DNA from: Schizochytrium sp. TIO01
Lineage: Eukaryota > Sar > Bigyra > Thraustochytrida > Thraustochytriidae
Assembly (NCBI GenBank): GCA_004764695.1
Contig: SMSO01000033.1
Span: forward strand, 2,433,001 to 2,497,000
DNA: 64,000 nt
Direction of reading: 5' to 3'
A program made the translations under genes and the position numbers. Shown here in pieces: positions 1-64,000 of this stretch. Numbering within the stretch: position 1 is the first letter of the stretch; each line of letters opens with the position of its first letter. The notes beneath the pieces were generated by a model. It was not told the DNA's origin and searched no databases. It saw only the letters and a program-made list of their open reading frames with translations.

Positions 1-1174
1 CGGAAGCTTGAGGTTTGAACTCGTTGTTGTCAAAATCATAGTTGCAGACCTCAAGAGCATCTCCATATGTCCAGCCAAATGAAGGACTAGCTTCGTCATT
101 GAGAGGAGCAAAGGCTTCTGCTTGTCCAAAGATACGCGCAGCCCAAGGGCGAATATCAACCCAAGTACGATGGTAATCCGCAATGTAGGGGCAGTAGCTT
201 GCAAAAGTAGAGGTGTCGTCCGGTGTGGTTAATCTATCAGCACCGGACTGGATGTTATTACATGCGTAGCGGCAGTTTTCAATCATCAAATTGGGGTAAA
301 TGCTGTTTCGCATAGTTGCCCAATAAGTGATAACGTCCTTTGCGGGACTCATAGGTAGGGTGCTAGAGCTATCGCATTGGTCAAGCTTGAGAATGTCAAT
401 TCCCCAAGATGCATATGTTGCCAAATCATTTTGCACCTGCGCCTTAAACTTCGTGGAACTCGAGCTTCGTACAGTACTGAGGCTGTCTGAGCAGGTCTTA
501 ACTCCTCCTGCGGTGTACCAGGACACCCGAAAGCCCTTTGCGTGAACCTCGTCTACGTAAGATTTGATACCCGCAGGAAAACACTCCGTGTATTCCGGCA
601 ACGTAGATTTGGCGGTGTACGCGCCGCCAGAGGTGAGGTCCGAACGCCATACATTGGTGCCATCTGTAGTGTTTTGAAATGTACACAACCCATCTGCATG
701 GATAACGTCATAACCGGCGTCAAGAAAGCCCAGGTTGACCATTTGCTTGACTTGGCCCATAATTCGGTCGTACGTAGCATTTTTATAAAATGCGTTCCAT
801 GAACTCCATCCTCGGGTCGGCGCAACATTGTAGACAAAGGTAGCAGAGTTGGTGATGGCACTCTTGGTTGATTCACAGAGTGTAAAAACTTTACAAAGAC
901 CCGTGTTGTAGTTCACCCAGAAGCTTTTGCCCTTAAACTTTTCCTTCATAAAGGCTGCACACTCCTGTTCCAGAGTGCTGTAGTCTTCGTCGGTTGGGCT
1001 GCTAGGGAGGCTGAAGGTTGTCTTACCAAGTGGCGAGCCTGTACAGACTACAGCGCTTGTCTTGAGCATCTTGGTAGCAACGTCAAATTCCAGGGAGGGA
1101 ACAACAGCTTCAGTTGCACATGAAACCTCGAGAGAGGCTAAAATGCATGCAGCTATAAAAGCAAGAGCCCGCAT
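1..1174 (-). CDS. GH27 alpha-galactosidase-like secreted enzyme (3' end outside window)
   Basis: Reading the minus strand from ATG at 1174 gives 391 codons with no stop to the window edge, so the C-terminus is missing. Residues 1-20 look like a secretion signal (MRALAFIAACILASLEVSCA). A block near residues 121-126 reads RGWSSW, like the conserved GH27 N-terminal barrel motif. ILKLDQCD places Asp265 where GH27 enzymes carry the catalytic nucleophile, and Asp340 in RTWVDI fits the acid/base position. The family hydrolyses terminal alpha-galactosides or related alpha-linked sugars, and the signal peptide implies secretion or a lysosome-like compartment. An N-terminal stretch of about 100 residues before the barrel is unassigned. 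The family call is firm; exact substrate specificity is not determined. Confidence 0.85.
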   Translation of the reverse strand, partial: MRALAFIAACILASLEVSCATEAVVPSLEFDVATKMLKTSAVVCTGSPLGKTTFSLPSSPTDEDYSTLEQECAAFMKEKFKGKSFWVNYNTGLCKVFTLCESTKSAITNSATFVYNVAPTRGWSSWNAFYKNATYDRIMGQVKQMVNLGFLDAGYDVIHADGLCTFQNTTDGTNVWRSDLTSGGAYTAKSTLPEYTECFPAGIKSYVDEVHAKGFRVSWYTAGGVKTCSDSLSTVRSSSSTKFKAQVQNDLATYASWGIDILKLDQCDSSSTLPMSPAKDVITYWATMRNSIYPNLMIENCRYACNNIQSGADRLTTPDDTSTFASYCPYIADYHRTWVDIRPWAARIFGQAEAFAPLNDEASPSFGWTYGDALEVCNYDFDNNEFKPQAS

Positions 1175-4100
1175 GGTTGAGCTTGGTATCGTGTTTTCGG
1201 AATGCTTGGTTAAACGAGTTCGAGATTTGGTGATGACTTGGTGATGTCTAACGCGATCAACTGTGACTCTGTAGAGGCATGCGAGAAAGAGAGGTGTGAG
1301 GAAGATGAGAAATAATTTGGCGAGTTGAACCAGTTAATCTTCAGTGTGACAAGAGTATGAGGAGTACGAATAGGTATCACTGAAGATCCCCCCAGACAAT
1401 TCAAAGTCAAAGAAGTGCTTGTAGTAGGAGGAGATGAAATATTGAACACTCGATGAATAATAGGAGGTAGAGTACTTCCTCTGTGCCTACTGAAAAAGAC
1501 TAATGAGCTGCGGCCACATATAACACCAGATAAAATATATGATATAGTGTAATCTTGCTACTAAATTAGCATTTTTTGTTCCCCTCTGACTATAGTTGTC
1601 GATAGCATTACACAGAATTAAGATTCCAGCATGTTAAAAAAACTTTTAACAAGCTCTCGCAATCCAGTCCAATTCTTCAAATTCTCAAAATCAAAATATT
1701 GTTGCATGTTGAACCTAAATTTCTAAGCATTGGCAAAGTATTTTTTTTCTGCAGCTTGATTTCTCGGAGTTCAGACTGGAAAGTAATAAGGAGCACACCG
1801 CGGCTGTAATAATAGCTGACTTTCCAAATTCTTAGTGTTTATGAATGAACTAACAATTTCGAAGGTACTAATTTCTTTCCTGTTTTGCCTCCTTTCATCA
1901 TCTCTTTATCTAGATTGCTTATTTTGCTCAATTTGTATCTAGCACGTTTATTCTAAGTGTCCCTGGCTCGTGCCTGGCTCGTGGGGTTATAACAAAGAAA
2001 TTCCCTTAAATCAGAAGATCAATTCTTAGTAATGCATATGAATAACACGAAGAAGAAGAAGACTCAAGGTATCTTCATACTATTAGTTATGTTTCGAGAT
2101 GCCAGAAACATGGCGAAATGATTTTGACTGTTCATCCTATTTCTCTCTTTCCTCTTTAATTCCATGATAAAAACAAAATTGAATTTACAGGATAGCCTGA
2201 ATCTCGCTTTGTTTTTGTTTGCGATGAGCCGTAGTAGTCACCTAAGACGACTAGACAAATTTATGACCACACAATTGTTCCTTTTACAATAACCCACGGG
2301 AATCTCTTTGAGGGAGGAATCATTTTCTGCGACTTACAGGATCCTGACAATTTTTCCTTATTCTTGATCCTTCTGGTACGTTGTGTTACAATAAGATCAT
2401 CCTTTGGAGATGTCGAAAACGCGGTATGAAAAACACGCAACATTAATAGACAGTACGTACCTCCTTTCTTCCCGAAGGCGAGAGCAGCTTAGAGTAGGAT
2501 GAGATTATGCTTCCCTGCTTCTGATCCTTCCCGCGATTTGACTTTCGGAGAAAAGTGAGAAAAAGAAACCAACTAGTAGGAAAATATCTAAAACTTGATT
2601 AGTTCTTTTCCTCACGTTAAGATAAATTTACTTGCCTTTCTTGAAGTGGCTCTACAAAAGGATTTACAACTACTACTCACTAGTAACCAAGGAAGACAAT
2701 TTTGATAAGAAAAGCCCATCTGCAATAATTCTTTATTTCCGTGAATCCGAGTGAGCGATATACTGCTATAGAGGAGTAGCCGCCTTCAAAAGTTTGTACT
2801 TTCTTTCTTTTCTTTCAGCCGTAAAGACTAAATAGAATCCATTCTATTCTCGTCTTGGTGAGGCAGTGAGCCTATTTTAACTCATGGCGTAGATCCAATC
2901 TAATTCTTTCATTCATTGATAGCCTGACGATTTCAAAGCACGTGTGCTTGTTTTATACGATTGCGAAGGGGTTACTGAATGGAATCTCAAAACAATTGGA
3001 AGAACTCTCAAAACAATCGAATCATGTTGGCTGCAAAATTCAGATTCTTGAATATCACTTGCAACTTGGGTTATGACGATGCTATTGTTTCGCCTAAGAA
3101 AAGGTGTGCTAACTAGTCTGAGTCGTTTTGAATAAAAAATCATCCATTATATATATGTATATCCTAGATATTTTAATTTAATTCTAATTTTTAAAAATAA
3201 TAGGCATATAGGCTAGGCTTATAGTTGATTAAATTCTTCTGAACAAATATTCGTACTTAAGCTTTTCAGTGTATATAACCTTTGTCTAGACTTGATTTGG
3301 ACTCAGGCCGGAATTTTTTTAGGTATTGGCAAAAAGATATCAGCCAACTTTAAACCTTTTCCACAATACTAATCTCGTGGCCCGGACATGCTGGACTTCT
3401 TCTGTAATCTCGGTTCGATATGGAAGATACTGGACTTCAAATTGTACTGGAGTGCGGAACGTCACTAATCTACCACTCCACAGAATAAACCTTACAGGGC
3501 TGAAACGCAAGTTGCATGACTCCATTTCTAACCTCCTAAAACATTGAGTATCTGCATGATGACCAATCAATCGCATTGAGAACGACAAAAGATAAAACCT
3601 AATAACTTCGCATGTCATATACTCTTATGAAAGTGCATGAGGTTAAAAATAGATATTTGGCATGACTTGATCTCTTATCATTTCTCCCTGTCTCGACACC
3701 CAAGATATGGTAAAGTAAGGGAGCTTATGCTATATTTTAGCAGAGCCATGCGAAGAAAAAGCAAGATTAAATGGATAATCATATAAAAGAGTGCATTCCA
3801 GCGAGGGAAGGGAATACAATCAGATGATGATTTGGAAGTGAAGTTGATTAGGCCTGTGGAGCGCTGAAAACACAATTTTCACCAGTCAGCCCTGAAAACA
3901 ACTGCACCACCAAGTCCCTGGCCTTTTCAACCTCTTCCAACCGACAAGTGAAATCACAAAGTACTAGGGATCTTACGATTTTAGTTAAATTTAATGTTAT
4001 TCTATTTCTCCCTTCTAGGCACTCGAACAGGCAGTGATCTAGTTGCTGAGGTGCCCACCGCGGCAGACATATTGTTTTCTCTTAGAACTAGTTAATCAAA

Positions 4101-6000
4101 GTTTTGCTGCGTTTTAGCTCAAAGCAAGCGGTTCTAGCCAATAACAAGTGCTGGCGAGGCTAAAGAAGTTAAGGGATGATCTACAATTTATGCAGCACCT
4201 GCAAAGTTCAGCTGTCTTTCCTGAAATAAAGAAGGTTCAAAATTGGCTTTATCAATGGAGGATGGGTGCCAGAGGCCATTATATCAAGTATGGTACTGAT
4301 CATGAGCGAGGGACGGCATGGGTGCGGGGGGCTCCTTTAAGCCATAACCTACTGAAAATACAACATACTACAAATCTCATGCAAATCACTCTTTAAAGCA
4401 ATAAAATTAATGAAGACCAGCCGGCGGCTACATTTTAATGTCATCCGAATACCCGACGCACCAGAAAGAAACACTTGGTGTAAAAGGCCTGTAACTTTGT
4501 TACTGGTATAGTTTTTTTAAATGAAGAACCAAAAAATTCCTTTGACATATCTAGAAGGAGCAAAATCTGATGAAATGGAAAATTTAATAGTTTGGTGTTT
4601 GTGCAAAGCATTTGCACATGGCAAGAGGTGGGAAACATGCAATTTAAGATCAGCTATCAAGAAAAATACATCAAAACAAGAAGCAGTGACACTCCTCGAT
4701 TTATTAAAGAGCACTCGCTATTAAGATCGCGTGCAGTCTTAGACTTGCGGCTAGCAGGATTAGACGTGTGTTTGACACACATGTCAAAAACCTTTTAAGA
4801 GAATGCAGCCATCGGTGCCATAATCGATGTTTGTCGAGAGCCCGTGTGAAAGCTATTATATAGAACGTCCATAAAGCATGATGAAGTCATAATCCTATTA
4901 AAATTGTGCTTCTTTCTACAATCCATGTAGCTAAAATTGAAAATAGATAAATAAAAATAAACTAATCGCTTACTTCACAAGCAAAACTCCCCTTTCTTGA
5001 ATATCTCGATAGAAGTGAATATTGTCGATCTTGTCTCCACTAGTCAACTTCTTGGTTGGCAAGCTCCGACTGTCAGTAATACAGGACCAAGTAAATTTAG
5101 ATATATTGCCTCCTTTAGTAGCCTTAAAAAGAAAGAAAGAAAGAAAAACTTGGAAAGTTTTCATTTACCCTTTTATCATAGTTTCAGAAAGTTAACTTTG
5201 TGAAGTACATTTAGGTCAGATAAAAACATTCTATTTAAAACTGGATTGTAACAAGGAGAAGAAGAAAGGAACGCAACGCAAACAAGGCTTTCAACAGGAT
5301 TTAGAGTTGATAGAAAACCTCAGTGATTTTTAATATAACTGCCGAAGCAAAATTAGAGCTTGTCTTTGCTGGCCTCAGTTTGAACAAATAATTGGAAAGT
5401 CGAACCAAGATCCTGGGAACACCATGCGTGAGTAGAGAAATGTTTACACAAAATACTATTTATGGGCATTGTTACTTCTTGATACGTCATTGGGTAATGA
5501 GGATAGTTGAGAAATGTTGCAAATTGCACTACGATGTATAGGGTGGTTCTATAAAAGCCCAGGCGACTTGTCTTTTTCATGAGGAAACTCGTATCTGCAT
5601 AAATTCTCCATAGTTCAGCGCTTGAGAAAGTGTAGCGCGATTGAAAGTACTGAATTAGATATTAAGATTTCCTGAGTTTGCACTAGCTTAGTTTTACACT
5701 GTTCCATGGTCAATTTTTGTTTTCCGTGTCTGTTTTTTGTTTAAAATTAAAATAAAATATCCTACTTTGGTAGAAAAATTGAAAAGTGGCATCCCCAGGA
5801 TCAGTTTCTCGATCTTCTCAGCTACCTTTATACGTATGGTCTCTCTGCAAATAGACGCTTACACCTTGATCTTTCTATATATATTGGTTATCCAACTTCA
5901 AAATAAAATATTCAATAGAAGATTAAACTGCACTTATAAAAACGTTATAGCATATAGCTGATATAACCACCAAATGCTAGTTTATATACTCTATGATTAT
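1175..6000. other. Gene-poor AT-rich spacer
   Basis: About 4.8 kb upstream of the GH27-like gene. Only short unconnected open frames (under 95 codons) occur, with no recognisable domain or coding-like composition. There are short purine-rich stretches (near 2050 and 5128) and nothing resembling an RNA gene. The promoter of the GH27-like gene should lie just above 1174, but I cannot define elements. Confidence 0.5.
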
Positions 6001-6009
6001 TTAGGTTAA

Positions 6010-6310
6010 GAAGTAGAGCTGAGGTAAGAAAATGGCATGACCAAGGAACCACCAAGCCCCAGACACTGCAAGTGAAGCACATCTTCAATACAGGCCAGCA
6101 ACCCAACTCAATTAGGAGTTTGGCGTCTCGGAAAGTATCCTTCGGGCGCTTAAGCGCATATACGCATGTGACGATGTTGAGCGCATCTATGGCTGCGGTT
6201 CGGGCGGCTGCGAACATTGCAGCACTGACCGTACCATTGTCTACGCCAGAGTGTCCTCTGCCAAGGCAAAAGACGGATTTAAACTCCAGGCTAGTGATCT
6301 CTAGCGTGGA
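6010..6310 (-). pseudogene. Decayed gene fragment, diverged copy of 40,000-40,290
   Basis: Clearly similar, with substitutions and indels, to the stretch at about 40,000-40,290 in the same orientation. Read on the minus strand, both copies encode the same kind of peptide: here it includes GHSGVDNGTVSAAM and then ALNIVTCVYA; the other copy has GYSGAGNGMASAAL and ALNAITCLYA. Similarity continues about 90 bp past the stop codon of the other copy, through a shared block with ATGCCATTTTCTTACC. This copy has lost that stop and has extra changes, so it is probably the tail of a dead gene. The parent gene is not visible here. A dispersed non-coding repeat is an alternative. Confidence 0.5.
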
Positions 6311-7530
6311 TTACCCAGTTACCTGTTGCGTCTGTAGAGACATCGGCGGCTGGGTCAGGTTCTTGAGTACCTGTGACAACGGTAGAAGCATCCAGGTTGT
6401 GGTCATGAACTGCGACCGACTTGAGCACCTTCTCAAAACAAAAATTAAAAAATGTCAAAGAGCCATATCCTGGTCAGGCCAACAGTGAGGAATTAGCTGC
6501 CCAGAGAATACTTGGCATTCGCTCTTCTTACAAGTTTCGTACAAAACATGATCAAATCTAACTTTTCAAGGTCGGGTTATGAGACTGGAACAGAAGGAAA
6601 TGCAACATCGCTCTCTTTCTCAAACAGATTTCATACCCACAGGAAAAACTCTCTGACCTGACCAAGTTACCAATGCTATGTGCGTGCAAATGAATCGCCC
6701 TGCTCATGTTTACTTCTCCTTTTCGCGCATAGGAAAAGTGCGCCCAGAAATGCAGGCACCTGATGCGAACCATAGCACCATTGCCTTGGACCCAAGAGTG
6801 CGCTTATTTCAGACTCGGTGTGACGCTGACGGCCGAGCTATTGAGTGGGACACAGGAGAAGACACAATGACCATTTTTTTCTCTGCCGCAGCACCGACAA
6901 AATCCAAAGTAAACTGACTCGAAAGAAGAGTGAAAATACGTGCATTCCTGCACGCAATCCTCAAAATCAAGAACAAAACTACCGAGATTCGCCGCAAGCT
7001 TGGACTTTGGCTCTGTGGAAACTGCTTTGTAATCTTTTTCCTTAATCCGAAACTCGCAGATGGTCAGCAAGTTTCCAAGACGAATTAAAAGCAAGCCGCT
7101 TCGAATGATGTGTCGTTGGGGCCACTTTAGATTCCGTCGAGCGCCCTTTCACAAATTCGAGTTTTCCACCTGGTGTAAAATTGTTTCTTCCCGAAAGGAT
7201 CACACTTCAAAAACATGCAATGAATGTGGTGCCACAACGACAGGCTCTCGAAAAATCCAAGGTTTTCAGATGCCTCAAATCCATCCACAAAGTCAATTGT
7301 GATATCCACGTTGCGAGAGGCATCCTTTCGCGTTACCGACCCAAGGACATGAATTAAGAATAGTCTTGGAGTTGCAAGTTAGTTTTCTGACCCGCGAGCG
7401 GGCCTTTAAAGAAAAACAAGTTTTGCAAGCTTTATAGGTAATAAAATGCTAAGTCTCAGTAGTTTCATACACGGCAGCTGGAACATTGGGAACATAGCGC
7501 GTTTCAACGTACACTCTGAGGTCCCAGCTT
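6311..7530. other. Spacer upstream of the large IQ/EF-hand gene
   Basis: No gene is supported. Several overlapping short frames on both strands (60-96 codons) carry no recognisable motif. The last few hundred bases presumably hold the promoter and 5' UTR of the gene that follows. Confidence 0.4.
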
Positions 7531-10500
7531 TTGATGAAACAAAGCATCGCGGAAGACCTTTTGCAGCAAATCTCGACCCGCGGGTCATGGGGTATGGCGG
7601 GTCCACGGAGGCCACGAGGGCCTGCCCGAAAAGGCAGTGCAAAAAAACGGCTAACGCCAGGTGAAAACGCAGAGGGTGGATCTACCTCTGTTTTGCAGAA
7701 CGAAAAAGACACGAAGGACTACCTCAGTGACGACCAGAGTAACTCGACAAGTATATTGCAGGCAGGCCCGCGTGCAAAACAGCATGAAGACTCTTCAGCA
7801 TCGGCCACAATATTGAAGTCAACGATTAAATCTGTGCGGGACAGGACCTCCCGTAAGCGCCAGCGTCATGGCAGGCACCTCAACAAGGTTGGCCTAGAAC
7901 CAGCCACCTCTGCAGTGCCACTGCTGTTTTTACCATCATCTGTAGCCTCCAAAACACAGATGAGCAAGTCACAAAAGCTTGCAGGCGCGCTATTTGCTTC
8001 AGCTGATGCTCGAGCTGAAGAAGAACATCCTTTAGTTCGCCGAGCGCGGATTGAACGTCTTGAGCAAACCAGACGTCTATTGCAGGTACCAAGTGGTAAA
8101 ATTCCTACTAATTCTAGCAGACTTCCAAACAACAACTCAACTATAAACTCAGCAAACGTACTTTTGCCGACAGATGGGAAGACCCTGTCTAAAGCGTTCA
8201 TGAAGTCCAAGACTTTACAGCAATTGTCGGAGGGCATCGACAATGAGCAGTCGGCATATGAACTACAAAAAAATAAAACAATTGGGCTTGAGAAAAGGCT
8301 AAATGAGCGTCTTCAGGCTGATGCAAAGCGCGCAATTGAAAAGCTACCTGTAGAGTTCCTGAATAGTCTCAAGCTTCGTTGCTATGCACTCGATCACGGC
8401 GCTGGTGTGATTCTGCGCATCTTTGATAAATTAGCGAATGCCCACACCCGAGAAGCGATTCAGCGGTGGCAACAATTTGTTGAGAACGATAGAGAAAGAG
8501 AACAACATGAACGTATTCTAGCATTTACCCAGCAACGTGGCCTTCTTTTATTGCAAACATTGATTCGAAAGATACAGAATGCAGCTCAAGTACGAGCGCT
8601 GGGCAAATGGAAAGATGTACATTTCTTCCATCCGAGGCGTTTGGAGACTCTAGCAGCTGCAGTGCAAATCCAGCGATGGATGCGTGGTCGCTTGGCTTGT
8701 TTCGATGTCCTTGAGCGTAAAAAAGCACGAGATCTGTTATTACAGAACGAAGCAGCAAAAGTAATTCAAAGACTTGTCAGATCTTGGCAAGCTAGGGAGT
8801 TACGAAAGAGATTAATGAGAGCTCAAATTCGAGAAGATGCAGCACTGTGCATCCAGAACTTTGCTCGCGTTGTAGTAGCGAAGGGACGATTTCGAAGGCG
8901 CATTATGCTGAATTTACGCGAGAAAAAACTTCATGGCTCTGCCATTTCAATTCAATCTTGGTTGCGTGGAATCTGGGGGCGAAGACGTGCGCACCAGATT
9001 TTCCTTGAACAACAGAATTTTTGTGCAGCGCTTACAATTCAATGTGCAGTACGTGGCTGGCGCGCAAAGGGTCTGCTTCAAAAGCGACGGAACGAGATAT
9101 ATTTAATAGCTGCACAGGAAATGCAGGGTGCTATTGAGAATGTTACTCGAGCTGTTGCCGCAACGAAGATCCAAAAAGCATTCCTTAGGTACCGACGGCA
9201 TACTATCTTTGACTCTGCAGCTGAACTTTTAATGGATATTTCAACTGTGGCAGAACGAGAAATTGCCGCATTAACAATCCAGAATCATATCCGAGAGGTA
9301 TCAATTTTACGAATGGTCTCAAATATTCAGCAAGCTGTTACAGAGAAGATTATAGATGCAACTATTCGTATTCAATCGCAAGTTCGCGCATACTCGGCCC
9401 GCAAGGAGCTTCATCAATTGCGTGCTGAACATCGAGCAAGAAGAATTGCAGCTATAAAACTCCAGGCAAATCGGCGTGGGCAGGTCGGACGTCAAGAAGC
9501 CCAAGAGCGTCGACGCTCATCAATAAATCTAGTGCAAAAACTTGAGAGAGCAAGGTGGGCTCAGTTACGTCATCGCCTTGGACGCCGGGTAATTGGCCGC
9601 TTCGCAGAACGTCGTCGGTTCTTAATACAAACAGCATTTGGAGATTGGCGAGAAGGTGTGGAGGCTATTAAGCAAGAAAAGGAGGAGCAGAAGCTAGCTC
9701 GAGCTCGAGAACATCTACTTCAAGCCCATAAAGGCCGGCTGGTACGTGCCTGGATGGAGTTTATAAGGCTCCAAAAATTGGACCGCGATCGATTGCGACG
9801 TGCCCTCAATTTTATGCGCAAGAATATTTACGCGAAAGTTTTTAGATCATGGGTTGCCATAGTAGATGAGTCTCACCAGCACAAACTTCGACTGGTTGCT
9901 GTTTTCCTCAATTGTGTAGAGCTCAACACGCTTAACTCGAGGCATCAGGAGTACACTCGAAGACTTGCTGAAGCGTATGATTTCAACATCTGTTGTACAA
10001 AGGTGATTAAAAAACTCAACGAGGTAATTTACTGGAGGCGAATTCAGATGCAACGGGCAATTCAGCACTATAGTCAACAATGGCGAAAGTTTACACCTCC
10101 ACTGAGGTTTCGAAGGTGGACAGAGTATGTTAAAATGAGTAAAGAAAATCGTGAAAATCATCGAAAAGCTGAAGCTTTTCGCGATGCGAACGCTTTAGCA
10201 AAAGCGAACAATGCTTGGCAAATATACATCAATCACAAGAAAAAACGTCGCGAACAAAATGCTCAAGCATCTGCTCTCCGGATGCGCCATCTTAGGCGAT
10301 GGGGGTTCGATGATTGGGGAAAGGGGGTCGCAATTATTAGAAAGAATCGAGCCAACTGGGCGATTGCCTGCAATCATTGTATTCGGCATCGCCTTGGGTA
10401 TGCGTTCAAAGCTTGGCAAATAGGTTTAACTGCTATTTTAGATATGCGCGCCAAGTTTAAGCTAGCAATTTCACATGACCACCGTAAGACACAGTATGCA

Positions 10501-13500
10501 GCTTTTATTGCTTTCTTTGAGGTGACCCACGAAGAGTTAATGCGGCGGCGCAATGCGGCAGCCCTTACTGTACAATGTGCCTGGCGATGTCGTACAGCTC
10601 GCTTAGCCCGTTTTCAGCTTTGGATGGCTCGCGAGTACAGGCGCGAACGTGTACGGCTGCGTAATCTTGAAGAAAAGCGTAATGCATTTATCAGAGCTCG
10701 AAAAGTTAGCCGAATTGAAGATTCTGTCGAGCTTGAAAAGCTTCTTGAATGCTCAGAGCATGCAAAAGCTAGTCCTGCCAGTGTCATTCTATGGACGGCT
10801 CCTTGGGCTCCATCGCGCTTGTATGAGCACATGGAAGGTGTTCTAGCACTTGCCAACGCTACATTGGCTCAGACAATCTCGTTGCACAAACGAGTTCTTG
10901 TGCCATTGGAAGCAGTGGGGCCAGAAGTGGCACTCAAGTTTGATGTTCCCAGCTTTCCTTCTGTAAGCATAGTCTGGCACGGTCACGCAATTTCACTTAG
11001 CCGTAACGAAGAAGAATGGCTCAAGGTTTCGCGTTTCATTCGGGAAATTTTAAGTCCACTACGAGATGTCCTAAACCAAGTACCAGCCGCAGGACTAGAC
11101 TGGGATGTACGAGACTGCAAGCCATTTGCTACCGAGGCCATCCTCGTGACAAGTATTTTGGCTGCTCAAGCTAAAACTGCTATGGATGGCCCCAAATTGA
11201 TTCACAAAGCCACAAAAGTCATTCAAATCATGTTCAGACACTATCGCACATGGCGACTTACCCAAAAATGGCAGAGACTCGTTGAGGATGTTGTTTTTAC
11301 GCATAAACAAGCAAAAAGCGAGCTATTTTGGCAGAAACAGGGCTTCAGAGAGTACGAAAGCAAAGATGAGAACGATCCGAGGAAATTTCATTTTAACCAT
11401 AAATTGATGGACGGACAGTGGGACACAGTTATATCTTTAGAACAACGCTCTTTGCCCCTTATTCTAGTTACCTCGACGGGGCATGTTCAACAACTACGTG
11501 GGCTTCGAAGAGGGTCTCATGTGGCAGACCTCAAAAGACGAATCGAGGAAGAAGTGGACGTTGCAGTGGACCTTCAGCGGGTCTGTCTTAGACCTGACGG
11601 GGTTTGGTTTGACGGCAGTATTATTATTCCAGTATACAACCGGGAACCTGAAGCAATGATTGGAGCTGGTGCTAAGGTAGAAGTGCAAGGTTCTGGTAAT
11701 GCCGAATGGCGCGTGGGTACTGTCACACGAGTGTATGAAGATGAGTCTGTCGACGTGGAATTTCCTCGTGACCACAGCAAACCATTACTTGAGCGTGCAG
11801 GAACGGAAAAGCACGTCAAAGTTCTACAACCATATCAATTTGCTCGAGGCAAAACAGAAACATCAATGACTGAAGTCGTTAAGATTGACCGCATCGAGCG
11901 CATTCCTCGAGATGAAATTCGGCTAGTCGCAGTCAACGATGCAGAACCTGAAAGAACGCTTTTTGATCTTGGTTTTCGAGCTGGCGCCGTTGTAGAGCTG
12001 ACTGTGCCTAGCGCATCTATCAAGCGTGAGACAGAAGATCTTGCCATTCTGTGTAGCATTTGCCAGGACTCCGCGGCTGAACTGTTCTGTCGTGAGTGCC
12101 AAAAGGTTTACTGTGATACATGTTTTGTGAAAGAACACTTGTGTGATGGGGTGGAGGAGGATCTCGGAGATTTCGATGCATATATGTTACGCAGGGAGCG
12201 CGCAAAGCATCATTTTGTGCAGATGGAAAACTCCGCTCTAATACCAACATTTTCACAGACGAAGTCATCAGATCAAGACATCAGACTACAGAGGATGAAG
12301 ACAAAATTATTTGATAAGTCGGGACGCAACCCATCACTTTCGGAGTTGCGGCGTCTCAGTAAGCTTGCAAGCAATGCAGAACTTGCTTTGCAGCAACATC
12401 GAAAAGTCGCAGATGGTGCGCCAAGGTTCTGTTCTGAGTGTCACCTCAGATTGGTTCGAGTAAATTGTATTCAATGTCGTGATGGATTCTGTAAAACTTG
12501 TTTTGCGTATGTACATGAAAAGGGTAAAAGGATGGATCATACAGCACAGATTGTGGGTGGAGGTGCCAAACCCCTAGGTGGTGTGACATGGTCGCTACAA
12601 CAAGTAAAAGAGCTAGGGTGGAAATCGAGATTCATATTAAAAGAGGAGCAGCTTGCGAGAGAAGAAGCAGAGCGCATTCGTAAAGCTGAGCTTGCGGCAG
12701 CAGAAGAAATCATCAAAGAAGCATTCCAAAAGTATGACGCCGATGGCAGTGGATCCCTTGATGCGGCTGAGTTGAAAGGATTCTTGCGAAACGAGATCTG
12801 CGAGCCAGTGTCCGACGAGGAGGTTCAAGAAGCAATCAAGCGCATTGACATAGACGGGAATGGGCTAATCGAGCTTTCAGAGCTCTTGGAGTGGTTTGTT
12901 GACTTGCGCAAACAAGAAGGAAAAGACTCTGCCAAGATGCACATGTTGCGCATGAATTTGCAAGCTCAGAAACGTGCTCGCCTTTTAAGAAACCAAATGG
13001 ACGCAATGTTACCACGAGAAAAACTAGAAAGTACGATGCGCTATCTTGAGGAGCAAGCCCGTAAGTGGCGCGAGCGTCGACCACCTGTTCCAGGGTATGG
13101 TCATGTGTCACAACTACAGGCAAGTGATTTTGCTACTAGTCTGAGTCTTTTTGCGCGCTATGTGCACCGTGAGTTTAAGCTAGATGCGAACATGAAGGTA
13201 AAACCAGGGCAAACACCTGAAGAAAAGGTGCACCGTATGAAACTTGCCTTTGAGAGCGTCTTTCTTCCGAACTTTAATCGAGGGTTGTTACCTCGAATCT
13301 ACTACGAAGATATGCGGGAAATTACACATGAAGGGGTCATGTATATTCAAAAATGGGATGAGGAAAAGGATGCCTTTGTTTACGTCAACTGCGAAACCAA
13401 TGAAACTCTCGACCTGAATCCGAAACTTGTGGCCGAGCATGAACCAGCAGCACGCGCTGCATTCGAGAAGTTTGACAAAGACAACTCCGGAGGATTATCA

Positions 13501-14010
13501 CGCGCAGAAATTAGGCTCATGATTGAGCAGCAACTATGCTTGCGTCTAACGAAAACGCAACTCAAGGAAGCTATGAAGCAGCTCGATCAGAACGATGACA
13601 ACAATGTGACTTTTGACGAACTCTTAACTTGGTTCGTTCGGGGCGTAGATAACGGGGACTACACTCTTTCTGCAGAACTTCGTCGGGCTCGCAAGATACG
13701 TGAACTTCGTGAACGTGTACCGGATGTTACGAAGACTATTACAACCAGTGTCTCGAATGGAGCCTTACAAGTGGGTGCATCGGTGGCGCGTGGAACATTG
13801 GCTCAGGTGGGAACCATTCGCTCTAACATGAAGGTAGCTGGAAAGAGTGGCTTCTATCGTGGTCTTGTTGAAGCCGGCTGGGATCCCAAAGATATTGAGC
13901 GAGCTATGGATCGCTGCAAGGGAAAGAAGAAGCAACGTGACGAGTTTGAGACCGCTGTGGAAGCGTGGCTCGAGAAAAACGCTGTTAAAAATACTGATGA
14001 AAATAAGTAA
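7531..14010 (+). CDS. Giant IQ/Sfi1-like/thioredoxin-like/B-box/EF-hand protein
   Basis: Uninterrupted 2159-codon frame. Order of parts: basic, Ser-rich N-terminus (1-270). IQ-type helices from about 377 to 700, the first reading AAVQIQRWMRGR; these bind calmodulin-like proteins. Trp-rich helical repeats from about 700 to 1000, such as YAFKAWQIGL, resemble Sfi1 centrin-binding repeats. Further IQ motifs lie near 1009 and 1228. A thioredoxin-like domain (about 1080-1170) has WTAPWAPSR where the active-site cysteines should be. Next come a ubiquitin-like stretch and a Tudor/SH3-like segment (1377-1435), two Cys/His zinc-binding segments of B-box type (1507-1545, 1633-1675), and two EF-hand pairs (1728-1795, 1975-2040) with loops such as DADGSGSLDAAE. 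The mix suggests a Ca2+-responsive scaffold of centrosome, basal body or cytoskeleton; this is inference. A second Met at 7594 is an alternative start. Confidence 0.9.
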   Translation: MMKQSIAEDLLQQISTRGSWGMAGPRRPRGPARKGSAKKRLTPGENAEGGSTSVLQNEKDTKDYLSDDQSNSTSILQAGPRAKQHEDSSASATILKSTIKSVRDRTSRKRQRHGRHLNKVGLEPATSAVPLLFLPSSVASKTQMSKSQKLAGALFASADARAEEEHPLVRRARIERLEQTRRLLQVPSGKIPTNSSRLPNNNSTINSANVLLPTDGKTLSKAFMKSKTLQQLSEGIDNEQSAYELQKNKTIGLEKRLNERLQADAKRAIEKLPVEFLNSLKLRCYALDHGAGVILRIFDKLANAHTREAIQRWQQFVENDREREQHERILAFTQQRGLLLLQTLIRKIQNAAQVRALGKWKDVHFFHPRRLETLAAAVQIQRWMRGRLACFDVLERKKARDLLLQNEAAKVIQRLVRSWQARELRKRLMRAQIREDAALCIQNFARVVVAKGRFRRRIMLNLREKKLHGSAISIQSWLRGIWGRRRAHQIFLEQQNFCAALTIQCAVRGWRAKGLLQKRRNEIYLIAAQEMQGAIENVTRAVAATKIQKAFLRYRRHTIFDSAAELLMDISTVAEREIAALTIQNHIREVSILRMVSNIQQAVTEKIIDATIRIQSQVRAYSARKELHQLRAEHRARRIAAIKLQANRRGQVGRQEAQERRRSSINLVQKLERARWAQLRHRLGRRVIGRFAERRRFLIQTAFGDWREGVEAIKQEKEEQKLARAREHLLQAHKGRLVRAWMEFIRLQKLDRDRLRRALNFMRKNIYAKVFRSWVAIVDESHQHKLRLVAVFLNCVELNTLNSRHQEYTRRLAEAYDFNICCTKVIKKLNEVIYWRRIQMQRAIQHYSQQWRKFTPPLRFRRWTEYVKMSKENRENHRKAEAFRDANALAKANNAWQIYINHKKKRREQNAQASALRMRHLRRWGFDDWGKGVAIIRKNRANWAIACNHCIRHRLGYAFKAWQIGLTAILDMRAKFKLAISHDHRKTQYAAFIAFFEVTHEELMRRRNAAALTVQCAWRCRTARLARFQLWMAREYRRERVRLRNLEEKRNAFIRARKVSRIEDSVELEKLLECSEHAKASPASVILWTAPWAPSRLYEHMEGVLALANATLAQTISLHKRVLVPLEAVGPEVALKFDVPSFPSVSIVWHGHAISLSRNEEEWLKVSRFIREILSPLRDVLNQVPAAGLDWDVRDCKPFATEAILVTSILAAQAKTAMDGPKLIHKATKVIQIMFRHYRTWRLTQKWQRLVEDVVFTHKQAKSELFWQKQGFREYESKDENDPRKFHFNHKLMDGQWDTVISLEQRSLPLILVTSTGHVQQLRGLRRGSHVADLKRRIEEEVDVAVDLQRVCLRPDGVWFDGSIIIPVYNREPEAMIGAGAKVEVQGSGNAEWRVGTVTRVYEDESVDVEFPRDHSKPLLERAGTEKHVKVLQPYQFARGKTETSMTEVVKIDRIERIPRDEIRLVAVNDAEPERTLFDLGFRAGAVVELTVPSASIKRETEDLAILCSICQDSAAELFCRECQKVYCDTCFVKEHLCDGVEEDLGDFDAYMLRRERAKHHFVQMENSALIPTFSQTKSSDQDIRLQRMKTKLFDKSGRNPSLSELRRLSKLASNAELALQQHRKVADGAPRFCSECHLRLVRVNCIQCRDGFCKTCFAYVHEKGKRMDHTAQIVGGGAKPLGGVTWSLQQVKELGWKSRFILKEEQLAREEAERIRKAELAAAEEIIKEAFQKYDADGSGSLDAAELKGFLRNEICEPVSDEEVQEAIKRIDIDGNGLIELSELLEWFVDLRKQEGKDSAKMHMLRMNLQAQKRARLLRNQMDAMLPREKLESTMRYLEEQARKWRERRPPVPGYGHVSQLQASDFATSLSLFARYVHREFKLDANMKVKPGQTPEEKVHRMKLAFESVFLPNFNRGLLPRIYYEDMREITHEGVMYIQKWDEEKDAFVYVNCETNETLDLNPKLVAEHEPAARAAFEKFDKDNSGGLSRAEIRLMIEQQLCLRLTKTQLKEAMKQLDQNDDNNVTFDELLTWFVRGVDNGDYTLSAELRRARKIRELRERVPDVTKTITTSVSNGALQVGASVARGTLAQVGTIRSNMKVAGKSGFYRGLVEAGWDPKDIERAMDRCKGKKKQRDEFETAVEAWLEKNAVKNTDENK

Positions 14011-14286
14011 AGTATACATGGATTCTTACAACATCTAGTAGTTCACTTAAGTATGAAAGGATTAATACTCTATCTTGACCTTTCAAACAAATTAAACATA
14101 TAATGGCATGACACGGAAATATACCAAACTCGCTTGTTGACAACCGTGCGGGAGAAGAACAACAAATCGGTAGGAACATACTAAACAGAGCGTCTATGCG
14201 CTTCTTCTAAAGTCTAATAATGACAAACAAATATGAGTTCTTGAACTCAAGTACCAAGAATTAGGAAGTTGTCCAATCTAGATGTC

Positions 14287-14850
14287 TCAGAGATTAGTCA
14301 AGAGCATCACCACTAGAGCCATGAATGCGGCGAATTTTTGCTCATAGTGAAGGCTCGACGCATCGCATGCAATTGCAACACTGCACTGGCAATAGCGTGT
14401 GTCGAAGGCATCCCAGGTCGACAAGATACCAGTTTCTTTGTACAAGTAATACGTTGGTCTCCTGTCACACCACGAGTCAATATCATCATAGCCTAAATCC
14501 GAGAGAGGAAAGACCGAGTCAAGCTCATCGCAAGAGCATGTACTAATCTCTTGAAGATAGTCGATGTTTCGAGAATACTGCTGACAAGAGTTATAGCAAG
14601 CCGCAGCTTTTATTTCAGTCTCAATCGGTGGACCATGTGCACCTATAAGATTTGTTCGAAGTGCCTCAATATCTGCTGCACACTGAGTCTCCATGGAGTC
14701 TGTCTCGGATTGATAATCCTCCACCCATTCTTGCAGGCGAGTGTTCGTTGCAACGCAGTCTGATGCTTTTGTTTGGCTGACAAGGAGTGCAACGACCACT
14801 AGGGTTATTGCAAACCCGAGGATGTTTATTCTGTGTCCTGCGTTTGCCAT
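14287..14850 (-). CDS. Small Cys-rich secreted or GPI-anchored protein
   Basis: I chose the Met at 14850 rather than the in-frame one at 14895, because it puts a clean signal peptide at the N-terminus (MANAGHRINILGFAITLVVV, then cleavage near TKASD). The product is about 187 residues. The mature part carries ten cysteines, several in pairs (CYNSC, CSC, CQC), which suggests a disulfide-stabilised extracellular domain. The last 18 residues are hydrophobic (FAAFMALVVMLLTNL), consistent with a GPI-attachment tail or a C-terminal membrane anchor. I do not recognise a family. It is convergent with the large gene ending at 14010, with 276 bp between them. Confidence 0.65.
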   Translation of the reverse strand: MANAGHRINILGFAITLVVVALLVSQTKASDCVATNTRLQEWVEDYQSETDSMETQCAADIEALRTNLIGAHGPPIETEIKAAACYNSCQQYSRNIDYLQEISTCSCDELDSVFPLSDLGYDDIDSWCDRRPTYYLYKETGILSTWDAFDTRYCQCSVAIACDASSLHYEQKFAAFMALVVMLLTNL

Positions 14851-14895
14851 TCTCGTGCAGAAGTATTTTTTGTAGACTTTACTCCAATTCGGCAA

Positions 14896-16626
14896 TCGCC
14901 AAAAGGCTTTTTGATCCTCTCAAGACCCGAAAACCCTCCACGTTGCAATTGTTTCCTTATCAACCAGAGTCCTTTTTCCTTATTCCTGATGCGCGTCCAC
15001 CATGAACATGTGGTGTCTTTCCACAAGCCTATTTCGCAACAGCTTGCATCGATGATAAAGACAAAACAATTCTATTCTCAAGCTCCAAACCTTCAACCAT
15101 GCATGCAGATACCTTTCGCTCTAGGGCCCATCACCAATTCTGCTCCCAGCTAGCCGTTATGAGTCATCGTCTTTACAAGTGTAGACACCTACCTATCTAG
15201 GTACCTATTCTTTTACTCTCTTTTACTTTCACTTCGCTATAGCTCTCTTTAGCCTACTTGCTATCGTAACTGTCTCCCATCCCTCAAAAGTAGACAATTA
15301 TTCTATATACAGTGGGTTATTCTATTTGCTCTACTTGCGAATCGTTTGTGTCATTATAATTAACCGCCCTTTGCTGTGCTTTCTGAACCCCTTATGTCGC
15401 CTAAGTAAATCCTACGGCAGTGCCACAATAAACGATGTTCGAGTTTGCATTTTTTTCTTCTCTTTCTTTCAGGGTCACTGTCATTCCTCCTTGGGATTTC
15501 TCAGCATCCCCGCCTTTCACCACTTCAGGCACAATCATGCATCAGACATGCGGGAACTATAAAGCGCACGAGTCTATCACATTCGACCAGCCTGAGGTAG
15601 ATACTTCATTTTAATCTCAGCCTTTGAATAAATCATGGTCATGGAAAATAATAAACCAGTTTTCAAGTTGAAAGAAAGAAAAGAAAAGAAAAGAATGAAT
15701 GAAAGAAAGAAAAAGGGAAATGAAAATGTTTTTATTTTTTTATAATTGATCGATCTTGGACGCTCGATTAACCCGCAAACTTGATCGGGGCGCCCCTCTT
15801 TCGAGTGGCCCTTCTCGTGGTCCCGCATTTCCACAGAGGCCATCAACCACTAAGGTCCCGCCATCGCCTGCTCGTGCAGTCATCTTCCTGTGGAAACGGG
15901 GCCGTGGAACAAACACCTATTCGGGTTCATCGTTTCGTCGCCCGTTTAGGCGATCTCAGCATTCAGTTCTTGTTGCCGTCAACTGCAACGCTACCGCCAC
16001 TCTTCCTCATCTCGTCATTACTTGGCCTCGAGCAAGTCCCTTCCATAACCTACTTCGTAGACATCCTGCGTCAAAATTCGCTCCGATCATATTGATAACG
16101 ATAATCGTCAACTGGACAATTATTTATCTGCGATACCTCTTGATTTCTGTGGCAACAATACTTCGTGATTGTAGATCGCTTTAGTGTATTTAGGTCTGTA
16201 TACCGGGGCCTCTTCACGTTATTCTTTTGAGCGTAGTTAATTGCTTCGTGTTTTGCTATCTTTGGTTAAAGTGCATCTGGACGTACACTGGGATAGGCGA
16301 GGAGGACTCAGTGCGATTTGTTGTTGACATCCAACAAGCTTGGGGCTTGAAGAGGGATAGCATTACGCTATTTTCAGGTCGTTGTGATCGAGCTTGGCGA
16401 TCACTAACGAGTTAGTGGCGTGCACTTTTACCGTGGGCACTGTGTATACACAGCCGTTGCATCAACGAATTTGTTTTTTGTTGATTTCAGTGATACCTGC
16501 ATATAAGGGTAACTTGTTTAAGACAGCGACAACATTGGGCACTCCATAGTAGAAGCGCTGGAGAGACTTGGTCTAAAAAGAGGCCTTGGGTGAGGAATAG
16601 ATTTCATCTCTTTTTCGAGTAGCAAG
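14896..16626. other. Spacer with purine-rich tract
   Basis: The 1.7 kb between two divergent genes holds no supported gene. A GAAA/GAAAA-rich tract lies at about 15669-15722. A 142-codon plus-strand frame at 15756-16184 has no recognisable domain and overlaps another frame, so I did not call it. The region should contain both promoters. Confidence 0.4.
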
Positions 16627-18723
16627 ATGGGCGAAACTTCGTCAAAGACTGCTTCCTTTAAGAAGCGCGAGCTGCAGAGTGAGGCGCTACGAAGCCGTCT
16701 GGAGGGAGATTTGTTCACAGCTAGACAAAAACTAGAGGACCTTGTAGAAACATGCTGCGAGGCTTTGAGTGCCACCTCAGCGGATGAACTCTATACTAGG
16801 CTACTTGAGAATACACCCAAAGATGCAGATACTGATGTACGATTAGAAGTTGCATTTTTATTGGATGCGCTAGGCAATGTCTTACGAGGTATTGAGCAAG
16901 AGAAACGAGCGCCTCCTTTGGATGAAGGCGCTCCTGAAACGCCCAAGGTACAGCAGGAGGCAAGCAGCAATGAGCTGGAGGCTCTCAAGCGAATTGAACA
17001 GGGTTTGGCATTGAGAAAAGCTGTGCAAGCAACAGACCCGAGCAACGAACGCCTCAAGATTATTCTCGCAAGGTCATATTCTTCTCTATCCATGTATTAC
17101 CATGGCAGACACATGCAAGAGCAGGCTGACAAAGCACACCTTGAAGCTCTTAATTTATTCGCTGATGTGCCATTAACTAGTACGGCACGCTCACCTAAAC
17201 CACCATCCCCTGCATCTGGAGATGCAAACGGGAGGGAGAAACTCTCCCCAATTGGTAGTAAGAGCCCAGGAGAGGGCCACGAGACAACTGATAATGAACC
17301 TGGTGGTGGTGCTGCAGCGCTTGAAGAGGCAATCAAACAGAGTTTAGCATGGGAAGAATTCAGGAAACGAAGATTGAAGGAACTACAGGCCAAGGTAAAA
17401 TCACATATTCTTCGTGCGCACCAAAATCTTCGAAAGGGTGAAGCCAATGGATCTGGCGGGATTTACAATGGCATCGATGGAGGTATCGCAGGCACGGGTG
17501 GCCCCGAGCTTGTGAGCATTGCCCAAGGAGTGCAAAGAGTTATCGCTCAGTCCCAAAGAAATCAAATCTTGAGGTCAGAAAAGAAACCCGAGAAGAGATG
17601 CCGGCTAGTATTGCTGCAGCGGATTGCCCCTACTCACACCATTAAAGCGACACACCCAGGTCTGGGTACTGTATACCCATTACATATGACAGGTGATGGA
17701 GACGCTGCAACACAAGCACGGGATAAGGCTGGAATCATGGATGGTTCTGATGAACACATTCCGGAGGTTATTGAGCTTGATCCAGATGACCAAGAGCTCG
17801 TTCATGTGGGCCGTCAAAGTTACGGAGATGCACTCAACTTTTTCCAGAGTCGCCTTGAAACAACTCGCCGCAGAATTGGGTTTATACGGCTTGATAGTAC
17901 TCAGCATGACCGCCTCATTAGTCGCCGGCATGCGCAACTGAAATACTCAAAGGTGCACAAACTTATGGCTACTGTGCTCGGGCACTTAGATAACTCTGAA
18001 GCGGATGGCGATGAAGAAAACCATATCATGAACCAGGACGGAGAAGAGCCAGACACAGCTGTTGCAGGTGATGAAAGTGGTGCATTTCGGACATCAATGA
18101 GTGCCGCGTCAGAGGAGATTACCAACGCAAACCGTGCAAAAAATCTTACAGAAGAACGGCGTCGTCGCATGGAAGCTGATGAGTTAGCATGGGTCATTCG
18201 AGACTTGGACAGTACAAACGGGATTCTAGTGAACGGAATTCGTGTTCAGGAGTACCCCCTTCGTCATGGTGACATCGTGAGCTTTGGAGGCGCCACGAGT
18301 GTGCCATTTGGTTGTGCAGTTTTGACTCACAAGCGTCGGCCTGTGAGTTCAGTTTTTGTGTATCGATTCGAGATGCTAGACACATCATCGATGTCCTACA
18401 ACACTTTGACAGGAGACTGGAAACCGATACCTTCAAGCGAACCAAGTCAACTAGATCCACTTGTTGAAGTCTTCATGCAAGAGAAGGCACGTTTACGGGA
18501 CGACGGGGCCCCGGGGCCCAGTGATATGGAGAGCTTTTACTTCTTTGTACTTTATATCTGTGCTCACCCTGAGACACTGCCCGAAGATGACGCGCAAATC
18601 CGTACCCAGCTTGTCAAAAGCGTGCATGACGCTGCTAAATTACATCGTAAAGCCGTAGATAACGAGATCCCTTTTTCGCACTGGGCTAGCTGGATTCGTT
18701 CACAGGCATTGGCAAGATCTTAA
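16627..18723 (+). CDS. FHA-domain protein with split FHA and possible N-myristoylation
   Basis: 698 codons from ATGGGC. The start MGETSSK fits the N-myristoylation pattern (Gly2, Ser6, Lys7), so membrane targeting is possible. Residues 1-190 are helical, with a TPR-like stretch (LARSYSSLSMYYHGRHMQEQ) at about 140-160. A low-complexity Pro/Ser/Gly segment follows. The FHA domain begins near VGR (394), carries ISRRHAQL (about 430-437) and resumes at DLDSTNGILVNG (about 526-537) and LRHGDIVSFGG (about 546-556). These are the phosphothreonine-binding signatures of the fold. About 88 acidic, Ser-rich residues are inserted between the RH and STNG motifs. The C-terminal 120 residues are helical and unassigned. 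Role: phosphopeptide-binding adaptor, partner unknown. Confidence 0.85.
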   Translation: MGETSSKTASFKKRELQSEALRSRLEGDLFTARQKLEDLVETCCEALSATSADELYTRLLENTPKDADTDVRLEVAFLLDALGNVLRGIEQEKRAPPLDEGAPETPKVQQEASSNELEALKRIEQGLALRKAVQATDPSNERLKIILARSYSSLSMYYHGRHMQEQADKAHLEALNLFADVPLTSTARSPKPPSPASGDANGREKLSPIGSKSPGEGHETTDNEPGGGAAALEEAIKQSLAWEEFRKRRLKELQAKVKSHILRAHQNLRKGEANGSGGIYNGIDGGIAGTGGPELVSIAQGVQRVIAQSQRNQILRSEKKPEKRCRLVLLQRIAPTHTIKATHPGLGTVYPLHMTGDGDAATQARDKAGIMDGSDEHIPEVIELDPDDQELVHVGRQSYGDALNFFQSRLETTRRRIGFIRLDSTQHDRLISRRHAQLKYSKVHKLMATVLGHLDNSEADGDEENHIMNQDGEEPDTAVAGDESGAFRTSMSAASEEITNANRAKNLTEERRRRMEADELAWVIRDLDSTNGILVNGIRVQEYPLRHGDIVSFGGATSVPFGCAVLTHKRRPVSSVFVYRFEMLDTSSMSYNTLTGDWKPIPSSEPSQLDPLVEVFMQEKARLRDDGAPGPSDMESFYFFVLYICAHPETLPEDDAQIRTQLVKSVHDAAKLHRKAVDNEIPFSHWASWIRSQALARS

Positions 18724-19200
18724 AACGAGGTTTGGTTTCTCTTTAGTGTTTTTGACAACCAAAGTGGGTAATCAAAGGGTGGATTTTGTTGGCCTGTCTC
18801 ACCAGGGCACTTAGACATGAAAACGCACTACGAGAATCCCAACAAGACTTTTTTTAAAAATCAATTTGTCAATACAATTCATATTGTTTTTAAAGGGGTA
18901 GTTAACCTCATAGAATGCGGAAGCCCTGTGAAGTGAATTCTGGTAGGGTTTTACATGCAGTAGTACAATAATATGCAGTTATTTTGTTTATATAAAAGGA
19001 TGGCTTGATTTCTTGACAGAGTCTAAGTTCGAATTTGGTAAATGCGGCATATATGACAACAATATGAACAACAGCAACAAATGATGCACAGTTGAGCAAG
19101 CAAAAGAACAATCGCATAAGGGAGGCGTTATTAAGCCTAAATCGACATCAAACTCTCCAGCAAGAAGAAAAGAAGAAACAAAGAAACAAAAACATTCAAC
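18724..19200. other. Convergent 3' spacer
   Basis: The 477 bp between the 3' ends of the FHA and coiled-coil genes contains nothing recognisable apart from AT-rich sequence expected for two 3' UTRs. Confidence 0.4.
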
Positions 19201-19755
19201 TCAACTGGTTGCTCGGCCTTTCTTCAAAGTTACAGCAACTGAGCGGAATGCACGATGATGCGGAGTACCTCCATAAACCTTTTGATTAGGCACGAACTCA
19301 CTAGCAAGGCCCTTGCGACTTTTCATCTCTTCACTAGGTTCCCCGAATTGTCGAAACCAATCTTGAAGCCCAGAAACAGGCGGTGGCTTGAATGTGAGAA
19401 TAGCTTTACGCCTTTCCTCATTCAGTGCCTCGATTTGAGCTGAGACTGCTCTTAGTTGGTCCTCAAGGCGGGAAATACGAGATGCAAGTTTGGCCAATTC
19501 ATTTCCTTTTTCCATGCGCCGTACACGCTTTGACTTTCGATGGTACTGAAAGTATCCTGGGTTTCGTGCTTGTGCAATAGCAGCTTCAAGGTTTTTCATT
19601 GTCTTCCGACTATTTTCCACCGCACCATCGTCCCTAGGGTTGTCGCCCTTAGCCGTCAACCAATGATTGAATTCACGAGCTACCTCTGCCTGCTCGGCAA
19701 GGAGCGCCCGTTTTTTCTCCAGGAGAACGTCCATCCGATCTGCTTTGGCATCCAT
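19201..19755 (-). CDS. Hypothetical coiled-coil protein, 184 residues
   Basis: Open frame starting MDAKADRMDVLLEKKRALLA, rich in Lys, Arg, Glu and Ala. Two helical coiled-coil stretches are visible, about residues 5-30 and 85-120 (LASRISRLEDQLRAVSAQIE). A conserved-looking turn PPPVSGLQDWFRQFGEP lies near 125-140, and the tail is basic. No catalytic or named domain is recognised. Composition and codon use resemble the neighbouring genes, which supports a real protein. It is convergent with the FHA gene. Function unknown. Confidence 0.6.
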   Translation of the reverse strand: MDAKADRMDVLLEKKRALLAEQAEVAREFNHWLTAKGDNPRDDGAVENSRKTMKNLEAAIAQARNPGYFQYHRKSKRVRRMEKGNELAKLASRISRLEDQLRAVSAQIEALNEERRKAILTFKPPPVSGLQDWFRQFGEPSEEMKSRKGLASEFVPNQKVYGGTPHHRAFRSVAVTLKKGRATS

Positions 19756-19896
19756 CTTAATCCTCTTTTTAGTTGCTGTGTTTGTGAAGCTCTTTCCTCA
19801 GTTGGGAGTTGACGCAGGACGGACCAGCTTTACTGCAATCGTGGCGCCGGGCGATCCTACTGTCAGCTCCACCAAAATGTTGTTTATTGTTGTCAA

Positions 19897-20072
19897 TCAC
19901 ATGAAGGTCTTGCTTCACCACGGTGTTCTCAATTTATGTGTGATAGTGCTCACCCTGGCTGTTCTATCTTCTCTGTGAGTTGCGTCACATGAAGGTCTTG
20001 CTTCACCACGGTGTTCTCAATTTATGTGTGATAGTGCTCACCCTGGCTGTTCTATCTTCTCTGTGAGTTGCG
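19897..20072. repeat. 88-bp tandem duplication
   Basis: Two adjacent copies of an 88-bp unit, 19897-19984 and 19985-20072. Both contain ATGAAGGTCTTGCTTCACCA and GTGATAGTGCTCACCCTGGC and appear identical over the unit. The duplication lies upstream of the coiled-coil gene's 5' end and has no coding role that I can see. Confidence 0.85.
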
Positions 20073-20469
20073 TAGTCTCGTTAGACTGATCAACGGCTGT
20101 AACGGATCAATCTTATGATTCTTCATTTCATGCATAAAGAAAATGAGAATTTAGTTGTAACAAGGGTGGCTACAACTTCTTTTTTTTAATACTTAAAGTT
20201 AATCGTAATTAAGTAATAGCTGCATGTTTAAAATAAACGTAGTTTACTTTAAGACGCCCCTTTTGGGTAAATGCTCTGCATAGGGTTTTCACCCTCAAAG
20301 GCTAGCAATGAAGAGCTCATGTTTTTGTTTTAAAACTTTAAACAATGATACAAACAAAATAAAAAGGTTAACTGGACAGAAAAAGAGTCAATTAAGGACA
20401 GAGGGGTTGGAGGGGGTTCACAATTAGGTAATGCAATTAATCTTTCGAAGTGATAAGTGTGCATAGATC

Positions 20470-22167
20470 TTATCCAGCTTGATCCCCTTCATCCAGCTCA
20501 ATGTTATTGATTGTGGATACAATTGAAGTGACTAAACCATCGAAGCTTGTGCCACAGGAAAAGTCCTGATTGATAAGATTGTTTTTGCTACTAAAGCCAG
20601 CAAATCCGATATCACGAATAGGGACAGACCAAACAATACTCATGAGGCAGCCCTGACCTTTAGGCCCGGGACGAATTATAATACCTTCGATGAAGGGGAG
20701 AATTTCACTTAATGCGTTCATCCCTTCTCTGTCGGACGCAAAGACAGCCGTGTCAATCGTGCTGGTGCAGCACATAATAATGCACGCATCGGGATCATCT
20801 TTACTCACGTCATCAGACTCGCCCTCCAGCAACCCTAATTGAGGAGGAAACTCCACAGGATCAGGCTGACTTCCAACTTTGCATGTTTCGCGAATTTTTG
20901 GATTTTCTGGAAACGTGGACGCTGAAACAAGCTTTGTATATTTCCATGTGGTAATAAAAATACACTTGCGAAAAATCTTCTCTTCATCCGTTTCACCTAA
21001 GAGCCCGAAATCCTCAGAGTATTGGAAAACACGAAGATCTGCATCATCAAAATTCTGGAACTCTCTAAAACTCGTGGGGATTTCTGCAATGTTTACTTCT
21101 GCGTTGTCGGTCCAGGATCCAGTATAGGTGCGATTATATATATCAGGAGCGGTCCATGCTTTCCAGATGCGGCGTTGTAGATTTTCCATCGATTCCGGGC
21201 GCCACGGCAGGTCAATTCGTGCATTAATACGTTTCATGGCATGCATCTCACATCCACGAGGGAGTATTTGAACGCCGAAGTGAGCAGGACTTCGTGTATC
21301 GAGATGGTTCAGTGCATTATAATAGGTCCAATGCCACGAGTTATCAACGACACTAGTATGCGCAAGGCCCGCAATTTGGCCATGGGCACTGTCGCACCCT
21401 GAGCATGCCAACCTAAACTTCTCTTCACTGGTAAGATCAGGAACAGACTTGGTAACATCGACAATGCTACGGATAAAAGCTTTGTGTTTTCTGATTTCAA
21501 CGCGCAAGAGCTCATTTTCTTTGCTCAAGTTAATTGCGCCAGAGTTACGAAGGGCCTGCACTTCAGTTTGGAGCTCTGCAATACGCATTAAATATATGTC
21601 TCTATCCTTTTCAAGTTGTTCGTTCCGTTTCTTTAACTCCTCGCGCTCTCGTTTTCGTTTTTGGCGCGTGACTCGAGAGGCAGCCGCTACAATTTCTCGA
21701 CGTCGCGCAGTTTCTTCAGGTGTTTCCTTCACGCGAGAGCGTCCGGTGCTCGAGCTGTTTTCTGATGAACTCCTAAATATGTGCTGGTACTGACTTTGGT
21801 GCTCCACTTTAACTTGAACATTCTTTGCATTAGATCGTGCATCTGTCTTTGACGATGAGTCGTTCTTTTTACCTCGGTTCTCTGGAGCACCACTTGATGT
21901 AGCTATCTTCGCAGGTTGGTATGAGTTTCCATAAAATGCCTCACTGCTATTTGTGCGTCGAAAGTCACCTATAACTGCCTCATTTATGTCATTAGTAGTG
22001 CCTTCAAGGAGGTGCATATCAGAGACCTCGGTGTCGTCCTCTTCACCTTCATCTTCCTCCTTTGCGTGAAGAAACGCTAGTTCCGAAGGTTCGAGCACTA
22101 GGCTCGATGGGAAGAAGTTTCCATCATAGAGCGTTTCATGCTCCACGTCGTTGTCCCAGTCTTCCAT
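20470..22167 (-). CDS. bZIP transcription factor, paralog 1 (basic-region Asn replaced by Val)
   Basis: The frame opens at 22179, but I chose Met at 22167 because all paralogs begin with the same M-E-[DN]-W-D block, followed by YDGNFFPSSLVLEPSEL. An acidic, Ser-rich region follows. The basic region reads REIVAAASRVTRQKRKRERE, with heptad leucines from REREEL through NEQL, AEL and QAL. The bZIP signature is met except that the position of the invariant Asn is Val (residue 160). About 330 residues after the zipper are shared by all four paralogs (AHFGVQILPRGC, then a block starting KDDPDAC and ending near FSCG) and may form a START-like fold, a weak assignment. Most likely a nuclear regulator; its DNA specificity may be unusual. 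Confidence 0.85.
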   Translation of the reverse strand: MEDWDNDVEHETLYDGNFFPSSLVLEPSELAFLHAKEEDEGEEDDTEVSDMHLLEGTTNDINEAVIGDFRRTNSSEAFYGNSYQPAKIATSSGAPENRGKKNDSSSKTDARSNAKNVQVKVEHQSQYQHIFRSSSENSSSTGRSRVKETPEETARRREIVAAASRVTRQKRKREREELKKRNEQLEKDRDIYLMRIAELQTEVQALRNSGAINLSKENELLRVEIRKHKAFIRSIVDVTKSVPDLTSEEKFRLACSGCDSAHGQIAGLAHTSVVDNSWHWTYYNALNHLDTRSPAHFGVQILPRGCEMHAMKRINARIDLPWRPESMENLQRRIWKAWTAPDIYNRTYTGSWTDNAEVNIAEIPTSFREFQNFDDADLRVFQYSEDFGLLGETDEEKIFRKCIFITTWKYTKLVSASTFPENPKIRETCKVGSQPDPVEFPPQLGLLEGESDDVSKDDPDACIIMCCTSTIDTAVFASDREGMNALSEILPFIEGIIIRPGPKGQGCLMSIVWSVPIRDIGFAGFSSKNNLINQDFSCGTSFDGLVTSIVSTINNIELDEGDQAG

Positions 22168-22179
22168 GCCCACGTTCAC

Positions 22180-22934
22180 TGCAACTTCGTATTGCCTTGT
22201 TCCTGTTATCCTTAACTATTAAATGTAGTTGAAAGGAAGAAATTTCAATCCCCGAATTGATCTTGACGATCCTTCTGCACGCTGCCTCTTGATGGTCTCT
22301 GGAAAACGCGAAAGAAAGTCTGGGAAAACGCAATGTCACAATTGAGGTTGATCTCGAGAATTCAAGCCATGCACTAAGACCACTCCTCGGTAATCTTCTT
22401 TGTATGCTTCGAAACAGTTCTACTTTCAGCTAGCGACTGAAAACTTCTATCGAGTTTGCCTCCAGCGCTAGCGATGAGTTTGTCTGTGCACTGGAGTGAA
22501 GAATAAAGCTACTTGATTCAAGACTTCTGCGAACCACTTTATAATGCCCACTTTCCTCCACTCTTATCCAGTGAACTGCTGCTGTCGTATCCGCTCACCT
22601 GCCCGTCCGTTCTTCCGCCAACCTGCGTGTGCGCTGCAGCGACGATGCAGATGACGATAAGGTTGACAATGACAAGGATGACGACCGAAACCTTCTTTTC
22701 TGCAAGTTTCCAAACCAGTAGGTAGGCTTGACTATTGCAACACTTCGCCAAGTCCTTGTTCTTGGCCACTGTCGCGACGATGTTGTGAGGGCCGTGCGGC
22801 CGAGTTCTATATGGCGTGTGATTGGAGACTATGGCGTGGTGTTGGAAAGCGTGGGAATCGTCATCTCCAAAGAATAGGCCTTATAAAATTCGCATTTGTT
22901 TCTTTTCAGCTCGCCTATAAAGAAATAACACCCT

Positions 22935-22973
<39 letters not shown>

Positions 22974-23700
22974 GCATCTTCGTCTCGCGGAGTTCTCGCT
23001 TCGTTCGAATGATGGCGCACGAAATTTGCGTAGATGATGGCTTTTGTTGTGGTGGTCTTCAATAAAATGTGCCAGGCAGAAGCACACAGGCCGCCCGTAG
23101 CAAACCAGAAAATGTGTGCTCTGTGCTTTGTGTTACTCTGGACTAGTTTGACCAGCTGATGGATAGATTTTGGTGAGTAGGATGGGGCATTCATTCTGTG
23201 CCAGATGATTTTGATCTACGATTTTCGCGCCATCCATTAAAAGCAGCAGGTCAGTTAGACCACTTTTATCTGCTTTTTCTTTCTTTCATGGTCATGATTT
23301 TTAAAGGTTTTCTTCGAAAAGAAACATTGACTAGGCGCTCTTGGAAACTCAGAAATACTAATGCTAGCTGCACATATTTAGGTATTTTAAGACTTGCCAT
23401 GGCTCAAGCGTACAAGCCAAGCGAGCGACTCGTTGATAAAAGGTTCAAAGTTCGTGCTGTGTAGAGGCTTCGATACATATGGATGAGATAATAGTACTTA
23501 AAGTTATGTAATGGAAATGTGAATAATATGTGTAGGGTAAGAAACATGCAAAAATAAGGGAGGTAGTATGCAGAATACAGTAGCGTAAAATGCGCGTGAG
23601 GAGGGCGAACCAGTTCATAGACACGCACGGTTTTGAATTGTTCTATCCAGTGTCGTAGGAAGTATGTTTTAAATTTAAGTAGACATCGGAAATCTCAGTC
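22180..23700. other. Spacer upstream of bZIP 1
   Basis: Contains the presumed promoter of bZIP 1 and a (TAA)n microsatellite at 22935-22972. Short frames on both strands are not supported as genes. Confidence 0.4.
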
Positions 23701-25398
23701 CTATTCAACATCAAGATTGTTGAGAATATTGATAAATGTGGAAAAAATCAGGTCTCCGTTGGGGCCGCAGGCAAAGTCATTCGTCACTAAACCGTTGTCG
23801 GTGGTGAAGCCGCTGTATCCGTCTTCAGTAAGCGGCCAAGACATGAGAAAAGTCAGAAGACTACCCGATGACTCAGGGCCACGCCTGATAATCACGCTTT
23901 CAACTGAAGGCGCATTTAGTCTGTGTACACCTTCAACCTTGGGCTTCAGAAGATTAGAATCCACTGTAGTTGAAGTGATAATGACGCATGCCTCAGGATC
24001 GTCTTTGTTAGTAGTCTGGAAGGCTTCAGCAGGAGGGTGAAGTGCAGCGTATTCGAGAGCAGCAGAATGCTCTTGAAGTTGTGCTTCGCTCACACCCTTC
24101 TCTGTCCTTTCGCGAGGACTTTCAGGGTACGATGACCTTGTGATCAGTTTGGTATATTTCCATGCTACACATAGTGTACAGTCCTGAGCAGACCTTTCTT
24201 CATCAGTTTCTTTATTGCGACCAAATTCCTCTACATAATGATAGATGCGCATTTCGGCATCATCTGGCTCTTGAAGGCCTTCAAAACAGGAAGGGATCTC
24301 TTCAATCGAAACGATGGCATTGTTCGCCCACGGGCCCGAATATACGCGAGTGTAAACCTCAGGCGCAGTCCAAACCTTCCAGATCTTTTTGCGAAGTTCC
24401 TCAATACTTTCTGAGCGCCAAGGAAGATCAAGACGAATATTTGAGCGTTTTGCCGATGTAAGGTCACATCCACGTGGTAACAACTGGACACCAAAGTACG
24501 CAGGCGACCTTCTTCCGCAGTAATCGATTGCATCGTAGGGTGACCAGTGCCATGAGCTGTCCACAGCACTAGTGTAAGCAAGGCCAACCACCTGAGCCAC
24601 GCCACTGTTACAGCCATTTCGAGCGAGCCTATACCTTTCCTCGCTGGTGAGACGTGGGACTGCTTGGGTTGCTTCTACAATATTACGAATGAAAGCCTTG
24701 TGTTTACGAATTTCAATGCGGAGAAGATCATTTTCTTTGGATAAGTTGATTGATCCTGAGTTTCGCAGAGCCTGAACTTCTGTCTGCAATTCAGCAATGC
24801 GCATCATGTACACATCTCGATCCTTCTCAAGCTGGTCATTTCTTATCTTGAGTTCCTCACGTTCACGCTTGCGTTTCTGTCGTGTTGCGCGTGAAGCTGC
24901 TGCTACAATCTCACGTCGACGGTCTTTCTCCTCCTCAGTTTCCTCCCTTGAAGCCCTGGTGCGCGAGCATTTCGCTGTGGGAGCAAGAGACTCTTCTGGC
25001 TTAGCTTTCCTGGAGCGTCTCATCTGAGCGGATGCGGATACAAACGGGAAATCTTCATCATCATTTTGATCAAAACTGTCCTTGATTGCATCAAAACTGC
25101 TTTCGACGTCACCTAGGTCCTCTACTTCTTCCCGGCAGTTCTGTGGTTGGCGACCTTGACCTCGTGGCATTTCAATTCTTTTAACTAGGTCTTCCTCGTC
25201 TTCGCTGTGATGTTGATCTACGCTAGTAACTTTCTGGTCTTTGTCATCAGAGTTTTGTTTTTCACCATTAGAACTATCGATGCCATCATCTACTGCGGAA
25301 AGAAGCTCAATCTCTGAAGCGTCGAGAACTAAGTTAGGTGGGTAGAAATTGCCCTCGTAAAGCCTTTCGCCCTCAAGTTCACAATCCCAGTTATCCAT
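23701..25398 (-). CDS. bZIP transcription factor, paralog 2 (basic-region Asn replaced by Val)
   Basis: 565 codons starting MDNWDCELEGERLYEGNFYP, the N-terminal block common to the family, then a motif ending LVLDASEIELL. The acidic middle region has potential phosphorylation sites. The basic region RREIVAAASRATRQKRKRER lies at about residues 161-180, with Val165 at the usual Asn position. The zipper continues through NDQL, AEL and QAL. The C-terminal conserved blocks are present: AYFGVQLLPRGC, IWKVWTAPEVYTRVYSGPWA, KDDPEACVII, and SWPLTEDGYSGFT near the end. It is shorter than paralog 3 because the linker before KDDP is reduced. It lies 1.5 kb upstream of paralog 1 in the same orientation, consistent with tandem duplication. 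Confidence 0.85.
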   Translation of the reverse strand: MDNWDCELEGERLYEGNFYPPNLVLDASEIELLSAVDDGIDSSNGEKQNSDDKDQKVTSVDQHHSEDEEDLVKRIEMPRGQGRQPQNCREEVEDLGDVESSFDAIKDSFDQNDDEDFPFVSASAQMRRSRKAKPEESLAPTAKCSRTRASREETEEEKDRRREIVAAASRATRQKRKREREELKIRNDQLEKDRDVYMMRIAELQTEVQALRNSGSINLSKENDLLRIEIRKHKAFIRNIVEATQAVPRLTSEERYRLARNGCNSGVAQVVGLAYTSAVDSSWHWSPYDAIDYCGRRSPAYFGVQLLPRGCDLTSAKRSNIRLDLPWRSESIEELRKKIWKVWTAPEVYTRVYSGPWANNAIVSIEEIPSCFEGLQEPDDAEMRIYHYVEEFGRNKETDEERSAQDCTLCVAWKYTKLITRSSYPESPRERTEKGVSEAQLQEHSAALEYAALHPPAEAFQTTNKDDPEACVIITSTTVDSNLLKPKVEGVHRLNAPSVESVIIRRGPESSGSLLTFLMSWPLTEDGYSGFTTDNGLVTNDFACGPNGDLIFSTFINILNNLDVE

Positions 25399-28175
25399 GG
25401 TGCCTGACGGCGATCTCGAGAATTGCTCTTTAGGTTTCTTCCTTTCGCTGTTGTCTCCGTCAGATGTCGAGAGATGGGATTCAACGATGGCTTACGCGCA
25501 CAGGATAGCTTGCCCGCGCACGCACAGAGAGCAACGGAAGTAAACTAGAAAGGAATTAGTTAGCTCGACCGATGCTACCGACCTCTTCGAGGAAAGAGAG
25601 TCACCTAGAGAAGAAGAGCCCAATAGCTGTTAGAGGCGCTTACAATCGATGAGGGCAAGCTCCTGGTTGCCGCTCAGGCGCTTTCCTCGCGAACACGCTC
25701 GGACTCGCAAGGAACCTGGTTTGCACTGTGCCCACCTCGAATTATGATCTTGAAGATTTGGAAAGTGATAACTTGAAAAAGAGAAGAGTCACGATTAAAA
25801 AGAAAGGAATAATAACTATGATTAACAGTAGACATCTGCTAACATCATTGGTTAGAAAGTTGAAAAAGGTTTTTTCGGAAGTCAGCATTTCCCTTCTTTT
25901 TATTCATCTTTCTATTAAACAACAACAACAACAACAACAACAAAAAGAAAAAAAAAGGTCTCAAGTGTGCAGAGAATCAGAAATGTTCCCTCTGCGAGGA
26001 AACATTCTCATAATTTAGCCACTACCTAGCTGCTACTGCCTACTGGAAACCAACCCCATTCTTTCGCGTTCGTCTACAATGTTAATGGGCGGCAATAACA
26101 GCGTACCAACTACGCACATCGAGTTTTCGGAGGAAACTAATTGAGCAAATCACATCACTAAACTTTAAAAAACAAAACAAAAAAAACAATCAGTTCCTCT
26201 TCACTTTTCTACTATCGAAAAACTAAGTGAAGCAACACTCCACAAATTTTAAGAGATCACTCATGGTGCATGATCTGTCATTCTTCACACGGTCCGGTTG
26301 CTGATTGAACCATCTCGTAACGACCCGTTGTGACTTCTTTGAAGAAAAGCACAAGACAGGTAATAGTGGTAAGCTGAAAGAACGACATAAATTAATAATA
26401 ATGAAAGAATGTTAAAGTGTTATTTGTTTTTAGAAAAAGGGATTTTTGTAATTAAAAATGTTTCTGTGAGCGAATGCGTGAACGATTCAGATTTCTGCTT
26501 TACCCTTAAACTTGAAGGTCGAGATACTAGAACAGCGTGGTTGAAGGGGGCTTCTGCCCTTTCTTGTGCTCAAATGCGACCGGCATTTCCGATGTGCGGG
26601 TCTCCGCATTAGGCAGCTCTATATTTTGTTGCTTTCAGCAACCCCGAAGAAACGTTATGCATCAGAGGATCAGTGGTGATTGATTGTGCCTTCCACCATA
26701 CTAAAAATGCCGCGTGAGAAGTCTGGCTCAAGATTAGGACTGATTTTGCTACCCCGTTTGTAGAGTGGATCTTGGCAGAATGGCTAAACTTCGATCGTTG
26801 TTGTGGTGTACAAAGGTCCTTGATATGGTGTAGGACTTCTGTCATTTTGCCCTGCTCGCCATTGAGAAAACCTTGCAATTGCTTGGGAGCAGATGCCAGA
26901 ACTGTCTTTGAGATAATTGCTGCTATGGATGCAGCAAGCTCTTATTCTGTATCCCTTGTCGACGATAACCTCTTCGAAAACACAGAACCACTCAAAGCCA
27001 AAACGTCGAATTACTCAGCGCCAACTGAGCTGATATAACCGAATCGCAAGATTGCAACCATGTAGGTACTTTAAGACCAGACATTCTCAATGTCACTCGT
27101 CTGCTCCGCACTCGCAGAATGTCAAGTTCAAGAATGGCCCAAGTCCAACTGCGGCTGCGACGTATGTAGATGTTCGGGTACCTATCGAAGTGCCTCAGGT
27201 GGTACCTCAAGTGCTCCGCGAAGTACAGAACACGCGATTACAGATTACATAAAATGTTTTGGTTCACTCATTTGCATTTCATCTATTTGTTCTTGCAACT
27301 CCAACGCCACTTCGATATTCAAGCTGTGCATTGTTTACTTATTTATTTATCTATTTATCTATCCATTTATTGATTGATTGATTTATTCATAATAATAATG
27401 ATCACTGTTATTATAAATCATTAAAAGCTAGTTCTCCTTTAGCAGAACTAAGAGAGAGTGAGACAGAGATTGGTGATGACTCTCATTTGTGGCGAAGAGG
27501 GGACAACGTTGGCGCACAAAATTTGCGCATCCGCACTTTAGCGGCTGTAGATCTTGAGCGTCGAAGGCCACGTGGATGGATGGGCTCTCGAAGCCAAGCT
27601 GGCGCTGCGAGTTGTGGGAAATGCAAGAATCCTCGGTAAGCCGGACCTGAGTGGGCGATGGCCCTAGCGTTCAGGGTCAGAACTAAGAATGGAAAGCATT
27701 ATTGATCGATTGATTGATGGATGGATCGATTGATGGATTGATGGATTAATCGAGTTACACAAGTCATAAGAGTTTTTAATATTAACAAAAAATAATAAAT
27801 GAGAGAATTATAAAGAAAAGTAATGTCGCGGAAGAGAGTTTGAGCGAGTAAACTAAGTGAGCTTTACAGAATGGGTAAATCAGTTTGTAAAACTCGTGTT
27901 TGGCGACATCCACGTCGACAATAACACAGATGATAGGGAAGGGGTTAGAGGGTGAAGAGGAGAAGTTGTGGGTACATAACTAGTAGACGCTGGAAGAAAA
28001 TCAAGATGCAGAAAATATAATAGGTTATGCTATGTAGGTTATGCTATGTTGCCTGTTAAAAAAAGAAAAGACAAAAGAGGGAGATGTGTCGAGCTCTGCT
28101 CTTTTGCTTTTGGTCATTGTCACGGTGGGTGGTAGCGAAATGATGATTATTTTATTCAATTTACGGCGGCTGAAA
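25399..28175. other. Spacer with microsatellites
   Basis: 2.8 kb between bZIP 2 and bZIP 3. It holds a CAA tract (25919-25943), a TTTA/ATCT/GATT mix (27332-27398) and a GATT/GATG tract (27701-27748). A possible coding relic is listed separately. The bZIP 2 promoter should lie just above 25398. Confidence 0.45.
26609..26947 (-). pseudogene. Possible coding relic
   Basis: A minus-strand frame open for about 110 codons up to an upstream stop, ending at 26609. Its composition looks protein-like (GFLNGEQGKMTEVLHHIKDL). Upstream sequence remains coding-like only in a different frame (FEEVIVDKGYRIRACC), suggesting a frameshift. No family is recognised; it may also be a chance frame. Confidence 0.25.
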
Positions 28176-30002
28176 TTAGCACGCATCGTTTGGGTCCACG
28201 TTGTTAAAGTTGGATAGCAGCGAGGTAATGAACAAATCGGTATTGCGACCGCAGGAGAAGTCAGCGTTGACTAGACTATTGTCACTAGTGAAACCAGAAT
28301 AGCCATCTTCTGTGAGAGGCCACGATGACACAAAGCTTGGAATACAGCCTCCTGTACTGTGGTCTGGACGAAGAATGATACCCTCGATAAAGGGTGAGTT
28401 GATGCGGTGCACACCCTCCTGCTTTGGCACAACATTTTCGACAGAGGTCGTACAAACAATGATAACACAAGCATCGGGATCGTCCTTGCTCACGGGTCCA
28501 AAGGCTTCCACGGGGGGGTGAAGATTAGAATAGTCATGCATGGAGGCAGCATTATCGACAGAGTGTTCAAGATGGCCCTGACCGAAAGTCGCAGTTGTTC
28601 CATTAGAATATGGAGATGAGGATACCGACGAGGAAGCGTACGGGTTGCCAGGATAATATTGGTGCTGCATTTCTGGACTTGAGGATCTTTGTTTGGTGCG
28701 CGGGTTCAATGGGAAAGAGGAAGCTGTGACAAGCTTTGTGTATCTCCATGTTACGACTAACGTGCAATCTCTGGCGGACTTCTCCTCATCCGTTTCTTTG
28801 TCTAGGCCAAACTCTTCACGGTAGTGGAACACACGCATTTCTGCATCGTCTGCAGTTTGGTGTTCATCAAGCCCAGACGGTATCTCACAAATGCTGACCT
28901 GGGCATCGTGGGCCCATGGCCCAGAGTATGCACGGCTGTACACTTCAGGGGCTGTCCAAGCTTTCCAAATTCGTTTACGAAAGCTTTCAATGTTTTCGGG
29001 GCGGGGCGACATATCAAGTCGGATATTTACGCGTTTCGTTGATAGCAGGTCACATCCACGCGGTAGTAGTTGAACGCCAAAATGTGCTGGACTTCGGGAC
29101 CCTGCTAGATTAAGAGCATTGTAGTTGGACCAGTGAAAAGAGGTATCCACCGCACTGGTGTAGGCAAGACCCACGATTTGACCAACGGCACTGTCACTAC
29201 CACTACGTGCGAGGCGATATTGCTCCTCCATTGTGAGTTGTGGTACAGCGCGGGTAGCATCTACAATGCTGCGAATAAATGCTTTATGCTTCCTAATCTC
29301 CACGCGTAGGAGTTCGTTTTCTTTAGATAAATTAATAGCACCTGAGTTACGCAGGGCTTGCACTTCCGTCTGAAGGTGCGCAATGCGTGTGAGATAAACC
29401 TCACGATCCTTTTCAAGTTGGTCGTTGCGACTTTTTAGCTCCTCACGCTCACGCTTGCGTTTCTGTCTAGTAGCTCGTGATGCTGCAGCAACGATGACCC
29501 GGCGACGATTAAGCTCCTCCTCGTCTTCCTCCTCGTCAGCATCCTCGTCATCATTGTCTTTCGGAGTATAAGTGGGAGCTGGCGCCTTTCTTGATGAAGA
29601 GTTCGCAGAACCTCCTCGTCCACCGCGAGTTGATTTTGTGGCTTTGGGCTGGGCCTTCTTTTTGGGCTGAATCTTCCTCGCAGGCGCTTTCGAAGCAACA
29701 GGCGCAGGGTCTGGTGAACCTGAGTTATGGCTTCCCATGCTAGGACTTCCATTATAATTAACCCCGTTAGTGTTGCTATGCATTCCGTATGACTGCACGT
29801 ATTCTTGGTTTGCGTTCGCGAAGCCCATCGTGGCATGATAGGCAGAATCCGCTTCACTTTGGCCAGCAGAATCTGAGATATCGTCGGGAGCTGCTAGAAT
29901 CTCCATTTCTGAAGGCTTGAGCACGAGGTCTGGCGGGAAAAAATGACCATCGTAGAACTTTTCTCCTTCGCCATCATCACCGTCAATGTCCCAGTTCTCC
30001 AT
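28176..30002 (-). CDS. bZIP transcription factor, paralog 3 (basic-region Asn replaced by Val)
   Basis: 608 codons, the longest of the four, starting MENWDIDGDDGEGEKFYDGH, then FFPPDLVLKPSEMEIL. A Lys/Pro/Ser-rich basic stretch (KKKAQPKATKSTRGGRG) and an acidic run precede the basic region RRVIVAAASRATRQKRKRER, where Val171 takes the Asn position. The zipper leucines are retained. The C-terminal blocks are AHFGVQLLPRGC, RKRIWKAWTAPEVYSRAYSG, CTLVVTWRYTKLVTASSF, a Ser/Tyr/Gly-rich linker unique to this copy, then KDDPDACVIIVCTTSVENV and SWPLTEDGYSGFT. Probable nuclear regulator. The linker difference against the paralogs suggests diverged regulation rather than loss of function. Confidence 0.85.
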   Translation of the reverse strand: MENWDIDGDDGEGEKFYDGHFFPPDLVLKPSEMEILAAPDDISDSAGQSEADSAYHATMGFANANQEYVQSYGMHSNTNGVNYNGSPSMGSHNSGSPDPAPVASKAPARKIQPKKKAQPKATKSTRGGRGGSANSSSRKAPAPTYTPKDNDDEDADEEEDEEELNRRRVIVAAASRATRQKRKREREELKSRNDQLEKDREVYLTRIAHLQTEVQALRNSGAINLSKENELLRVEIRKHKAFIRSIVDATRAVPQLTMEEQYRLARSGSDSAVGQIVGLAYTSAVDTSFHWSNYNALNLAGSRSPAHFGVQLLPRGCDLLSTKRVNIRLDMSPRPENIESFRKRIWKAWTAPEVYSRAYSGPWAHDAQVSICEIPSGLDEHQTADDAEMRVFHYREEFGLDKETDEEKSARDCTLVVTWRYTKLVTASSFPLNPRTKQRSSSPEMQHQYYPGNPYASSSVSSSPYSNGTTATFGQGHLEHSVDNAASMHDYSNLHPPVEAFGPVSKDDPDACVIIVCTTSVENVVPKQEGVHRINSPFIEGIILRPDHSTGGCIPSFVSSWPLTEDGYSGFTSDNSLVNADFSCGRNTDLFITSLLSNFNNVDPNDAC

Positions 30003-30540
30003 TCTAACCTCGATGGCCCTACGTTCTGGGAAAGAAGTCGCTCAGGAAGTTGTCACAGTCCCAGGTCTCGCACGTGTCGAGCTCGTTTTCGCTAGATTCT
30101 TTACCAAGTTTCCCTAAATTGGGGAATAATACTCCTGGCACTCTAGCTCTCAATGTCCCAGAGATGGAGCTTTCTGAGTTGACTTCTATCTTCGCACACA
30201 GCCGCGTGCTGCAGGTGCTTAAGCTGGCCTTTCGTAGGCAGACTTCCTAGCAGCAGCGATCCGCAGGACACCAAGGCAGCGTCCGATCGCGCTCAACGCG
30301 TATCCCAGAGGGTTCGCAGTGAAAGCGTTGCGTCGAGCCTCGCGAGGTGGCGCCGCCTATCCGTAGGCGCCGCCGCAGGGGCTCTTCGTTGCTGCTGCCT
30401 TGAGCTGCTCGCGGTGATTAGGGCCTTGCCGCCAGCATCAGAACACTGTAGAATAAACGTGCGATAAACAGTTTACTACAAGTATTGTCAGGGCCATCAG
30501 AAAAGCGAAAGAGCCAACTTCGATAAGCAAAACAAGAAAG

Positions 30541-30640
30541 AATAAAACAATAAAACAATAAAACAGTAAAACAGTAAAACAATAAAACAATAAAACAATA
30601 AAAAAAGAATAAAACAATAAAACAATAAAAGAAGTAAAGA
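30541..30640. repeat. A-rich AAAACAAT/AAAACAGT repeat
   Basis: Tandem imperfect copies of AATAAAAC and variants over about 100 bp. Low-complexity; no coding role. Confidence 0.8.
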
Positions 30641-31159
30641 AATAGGGACCGCAATAACAAACTTCACAAACAGCACTCGAAATGAAATGCTCTCTCGACA
30701 AAGCCTGAAATGAATGGCATCAGAAGCACAGCAGGAAACCGAGGACGGCACATCTATCTGCTGCAAGTGACTCGAGGCGGCGGAGGAGACCTCAGGAGTT
30801 GACAATTACCACCACCTCGAGGAAGAGGAAGGTCCCCGAAGGCAGGACTTGCCAAGTTTGGGGCGCTCAAGTACTACCGAATTGGTGCTGTACCCTTTGA
30901 AGTGCTTCCAAAGTAAGCACAGAGAGAAGAGGCAATTGGGCTCAAGATCGATCAATTCTACTGCTATGCTATGTTTCACGCTTGAAGAGCTTCTTCGAAA
31001 GGGAGTACGGAAAACGAACTCTGAAGCTCCCGGAAGACGCTCTAGCGAATGCTGCGCCAGCGTCGAAGCGCGATGAGTAAAGTGCAGAAAACTGATTCAA
31101 CAAAATGCAATTCAACAAAACTCTCAATCAAGTTCGGTCGATGACAAACCCTTCGATCG

Positions 31160-31860
31160 AAGCAGATTAATCCGCGCTCCAAACTTCACGAAACGGTCGA
31201 CCTTTGGGCCGGAGGGCCTTGCTGCCACGCGGGACCAACGCCCGGCAGGCTGTCTTCGGCCTGCTTGCACGCCTGCTCGCTAGACATGGAGCAATCGGCT
31301 GGACCGTCCAGCGAGACACGTGTGGACAAAGACACAGCTGGGCTCCTCCCAGAGTCCAGATGAGGTTCTCGCAGGCTGGCACGCGTCGCGAGCGCCGAGA
31401 GCGGTCTAGGAACCCAGCGAGAATAGCGGCGGCCCGCAGACGTCTCTGCAGACCTCCTCGTGCACGCGAGATGAGCTGCAAGGACTTGCCTGCCATCCAG
31501 GGGTCGGTGAAGTGAATGAAGTCTTGAACGAACTGATGAAACGAGACAGCGAAGCCACTTCCTTTTCTGGCGAGTGGCTGGCGTGAGATACCCGCCATCT
31601 TTCACCTCGGAAGCGGGTTTGGAGTGCACGTGGATGCCCTTGGCCTTCGCGATGATAGCCTGGAGGTCTTGCTGATCATCGCCATCGCGCCGTGCAGTTC
31701 AAGGCCCATGGCGGCGCAGGTGATTCTCGCAACCATCGGCATGCTCATGAGATCAGGGTCCACGCCATGATCCATGATCCATGATCCGGCGAACACTACT
31801 CTCCATGAAGTCAAGGATACTAAACGCAAATGCTTTACTCCCAATTCGCAAGCAGCTCTT
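31160..31860 (-). pseudogene. GC-rich, frameshifted coding-like relic
   Basis: This block is much more GC-rich than its surroundings and is open in overlapping frames. On the minus strand the coding-like signal switches frames: FAFSILDFMESSVRRIMDHG meets a stop, then DPDLMSMPMVARITCAAMGL in another frame, then QDLQAIIAKAKGIHVHSKPA in a third. That pattern fits a decayed gene. No family is recognised, and a non-coding GC-rich island remains possible. Confidence 0.3.
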
Positions 31861-32191
31861 GAGCTAGACTCGTGACATCGGCGTTGATGCCCATGCCATC
31901 CTTGGTGGAAGCAGAGCTGTCTGGGAAGGTGCCAAGAGGAATCAGCATGTGGAATGATTTGCTTTTGTGTCCTAAGATGTGTGGAGCTTTCGATGCCAAC
32001 GATTGGCGTTGGTGTAGTCTAGGTGAGCACTTTTCTTAACTTGTGCAAAACACTCAGAATAAGCCATGAAAAGCACTCATCTGGTTTGGCTCAAACTAAA
32101 GTGAGTGAGTACTCCCTACATACTTAATTATTATTATTGTTTGTGACAAACAATTACAAACAAATACAATTACAAATACAAATACACATAC

Positions 32192-32192
<1 letters not shown>

Positions 32193-32231
<39 letters not shown>
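32193..32231. repeat. 39-base poly(A) tract
   Basis: Uninterrupted run of A on the plus strand, preceded by CAAATA-type repeats. It could be a retroposed poly(A) tail or simple slippage. Confidence 0.9.
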
Positions 32232-32232
<1 letters not shown>

Positions 32233-33260
32233 AGCGCTTTCAAAGTTTTTAATTAAAACCATAGTTCGAGTTTTGGTACATTTACAGATAGAACGTGACA
32301 TGACGGAACAATGTGAAAGGAAGAGCTGCGTTGGATTGTTCGGAATGGAAAGGATAAATAATTTAAGAATGAAAAGGCCAGGTGTGCTATGCGTTGACAG
32401 GCATACGAACTTCGAGCCAAGATGGCGTTCTTGGCTACTCTCATCGACTCGTGAAATATTGCAGTAATAAGAGCAAAAGAAAGACTCTTGTAAGTGCAAT
32501 TCAAGTTGACTATCCAGAAAGTGGACAACTTTGGATAAAACAATATTTTTTGGTCGTAGTCTTTTCAAGCTTGGGTCAAAGCAAAATAGTTATCAGCCAT
32601 CAGTTTCGATGTTCACAATGAACGCAACACACTCCCATTATGCGTGCGAGGCTTTCAAGCCTCAATTCACCAGATGATTTGCATGCCTACTTAGAATATT
32701 ACTTTCCTTACTAAACAAATAGCAGTAAGGAGAGAGAGTTCATATGAGTGAGGCAACTGACCAGTACATAGTACCTCACTAGTAATAACTGTACAAGTGC
32801 CTCAATATAGACACGCATTACATTTGCCCCATTCGTTGTGTGCATCTTTGTCATAATGATCATGGTATAGAAGACAAAGCACCATCGCGAAACGAAAACC
32901 ACGGCGACGGCTCGCCGGTTGCACTCGGATCTGTAGCGCAGCGAAGCCAACGAGAGGGTTTTGCCCAGGGTTTGGCTTTCCTGGGTACGTGCGAGCTCCT
33001 TCAGAGAATCTTGCCGATCCGGCAACGGCGTCGTCTCCACTGCCCTGTGACGAGTTGCCACGCTGTGCAAGAAGATTCGTTTGCTACGCGCACCTTGAAG
33101 GTGGAAGAGGACCAGTAGAGTGCGTGCTGGCAATCGATAAGGGCTACTTGAAGTGGCTAGAGGGCGTGCAGGCTACATTATCGGAATTGGCCTCTTTGGA
33201 TTTGACACGGGAAGTCAGTCACACGGATAGATAGCAGTGCTCCCTCAGATTTTAGGCACA

Positions 33261-34211
33261 ATGTATCCGCAAGCATCTGGTTCTGGGCATGGATACCCGC
33301 ATCAGCAGGGCCAACATATGGGAGGTCATGCCCAGCCTGGTCAGCAAATGCCGGCAATGGGAGGATTTGAAAACATGGCAGCAATAGCCGAGAACCAGAT
33401 GTTTCAGAACTTTGCAAAGCAAAGCCTTCACCAAGCTGGTGCTCAATTTACAACGAGCATCTTGCCCGAAGCAAACACGTTCTGGAGCAATTTACGTTAT
33501 TACTTTCACGTTGACAACCGTTACGTCTTGCGGAAACTAGGCTTGCTGGTCTTCCCTTGGCGCCATAAAAAGTGGGAGCGTATTCGCTTTGGCGACGAAT
33601 CGATGGCATCTGATTCATCTGCGGCCAGGCAGATTGAGTTTGCCCCCCCTGTCAGCGATGTGAATGCGCCTGACCTCTATCTGCCGGTTATGGCCTCCAT
33701 CACGTACATTCTTTTTATCGGCCTCCTCAAAGGAACGAAGAAATCCTTCAATCCTGATGTTCTGCAGAATACATTCACAACGTGTACCCTTGTGCTCATG
33801 CTCGAAGTAGCTATTATGAAAGCTGGATTGTATTCTTTGCCCGGAAGTCCCGAGCGTAAGCTCGCTGTTTTTGATATGGTCTCTTTTGCTGGCTACAAAT
33901 ATGTTCTTGTAGCTCTCAACCTTTTCATCGGCATTGCCTTGGGAAGCACTGTGTACAACGTTGTCATGTTTTACCTATGCCTATGCATGGGTTTTTTCAT
34001 CTATCGAACTCTTGAGCAGGCCTTGCCTCAGATGGACTATGAGTCCGCTGGCCACAAGCGCCGGATGTACTACCTCATCGCCTGTGCTGCATTGCAGTTC
34101 CTTACAATCTTCTTTCTTGGATTTACTCGCGACCTTGGAGAGAGCTCTGTGCCTGGAATTTCTTTCTCGGCCTTTTCTGATGACCTCGATGACGATGAGG
34201 CTGATGTATAA
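33261..34211 (+). CDS. YIF1: Yif1-family ER-Golgi membrane protein
   Basis: I chose Met at 33261 (MYPQASGSGHG) over the upstream in-frame Met at 33237, because the Gly/His/Gln/Pro-rich leader is typical of the family; about 316 residues. After the leader comes FAKQSLHQAGAQFTTSILPE, then YFHVDNRYVLRKLGLLVFPW, the hallmark region of Yif1 before the membrane domain. Five hydrophobic segments follow: YLPVMASITYILFIGLL, FTTCTLVLMLEVAI, YKYVLVALNLFIGIALG, VVMFYLCLCMGFFIY and YLIACAALQFLTIFFLGF. Yif1 works with Yip1 and Rab-type GTPases in vesicle traffic between ER and Golgi. The short acidic C-terminus ends DDLDDDEADV. The gene sits on the opposite strand to the surrounding bZIP cluster and looks ordinary. 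Confidence 0.9.
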   Translation: MYPQASGSGHGYPHQQGQHMGGHAQPGQQMPAMGGFENMAAIAENQMFQNFAKQSLHQAGAQFTTSILPEANTFWSNLRYYFHVDNRYVLRKLGLLVFPWRHKKWERIRFGDESMASDSSAARQIEFAPPVSDVNAPDLYLPVMASITYILFIGLLKGTKKSFNPDVLQNTFTTCTLVLMLEVAIMKAGLYSLPGSPERKLAVFDMVSFAGYKYVLVALNLFIGIALGSTVYNVVMFYLCLCMGFFIYRTLEQALPQMDYESAGHKRRMYYLIACAALQFLTIFFLGFTRDLGESSVPGISFSAFSDDLDDDEADV

Positions 34212-35835
34212 CCGAAATCTTAACCTGAATAGTTTGAAATTTTGACACTTTTTATTCTTTTCATTGCTCTCTCAACCCACTGCAGTTTGAGTTCGGCCAC
34301 TTTGGAAAACCGAAGTATTTCAATTCTAGTATCAAGTCAAGTATGTAGATTGTTTCTGTCAGTGAATAAAACCTGGCTGGCGAATTGTTGAAAGATAATT
34401 GAGTTTATAAATCAACTAGCACAACCAGATTGTACTGTTTTTTCCTACTTGAGCATCCATTCGAAGAATGTGGAAGTGGTTAGTGGATGATGAATGAGAA
34501 AATATTATTTGAAGTGTTATACCCTTTTTCCAACATACCTCTACAAATTGAAAATTTGTTACAGAAACAGCCAGTAAAGAAACAATGCTTGTTACACCCT
34601 TTTTCCTCTCAAAAATCGCAATCATAAGCATAATCATTTAAATAAATACTTCCGTGGTCATGCCCAGCCCTGAAATGAGCTAAAGTATCTATTTTTAGAA
34701 GAGTTAAAAAAAGCTATTCCGCCAACAACCGGTTTGTTTTCAAGGTCACGGGCGCGGACATATGTTTACCCTCTCTGATCAAATATTGAGAATAAAGTAT
34801 CTAAATATTCGACAAATATACGTTTGGAGCACTCTTAAAATTTCTTTAAAGGTTGTTTATATATCAATTCCGCAAACGGGGAAGCACTGGTATCTTGCAA
34901 AGTGGCATTTTAATTGAAAAAGACCAGGTCTGATAGTTTTTTGTATCTGGACAGAACTTTAGATACTTGGAGATCGTTTGCGATTGCATAGTGAAGCTAG
35001 CAAAGTTTCAATTTCTCAAAGAAATATACAAGTGGCATTCCAGAGAAACAAGCGAAGTAAATACAAAGAAGCAATGTTGCATTTAGTGGTGTGGACATCT
35101 TTCTCTTTAAAGGTTGACAGGTTTTTAATGTGCTGCAAAAAGAGAAAGAACAAAAAATTAATAATGCAAATTATCTTATTATGTTCTCCAATTGACGCAA
35201 AAATAACGAACTTCTAGATACTTCAGAATACAAGACACTCAGAATCATACTGCCTTCGCATCTTTCTTTTTTTCTTTTTTTTAAACGGGGAGTGATCTAC
35301 TAGGGCCCTCTGAATGCCCTTAGGATGGATGACCTTGTTTAAATTGGGAAACAAACGTTTAAACCATGATTTCACTCAGAAGTCCTCTGGCCAGCTCTAT
35401 ATAGTAAACAACAGACAGCACCAACAATGTTACAAGAGAACATCATACGCAGCCTTCAAAAGTATTCGAGACTCCCTTCTAACACCATATAACGATGCCA
35501 GTTGCAGATTCAGGAGATCTTTTTAGAATTATCCTGAAAAACAAAAAACAAAAAAATTCGCTGCAGAAGTTCATCAGGAATACTCTCGAAGCACCCGGTG
35601 CTCGATCATTCTCTTTTCGATTGCATTGGCTATTAAAAAATAGTAGTAACTTGAATCCCAACGCCAGCCTCAAACGTTCCAGCTGGGATAGGCACAGGTA
35701 TAACAATAGTCTATTGGCATGGCATCCTTTCGCCTTGTGGTTCTGACAAAAGTAACGACACAATCATTTAAATATTCCAACTAACGGCCTGATAGAAGAG
35801 AGTGTGCTAAGAAACATTATGACATCAATGCCCCA
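34212..35835. other. Spacer, nothing recognised
   Basis: 1.6 kb of AT-rich sequence between the convergent 3' ends of YIF1 and bZIP 4. Short frames only, no repeats of note. Confidence 0.4.
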
Positions 35836-37500
35836 CTAAATTTCATCGGGATCAGGAAGCACACTGTTCATTACACCAATTTTAGTTGTGAAAAAAGCAT
35901 CGCCATTAGTTCCACATGAAAAGTCAGAGTTCACAAGGTTGTTGTCATTCGTAAAGCCAGTGTAACCGTCCTCGCACAAAGGCCAGGAGACAATAAATGT
36001 CAGATAACAGCCTTCATAATTTGGACCAGGGCGAATAATTGCACCCTCGATAGAAGGGGAGTTGATCCGATGTACGCCGGCCTGTTGGGACTTGAAAACA
36101 TCCGTATTTACAGAGGTTGAGCAAATGATGATGCAAGCCTCCGGGTCATCTTTGCTGACGGACTCAAAAGCCTCGGCCGGAGGGTTCAGAGAATATGAAA
36201 AGGGTACTGCTGAACTATTGCAAATCGCAGAAGGACTGAGAGGGTTCTCGGGGAAAGAAGAAGTAGTAATTAACTTTGTGGGTTTCCATGTGGCGACCAG
36301 AGTGCAGTCTCGCGAGCGCTTTTCATGGTATCTGCCACGAGTTAATCCAAGCTCCTCGGTATAGTGAAAGACACGGATATCAGGATCCTGTGGCGTTTGC
36401 AATTCACTAAAACCAGTGGGGATCTCTGCAATGGACACCAAGGCATTATGTGCCCAGGGGCCAGAATAGGTGCGCGCGTAGACTTCCGGGGACATGCGTG
36501 CTTTCCAGAGCCTCTTACGGATCTCTTGCATGCTCTCAGGGCGTAGAGGAAGGTCAACACGGATGTTGCAGCGCTTAGCAGCGGCCAAATTACATCCACG
36601 GGGCAGAAGTTGAACGCCAAAGTGCGCAGGGCTACGAGTATTAAGATGATTCAATGCCATATAATCAGACCATCGCCAAGACGCGTCCACTGCACTAGTA
36701 TAAGCAAGGCCGACAATCTGGGCCACTCCACTATCAGTACCCTGACGAGCCAGTCGGTATTGCTCCTCACTAAGGAGCCGCGGTATTGCCTGAGTTGCAT
36801 CCACGATACTGCGAATGAATGCTTTGTGTTTACGGATCTCAATACGCAGCAATTCGTTTTCTTTAGCAACATTAATTGTACCGGAATTGCGTAAGCCCTG
36901 GACTTCAGTCTGCAACTCTGCAATTCGTGTCAAGTAAACGTCACGATCTTTTTCGAGTTGTTCATTACGCTTTTTCAACTCTTCGCGCTCGCGCTTGCGC
37001 TTTTGACGGGTAGCCCGGGATGCAGCAGCAATCATCAAACGGCGGCGACTTTTATTGCTGGGTGCTCCTGCTCCAGCGGCTCCCTGGTTTGAAGTAATTT
37101 TACTACTATCACCATAGCTCCCACCTTCTCCTTCTCCATCACCTTCGTCGCCATAATAATCGCCGTATCCTTCGCCATCGTAATCTCCATAGTCATCGAT
37201 TTCCTCAGTTGCACAAGGCTCGGGTTTAGGTGGGGCAGATTTTGAGCGTGAGCGTGATGACCTTGACTTATTTTCACCTCTCGGTTCGGCACTATCGGGC
37301 TCAGCCAGGAACAAACCAGAGGCGTCTACAGGAAGATTGCGGTCGGAGGAAGGCTGCGAGGACGCCTCATTCTCAGGCGGCAAAGTGTCGTCTGATGCAG
37401 CGAGAATCTCAATCTCCAAGGGGTTCAAGACCAAGTCAGGTGGGAAGAAGTTACCGTCATAAAACCTCGCGGCCTCGGCATCATTATCCCAGTTCTCCAT
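35836..37500 (-). CDS. bZIP transcription factor, paralog 4 (basic-region Asn replaced by Ile)
   Basis: The frame is open to 37587, but Met at 37500 (MENWDNDAEAARFYDGNFFP) matches the N-terminus of the paralogs and is chosen. An acidic Gly/Tyr/Asp-rich stretch (DYGDYDGEGYGDYYGDEGD) precedes the basic region RRLMIAAASRATRQKRKRER, where Ile157 takes the Asn position. The zipper register is kept. C-terminal family blocks: AHFGVQLLPRGC, LWKARMSPEVYARTYSGPWA, CTLVATWKPTKLITTSSF, KDDPEACIIICSTSV, GVHRINSPSIEGAIIRPGP, SWPLCEDGYTGFTNDNNLVN. The linker before KDDP is short, as in paralog 2. It lies apart from paralogs 1-3 with YIF1 between, so it may be the oldest or a relocated duplicate. Confidence 0.85.
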   Translation of the reverse strand: MENWDNDAEAARFYDGNFFPPDLVLNPLEIEILAASDDTLPPENEASSQPSSDRNLPVDASGLFLAEPDSAEPRGENKSRSSRSRSKSAPPKPEPCATEEIDDYGDYDGEGYGDYYGDEGDGEGEGGSYGDSSKITSNQGAAGAGAPSNKSRRRLMIAAASRATRQKRKREREELKKRNEQLEKDRDVYLTRIAELQTEVQGLRNSGTINVAKENELLRIEIRKHKAFIRSIVDATQAIPRLLSEEQYRLARQGTDSGVAQIVGLAYTSAVDASWRWSDYMALNHLNTRSPAHFGVQLLPRGCNLAAAKRCNIRVDLPLRPESMQEIRKRLWKARMSPEVYARTYSGPWAHNALVSIAEIPTGFSELQTPQDPDIRVFHYTEELGLTRGRYHEKRSRDCTLVATWKPTKLITTSSFPENPLSPSAICNSSAVPFSYSLNPPAEAFESVSKDDPEACIIICSTSVNTDVFKSQQAGVHRINSPSIEGAIIRPGPNYEGCYLTFIVSWPLCEDGYTGFTNDNNLVNSDFSCGTNGDAFFTTKIGVMNSVLPDPDEI

Positions 37501-39398
37501 GGATGTTTTGATATGTGTTTTCCGATTCACTAAGACGTAGCAAGGCCCAGAGGCACTGCAAGAAATCAGCTCCGGACTAGTTACCAAGTGCTATGCTATA
37601 GATTTCACCTGGACTCCACTTCTCCTCAATAGATGTTTGGGAATGAAGACCAGAAAGAAGGAAGTGCAGTCTAAACTTTTAAACTTTTCTTCTTTTCTCC
37701 AAACCAAGTTTTTGTCCCTCACACACGTGCGCCAACCACTGCGTGGGGCTCCAAGCTGACCTTGCCAATCAGTCCTTGCTCACCCAAAAAAACAAGATGT
37801 ACTTTCGTATCAATGTGTCTACCCAGATACAAAGTACACACAAACGTCAATATGAATGAACGTTCGAGGTAAACAATATGCGAAGTCTTCCAAGTAGCAG
37901 TAGATGCGCAGCTGACGAAACTTCTCTTTGTCTTCGTATTGTTCACGGCACAGCAAGATATATTCAAGGTCTGAAGCAATTCCAGTTTTTGCAGCTCTAC
38001 AGACGACTATCTCCAAAATTCCCACGAGATAAATCCCCTCACTGTACGCTAAGTTTCACGGTGTACGCGCAATCAGGTTCACTTCAAGAGCTTGTGCCAA
38101 AACAGCGAGCTATGTCTTCAAGGGCGATTTTTTGATACCTCCTTGAGCCAATCTCGCCAAGACTGCGCTCACAGCAATTTCAAGACCAACTAAATCAAAT
38201 GATCAATTCTCGGCACCGCCGCAGAACTTCTCGTGGGTGATTACTGCTCTTGTCAACCTGGGAGCCTTTACGTCTCGCTTTTCCTGTATAGCAGAAGCTT
38301 GACTACACCCCGCCTATACAGAGAAGTCGATTTCTCTAGCGGACCCCCTTCACAAGCCAGTATTTGAGCGACGCTGGACAGTGGGATACTCCACCAAGAA
38401 CAAGTGTATTGCGAGATGGCAGCTGAGCCAATAAATCAGTCTCTACCCTCGGACGCCGCTTCAGAATCGGCAGCGGCGGCGGCGGGATAAGCCCAAGCCT
38501 AGCCTTCAGCCGTCCTCGCCGCCGTCGCCCAGCTTCGCCACGCCTGCCACCGAGCGAGGGAACTTCTGATCTGCAATTGCTTTCTGTCTCCTCCTCCTCC
38601 TCCTTCTTCTTCTCTTCATGTTGATCTCCTTTCTTTTTCCCTGCACCGCGAGTGAAGTCACCCATCTACCGTAAACCCTATCCATCTACGCACCGAATTT
38701 AAGTTGATTTTATCCAACGAAACTGCGAGGGCGTTTCCGTTTGAAATTATCACACGAAATTCGCGCAACCTCGAACCCGGCTGCCCCGCCAAAAGGACGA
38801 GCAAAACTCGAAGTTGAAGTCGCGAAGCCAATGGGCTATGGCTGCGAGCTCGGCTCTCCACGCTTCGGAGAGATGCAGGGACCGGGGGAGACGCCCAGTG
38901 TCTGCCTGCTCCGAGGCAGAGGCCACACTGCGTCATGCGGAGATCGTTCACGGCCTAGATGCGCGGCATTCGCAAACTGTTTTTGCAAAGCGCTTCCATC
39001 CGGCCAGGGTTGGATCGCGAGTACAGCTCAGCCCTGCTCGCGCTAAAGCAGATGCGAGAGGCCGCCAGCGAAGGAGCGCGAACGGAGGGGATGGATCCAA
39101 CAAGGGGATCTCCGCGACGGCCGCGACCGACCCTGGGCGTGAGTTGAAGAAAGTTGAGCGAAGATCGACGATGTGAGAGCGGCTTTGCTGCCACTGCCGG
39201 AAAACGAAGAACTGCCGCAGAGAACTCGAGGAGACAGCTGGAGTAGTGAGGGCCGGTGCAGCGATGTGGTGGGGGGTGACCCTGGTAGAGGCGTTGCAAG
39301 CATGCACGGAGAACCGTGCTCGGTCTTTCCATGAAGTTCAAGTTCGCACGCGCGAGAACTTTGGAAATTCTCTGTGTTTTCTCAGGCTTTCTGATACT
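37501..39398. other. Spacer with GC-rich island
   Basis: The first 700 bp should hold the bZIP 4 promoter. From about 38450 to 39330 the sequence becomes GC-rich and is open in several overlapping frames on both strands, with no recognisable domain. I take this as an artefact of GC content or an old relic and call no gene. Confidence 0.4.
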
Positions 39399-39400
39399 TC

Positions 39401-39984
<584 letters not shown>

Positions 39985-39999
39985 GATTGAGCTTAGGTA

Positions 40000-40290
40000 A
40001 GAAAATGGCATGGCTAAGGAACCACCAAGCTCCAAACACTGCAAGTGAAGCAAACCTTCAATACAAGCCAGAATAGTCCTTCATCCAGACGCCTGACGCC
40101 TCAGCAAGTGCCCTTCAGGTGCATCCCCAGAGGCAATCGCGTATAAGCAAGTGATGGCGTTCAAGGCACATATGGCGGCTAGCAATGCAGCACTGGCCAT
40201 ACCATTACCTGCGCCGGAGTATCCTCCACCAAGCAAAAGGAGGATTCTGATCGCTAGATTGGTGATCTATAGCGCACCTTTCCAGATGCC
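40000..40290 (-). pseudogene. Gene 3'-end fragment, diverged copy of 6010-6310
   Basis: On the minus strand this copy is open through RILLLLGGGYSGAGNGMASA, LLAAICALNAITCLYAIASG and DAPEGHLLRRQASG, then a TGA stop and a conserved downstream block shared with the 6-kb copy. The peptide looks like a glycine-containing membrane segment at a protein C-terminus. No start or upstream coding is joined to it, so it appears to be a truncated gene end. It is better preserved than the 6-kb copy. Confidence 0.5.
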
Positions 40291-40884
40291 ACAGCTGTCT
40301 ATTTAAATAATCGGTAGCGGGGTCAAATTCAAAAGGTCGGCCCGCACGCCCTAAAATGTGTTTTACTCTTCTTCTTCTTCTTCGTCTGTAATAATTTTAA
40401 GGGAGGTTCCTAATTTTAGTTACACGCACGGGATTGGGCTCCTTAACCTCAAAAAAGCACCAAGCGATTTCTCCTTTTTGCTATTGCCACGCAAATTCGA
40501 CCAGACGGTTTTTGGTTGATCTTAGGTGATGGTAAACGTTTCCTGTTATATAATCGCCATCTAAAATCTTACGAAACGATGGTACATGTGGAGAGCACTA
40601 GATGTGTTTATTTACCAGAGCCTTGTATGTTAGACGGTTAGAGAAATTAGCTGTAGAGTTTGAAAGGTTTACAGAGCGAGAGATAAAATGGAGCCTTTCA
40701 AAACATCTGTACGAGAAGCTACTACAAGATGAGACAAAACTAAAACCAGAAGCTAAAATTGAATTGAGCGGCAAACAATAAATCAAACAAGGTGAATTTC
40801 TAAAGAACCGAAAATCATAAGAACACCTGCCACCTGCCTGCCACCAGCACCTCGCCGTCCCAAACAAACTTGAGAATCTGACTC
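40291..40884. other. Spacer, nothing recognised
   Basis: About 600 bp with a short CTT run (40371-40383) and no supported gene. An 89-codon minus-strand frame at 40598-40867 has no motif. Confidence 0.4.
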
Positions 40885-41520
40885 ATGATTACCGAGGCCG
40901 AGCGCGAGCAAAGGCGCACTGACCGCACCCTGCGGATCAATGAGGCGACCAAGAGCATTTCGATTGACCTGGCCTTTGGTTTTAGCGATGTGGAAAGAGC
41001 TTGCGATAGCACGCTGTTTTCCTGGCCTCTTCCTCGGCTTCGGTAGCGCCACGTTGCTTCCGTGTATACCATTCGCGAGCTTGTGAGTTCCTTCGACGCT
41101 ATGAACGATGCCCGGCTCCGGTCCCTGCACGGCAAGATGACGGAGCCGGAGGACTTGTCGATGATTTTGGCGCGTTTTCCCGTGGAAGACAGCGACAGAG
41201 GTCTCGCTGGTACAGATGCCACGCTTATCTCCAGAGTCAAAGCTAGGCTCGCGGAAACCCGGCGCCACTACAAGCTCTACCCTGCTTACGGCGAAGAAGA
41301 GTATGACGCGCGCAGAAACACACATGTGCTTTTCCTTGCGGTCAATGGGTGGGTTTATAGGGAATCACATTGCCCACCGCTTCATGCCGCTGCTGGGCCC
41401 GCGCGACTTTGCCTGGCTGTAGCCAGTACGCCCCCCTTTCTGCGGAACTGCAACGAGATCATCCAGCCTTACGAAGCGCGGGCCTCCATATCCTCCAGGT
41501 CCTTCAGGTTGCGGGCCTAG
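40885..41520 (+). pseudogene. Interrupted gene of unknown function
   Basis: From ATG at 40885 the plus strand encodes 53 residues (MITEAEREQRRTDRTLRINE and onward), then an in-frame TAG at 41044-41046. The same frame then continues open from 41047 to 41520 (VYTIRELVSSFDAMNDARLR, then HYKLYPAYGEEEYDARRNTH). Near 41345 a second frame looks more coding-like (GGFIGNHIAHRFMPLLGPRD), suggesting a frameshift as well. GC content is above that of the flanks. One stop plus a probable frameshift point to a recent pseudogene. The family is not recognised. A spliced gene is an alternative, but I saw no convincing intron around the TAG. Confidence 0.4.
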
Positions 41521-42648
41521 GAGGAGGACTCGGGATCCGCTGATGCAACATTCCTGTAGAAATCAATGTTCTCCTCCTCCTCGAGCTGACTGGCCACCGC
41601 GTGCCGCAGTGTGACCGGCTCGAGCTGCCCTTTGTCGCGCCCTGGGAAGGCTTGCCGCAGCGCTGAGCCGTGCGCGTTTGCCGGAGCTAGAGGGATTACT
41701 GCTTTCGTTGTTGCCTTTCTTTCCCTGTTTTATCCAAAGAACTCTTCAGTATTCATTTTCTATTTTTTCTGAAGTGCGCATACTTAGCGCTTCATTGCTG
41801 GTCTTTGAGGAAAAAAAAACCTATACCAAACAATATCTAACAATATATGAAGGGGGCGTCTTAAACGTCGACATCAATTGGGGGAAGCATGTGGTAGTAG
41901 TAATATGTACTTTACTCTAAGTGTCAAAAGAACAAGGGTGATGTACTCTGTAACTTAAGGCGAGAGTTGACGGAAGTACATGATAAAATAAACTCTTTAG
42001 TATACCCCTTTCAAGATTGTTCTGTTTCGTTCTTAGATAAATAGCATGTACAAATTTCTCATCTGGGGTATTGAAGAAGTTTATTGGGGATATTGGGGAG
42101 TATATTAAAACTTAATGCTATTTTGCGCGAAACACTGTGGTGGTAAAGTCATATAGTACACTATTCTAGGTCTAGTCGATACGTTCGAACCTTCTAAAAG
42201 AACAGTTATTGTAGCTCCAACCTTAAGTTTCATAGACAAGTACGTACAGGATAGTCACGGATAGTCACGGATCATAGCTCATCGTATACAGTATTCAAAA
42301 CTTCATATATAATTTCCACCATCACTTTGAACTATACTAAATGGCATAATTAATTAATACAAGATATACAAGATATGAGATACGGATCCTTCGATAAATT
42401 TAACTTGTATCTAGAGTTAAAATCAAAATTTGATTCGAACTAAAACACTAAAAGAAACTTTCTACCGCGGCTGTTCCACTGGTGTTTCTTGAATAGCTGT
42501 ACTATTAGTTACGGACAATGTTCTACTTATACATACTGTTCCTCTTTAACGCTTCAATATTACTTACGAACTTTGTTCTACTCGTTGATGTTCTTCCTAT
42601 TGAACTTTATACTATTTATTTACTATTAAAATAAAGACGTGTTATAGA
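41521..42648. other. AT-rich spacer leading into the 42-bp array
   Basis: No gene is supported. Degenerate versions of the 42-bp unit begin to appear from about 42480. Confidence 0.4.
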
Positions 42649-43992
42649 TACTGTTCTTCTCAAACTTTACTTGATACTGTTCTTCTTTAACTTTATGCTT
42701 TACTTAGTGTTGTTCATACTGTTCTTCTCAAACTTTATGCTTTACTTGATACTGTTCTTCTTTAACTTTATGCTTTACTTAGTGTTGTTCATACTGTTCT
42801 TCTCAAACTTTGATACTGTTCTTCTTTAACTTTATGCTTTACTTAGTGTTGTTCATACTGTTCTTCTCAAACTTTATTCTTTTCTTAGTACTGTTCATAC
42901 TGTTCTTCTCAAACTTTATGCTTTACTTAGTGCTATTGATACTGTTCTTCTCAAACTTTATGCTGTAGTTAGTGTTATTGATACTGTTCTTCTCAAACTT
43001 TATTCTTTACTTAGTATTATTGATACTGTTTATACTGTTCTTCTCAAACTTTATGCTTTAGTTAGTGTTGTTCATACTGTTCTTCTCAAACTTTATGCTT
43101 TACTTAGTGTTATTGATACTGTTCTTCTCAAACTTTATGCTTTACTTAGTGTTATTGATACTGTTCTTCTCAAACTTTATGCTTTACTTAGTGCTATTGA
43201 TACTGTTCTTCTTTAACTTTATGCTTTACTTAGTGTTGTTCATACTGTTCTTCTTTAACTTTATGCTTTACTTAGTGTTGTTGATACTGTTCTTCTCAAA
43301 CTTTATTCTTTACTTAGTATTATTGATACTGTTCTTCTCAAACTTTATTCTTTTCTTAGTGTTATTGATACTGTTCTCCTCAAACTCAATGCTTTACTTG
43401 GTATTATTCATACTGTTCTTCTCAAACTTTATGCTTTACTTAGTGTTATTGATACTGTTCTTCTCAAACTTTATGCTTTACTTAGTGTTATTGATACTGT
43501 TCTTCTCAAACTTTATGCTTTACTTAGTGCTATTGATACTGTTCTTCTTTAACTTTATGCTTTACTTAGTGTTGTTCATACTGTTCTTCTTTAACTTTAT
43601 GCTTTACTTAGTGTTGTTGATACTGTTCTTCTCAAACTTTATTCTTTACTTAGTATTATTGATACTGTTCTTCTCAAACTTTATTCTTTTCTTAGTGTTA
43701 TTGTGTTATTGGTACTGTTCTATTCAAACTTTATGCTTTACTTAGTGTTATTGATACTGTTCTTCTCAAACTTTATTCTTTACTTAGTATTATTGATACT
43801 GTTCTTCTCAAACTTTATTCTTTTCTTAGTGTTATTGTGTTATTGGTACTGTTCTATTCAAACTTTATGCTTTACTTAGTGTTATTCATACTGTTCTATT
43901 CAAACTTTATGCTTTACTTAGTGCTATTGATACTGTTCTTCTCAAACTTTATGCTTTACTTAGTGTTATTGATACTGTTCTTCTCAAACTTT
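42649..43992. repeat. 42-bp minisatellite, about 30 units
   Basis: Tandem copies of a unit of type ACTGTTCTTCTCAAACTTTA followed by TGCTTTACTTAGTGTTATTGAT, with variants (CTTTAACTTT, GTTGTTCAT, TTCTTTACTTAGTATTAT). Because 42 is a multiple of three, one plus-strand frame stays open for 226 codons as a 14-residue hydrophobic repeat. I treat that as a by-product, not a gene. Larger-order blocks also repeat inside the array. Confidence 0.9.
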
Positions 43993-45068
43993 ATGCTTTA
44001 CTTAGTGTTATTGATACTGTTCTCCTCAAACTTAATGCTTTACTTAGTGTTATTCATACTGTTCTTCTCAAACTTTATGTTTAACCTCATCTTATTGCTT
44101 TACTTAGTGTTATTCACTGTTCTTAATTTGAAGGCTATTTATTAAAAAAGAAAATTCTTAGCTTCCCAAAATTTATGCTCTACTTAAACACTGTTCTTCT
44201 TCAACTTATGTATTACAGCTTAACCTTTTTCCTTTACTTAACCTCATTGCTACTGTTCTTCTCAAACTTTATGTTCTTCTTAAACTTTATGTACTCTACT
44301 TACGGAGTGAGGAATCATGAATCCTCACATAGTTCTTCCATTCGAAATACAGAATCACTCTGTTTAGGCGTTCTGTTCTCCTTGAACTCAAAATTTGGCA
44401 CTTAATTAGTAAAATCTAACATTTACATTAGCGACGTAGTCCCAAATGCACAGCTACAGTATCATTCAAAAGAAAGATTGTTGAGTTCTCGTTTCAATAT
44501 TCAATTTTGTTCGTTCCTTACATGTAGTCTATGCTTTACTTAGTGTTATTGATACTGTTCTCCTCAAACTTAATGCTTTACTTAGTGTTATTCATACTGT
44601 TCTTCTCAAACTTTATGTTTAACCTCATCTTATTGCTTTACTTAGTGTTATTCACTGTTCTTAATTTGAAGGCTATTTATTAAAAAAGAAAATTCTTAGC
44701 TTCCCAAAATTTATGCTCTACTTAAACACTGTTCTTCTTCAACTTATGTATTACAGCTTAACCTTTTTCCTTTACTTAACCTCATTGCTACTGTTCTTCT
44801 CAAACTTTATGTTCTTCTTAAACTTTATGTACTCTACTTACGGAGTGAGGAATCATGAATCCTCACATAGTTCTTCCATTCGAAATACAGAATCACTCTG
44901 TTTAGGCGTTCTGTTCTCCTTGAACTCAAAATTTGGCACTTAATTAGTAAAATCTAACATTTACATTAGCGACGTAGTCCCAAATGCACAGCTACAGTAT
45001 CATTCAAAAGAAAGATTGTTGAGTTCTCGTTTCAATATTCAATTTTGTTCGTTCCTTACATGTAGTCT
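43993..45068. repeat. 538-bp tandem duplication
   Basis: 43993-44530 and 44531-45068 appear identical at an offset of 538. The unit includes the last few 42-bp repeats and an AT-rich non-repeat tail ending in CCTTACATGTAGTCT. No divergence was seen, so it is either very recent or an assembly duplicate. Confidence 0.9.
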
Positions 45069-45809
45069 AACTCAACTGTCCAACTGGTCTATACATTACC
45101 TGCCACTTCCGACCGGACACAGTCCCGAACGTGCGAGGAATACGACATATACGAATACGAAACACACTATGCTGTGACTCTGGATACCAAGCAAAAAGGA
45201 AACCAACTTATACTTTACATCACTAACCTCTTCTTTTTCACACAGTTCACTGTACTTATCAATAAAGACCCCCTGCGATACCTCGGAATCAGACATCAAG
45301 CACGCGCCTTGGACAGATTTCATTCCTTCAAGGAGAACTCGTCCCCTCACATCAGACAGTACATCGACGCAAGATTCGAGGTCGCAACTTTCATACTTCA
45401 GGCAGAATATCAAAATAAGTTCTCTCCGCCCATTTCGTACTCTCTCGTCATTTAAAACGTGAGAACTCTTTATGTTAAAGAGAACCGCAAGTATCTCCTT
45501 CACAAGAGCCGCTTTCAGAATGTTGGCGACTCACCCAACCTATGCCACACAGAACTGTCGATTCCTACATGCCAAGCTTAAGCATACCAGATGTTCTATT
45601 GTCCAACTTGTCTAAGACCTCCTACTTTCGCTTCTATACAATAACTTCTTCTTAGACTTGTATTTGAAACAAAAACGCGCACTTCAGATTGTGGGGTTGC
45701 CCCACCCGAGTATCTCTCTCTTTGTTTCCCTTTATTCCTTTTCCACTGTTTATTGGGAGCATTGATCTTATTTTTATTTGTTCTTCTTCTTTCCTCTCTT
45801 TCAAATCGA
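45069..45809. other. Spacer, doubtful frames only
   Basis: A 135-codon minus-strand frame (45096-45503) and a 93-codon plus-strand frame overlap here. Neither has a recognised motif, and I do not call them. Confidence 0.35.
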
Positions 45810-46034
45810 ATTCATTCATTCATTTATTCATTCATTTATTCATTTATTCATTTATTCATTTATTCATTTATTCATTTATTCATTTATTCATTTATTCATT
45901 TATTCATTTATTCATTTATTCATTTATTCATTTATTCATTTATTCATTACGTTATTCATTCATTTATTCATTTATTCATTCATTCATTCATTCATTCATT
46001 CATTCATTCATTCATTCATTCATTCATTCATTCA
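45810..46034. repeat. (TTTATTCA)n/(TTCA)n microsatellite
   Basis: About 225 bp of TTCA-based repeats: TTTATTCA units, then pure TTCA, with one ACGTTA interruption near 45950. It sits directly upstream of the PDI-like gene, within what should be its promoter or 5' UTR. Confidence 0.95.
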
Positions 46035-46048
46035 CTTTACTGTAGGAA

Positions 46049-47707
46049 ATGCAAGCTTTGGCAATTTTTATGTGTAGAGACAAAGAAGGGACAGCAAAGC
46101 GTGCGACGCAGAATCGAAAGCAGCTGCGAATGAAGAGGCGCTGTGCGGTTGATGCAGGGCCTCTGCGAAGAAGTCAGAGGAAACTATGGGCACCGCCATC
46201 AAGAATCATCGCTTTGGTGGCAGTGGCAATCGCTGCGGGATCAGTAGCAGTCGCGACCGGTGTTGACATTGGAGTGACCGATCATGACGATGGCTGGAAC
46301 CCTGCGTGGGACCCTGGTGAGCAGCCGATGGAGCTAAATGGTGAAGACAATACAGAATTTATCGAAAATGAAAGACGAGGACCGACTGGTAGTTTTGGAG
46401 ATGGTGATTGGGGTGAGGATGACGAAGAAGATGACTATGACGAAGAGGGTTTCGACGCCAGTTCAATCTTGGGTAAGGATGAGGATAAGATCTTGCAGGA
46501 TTTAGTTGCGAAGGAAATGCGGGACGTTGAGGATATCACGAATGATTTTGATTTCGGCCCTGGTACAGGGCTAACCGAGAGAAGCACGTTTGAGGAGGAG
46601 CTAGCGGCAGCTCTAAAGGAGACGATTCCGGACCATCTCCGCGTGAATGAGGCAGCTGTCGAAGAAGTCAACACTCTTGCAGAATTGAGGTATTTTGTCC
46701 ACTCGAAGGATGATCCTGAGCTCGTGGGTGGTGCAATCCTTGGTCTCTTCAATTTCGGGAGCGCAGAAACGCCTACACGCATCATATCTGCTGCTTCGAC
46801 TGGTGCGGGATCAGGTGGTGAGGAATCCTCTGATGGCAACACCGTCAAGCAGGCCTGGCGTAATTTCCTCATGACCTCGGAGATACTTGTAGCACACGGA
46901 TTTCGTTTCGTATTTACAAGAAATCCTAAAGTTCTTGCGCATTATAATGTAACCTCTTGGGATGCCGTCGTGATCCAGCCACCAATGCTAGCCCGTGCTA
47001 AGCATGGCGATGTGCTCGAAGTAAGCCTTTGTTCAGAAGCACAGAATCTCCAAGCCCCGGAAAAGCTTGATTTGGTAAACTTTGTGCGCGCGCACGCCAT
47101 CCCGAAAGTGATGTTGCTTACTTATGAAACTGAAGATGCTGTTGACGCAATGGATGTGCCCGTACTTACTGTGCATGGAGACTTTGATCGTGAGAAAACG
47201 CCAGAGCTTATTGCAGAATACGTTGACATGCTTGGGCGTATTTCTCAAGCTCTTGGTAGCGGCTATGCAAACGTTCTTATGACCATGGCACACAGGGGCT
47301 GGGATTCATCATTTTTACGTTTCTTCAGTTCAGAGCTTGCTTGCACGAAGACTGATCGAGAGGCAAAAGGTCGTAAATGCGTAACGATGCGCGTAGGACG
47401 TAACACCTACTACAAGCTGCAGGGCTTAATTTCAGAAGAAAGCATTGGTCAATTTGCAAAAGATGTACTAGAGGGTCGGCTTAAACCTGTTAAATTAGAT
47501 GGCCAAGCGCGCCAAGCAGCTGCAGGGATTCATGGGAACATCGAAGATCTTCACGAAGAGGAAGAGTTAGGACCTGCCCATCCCACTTTTGATCACACTG
47601 ACGAGACTGTGAACCTTGATCAACTTGACCTTCCGTCTCCAGCACCCTCAATATCGAGTGCCAAACAAGAAACCATCCCTGTTGAAGGTGTCCGCGACGA
47701 ACTTTGA
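46049..47707 (+). CDS. PDI-like protein with thioredoxin folds but no CxxC
   Basis: 552 codons. The first Met is at 46049, and Met28 at 46130 (MKRRCAVDAGPLRRSQRKLW) is an equally good start. Near residues 52-72, RIIALVAVAIAAGSVAVATG is a signal peptide or signal anchor, placing the rest in the ER lumen or outside. An acidic stretch follows (GDWGEDDEEDDYDEEGFD). From about 200 the sequence resembles PDI b and b' domains: LVGGAILGLFNFG, FRFVFTRNPKVLAHYNV, LVNFVRAHAIPKVMLLTYET, then YYKLQGLISEESIGQFAKDV and LEGRLKP, which matches the usual end of a b' domain. No CxxC motif is present, so oxidoreductase activity is not expected; a chaperone or substrate-binding role is more likely. The family is assigned by pattern only. 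Confidence 0.7.
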   Translation: MQALAIFMCRDKEGTAKRATQNRKQLRMKRRCAVDAGPLRRSQRKLWAPPSRIIALVAVAIAAGSVAVATGVDIGVTDHDDGWNPAWDPGEQPMELNGEDNTEFIENERRGPTGSFGDGDWGEDDEEDDYDEEGFDASSILGKDEDKILQDLVAKEMRDVEDITNDFDFGPGTGLTERSTFEEELAAALKETIPDHLRVNEAAVEEVNTLAELRYFVHSKDDPELVGGAILGLFNFGSAETPTRIISAASTGAGSGGEESSDGNTVKQAWRNFLMTSEILVAHGFRFVFTRNPKVLAHYNVTSWDAVVIQPPMLARAKHGDVLEVSLCSEAQNLQAPEKLDLVNFVRAHAIPKVMLLTYETEDAVDAMDVPVLTVHGDFDREKTPELIAEYVDMLGRISQALGSGYANVLMTMAHRGWDSSFLRFFSSELACTKTDREAKGRKCVTMRVGRNTYYKLQGLISEESIGQFAKDVLEGRLKPVKLDGQARQAAAGIHGNIEDLHEEEELGPAHPTFDHTDETVNLDQLDLPSPAPSISSAKQETIPVEGVRDEL

Positions 47708-49720
47708 GAATGAAATCTGTGAATTTTTTTTTATCAGACAACTGTTGGTGTTTCGTGCCTCAGCTCTAAGGATCTGATATTAATATTCACAGCGTGGCTA
47801 CTTTTTAATTTCATATATAGTTTTCTGGGCTTCGGCATGATCGTGTCCACATCCCTGAGGACCAGGAAATCAACCTCCATGAACTAGTTTTGCCAAATCA
47901 ATTGCACCGTCATTAAGCGTTTTGAGCACCGGTAAATCAGTCGCTCGTGAATACATCAAAGGTCATTTATGTGCATGGCTTCAAGGGACCAATTTTCACT
48001 TTGTTTGTAATTATCATCACAAACTTCCTTACAACCGCTAAGCGAATCATATAACCATTTAGCGCGTGTGATCCTTCAAGAGCAATGAAGGTAATGGATA
48101 CTAAGTATCTAGATGCTATATAAGTTCGACAGCACTGAAAATAAGAACATATTTTACGCCTCAATTATCTCCTTCTTGCATAAAGCCCTCAAATGCTGCT
48201 ACAGAGGGATAACTGGAGACATCTGCAGAAGCATAAATCCAGGGCAAGATTAAATTTTCGAAAAAAAATAAAAAATAAAGGGCTACAGATGGCGAACCAC
48301 GTTGATTGTTCATTAGCAATACTACACAACTTTCTAAAGTACTGGACATACCTTTAGTTCAATAAATAATAACACTAGGGGGTTCATACTACTGATGATG
48401 AAGAAGGGCAAAGCTTACCTCACGAATTATTAACCTTAAATCCCATATGTTGGAAATAATAACTCGGATGATCTCATTACTTGAGCGCATGTATCACTTT
48501 AATTGCAATCAATAACCGTGAATGATCACGCAAATCTTTGTGCCCAGACAGGCTTGCTACACGTCGCCATCATGAATATTGAATCTTGGTATCATCATAA
48601 AGATTATATGGCGAGTTCAGCGGGGGTTAGCGGGCGACTTTGAAAAAACGAAATGGCAAAGTAAGGAACTTTACAATCCAACTGCAGCGTTTTTTTTTCT
48701 TCCAAGAAACAGCATGAAACTCAATCATATGGCGAGGGCTCATTTGGAAAACAACCAGGAGTGTCTTTCGTTGTAAAGATAATTTCAGTCGAGGAATCAG
48801 GTAGAATGAGTGAAGTGCTCGCGCTAGTACACCTTGAACTTGTCTCTTAAGGTTGATTGCAGCGAGAAGTAATACACATGATTAATACACGCGAGGTTCA
48901 CCTGATAAACGTTCGGGCAGTGCTGATAGTAAAGAGTGGGTGAAGAATGAAAATTCGATTTGATTGATTCAGGTAGAAGTCTTACCGGACGAAGGAGATG
49001 AAAAGAGTTTATGTTTTCGATACAGCGATCGGCTGACCGTAGAAATTTAATTCTACATGTTATTAAATCTATGTACATGACGCATTCTGAGCTGAGTCAC
49101 GTTATAGGGAGCAAGTCCTCATGCAGATCATCAGCCAGTAGTTCTGATTTTGGTTCTCTGTATATAAATTTATTATGCAAATATCTTTCTGCCATAGTAG
49201 CCACAAGGCAAAAGGCATGATGTTTCCCTTTTTAAGAGTGTCAACTGCTGTGGGGTTTAGTAAAAGATCAGCAAGGATTCATACTGTATTACATGTGCGC
49301 GTGAGTTTCACCATTGGCTTCAGTAGGCAATGGAAATCAGTACTACCGAGAATCAATTGGATGCGAATCGGAACTCGACGAGACTTTTTACTTGGCTCGT
49401 AAAAGATTTTCATCGTTTTTACTGTTTCAACAATGATAATCGCTTCTGATGGGAAAGTGGTTAACCTCAGATGCTGATAGATCTCGAAGAACAGCCGAGA
49501 TCAACGTGCTCGTCTTAAGCCAGGAAACACGAATTGCATTCACTAACTCATTCAGTATGCCAAAACTTTCAACATTGCACATTGAAAGTTTTCCTCCCTC
49601 TTCATCAGCTTCAATCATACTGCATAACTAGCTAGTGTTAGAAGGAGTTCTAGCTTCATTCTAATTATGGGAATACAAAACATAAATTTTCATTAGAAAT
49701 TGTGAAAAGATATAAGACAT
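47708..49720. other. AT-rich spacer, nothing recognised
   Basis: 2 kb between two convergent gene ends. Short frames only, under 85 codons, with no motif. Confidence 0.4.
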
Positions 49721-52700
49721 TCATATTTGTGCATTTTTAATGTCATCAAGAGCGCGTCGAATGGCTTTGCCCAAGGAGTCAATCTCAGGACGTCGGCCTC
49801 CATTCGTCATGGTGCTATACCGAGAGGTTCCGCTCAACAGGGCAAGAAAAACACCGGTCCAGTTTGTTGTACCTTCCATCTCCTTTTCAAGTATAACTGG
49901 GATCATGCGAGCAGGAGTTATCTTATGTATCATATAATTATACTCCATTTTACAGAAGTCTTGCGGCGCATCAGGACCAGAGTTCACTTTATCCATGTAC
50001 TCCCGATTAACAAAAACGATGCCCAGAGTGGAGTCGTCGATACCCTGTGTCATTGCCCACATAATGTCTCCACGTTTTATCTCGTTCTGATCAAGCCAAC
50101 AAGATATCTTATATTTTTCTTCCAATCTAGAAGCCACCTTGCATACAAGCTGATGTACAGAACGGTCCTTGCCCCATGCATGCGATAAGAAAACGTCAAA
50201 TTTTTTCTTGTGGGGCGATGCTAACCTGGAACGAAACGCGCGAGCCTCTCCTTGGTTTGGGAAGATTGCTGAGAAAGATGCTACCTTTAACAGCTGGCGT
50301 CCTTCAGATAAGCACCTGCCGTTTCGAGCGTTAGCAAAGGCCTTGATTGAGACACAACATTGGTTATTTGTAGTACCATCGCAGCTTAAAAACAGAGCTG
50401 GTTTCAAATTTTGGTGCATAAAAGCTTCGTCAAGAAACTGGAGTTGTTTATGAAGCAGTTCCACGCAACTTTGTATCGTTCCCCTGATCGGAGTGGCATC
50501 TTCAGCAGTATCCTCGTCGTCCTCTAAGAAGCGGAAGGTGATTCGACGTTCATGTTCATGCGCGAGAAGAAGTACGCATATGCCGTCCATTATAATACTT
50601 GCTGCGTTTGAATAAATTGTTTTCTCTTTTACCTGTACAAGACCCTCAGGAAGTTTCGAAACCATACTCGCAAGAAAACGTTGAAAGACTCCTCTAGGAA
50701 AATGCTCAAACGTAATATATACCAGAGCTGCGTTATCAAACTCCAGCAAGAGTGCGTTCAGATCAGGTCCCGGTATTGCTTTCAACAATCTCGGGACTAG
50801 TAAGGCACCTTCTTCGTCCAAGTCCCCGACCCAGGGACTTTGGCAAGCGAGAAGCATCGCCACCATGAGAGTCGAAAAGTACTCTAAGAAATCCTCGCCC
50901 CAGACGATTCTCAAGAAAGATTGAGACACAACGCTACGAGTTTCCCAAGTTTTCAGACCACTAAACCAATCCGTAGAAACACCAAGCTCAGTAATCGTGT
51001 CTTCCAAAATATTGGCATGCGCCTCCATGTGTCTTGGGTCACAAATTACACGAGACAAATTATTCAACAGCCATTGGGGCTTTAGGACCACATATTTTTC
51101 CAAGATTTTGGTGGATTTGAGATGTACCAGGACACCTAGATCATGCATAAATTCCAGCATACGTGGCACATCCTTTTTTGAAATTCCACAAGATTCTGTT
51201 GCAATTTTATTAACTGCGTCAAGCTCCATATATTCAACATCCTTGTTTGAGAACATACGCTTTAAACAGAGAGACCACCGTAACGAGACCTTCTCCTTTA
51301 CATAAGACTTGGATGCAGCGGCTCTCATGAGAAAGGTCTGGAGGCGCTTGCAACGCGTTTTGTTTTCTCGTTCAGTATTGTCCAGTGGGAAAAACCACAA
51401 CTTCTCTTCTGAATTTCGTAGAAGGTTTAGATCTTTTTGGTGGGACATGTGCTCCCGCAACTCGTTATCGACAAGTTTTAGGTCCTCCTTAGGATCCCGT
51501 AAAGCGTCGAGGTATGTCCCAACAAGAACAACATCCACCTTTTCTTTTGCATGCAAGCGTACTGATTCTAGCCAAAATTGGATCGTGTTCAGCGCCTCAT
51601 TCGTGTCTCCCATTGATTCATAATCAGGAGAGTCCTGAAACTGATGTTTTCCAATCAGTTCTCGCATGTCGAAAACGATGACATAGACACCATACTTTGT
51701 CAAAAACAGGTGATGCAAAGCGTAGAAAACTTCCTGCCCGCCGTAATCCCATACAGTGAAGCTGATATCCTCTTCTACTTGCAGTCGTCCTCTCTCTTCT
51801 AATTTTAGCTTCATGTTAGCCCTGTAGGGTGTCGCAACCTCGTCCGGCTCGATCCAGAGCGTTGGTTTGTCACTCCTGCGAGGTGCTAACAGCGTGGCCA
51901 GTGACTTTTTAGGACTCATGTTTAGCCTTGTCGCAACCTCATCCGACTCGATCCCGAGCTTTGGCTTGTCACTCCTTCGAGGCGCTAACAGCGTGGCCAG
52001 TGACTTTTTAGGACGTCTTGGAATACTCATTCTCCCTCCCAGTAGTTGCTGTTTCGCAAGATCCTCGCAGAGATCAGAGGCCTGGTAGCCTATTCGCTCT
52101 TCTTTCCAGTCCTTCGTCCGTATCAGCTTTAGGTCCACACCAATGGTCGACTCATGTTCCGATACAAATGCTTGACTGAGCAAAGTCCGAATGGTCGAGG
52201 TTTTGCCAGCACCTGCTTTTCCAAGTACCATAAGCTTCGCTTTGCCCCATTGTACCTTTTTATCTTTCGAGAGTGCATTCATCGCAGATGTCGAAAACTC
52301 CTGACGTGCCTTAAAATCTTTATGATATCTAAGGCGGTGACCGATGCGATTGTGGACGTCCTTAGGGATGTTAGAATCAAGTCTACCATAGTACCATGTG
52401 TTTGCTTGGTCAGTTTCAGTGATCTCGCAACTTCTCCTATTGTTATTTTGGCTTCTTTATATGATAAATTGATTGAAGGTGACAAGGATGTCGACACTGC
52501 CAAAATTGAAGCGATGCTTAAAAAATATAAAATACTAAACGTCTCCTCCGCTTGGAAATCAAAGGACAGAACACAAAACTTACTGTATTTTTTGAAGAAC
52601 CTGGTTTTCGTCCATGGCGTCTGCTAACATTTTGACGCCCTCTGAACCGATTCTGTTGAGGCCCAGTCTGTTGATCAGGTTGTATGATGGAAAATAATTC

Positions 52701-55188
52701 AAAACCCATTATTAAAGTCAGTAATCTATTTTGCCTTTTCTCTCATTTGCCACAGTCCATTGACCGAGATTGAAATCCAAAATAGAAACACCGTCGCAAA
52801 TAGACCTCCCCTATACAATCCTACTCGGTAAGCTAGGTAGCTGGTCAGCCTCAACACAGAAGTTTGCGAGCTCAGGAAACTTACGCAAGAATGGTGAGGG
52901 ACCACCCATTTTTCAGCGCTGTAGCCAGTGCCTTGCCGCCTTCGTCACCGATATCATTGGAAGCCAGGCTGTACATTTGATCAAGCGATTTTAAATAGCG
53001 CATATATGCCCATGAAGTTAGACACGTCAGCCATCTCGGTTGAATTTCTTCTCTTGAAGATTTCGTTGTTGCTCTTTCTTTACTCATGAACGAATGAACA
53101 AGCTCGTGAAGATTCATGTAACATACGGCACACTAAATCATTCAAGATTGCCGAACAAATGAGATACCACACAACACCAATGGTAAAGCATGAACGTCCG
53201 ACACTCAAGATAACTTACGTAAGTCGTATCAATGAGCGATGCTGGCACAACGCTTTAGCCAGTTCCTTAACTCCTTCGTCACCAATATTATTTTCATCCA
53301 AGCTGTTCATTTAATCCAGCAATTTGAAATAGTAAATATTTGCGCATGCCGCTAGCTACGTCAGTCATCTAGATGTAATTTTGTCGCTTGCAGATTTCGC
53401 TCTTGTTGTTATTCTCGACTCATCAACGAACCAACAAGATTGTTAAGATTGAAGCACGGCACGGCACTCTGTATCATCAGCAATTGCCAAGCAAATGAGA
53501 TACCACACACCACCAATAGTAAAGCGTGAATATCCAACAGCCAAAAAACACTTACTCAAGAAGTGTCAGCGGGTGGTGCTGACCCAGCGCTGTAGCCAGT
53601 GCCTTAACGCCTTCGTTACCAATATTGTTATTGTCCAAGCTGTTCATTTTGTCAAGCAATTCAAAAACGTGCATATGTGTGCATGAAGCTAGATACGTCA
53701 GTCGTCTTGGATGAATCTCATCTCTTGCACATTTCGTACTGATGTTGGTGTTCTCGATTCATCGACGAATCAACAAGATCGTTAAGCTTAAAGCACGACA
53801 TGGCACTCTGTATCATTAGCAATTGCCAAGCGAATGAGATACCACACACCACCAATAGTAAAGCGTGAATATCCAACAGCTAAGGCAACTTACCCAAGTT
53901 CTGTCAGCGAGTGGTGCTGCCCCAATGCGGTAGCCAGTGCCTTGGCGCCCTCCTCACCAATATTGTTATTGCTCAAGCTGTTCATTTTGTCAAGCAATTC
54001 AAAATAGTGCATGTATGTGCATGAAGCGAGATACGTCAGTCGTCTTGGATGAATTTCATCTCTTGCACATTTCGTACTGATGTTGTTGTTCTCGACTCAT
54101 CGACGAATCAACAAGATCATTAAGATTGAAGCACGACACGGCACTCTGTCTCCATAGCAATTGCCAAGCAAACGAGATACCACGCACCACCAATAGTAAA
54201 GCGTGAATATCCAACAGCCAAAAAAAACTTACTAAAGTTCTGTCAGCGAGTGGTGCTGACCCAGCGCTGTAGCCAGTGCCTCAACGCCTTCGTTACCAAT
54301 ATTGTTATGGTTCAAGCTGTTCATTTTGTCAAGCAATTCAAAATAGTGCATGTATGTGCATGAAGCTACATACGTCAGTCGTCTTGGATGAATTTCATCT
54401 CTTGCACATTTCGTACTGATGTTGTTGTTCACGACTCATCGACAAATCAACAAGATCGTTAACATTGAAGCACGACATGGCACTCTGTATCATTAGCAAT
54501 TGGCAAGAAAACAAGATACCACACATCACCAATAGTAAAGCGTGAATATCCAACAGCCAAGACAACTTACTAAAGTCCTGTCAGCGAGTGGTGCTGACCC
54601 AACGCTGTAGCCAGTGCCTTGGCGCCTTTGTTACCAATGTTGTTATCGGCCAAGCTGTTCATTTTGTGAAGCAATTCAAAATAGTGCATGTATGTGCATG
54701 AAGCTACATACGTCAGTCGTCTTGGATGAATTTCATCTCTTGCACATTTCGCACTGATGTTGTTTTTCTCGACTCATCGACGAATCAACAAGATCGTTAA
54801 GATTGAAGCTCGGCACGTCACTCTGTATCATTAGCAATTGCCAAGCAAATGAGATACCACACACCACCAATAGTAAAGCGTGAATATCCAACAGCTAAGA
54901 CAACTTACTAAAGTTCTGTCAGCGAGTGGTGCTGACCCAACGCTGTAGCCAGTGCCTCAACGCCTTCGTTACCAATATTGTTATTGTTCAAGCTGTTCAT
55001 TTGAGGAAACATTGATAAATAGTTTTTCCGCGCAAAAATCTTGATACCGTCAGTTAACTGGGTTAACTTTCATCGCTTATATGTAGCAGTAATTTACATG
55101 GATACAGCCTCATCCAAACGTACGTAATCACTGTGCCATCCTCATAAAGGCTTTCAAGCGCCTGTATAATTTCTGGGCGATCAGACAT
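49721..55188 (-). CDS. LRR-Roc-COR-TIR protein (ROCO/NLR-like), ten-exon gene
   Basis: Inferred exons on the minus strand: 55188-55124 (MSDRPEIIQALESLYEDGTV), eight 84-nt exons (54992-54909, 54654-54571, 54316-54233, 53977-53894, 53639-53556, 53302-53219, 52968-52885, 52667-52584), then a terminal exon from about 52436 (possible acceptors 52433-52451) to 49721. Each 84-nt exon lies between AG and GTAAGT and encodes one 28-residue LRR such as LNHNNIGNEGVEALATALGQ. The summed length is divisible by three (about 1,150 residues). Numbering from Met at 52282, the terminal exon has P-loop GKAGAGKT (21-28), WDYGGQE (about 177) and VGTYLD of a Roc GTPase, a COR region (about 320-560), and a TIR domain from about 690 (KKFDVFLSHAW, SCWLDQNEIKRGDIMWAM). 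The plan suggests a GTP-switched receptor or scaffold with a TIR output, perhaps in self/non-self sensing; that role is inference. Confidence 0.85.
51831..52028 (-). repeat. 99-bp in-frame tandem duplication inside the Roc coding sequence
   Basis: Two adjacent 99-bp copies encode 33 residues each, beginning PKKSLATLLAPRRSDKP, and differ at a few positions (KLGIESDEVATRL against TLWIEPDEVATPY). They lie between the P-loop and the switch motif, enlarging a loop of the GTPase domain. Confidence 0.85.
52584..54992 (-). repeat. Tandem array of single-LRR exon cassettes (about 338 bp each)
   Basis: Eight cassettes, each an 84-nt exon plus an intron. Introns from 5' to 3' are 254, 254, 255, 254, 253, 250 and 217 bp, and the shared ones are very similar (for example GTGAATATCCAACAGC and GATACCACACACCACCAATA recur on the plus strand). 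The 5' (higher-coordinate) cassettes are nearly identical; the 3' ones are more diverged. Confidence 0.9.
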
Positions 55189-56278
55189 GGGAGCTTCCTG
55201 AACAGAGCAACGCGATGCGCTAGGATTATTATGCGGACGTGTACCTCTGTTTTACACCTGGGCCACGGTCGTGAGTATAGTCCCAGTCTTCGTAAATCTT
55301 GGACCCTTATGTGCGTGGAGCCGCAAGTTGGTGATTCGGATTTGCAAGACAGTGAGGTGGGAGCGTGTTTGTTTTCGTTTGTTGTTCTTAATGAGAAGGA
55401 AAATTTGTTGTGTGCTCTTGAAATAAAAAGATTGATCTTATCTAACTATCAACCTTTACTTAGGCATGAAACAGAAAGAACAGGACGGAAGACTACTAAA
55501 GTACTTTTTTCATTGGAGGTGATTCGATATTACTATATTAACACGTAGTAAGGTCTGCCAAGAGAGATAAAATTGGCGCATTTTACGACTAGCGACTAAT
55601 TAATTTGCACATCCTTTCACTTGCAAGTTCCAAACTCAAGTTAACATTATCTATTTACCTCCTTCCAATCTCATTTTCGGTTCTGAGTTGGAACTTTTCT
55701 TTAACCTGAGTTGTTGAAGAATTGCGTGAGCAATTGAGAGTGCCTTTCTGCTGCAGTGAGCAGAGTCTTAGGTACGTCGATGTACTTCAACAGCTGCAGA
55801 ATCCTTTACATTCGGTCGGTTGGAGATCGATGGGGGTACAGGTATGGAGATGCTTGTTCTTACTACTCAAATATCGTATTGAGTGATTGTTTTGACTTGA
55901 GTTTTTTTAAGTAAGTTGAAAGATTTTAACTCAGGACCTCTGAGAGTGCTTAATCAAGCAAATGTGTTTAGAGGATTGGTAAGAGTAACGCGAGAAAGAA
56001 AGTCAACGCGTGCAATAGAAGATATTATGCACATACTACAAATAATAGTTTTCATATTCAGGCGATAACTTCAAAAATGTAATTGGTAAAAAACTCAAGC
56101 CAAAACAATCACTGGTCAATCATTCACTTGGGCAAGTAAGATCTTTAAAGCCAAGTCCAACCATTTAGAGAGTGGTTTTTATAATGCTGCTCGGAGGCCT
56201 TTCATATTGCTGGCGCGGCTATCAAAATGTATCGAATGCATAATCTTCTGTCCAGATTAATGAGCTAAGACAACTTAC
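55189..56278. other. Spacer upstream of the LRR-Roc-COR-TIR gene
   Basis: Presumed promoter region. A 105-codon plus-strand frame (55231-55548) lacks recognisable motifs. A minus-strand stretch near 55750 (ILQLLKYIDVPKTLLTAAER) is helical-looking but not tied to a gene. Confidence 0.4.
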
Positions 56279-56362
56279 TAAAGAGATATTAGGGACCTGT
56301 TCTGCTTCAGCATCGTAGCTATCGCTTTGCCCCCTTCAATGCCAATCTCGTCGGCGATCATT
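56279..56362 (-). pseudogene. Isolated LRR exon, apparently intact
   Basis: 84 nt between an AG acceptor and a GTAAGT donor, in the same phase as the downstream array. It encodes MIADEIGIEGGKAIATMLKQ then NRSLISL, an RI-type LRR. It lies upstream of the inferred start exon, so it is probably a leftover of an earlier, longer array or part of another gene. Confidence 0.6.
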
Positions 56363-56540
56363 CTGTAATTTGGAGTGTAAGTTGCGCAGTTTTTTTTTTC
56401 ATGAGTGTCAGTGAATATTCATGCCGTGATGTGGTTGAGTCTATTTTAAAAAGATGGGATAACAAAAACATCAGCATCATGAGGGAGAAAAATAGGCAAT
56501 CTGCAAATATAGGCGTCATGAATATAAAAGTGAAGTCAAC

Positions 56541-56626
56541 TTAGTCTAGTGAGATGACGATCAATTTTTTTTCAATGCGACAGCTAGTGCCTTGAAGCTG
56601 ACTACACCGATCTTGTTGCAAGATAA
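56541..56626 (-). pseudogene. Decayed LRR exon
   Basis: The minus strand reads LSCNKIGVVSFKALAVALKK, then an in-frame TGA, and the donor is degraded to CTAAGT. It aligns with the LRR exon consensus, including KALA, at the expected position. Confidence 0.55.
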
Positions 56627-56853
56627 ATTTTATATTTGATGTAAATTATAGCACATGAGACACGTATGTGTGTGAATATCAATCATCTAGCATGCATTGC
56701 CTTTCATTTTCTTTGCTATTGTTTTATTCATAACTCTCCGTTCCAGCAGATGCTCAGACAAGCAGCCACATGGGTCTATAAGCAGTATGTATTGAATTCA
56801 AGATAAGCAGACATTGTGCTCAAGTGCATGAGCTACGACAACTTACTTCAGTG

Positions 56854-56935
56854 ATGTGAGCGATCGGTTCGCTTCTAGAGTCGCAACTACTGCTTCGGCG
56901 CCTAGGTCGTCTCCAAACAAAAGTATTATATTAAT
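56854..56935 (-). pseudogene. Partial LRR exon
   Basis: The minus strand reads GDDLGAEAVVATLEANRSLT then SL, followed by a GTAAGTT donor. The 5' end lacks a clear acceptor in the right phase. Same family as the array downstream. Confidence 0.5.
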
Positions 56936-57041
56936 GAACATCAGTCATCAACCTTTGTCATCTTACTTCTACTTTTGTTCGAACAAACAAACATCCAGAC
57001 AGCCTAACAAGCATATTTACATCGTGCTACAAAATTAGCCT

Positions 57042-57548
57042 TCATGCAGCCATTGCAGTGGCAACATCCGAAGTGCTGATGTTATGAAATAGACTGTGAA
57101 TTGAGTAGCATACATGTGTGGACGTAGTGGGTGCCATTTCACGCATAATCAGGTATGCGAAAGAGGCTGCTCCTGCCCAGTTTTGAATCATAACTTCAGA
57201 GGCTTCCCTAGTGCTGAAGAAGTGTGCCTTGGGCGCTTCCTCGCGTGGAGCACCTAAACAAACCACGCATGCTGGTAGGGGTCTTTTCTTGCTGCGTGTG
57301 TTATCTGCGTCCATCCGAATTGAGCCTCGAATGAATATAACGTCGTGCAACATACGGGCCGTTGGTTCTGCGTGGAAGAAAGCAATGTTCAGGCGGCACG
57401 GGATCAGCGCCACGGCGGGCTGTTGGCTAACGACAATGGATTTAAGGAGGTCGGAGAGATTGGACATAGAAACAAGCATTTTTTTTTGAGTTTTAATCAA
57501 ACCTGCTGTACGCAGGTGTTCTTCAATTTCCGAAGCACTGAAAGACAT
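57042..57548 (-). CDS. Hypothetical protein, 168 residues
   Basis: Open frame starting MSFSASEIEEHLRTAGLIKT. The N-terminus is helical, followed by a hydrophobic and mixed core (QQPAVALIPCRLNIAFFHAE), a basic stretch (NTRSKKRPLPACVVCLG) and a C-terminal part with several Ser/Thr. No domain is recognised. Codon choice resembles the neighbouring genes. It is divergent from the gene at 57668 with 119 bp between starts, suggesting a shared promoter. It could also be the 5' exon of the LRR relics just downstream, but I see no evidence of splicing. Confidence 0.45.
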   Translation of the reverse strand: MSFSASEIEEHLRTAGLIKTQKKMLVSMSNLSDLLKSIVVSQQPAVALIPCRLNIAFFHAEPTARMLHDVIFIRGSIRMDADNTRSKKRPLPACVVCLGAPREEAPKAHFFSTREASEVMIQNWAGAASFAYLIMREMAPTTSTHVCYSIHSLFHNISTSDVATAMAA

Positions 57549-57667
57549 TGTGTGCTCACGTTTTTAGTAAACCTCGTACTTGGGGTTTAGAAAGTCTTTT
57601 CGGTAAAAGAATCTCATTTGGGTTAGTGTAACTAAAAAACAATTCATGATTCGCGGAGCTTTAGAAA

Positions 57668-58216
57668 ATGAAGATTCCGAGTAAGCTTCGCGGCTACCTA
57701 AGCCCCTTTGAAACCAACGTCTGGAGTCATATCTCTCCCCGTTTTGAAGGTTGTTGCCTGCGCCTTGCTGAGCTTTGTAAGAACAAGCCTAGTGACAGAG
57801 AGATGAATGAGATTGAAATGATCGTTGCTGATCTTCAAGATCTCTGTTCTGTTGGAATTAATTTGGAGAGGTTTACTCTTTTGATGGATGAGATGCAAAA
57901 GGCTATATATGTGTATAACCTGGTCGAATCATCTACACTTGATGTTCTCTATATCTATGAATCGCGTGCTCTCGAGAGATTTCAGGCTCGGGTGGACCTG
58001 TTCAAAGAGATTCTTCACCAGTTTGAGCAGCAAGATGAAGAAAAATTCAGCTTGGTTCCCTTTACACTTGATAATAAACCCGTCGATTTAGATCATGTCA
58101 TACATCGTCTAGGAGATTATGACGAAATGATGGCACTTTTCATTAACTTGGCCGGAAACTACGACACAACGCCAGATACTCCTTTCAGTGAGAAGGCCTT
58201 CTTTGCTGAATTTTAA
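57668..58216 (+). CDS. Hypothetical helical protein, 182 residues
   Basis: Open frame starting MKIPSKLRGYLSPFETNVWS. Mostly helical and acidic, with a heptad-like stretch (LERFQARVDLFKEILHQFEQ) near residues 100-120. Three cysteines lie in the first 65 residues; there is no signal peptide or membrane segment. No family is recognised. Divergent from the 57.0-57.5 kb gene. Its 3' end faces the kinase-like pseudogene. Confidence 0.5.
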   Translation: MKIPSKLRGYLSPFETNVWSHISPRFEGCCLRLAELCKNKPSDREMNEIEMIVADLQDLCSVGINLERFTLLMDEMQKAIYVYNLVESSTLDVLYIYESRALERFQARVDLFKEILHQFEQQDEEKFSLVPFTLDNKPVDLDHVIHRLGDYDEMMALFINLAGNYDTTPDTPFSEKAFFAEF

Positions 58217-58271
58217 GTGTAAGAAATTTGAAGTCTTATTTTCAAATTTATTTGTTTACTCGTTCAGAAGG

Positions 58272-59331
58272 TCATTGAAAGGAGTCTCGGATTCGTTTGC
58301 GATTACTAGCAAACCCCAGAAGTGTGTTTAGTTCTTTCATTTCTTGGTCCCTGTTTTTCTTGGTGGTTTTGTCTTGTGAGGAGCGGCCAAAATCGATCAA
58401 GTGGGCGGTCTTGGGAGTGGTGTCGATGGCGATATTACGCAGCGCGATGGAGCACACCGACCTGGTGCAGCGCGGAAAGTGATGCTCAAATGGCTGTAAT
58501 TGCCCAGCTACTGTTAGCAAGAATAAGTTCTTTTGTTGAGGTTGTGGCAATGATGATTCGTTTATGATATGTGCCGCCGTACACCAAAAAGGGCACGTGT
58601 TTACCCTGGAGCGGGCGCAGGGGGCCAAGGTACAGCTTAACTTCGTTGAGAAAAACTGATTTTTCGAACTCATATGTCTCTCTCGTCCAGTCTTTAGAGA
58701 CCGGCATGGTCTTCACAAAGATATCCCAGTTGAAGTCTTTGTCTGAACCCCAGGGAATCCGAACCACATAACTTGTAACAACTCGGTAGTCTTTAGACCA
58801 CGGCAGCGGCATTAAAAGGTAAGCTTCCTCCTTGAAAGGTGAAACCTCAATAAGATTGCTGCGTAGCTCCTCTATATTTCCTGCGGGTGGTTTTCGACCT
58901 AACATGAATTGTAAGGCTGTTTCGCTCACCTTATCTTTGAACTTCTCTGCAGCTCTATCGGTTATGCAAGCTAGCAAGGCAAGCAAGGCAAGCAAGGCAA
59001 GCAAGGCAAGCAAGGCAAGCAAGGCAAGCAAGGCAAGCAAGGCAAGCAAGGCAAGCAAGGCAAGCAAGGCAAGCAAGGCAAGCAAGGCAAGCAAGGCAAG
59101 CAAGGCAAGCAAGGCAAGCAAGGCAAGCAAGGCAAGCAAGGCAAGCAAGGCAAGCAAGGCAAGCAAGGCAAGCAAGGCAAGCAAGGCAAGCAAGGCAAGC
59201 AAGGCAAGCAAGGCAAGCAAGGCAAGCAAGGCAAGCAAGAAGCAAAACAAAGCAGAAGCAAAAGCAAAGCAAAAGCAAAGGATGAGTGATAATTCGATTG
59301 ATCCACCCCCATATTTTTTTAAGCAATCCAA
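58272..59331 (-). pseudogene. Protein-kinase-like pseudogene with minisatellite insertion
   Basis: The minus strand shows a kinase-like order: EKSVFLNEVKLYLGPLRPLQ then GKHVPFLVYGG (N-lobe), a TGA at the end of NSSWAITAI, then in the same frame ASLSALHQVGVLH, which should lead into a catalytic loop. A frameshift follows, and the next frame reads LRNIAIDTTPKTAHLIDFGR, the expected DFG block, ending at 58272. The catalytic HxD motif is damaged. The LQG-xx-VP and ALHQVGVLH blocks resemble small, fungal- or Crinkler-type kinase domains. The upstream coding part has been replaced by an LLA-type run from a 9-bp repeat. One stop plus one frameshift argue for a pseudogene; sequencing error is an alternative. 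Confidence 0.65.
58973..59239. repeat. 9-bp minisatellite (GCAAGCAAG)n, about 30 units
   Basis: Near-perfect array, in frame on both strands: ASK repeats on the plus strand, and LLA, CLA or CLP repeats on the minus strand. The long frames across it are by-products. It lies at the 5' end of the kinase-like pseudogene. Confidence 0.95.
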
Positions 59332-60365
59332 TTTAGTTTTCTTGTAGACATCTTACCATTCTGTTGTTTGGTCCAATCAAATAGATATTCAAACAATCGC
59401 AATTATAAGCCCATGACTCACTACCTTGACGCCCTTGGCGCCAAAGTTGCTACGATCGGTCTCATTAATGAAGCGATTGCTAGAAAAGCTGCTAATTCGG
59501 TTGAGTTTCAGCAAGCACCACATGCGATACATATATGTATGGTCATCAATCATCTCTAACCCGGCTTTCCATTTGTCTCATTTAAGTTGTTTTGCTGTTG
59601 GATTATACTGCAACAAAGGAAACAGTTTATCCATGATGCTCACGATACCATTTTTTTAACCCGTGCGTGTTCAAGAAGCTTTCTGATTTCGTGTATATTT
59701 CATATTTAATCTTGACCATGTGAACTTAACTCTAGGCATAGAGCGCCCTGTCGCAGCAATTTAAGTGCGTACACAACGTAGGAGGCTTCACTCATAGCAA
59801 TTTCTTCAAAAACCCACAAAGCTTCTTTTCGAGCTAAAAGCCGCTCAAGCAAAGCGCCACTGGTTAATTAACCTACGTTGTAGTCCTAGGAATTAGCTAA
59901 GGTGAAAGAGGAAACTGCTTTTATCCTTATACACTCAAGTCTCTGCTGCGCGTTGAGTCGGATGATCAGGTTCTGCAAGCACTTGTACTAAATTGTTGTT
60001 GCTGTGCACGTGCCGAAAGAGCTCCATATTACTAGTACTACCGAAGTCCATATCTCATATCGCTTAGTATTTAATTCTGGCCTTTAAAGTTGTAAGAAAA
60101 TATAATAAGAAACTAAAAAAACGGGAGATGATTTATATATTCAGAATCAGCAAGGTACCTAAGCACTTGAATAAATTTGTCAGCCTGATGTCTCTCGTCA
60201 AGCGAAGGCTCAAGGTTAGGAAGCCTTGAATTAGCTCAAAAGAAGGGCAGTTTGGGGATTATTCACAGCAGCATTTGACCGGAAAAGAAAAAAAATGAAA
60301 CATCATTCATACAAAAGTCATAAGGTCGATAAGTAAGTTGTCTGTCTAATCACAAATAGTTGGGT
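59332..60365. other. Spacer, nothing recognised
   Basis: 1 kb of AT-rich sequence between the kinase-like pseudogene and the RGS gene. Short frames only. Confidence 0.4.
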
Positions 60366-62396
60366 TTAGCTGTGTGTGGGTGATGGAGGAGGGGCTGGAG
60401 GAGACACAGAGGGAAGAGGGTCAGCCATTAAGGCAGGTACAGGCGAAAGAATTTCACTATCAAGATGTTGAACTGCTGTCACAAGCTCATTGTCAATTTC
60501 ATCATCATCATCATCGTCGTCGTGGTCGTGATCGCTTGACGCAAACTGGGCTTTGGGGAGCACCGTCAGGGGTGGGGGGCGAGGCTTATTGATGCCAGTT
60601 CTGACACCAGCACGCGTTGGGCACTTTTCCATGGTCGAAGCGTAGGCAACAAGAACCTCTCTGGCAGCAGTAAGGTTCCAGAATTTGCGAGAACGCATAT
60701 TAATCAAACGGGCGCGTTGCCAATCGCATGACGGGAAAAGAGCGTCGAGGAAGCGGGGAAAGACGTCCATGCGAAGCTCTTTGATAAGAAAGGCTTCCAT
60801 GTCGCCGAACATGTTAAGGGTAATGTGGCCGTTGTCAAGCTTATCGGTGAGAACGTTCTCAAAGGATTTGCATGAGCAGACCCAATGTTGTGCCTCAGAT
60901 TTGATAAACTTTTGATAAATTTTCAAGGCTTCTGCTTTGCGTTGCGCAGGAGACCAGCGTGAGAACTGGTTGCGGAACCTATGTGTAGCTTGAAGGAATA
61001 GGACATTTTCGCTGGCAAACTCTGCCTCGACGAAGGCCAACAGCGCCTTTGAAATATCGCTGTTTTCCAGGATGTGCTGAAACTTGATCTTACAGCAGTG
61101 CTGCTTCTCGGCGGCCTTCATGCTAGCCAAGGGGTCGCGCGAGACTTCGTCATCGTCATCTTCCTTGTCGATATCTTCGCCATCGGAGGTGGCTCCAGTA
61201 GTGGCGGCAGCCTCTGCCTTGGATCGTGAGTCTTTACGCGAAAGTCCAGTGATACGGTTGCGTAAGCCGAGTGTGATGCTGTTACGTTCGCGCTTGTATG
61301 TTTTATTTGCGTTACGGAAAGAACCGGACCGTCTGAGGAGTCCAGATCGTCCACGCAGAAGAGACCCATGCACGGTGGGTCGTTTAGTCTGTTTGTCGAG
61401 CTTGCTCGAGGCGCTCTGGCCAACCTCGAAGTCGTTTTCTGTGTTTGCTGCTGCGGAAAGCTCTTGCGCTTCAGTATTTCCTGCTTTCGTGCTTTGTGAA
61501 GAACTAGTGTTAATGTTACTGCTGCTCGCAAATTTCCCGCTGTTACGTTTTCCAAATCCCGCGTTGGCAATGCCGGTGGTGCTAAGGCTGCTGAGTGTTC
61601 TGAGGAGTTGCTTCCCGCTGCCACCGGTCATAAAGGAGGGTTTCTTGCTTCCTTCTGCATCGTCTGTATGAGCACTACCTTTGCCTGAACGTTTTTTGCC
61701 GCTGTTGCTATCTTCGCCTTGTATGCATTTAATCTTCTCGCCGCACAAAAGGGCGTCCAAGGCGTTTGCGGTGTCTGGGGTCCACGAGGGTGACCTAAAG
61801 ACGGGTCTTGCGCCATTTAATGGCGAGACTCCTGAAGGTGCTGGTGCTGTTTTTTTTGCGCCAGACCACTCAGTATCGTCGTGAAGATTTTGGTTTGCTG
61901 ATGATGTTGAAAATGACGATGAAAAGGAAGAGTTTGTTGTCTTATTGCCACAGTCGTCATCCCAGTCCTGGCCATAGTGCTGGTGGGGGTATGGTGTCGA
62001 TGCGGTGGAGGTTGAGGCTATCTGTGGCTGTGGCACGACCTGCGTGCCGCCTGCCTTCTCCATACGCTTTGAGGATGAAGCGCGAAGTAGGCGCTTGGAG
62101 GACTTGCGAGTCGGCATAGTAGTTGTGAGCGGTGGGGTTTCGCATCCATCCGCAACGCCAGGTCCGGATCCTGCGTCCTCTAGCACGGGCTCCTCCTGAT
62201 GTTCTTCCAGTGCTCCGCCAGCCAACTTGATCGAGGCCAACCCGGACAGAGTTGAAGTCTCTGCGTGGGCTTGCGGGAGCCTCGACCTCGCCGTGTGGCC
62301 TCGATGTGTCTGAATTTGGCGGTCGTCCAGAGCGGCCAGTTTTTTCTGCATACCCGCCTCCGCCGCGCCGGCGGTCCTCCCGCCGCGCTCCTGCAT
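60366..62396 (-). CDS. RGS-domain protein (G-protein signalling regulator)
   Basis: 676 codons. The N-terminal 430 residues are low-complexity, rich in Ser, Asn, Lys and Thr, with basic clusters (KSSKRLLRASSSKRMEKAGG) and Ser/Arg repeats that could be phosphorylated. The RGS domain spans about 437-556: FQHILENSDISKALLAFVEA, ENVLFLQATHRFRNQF, KIYQKFIKSEAQHWVCSC, then MFGDMEAFLIKELRMDVFPR and FLDALFPS, the classic nine-helix pattern ending in the F-P-R-F-L block. RGS domains speed GTP hydrolysis by G-alpha subunits and act at the inner membrane. A His/Asp-rich and Pro-rich tail (SSDHDHDDDDDDDEIDN) ends the protein. The first Met is used; Met16 is also possible. The N-terminal linker is long for the family. 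Confidence 0.9.
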   Translation of the reverse strand: MQERGGRTAGAAEAGMQKKLAALDDRQIQTHRGHTARSRLPQAHAETSTLSGLASIKLAGGALEEHQEEPVLEDAGSGPGVADGCETPPLTTTMPTRKSSKRLLRASSSKRMEKAGGTQVVPQPQIASTSTASTPYPHQHYGQDWDDDCGNKTTNSSFSSSFSTSSANQNLHDDTEWSGAKKTAPAPSGVSPLNGARPVFRSPSWTPDTANALDALLCGEKIKCIQGEDSNSGKKRSGKGSAHTDDAEGSKKPSFMTGGSGKQLLRTLSSLSTTGIANAGFGKRNSGKFASSSNINTSSSQSTKAGNTEAQELSAAANTENDFEVGQSASSKLDKQTKRPTVHGSLLRGRSGLLRRSGSFRNANKTYKRERNSITLGLRNRITGLSRKDSRSKAEAAATTGATSDGEDIDKEDDDDEVSRDPLASMKAAEKQHCCKIKFQHILENSDISKALLAFVEAEFASENVLFLQATHRFRNQFSRWSPAQRKAEALKIYQKFIKSEAQHWVCSCKSFENVLTDKLDNGHITLNMFGDMEAFLIKELRMDVFPRFLDALFPSCDWQRARLINMRSRKFWNLTAAREVLVAYASTMEKCPTRAGVRTGINKPRPPPLTVLPKAQFASSDHDHDDDDDDDEIDNELVTAVQHLDSEILSPVPALMADPLPSVSPPAPPPSPTHS

Positions 62397-62672
62397 CGTC
62401 TAGCCTGCTGCCGCGCGCGAGCGAGCAAGCAAGCAAGCAAGCAAGCAGGCAGGCAGCCGAGCGGTCGATGGTATTCGAAGTTTGTTTTGTTTGTTTGGGC
62501 TTTTTCTTCTTCAGGTTTCGAAACTTTCTATTTTGTTTGTTTCGATGTTGTTTCCTTTTGGTTTCTGTTTTCTTTTCTTTTAGCGCCAATGAGACTTCCT
62601 TTCCAAGTTAATTCTTTCTTCTCAGCTGGACCCCTCCTCCTTAACACCTTCCTACCCTTAACTGCTACAACC

Positions 62673-62675
62673 AAA

Positions 62676-62771
<96 letters not shown>

Positions 62772-62772
62772 A
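62673..62772. repeat. (GAAA)n microsatellite, about 25 units
   Basis: About 100 bp of uninterrupted GAAA, followed by an imperfect AAGAAAAAG end. Confidence 0.95.
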
Positions 62773-63353
62773 GAAAAAGTTTTTCACTCATTCATTCTTT
62801 GGACGATAAGTCTCACAGCTGTTCATTCTTTCATTTCCTTCGTCGATAGTATAACTTTAGCAGAGATAATATGATACGGTTGTTCATTCTTATTAACGAA
62901 TTTAAAAATCTATAATCTATGAAGGAGTTTACAATTGAAGTGCGTGCGAGCGAGCTTTAGGAGCGGGCTACCGTTTCTGCTAAGTGCTGAGATTCTTTGT
63001 TTCGCACTTTGCAATAAGCAAACTCGGGGAAAACTAAGTTGAGACACGAAACGAGCCTGAAATGAAAATGAAAAGCCAAAAGTTCTTCGCGTTTCGTTGG
63101 ATGGAGAAGAGTTGGGAAAGCTTAATGACCGCAGAGGTTCTCGTTTCTCGGCCCTCGATTTGGTCGCGGTTTTGCCAGCGCTTCCGGAACAGCTTATATC
63201 GCAAAGGCATAATAAAACTCACGGCGCAAAGTGCGGTTCTCCCTCGATGATTGAACTATTGTTTTAGAAACAACACCGTTGAACAACAAACAAAGAAACA
63301 AATTCAAACAAAGAAACAAACAGCAAAAAGTCCATTAATCAAATCGATCGACA

Positions 63354-63406
63354 CTTTTTCTTTTCTTTTCTTTTCTTTTCTTTTCTTTTCTTTTCTTTTC
63401 TTTTCT
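63354..63406. repeat. (TTTTC)n microsatellite
   Basis: About ten TTTTC units on the plus strand, in AT-rich spacer. Confidence 0.9.
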
Positions 63407-64000
63407 TCCTCTTCTGTTTTGGCTGTAGTTTCGATTGCTTCGATTCCCTAAACCCGCTTTTCGATGCGATTGCGAATTCTTTCTTCGATCAGCGCAGATC
63501 TTCAGCTTAGCGCCTTCATTCCCATACCGAGTTTTTCGTTCGCCTAATCGTTGATCCCGAATTCGATTCACCTCTTACAAGACGACTGAGTGAGAGGACT
63601 TATTTATAGAAACAGAAACAGAAAGAGCAGAAGTCTAAACGGGCTTTTAAAAAAGTAAGGGGCAAGGAAAGAAAGAGAGAAAGAAAGAAAGAAAATTATT
63701 ACTTGGACGCATACAAGACCCGTGTAATGCATGCCATAGTCCTCACCTAAGTCTCGTTAGAGGCGTGGCCAAAAGAAAAGAGTGAACTGACTCATTTTTT
63801 GTTTCTATCTTCTATAAAAAGCAACAACAAACTCATGAACGAATTCGAGTTTTTAAAAATACTTTAAAAATAATTATAGAGGTTCAAGTTCTATGAATGA
63901 AGGAACAAACGAACGAACGAACGAACGAACGAACGAATAAGTGAATAAATCAATACCCTGCTTGACTCCCTTCGTTTCTAATCCATCAAAGGCGCAGAGC

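Follow-up and report, generated by a model that had tools for sequence, protein, structure and literature searches.

The minus strand of the window, the 64,000-nucleotide stretch of Schizochytrium sp. TIO01 DNA analysed here, carries a split gene that encodes leucine-rich repeats (LRRs) followed by Roc, COR and TIR domains. It is composed of one 65-nt start exon, eight 84-nt exons and one large terminal exon. Our best explanation, to which we give a probability of about 0.6, is that this is a real, spliced gene of the thraustochytrid ROCO family; the product would be a receptor, probably cytosolic as judged from known families, in which a tunable LRR part acts through a Roc-COR switch and a TIR output on a defence response.

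The eight 84-nt exons are all bounded by AG and GTAAGT and are all in phase 2; the donor of the start exon is GTACGT. When spliced, the exons form one single frame without any stop. In the 55300-52500 region of the minus strand, eight open-phase exons of the AG-84 nt-GTAAGT layout were observed, whereas 1000 two-base-block shuffles of the same region never gave more than 1 (mean 0.004). The first-pass annotation had proposed this exon layout, and both the splice sites and the shuffles confirm it. It had also equated each 84-nt exon with one LRR. The 28-residue LRR step holds, and the Pfam family LRR_6 matches the spliced array with an E value of 1.3e-45; however, the exon, with 27 whole codons and one further codon split 2+1, is not a self-contained repeat. 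The coordinates of all features are listed in Table 1.

Table 1. Features of the LRR-Roc-COR-TIR gene and its upstream region, in window positions
Feature	Position	Strand	Basis
Start exon, 65 nt, begins MSDRPEIIQALESLYEDGTVI	55124..55188	-	65-nt length then GT in 7/7 recognised paralogous start exons
LRR exon 1, 84 nt, phase 2	54909..54992	-	Splice sites, LRR_6 match
LRR exon 2, 84 nt	54571..54654	-	Splice sites, LRR_6 match
LRR exon 3, 84 nt	54233..54316	-	Splice sites, LRR_6 match
LRR exon 4, 84 nt	53894..53977	-	Splice sites, LRR_6 match
LRR exon 5, 84 nt	53556..53639	-	Splice sites, LRR_6 match
LRR exon 6, 84 nt	53219..53302	-	Splice sites, LRR_6 match
LRR exon 7, 84 nt	52885..52968	-	Splice sites, LRR_6 match
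LRR exon 8, 84 nt	52584..52667	-	Splice sites, LRR_6 match
Tandem exon+intron units, ~338 nt	52584..54992	-	First introns 91–94% alike
Terminal exon (half LRR, Roc, COR, TIR, stop), probable start	49721..52382	-	Acceptor 52383 preferred by homology; others open 52455-52329
Roc GTPase domain (Pfam Roc and Ras stretches), low-confidence insert	51512..52243	-	P-loop, DYGGQE, GTYLD motifs
86-nt direct repeat, 92% alike, 99-nt spacing, within Roc insert	51830..52014	-	P0001 is 33 residues shorter here
COR-A match	50996..51250	-	Pfam, fold comparison
TIR_2 match, conserved Glu E780 (ORF) = E1059 (spliced protein)	49880..50194	-	Pfam, fold comparison
Extra open 84-nt LRR exon upstream of start exon	56279..56362	-	LRR exon search
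Decayed LRR exons upstream of start exon	near 56545-56610 and 56847-56930	-	LRR exon search

Transcript-labelled proteins of this gene were found neither among the 72 core matches nor in the best 120 of the 354 LRR-part matches (8000 candidates scored in each case); those 120 are LRR_6 proteins of mixed origin. One transcriptome protein of a relative joins the 84-nt LRR exons as predicted at four of five junctions. RNA support for the splicing thus comes from a relative only; together with the 65-nt start exon, which recurs in all seven paralogs with a recognised start exon, this transcript supports exon-per-LRR splicing in the family. Several neighbouring genes in the window read as single long ORFs.

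From any of seven acceptors located between 52455 and 52329, the terminal frame runs uninterrupted to its stop at 49721. Acceptor 52383 has a clear counterpart, by place and LRR register, in L005, L006 and L007 among the six paralogs compared, a loose one in L008 and L009, and no clear one in L010; in L005-L007, another open acceptor is located slightly upstream. The transcript of a further relative uses a site matching acceptor 52383. Judged by the relatives and this one transcript, the probable start of the terminal exon is 52382, which gives a product of 3399 nt and 1132 aa.

Exon and intron together form one unit of ~338 nt that is repeated in tandem; the first introns of the units are 91–94% alike. 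An origin of the introns as introners was considered and rejected: among the 46 matches listed for the organism's own genome, the full-length ones of 338 nt (at least five) all lie in this gene, and the remaining listed matches are 67–95 nt in length, covering the exon and at most 18 nt of intron (40 of 51 candidates scored). Since the matches elsewhere stop at this point, there is no sign of the introns as a dispersed element.

The terminal ORF matches Roc (8.5e-17), COR-A (1.6e-12) and TIR_2 (1.3e-11) in Pfam, all over the gathering scores. The four-part architecture called by the first-pass annotation is well supported: profile searches matched LRR in the spliced array and Roc, COR and TIR in the terminal ORF, the folds agree, and Roc, COR-A and TIR_2 are present in ten of ten tested relatives from the same genome. 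Both Pfam and fold comparison place COR directly after Roc, the defining order of ROCO proteins. The Roc domain contains a P-loop (GKAGAGKT), DYGGQE, and GTYLD where NKxD is expected, which we take to be the GTPase motifs in their usual roles. Among the structures ranked by Foldseek, which the Foldseek and VIA comparisons cover, the Roc-COR fold resembles LRRK1, LRRK2 and the bacterial/archaeal Roco proteins of C. tepidum and M. barkeri, and the TIR fold (model pLDDT 90.4) resembles the TIRs of SPARTA, plant NLRs (RPP1, RUN1) and SARM1. TIR NADases have a catalytic glutamate in a helix of the TIR fold. Glu E780, a candidate for this residue, is kept in 21 of 24 sequences and aligns with a Glu of Cat1 in one low-scoring match (E 0.051). 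Neither NB-ARC nor NACHT, the domains that mark NLR/STAND proteins, was found in the Pfam matches of the terminal ORF or the spliced N-terminal part. In NCBIfam, the only matches were a weak one to retron-TIR, with an E value of 0.00024 and 20 bits where the cut-off is 600, and one to small_GTP that stayed under its cut-off.

The similar gene plans that the first-pass annotation had suggested seeking do exist. The genome contains at least 17 Roc-COR-like loci, including this gene, and the genome pieces examined alone contain 168 84-nt LRR exons in 22 arrays. Five family arrays end in an exon of another kind, without nearby Roc match; no credible Pfam family was identified for the terminal exon of the four Roc-less arrays scanned (best E 0.14). 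In some relatives (L006, L013), stop codons are present inside the match. P0001, a related protein of 821 aa from another assembly, is 94–100% identical over core residues 151–700 and 50–84% identical over the TIR end; it is 33 residues shorter at the 86-nt repeat of the Roc insert. Its length suggests that single-frame gene calling would reduce such proteins to their Roc-COR-TIR ends. The same LRR-Roc-COR-TIR set is found in Hondaea fermentalgiana, in P0002, P0003, P0004 and P0007, which are 39–44% identical to the core and are labelled NOD2 or LRRK2 in their records. These proteins were compared by domains and identity, and no exon-modular description of them was found.

Codons 2-3 of the LRR exon are more variable than the remaining exon in all 22 arrays, and in 67 pairs of copies that are otherwise at least 96% alike they still differ almost to saturation. 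They are located beside the intron edge, on the concave face of the LRR at the putative target contact. In 19 of the 22 arrays, the divergence of this 6-nt patch exceeds that of both intron flanks, whereas an intron flank is equally or more diverged in the other three. Within the patch, synonymous as well as nonsynonymous differences approach saturation, and its pN/pS is ~0.9–1.0, not above 1; therefore, what speaks for selection is the contrast with the introns and the rest of the exon, in pairs that are not independent. Within the gene itself, the contrast is weaker: repeats 1–5 differ at 1–3 of the six patch nucleotides, and over all nine exons the values are 0.62 for the patch and 0.57 for the downstream intron flank. 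Adenine-directed diversification was rejected, as all four bases are found at each patch position. Between the sister arrays on C6 and C13, 0, 1, 0 and 0 of the six nucleotides differ in four matching exon pairs; a fifth pair did not match. What is new here is this hypervariability of concave-face codons 2-3 in each repeat, at the intron edge. The first-pass annotation had read the gene as an innate-immunity-like or self-recognition receptor; the predicted contact codons strengthen the receptor part, whereas an immune or self role is extrapolated from known families.

In the reading that we favour, the LRR arc is built of interchangeable 84-nt phase-2 exons, so that duplication, loss, exchange or skipping of an exon leaves the frame intact. 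The repeat stays mostly uniform while concave-face codons 2, 3 and 5 and the split codon diversify, giving a tunable binding surface. By analogy with known families, ligand binding may either relieve or set off the GTPase switch of Roc-COR, including its dimer state; this would bring the C-terminal TIR domains together, and their output, either NAD(P)-consuming or signal-making, may start a defence or cell-death response. More tentatively, the family could form a large repertoire, some of it close to the ends of contigs, with each LRR being a swappable exon that carries one two-residue variable site at its intron edge. Variety would come from the duplication and exchange of exons and from alternative splicing that is neutral to the frame, and Roc-COR would read it out through TIR or other C-terminal parts, in parallel to brown algae and outside multicellular life.

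Instead of pathogen immunity, the receptor might serve allorecognition, the distinction of self and non-self strains, as NLRs do in the heterokaryon incompatibility of fungi. Hypervariable repeats on a conserved backbone are described for the Podospora HET-D/E WD repeats in the available parts of PMC1805685 and PMC4986451, and the strong divergence of the P0001 TIR end beside its conserved core also fits; we regard this role as unlikely, though worth keeping in view. Somewhat less probable still is an ordinary LRRK-like signalling or scaffold protein whose arrays expand by neutral unequal crossing-over. The closely similar first introns of the tandem units do indicate recent duplication, and the pN/pS of codons 2-3 is compatible with neutrality. 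However, neutral growth does not predict a patch that exceeds both intron flanks in most arrays, and no LRRK-type kinase domain follows COR among the Pfam matches of the terminal ORF, where TIR_2 is found instead.

The near saturation of both difference classes in otherwise near-identical copies could also come from directed mutation or copy-in at codons 2-3, rather than from selection and concerted evolution. We consider this very improbable: the patch is retained between the sister arrays on C6 and C13, so any directed process must be slow, and every patch position takes all four bases. Slightly less credible again is a decaying relic whose full protein is no longer spliced. Decayed LRR exons upstream of the start exon and the stop codons in L006 and L013 point that way, but the start exon, the eight LRR exons and the terminal frame are all open, the splice sites are intact, and the near-identical P0001 exists in another assembly.

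The gene combines one-LRR-per-exon organization, known from brown algal ROCO genes, and uniform repeats with hypervariable sites, known from fungal NLRs; its repeat is of the RI type and 84 nt long, and it ends in a TIR domain. TAL-effector repeats, from bacterial DNA-binding proteins, are likewise uniform save for a variable two-residue site; homology is not claimed. According to the available part of PMC11378527, the brown algal LRR-ROC-COR proteins, candidate immune receptors (Zambounis 2012, as cited; Teng 2024), are also ROCO proteins with one LRR per phase-2 exon and variable concave-face positions. Different from the present 84-nt exons and 28-residue LRRs, their groups 1-2 have 72-bp exons and 23-residue LRRs; the small groups 3 and 4 have a peptidase or DUF900 end and no exon shuffling, and group 4 has another LRR class, SM00368. 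That part reports no brown algal TIR like the C-terminal one here, and it describes a Chondrus crispus ROCO-TIR protein with TPR in place of LRR. Brown algae also belong to another stramenopile class. The fungal HET-D/HET-E repeats share the uniform backbone with few hypervariable binding-surface codons and undergo concerted evolution (Dyrka 2014, Paoletti 2007; PMC4986451, PMC1805685, in part); in the available part of PMC4986451, however, fungal NLRs combine NACHT/NB-ARC with WD, ANK or TPR and lack LRRs, whereas LRR_6 and Roc-COR are found here. The literature searched, partly by loose matching, yielded no paper on receptors of thraustochytrids or Labyrinthulomycetes; the papers returned were mostly on plants or on unrelated topics, with one thraustochytrid genome paper and one that mentioned LRR counts.

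With these observations, exon-modular LRR-ROCO genes, so far described from brown algae, are extended to a thraustochytrid, where the repeat is of another class and TIR is the putative output. They point to a probable immune-type receptor family in this marine one-celled protist, akin to the recognition systems that have diversified in brown algae and in fungi. Aurantiochytrium, which the genome resembles, is in culture and genetically tractable; this opens a way to test in a unicellular species whether one-repeat-per-exon genes serve immunity or self-recognition.

The focal gene lies on the minus strand of the window (GC content 43.9%) and begins with a 65-nt start exon, which is followed by eight LRR exons of 84 nt each. 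All eight carry AG before and GTAAGT after; the joined exons form a single frame that is open throughout, and the terminal frame closes with a stop at 49721. When the region was shuffled 1000 times in two-base blocks, such open AG-84-GTAAGT exons occurred 0.004 times on average (maximum 1), compared to the eight observed. The exon structure described by the first-pass annotation, which had claimed a hidden ten-exon LRR-Roc-COR-TIR receptor gene, is thus confirmed. The array is composed of tandem exon-plus-intron units of ∼338 nt. Likeness between successive introns is 93.7% (1-2), 92.9% (2-3) and 91.0% (3-4), and that between the exons paired with them is 89.3, 88.1 and 83.3%; later in the array, the intron/exon likeness is 82.8/81.0, 74.6/75.0 and 54.0/61.9%. 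Three more LRR exons lie on the minus strand upstream of the start exon, one of them open and the other two decayed; they are apparently the remains of a neighbouring array. Elsewhere, the window contains two single-ORF genes, one of 2159 aa with EF-hand, IQ and B-box-like matches and one YIF1 homologue (E 9.2e-62).

Seven acceptors, located between 52455 and 52329, keep the terminal frame open to the stop. The one at 52383 has a clear counterpart in the paralogs L005, L006 and L007, a looser one in L008 and L009, and no clear one in L010. Joining at this type of acceptor gives an LxxIxLxxNIP-like reading, which continues the LRR. P0015, a transcriptome (MMETSP) protein whose organism name is cut off at 'Aurant', joins at the equivalent junction in the paralog L011 (TTCAG/A; SLQTL-S-LDVDIPDDL). 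Counting against the choice of 52383, L005, L006 and L007 also possess a second open acceptor slightly upstream. Based on the paralog acceptors, the LRR-like joined reading and the P0015 junction, we infer by homology that the terminal exon would span 52382-49721, giving a predicted product of 3399 nt and 1132 aa.

P0015 has 98.8% identity, across 486 aa, to a gene in this genome and also bears on the splicing of the repeats. L011 has six predicted 84-nt exons with five junctions between them; P0015 shows four of these as predicted, which supports splicing of one LRR per exon in a relative of the focal gene. At the fifth, P0015 includes an extra LRR exon, and its sequence differs there. No transcript-labelled protein of the focal gene was found among 72 matches to its core (the Roc-COR-TIR end) and the best 120 of 354 matches to its LRR part. 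The RGS gene of the window is 100% identical to a protein also known from MMETSP. From these matches, the genome is probably that of an Aurantiochytrium.

In the genome (64.06 Mb, 37 contigs), the core matched 43 stretches, which comprise at least 17 separate Roc-COR-like loci, focal gene included (L003-L019), and further partial matches; L016 and L017 are apparent copies of each other. The four-part architecture proposed for the focal gene also held: Roc, COR-A and TIR_2 were all present in the ten further loci scanned, a set leaving out L011, L013, L014, L016, L017 and L018. The fetched genome pieces were scanned for 84-nt exons between AG and GT or GC with an LRR-like phase-2 frame. From 185 matches, four false-looking ones and 13 on contig C14 (a near copy of the end of C31) were removed, leaving 168 exons in 22 arrays in these pieces, including the upstream exon at window 56362 and excluding nine more of L067. 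Of the 168, 149 have GTAAGT as donor and 146 have CAG as acceptor, and the start exon is 65 nt in all seven paralogs with a recognised one. Seven of the 22 arrays are located <70 kb from a contig end. Related Roc-COR loci include L012 (C30, ∼8.2 Mb), with an array of 12 LRR exons, and L013, L014 and L029, close together on C4 (240-268 kb), with arrays of 19 and 5. All five fetched arrays with no Roc match nearby end in a related, conserved exon, open for 103-126 aa, with masked stretches in three loci. Pfam gave no credible match to this exon in the four of five scanned; the LRR module may here be coupled to a second type of output.

Coordinates of exons and neighbouring genes
Feature	Position	Strand	Detail
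Start exon, focal gene	window 55188-55124	minus	65 nt, donor GTACGT
Upstream LRR exon	window 56279-56362	minus	open
Upstream LRR exon	window ~56545-56610	minus	decayed
Upstream LRR exon	window ~56847-56930	minus	decayed
EF-hand/IQ/B-box-like gene	window 7531-14010	plus	single ORF
YIF1 homologue	window 33237-34211	plus	single ORF
Shared terminal exon, Roc-less array	L069:93-434		
Shared terminal exon, Roc-less array	L070:2446-2796		
Shared terminal exon, Roc-less array	L071:2276-2653		
Shared terminal exon, Roc-less array	L066:4243-4551		
Shared terminal exon, Roc-less array	L068:3859-4200		

Among the 168 exons, amino-acid entropy is 3.86 bits at codon 2, 3.56 at codon 3 and 2.83 at codon 5; the split codon 28 reaches 2.86 bits (142 junctions). 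Other positions outside the selection filter range from 0.5 to 2.5 bits, led by 22 (2.48) and 8 (2.12), and entropy is biased downward where a position served in the filter. Codons 2-3 encode 89 different dipeptides. We take codons 2, 3, 5 and 28 to be concave-face positions in LxxLxLxxN terms. For 67 within-array pairs, which share ≥96% identity when codons 2, 3 and 5 are left aside and are not independent, pS is 0.51 and pN 0.48 at codons 2-3, compared to 0.021 and 0.008, respectively, in the remaining exon. The 6-nt patch formed by codons 2-3 is more diverged than the remaining exon in 22 of 22 arrays and more than both intron flanks in 19; the most variable part of the exon starts at nt 4-6 in 16 of the 22. 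The backbone is not uniform everywhere, as the exon outside the patch differs by 0.3 to 0.5 in several arrays. When all nine exons of the focal gene are counted, the patch takes first place with 0.62; the remaining exon has 0.31 and the two flanks have 0.38 and 0.57. Among repeats 1-5 alone, however, just 1-3 of the six patch nucleotides differ. We claim diversification of codons 2-3 relative to introns and backbone, and no formal test of selection, since pN/pS lies close to 1 and the pairs cannot be treated as independent. In the sister arrays of C6 and C13, the patches of four matched exon pairs differ at 0, 1, 0 and 0 of 6 nt (the fifth pair did not match); therefore, the variants are passed on by descent and do not arise afresh in every array.

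The top named relatives of the core, among the matches listed, are proteins of the thraustochytrid Hondaea fermentalgiana. P0001, an 821-aa protein of another assembly, is 94-100% identical to the core over residues 151-700 and 50-84% over the TIR end (window 49721-50190); its Roc insert is 33 residues shorter. From this comparison, TIR ends may possibly have been exchanged between strains or copies.

According to the accessible parts of one study (Teng 2024, PMC11378527), the ROCO genes of brown algae, groups 3 and 4 excepted, have phase-2 LRR exons of 72 bp; exons of the focal family are also of phase 2, but 84 nt in length. The same parts report peptidase and DUF900 ends for the small groups 3 and 4 and otherwise no further domain combination, at most four ROCO copies each in a number of further SAR species, among them Schizochytrium aggregatum, and TPR-ROCO-TIR in Chondrus. 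Fungal NLRs, as far as the accessible text describes them, combine conserved repeats, hypervariable binding codons and concerted evolution (Dyrka 2014, PMC4986451; Paoletti 2007, PMC1805685); hypervariable codons are common to them and our LRR exons. LRR proteins were counted in a thraustochytrid transcriptome, per the accessible part of PMC8917795; our literature search, largely outside subscription journals, found no description of LRR, TIR or ROCO receptors in thraustochytrids or Labyrinthulomycetes. Relative to the known exon-modular ROCO receptors, the lineage here is new, the repeat class is a different one, the output is a TIR domain and the variable site comprises two codons. The most likely reading is that the focal gene would serve in immunity or self-recognition.
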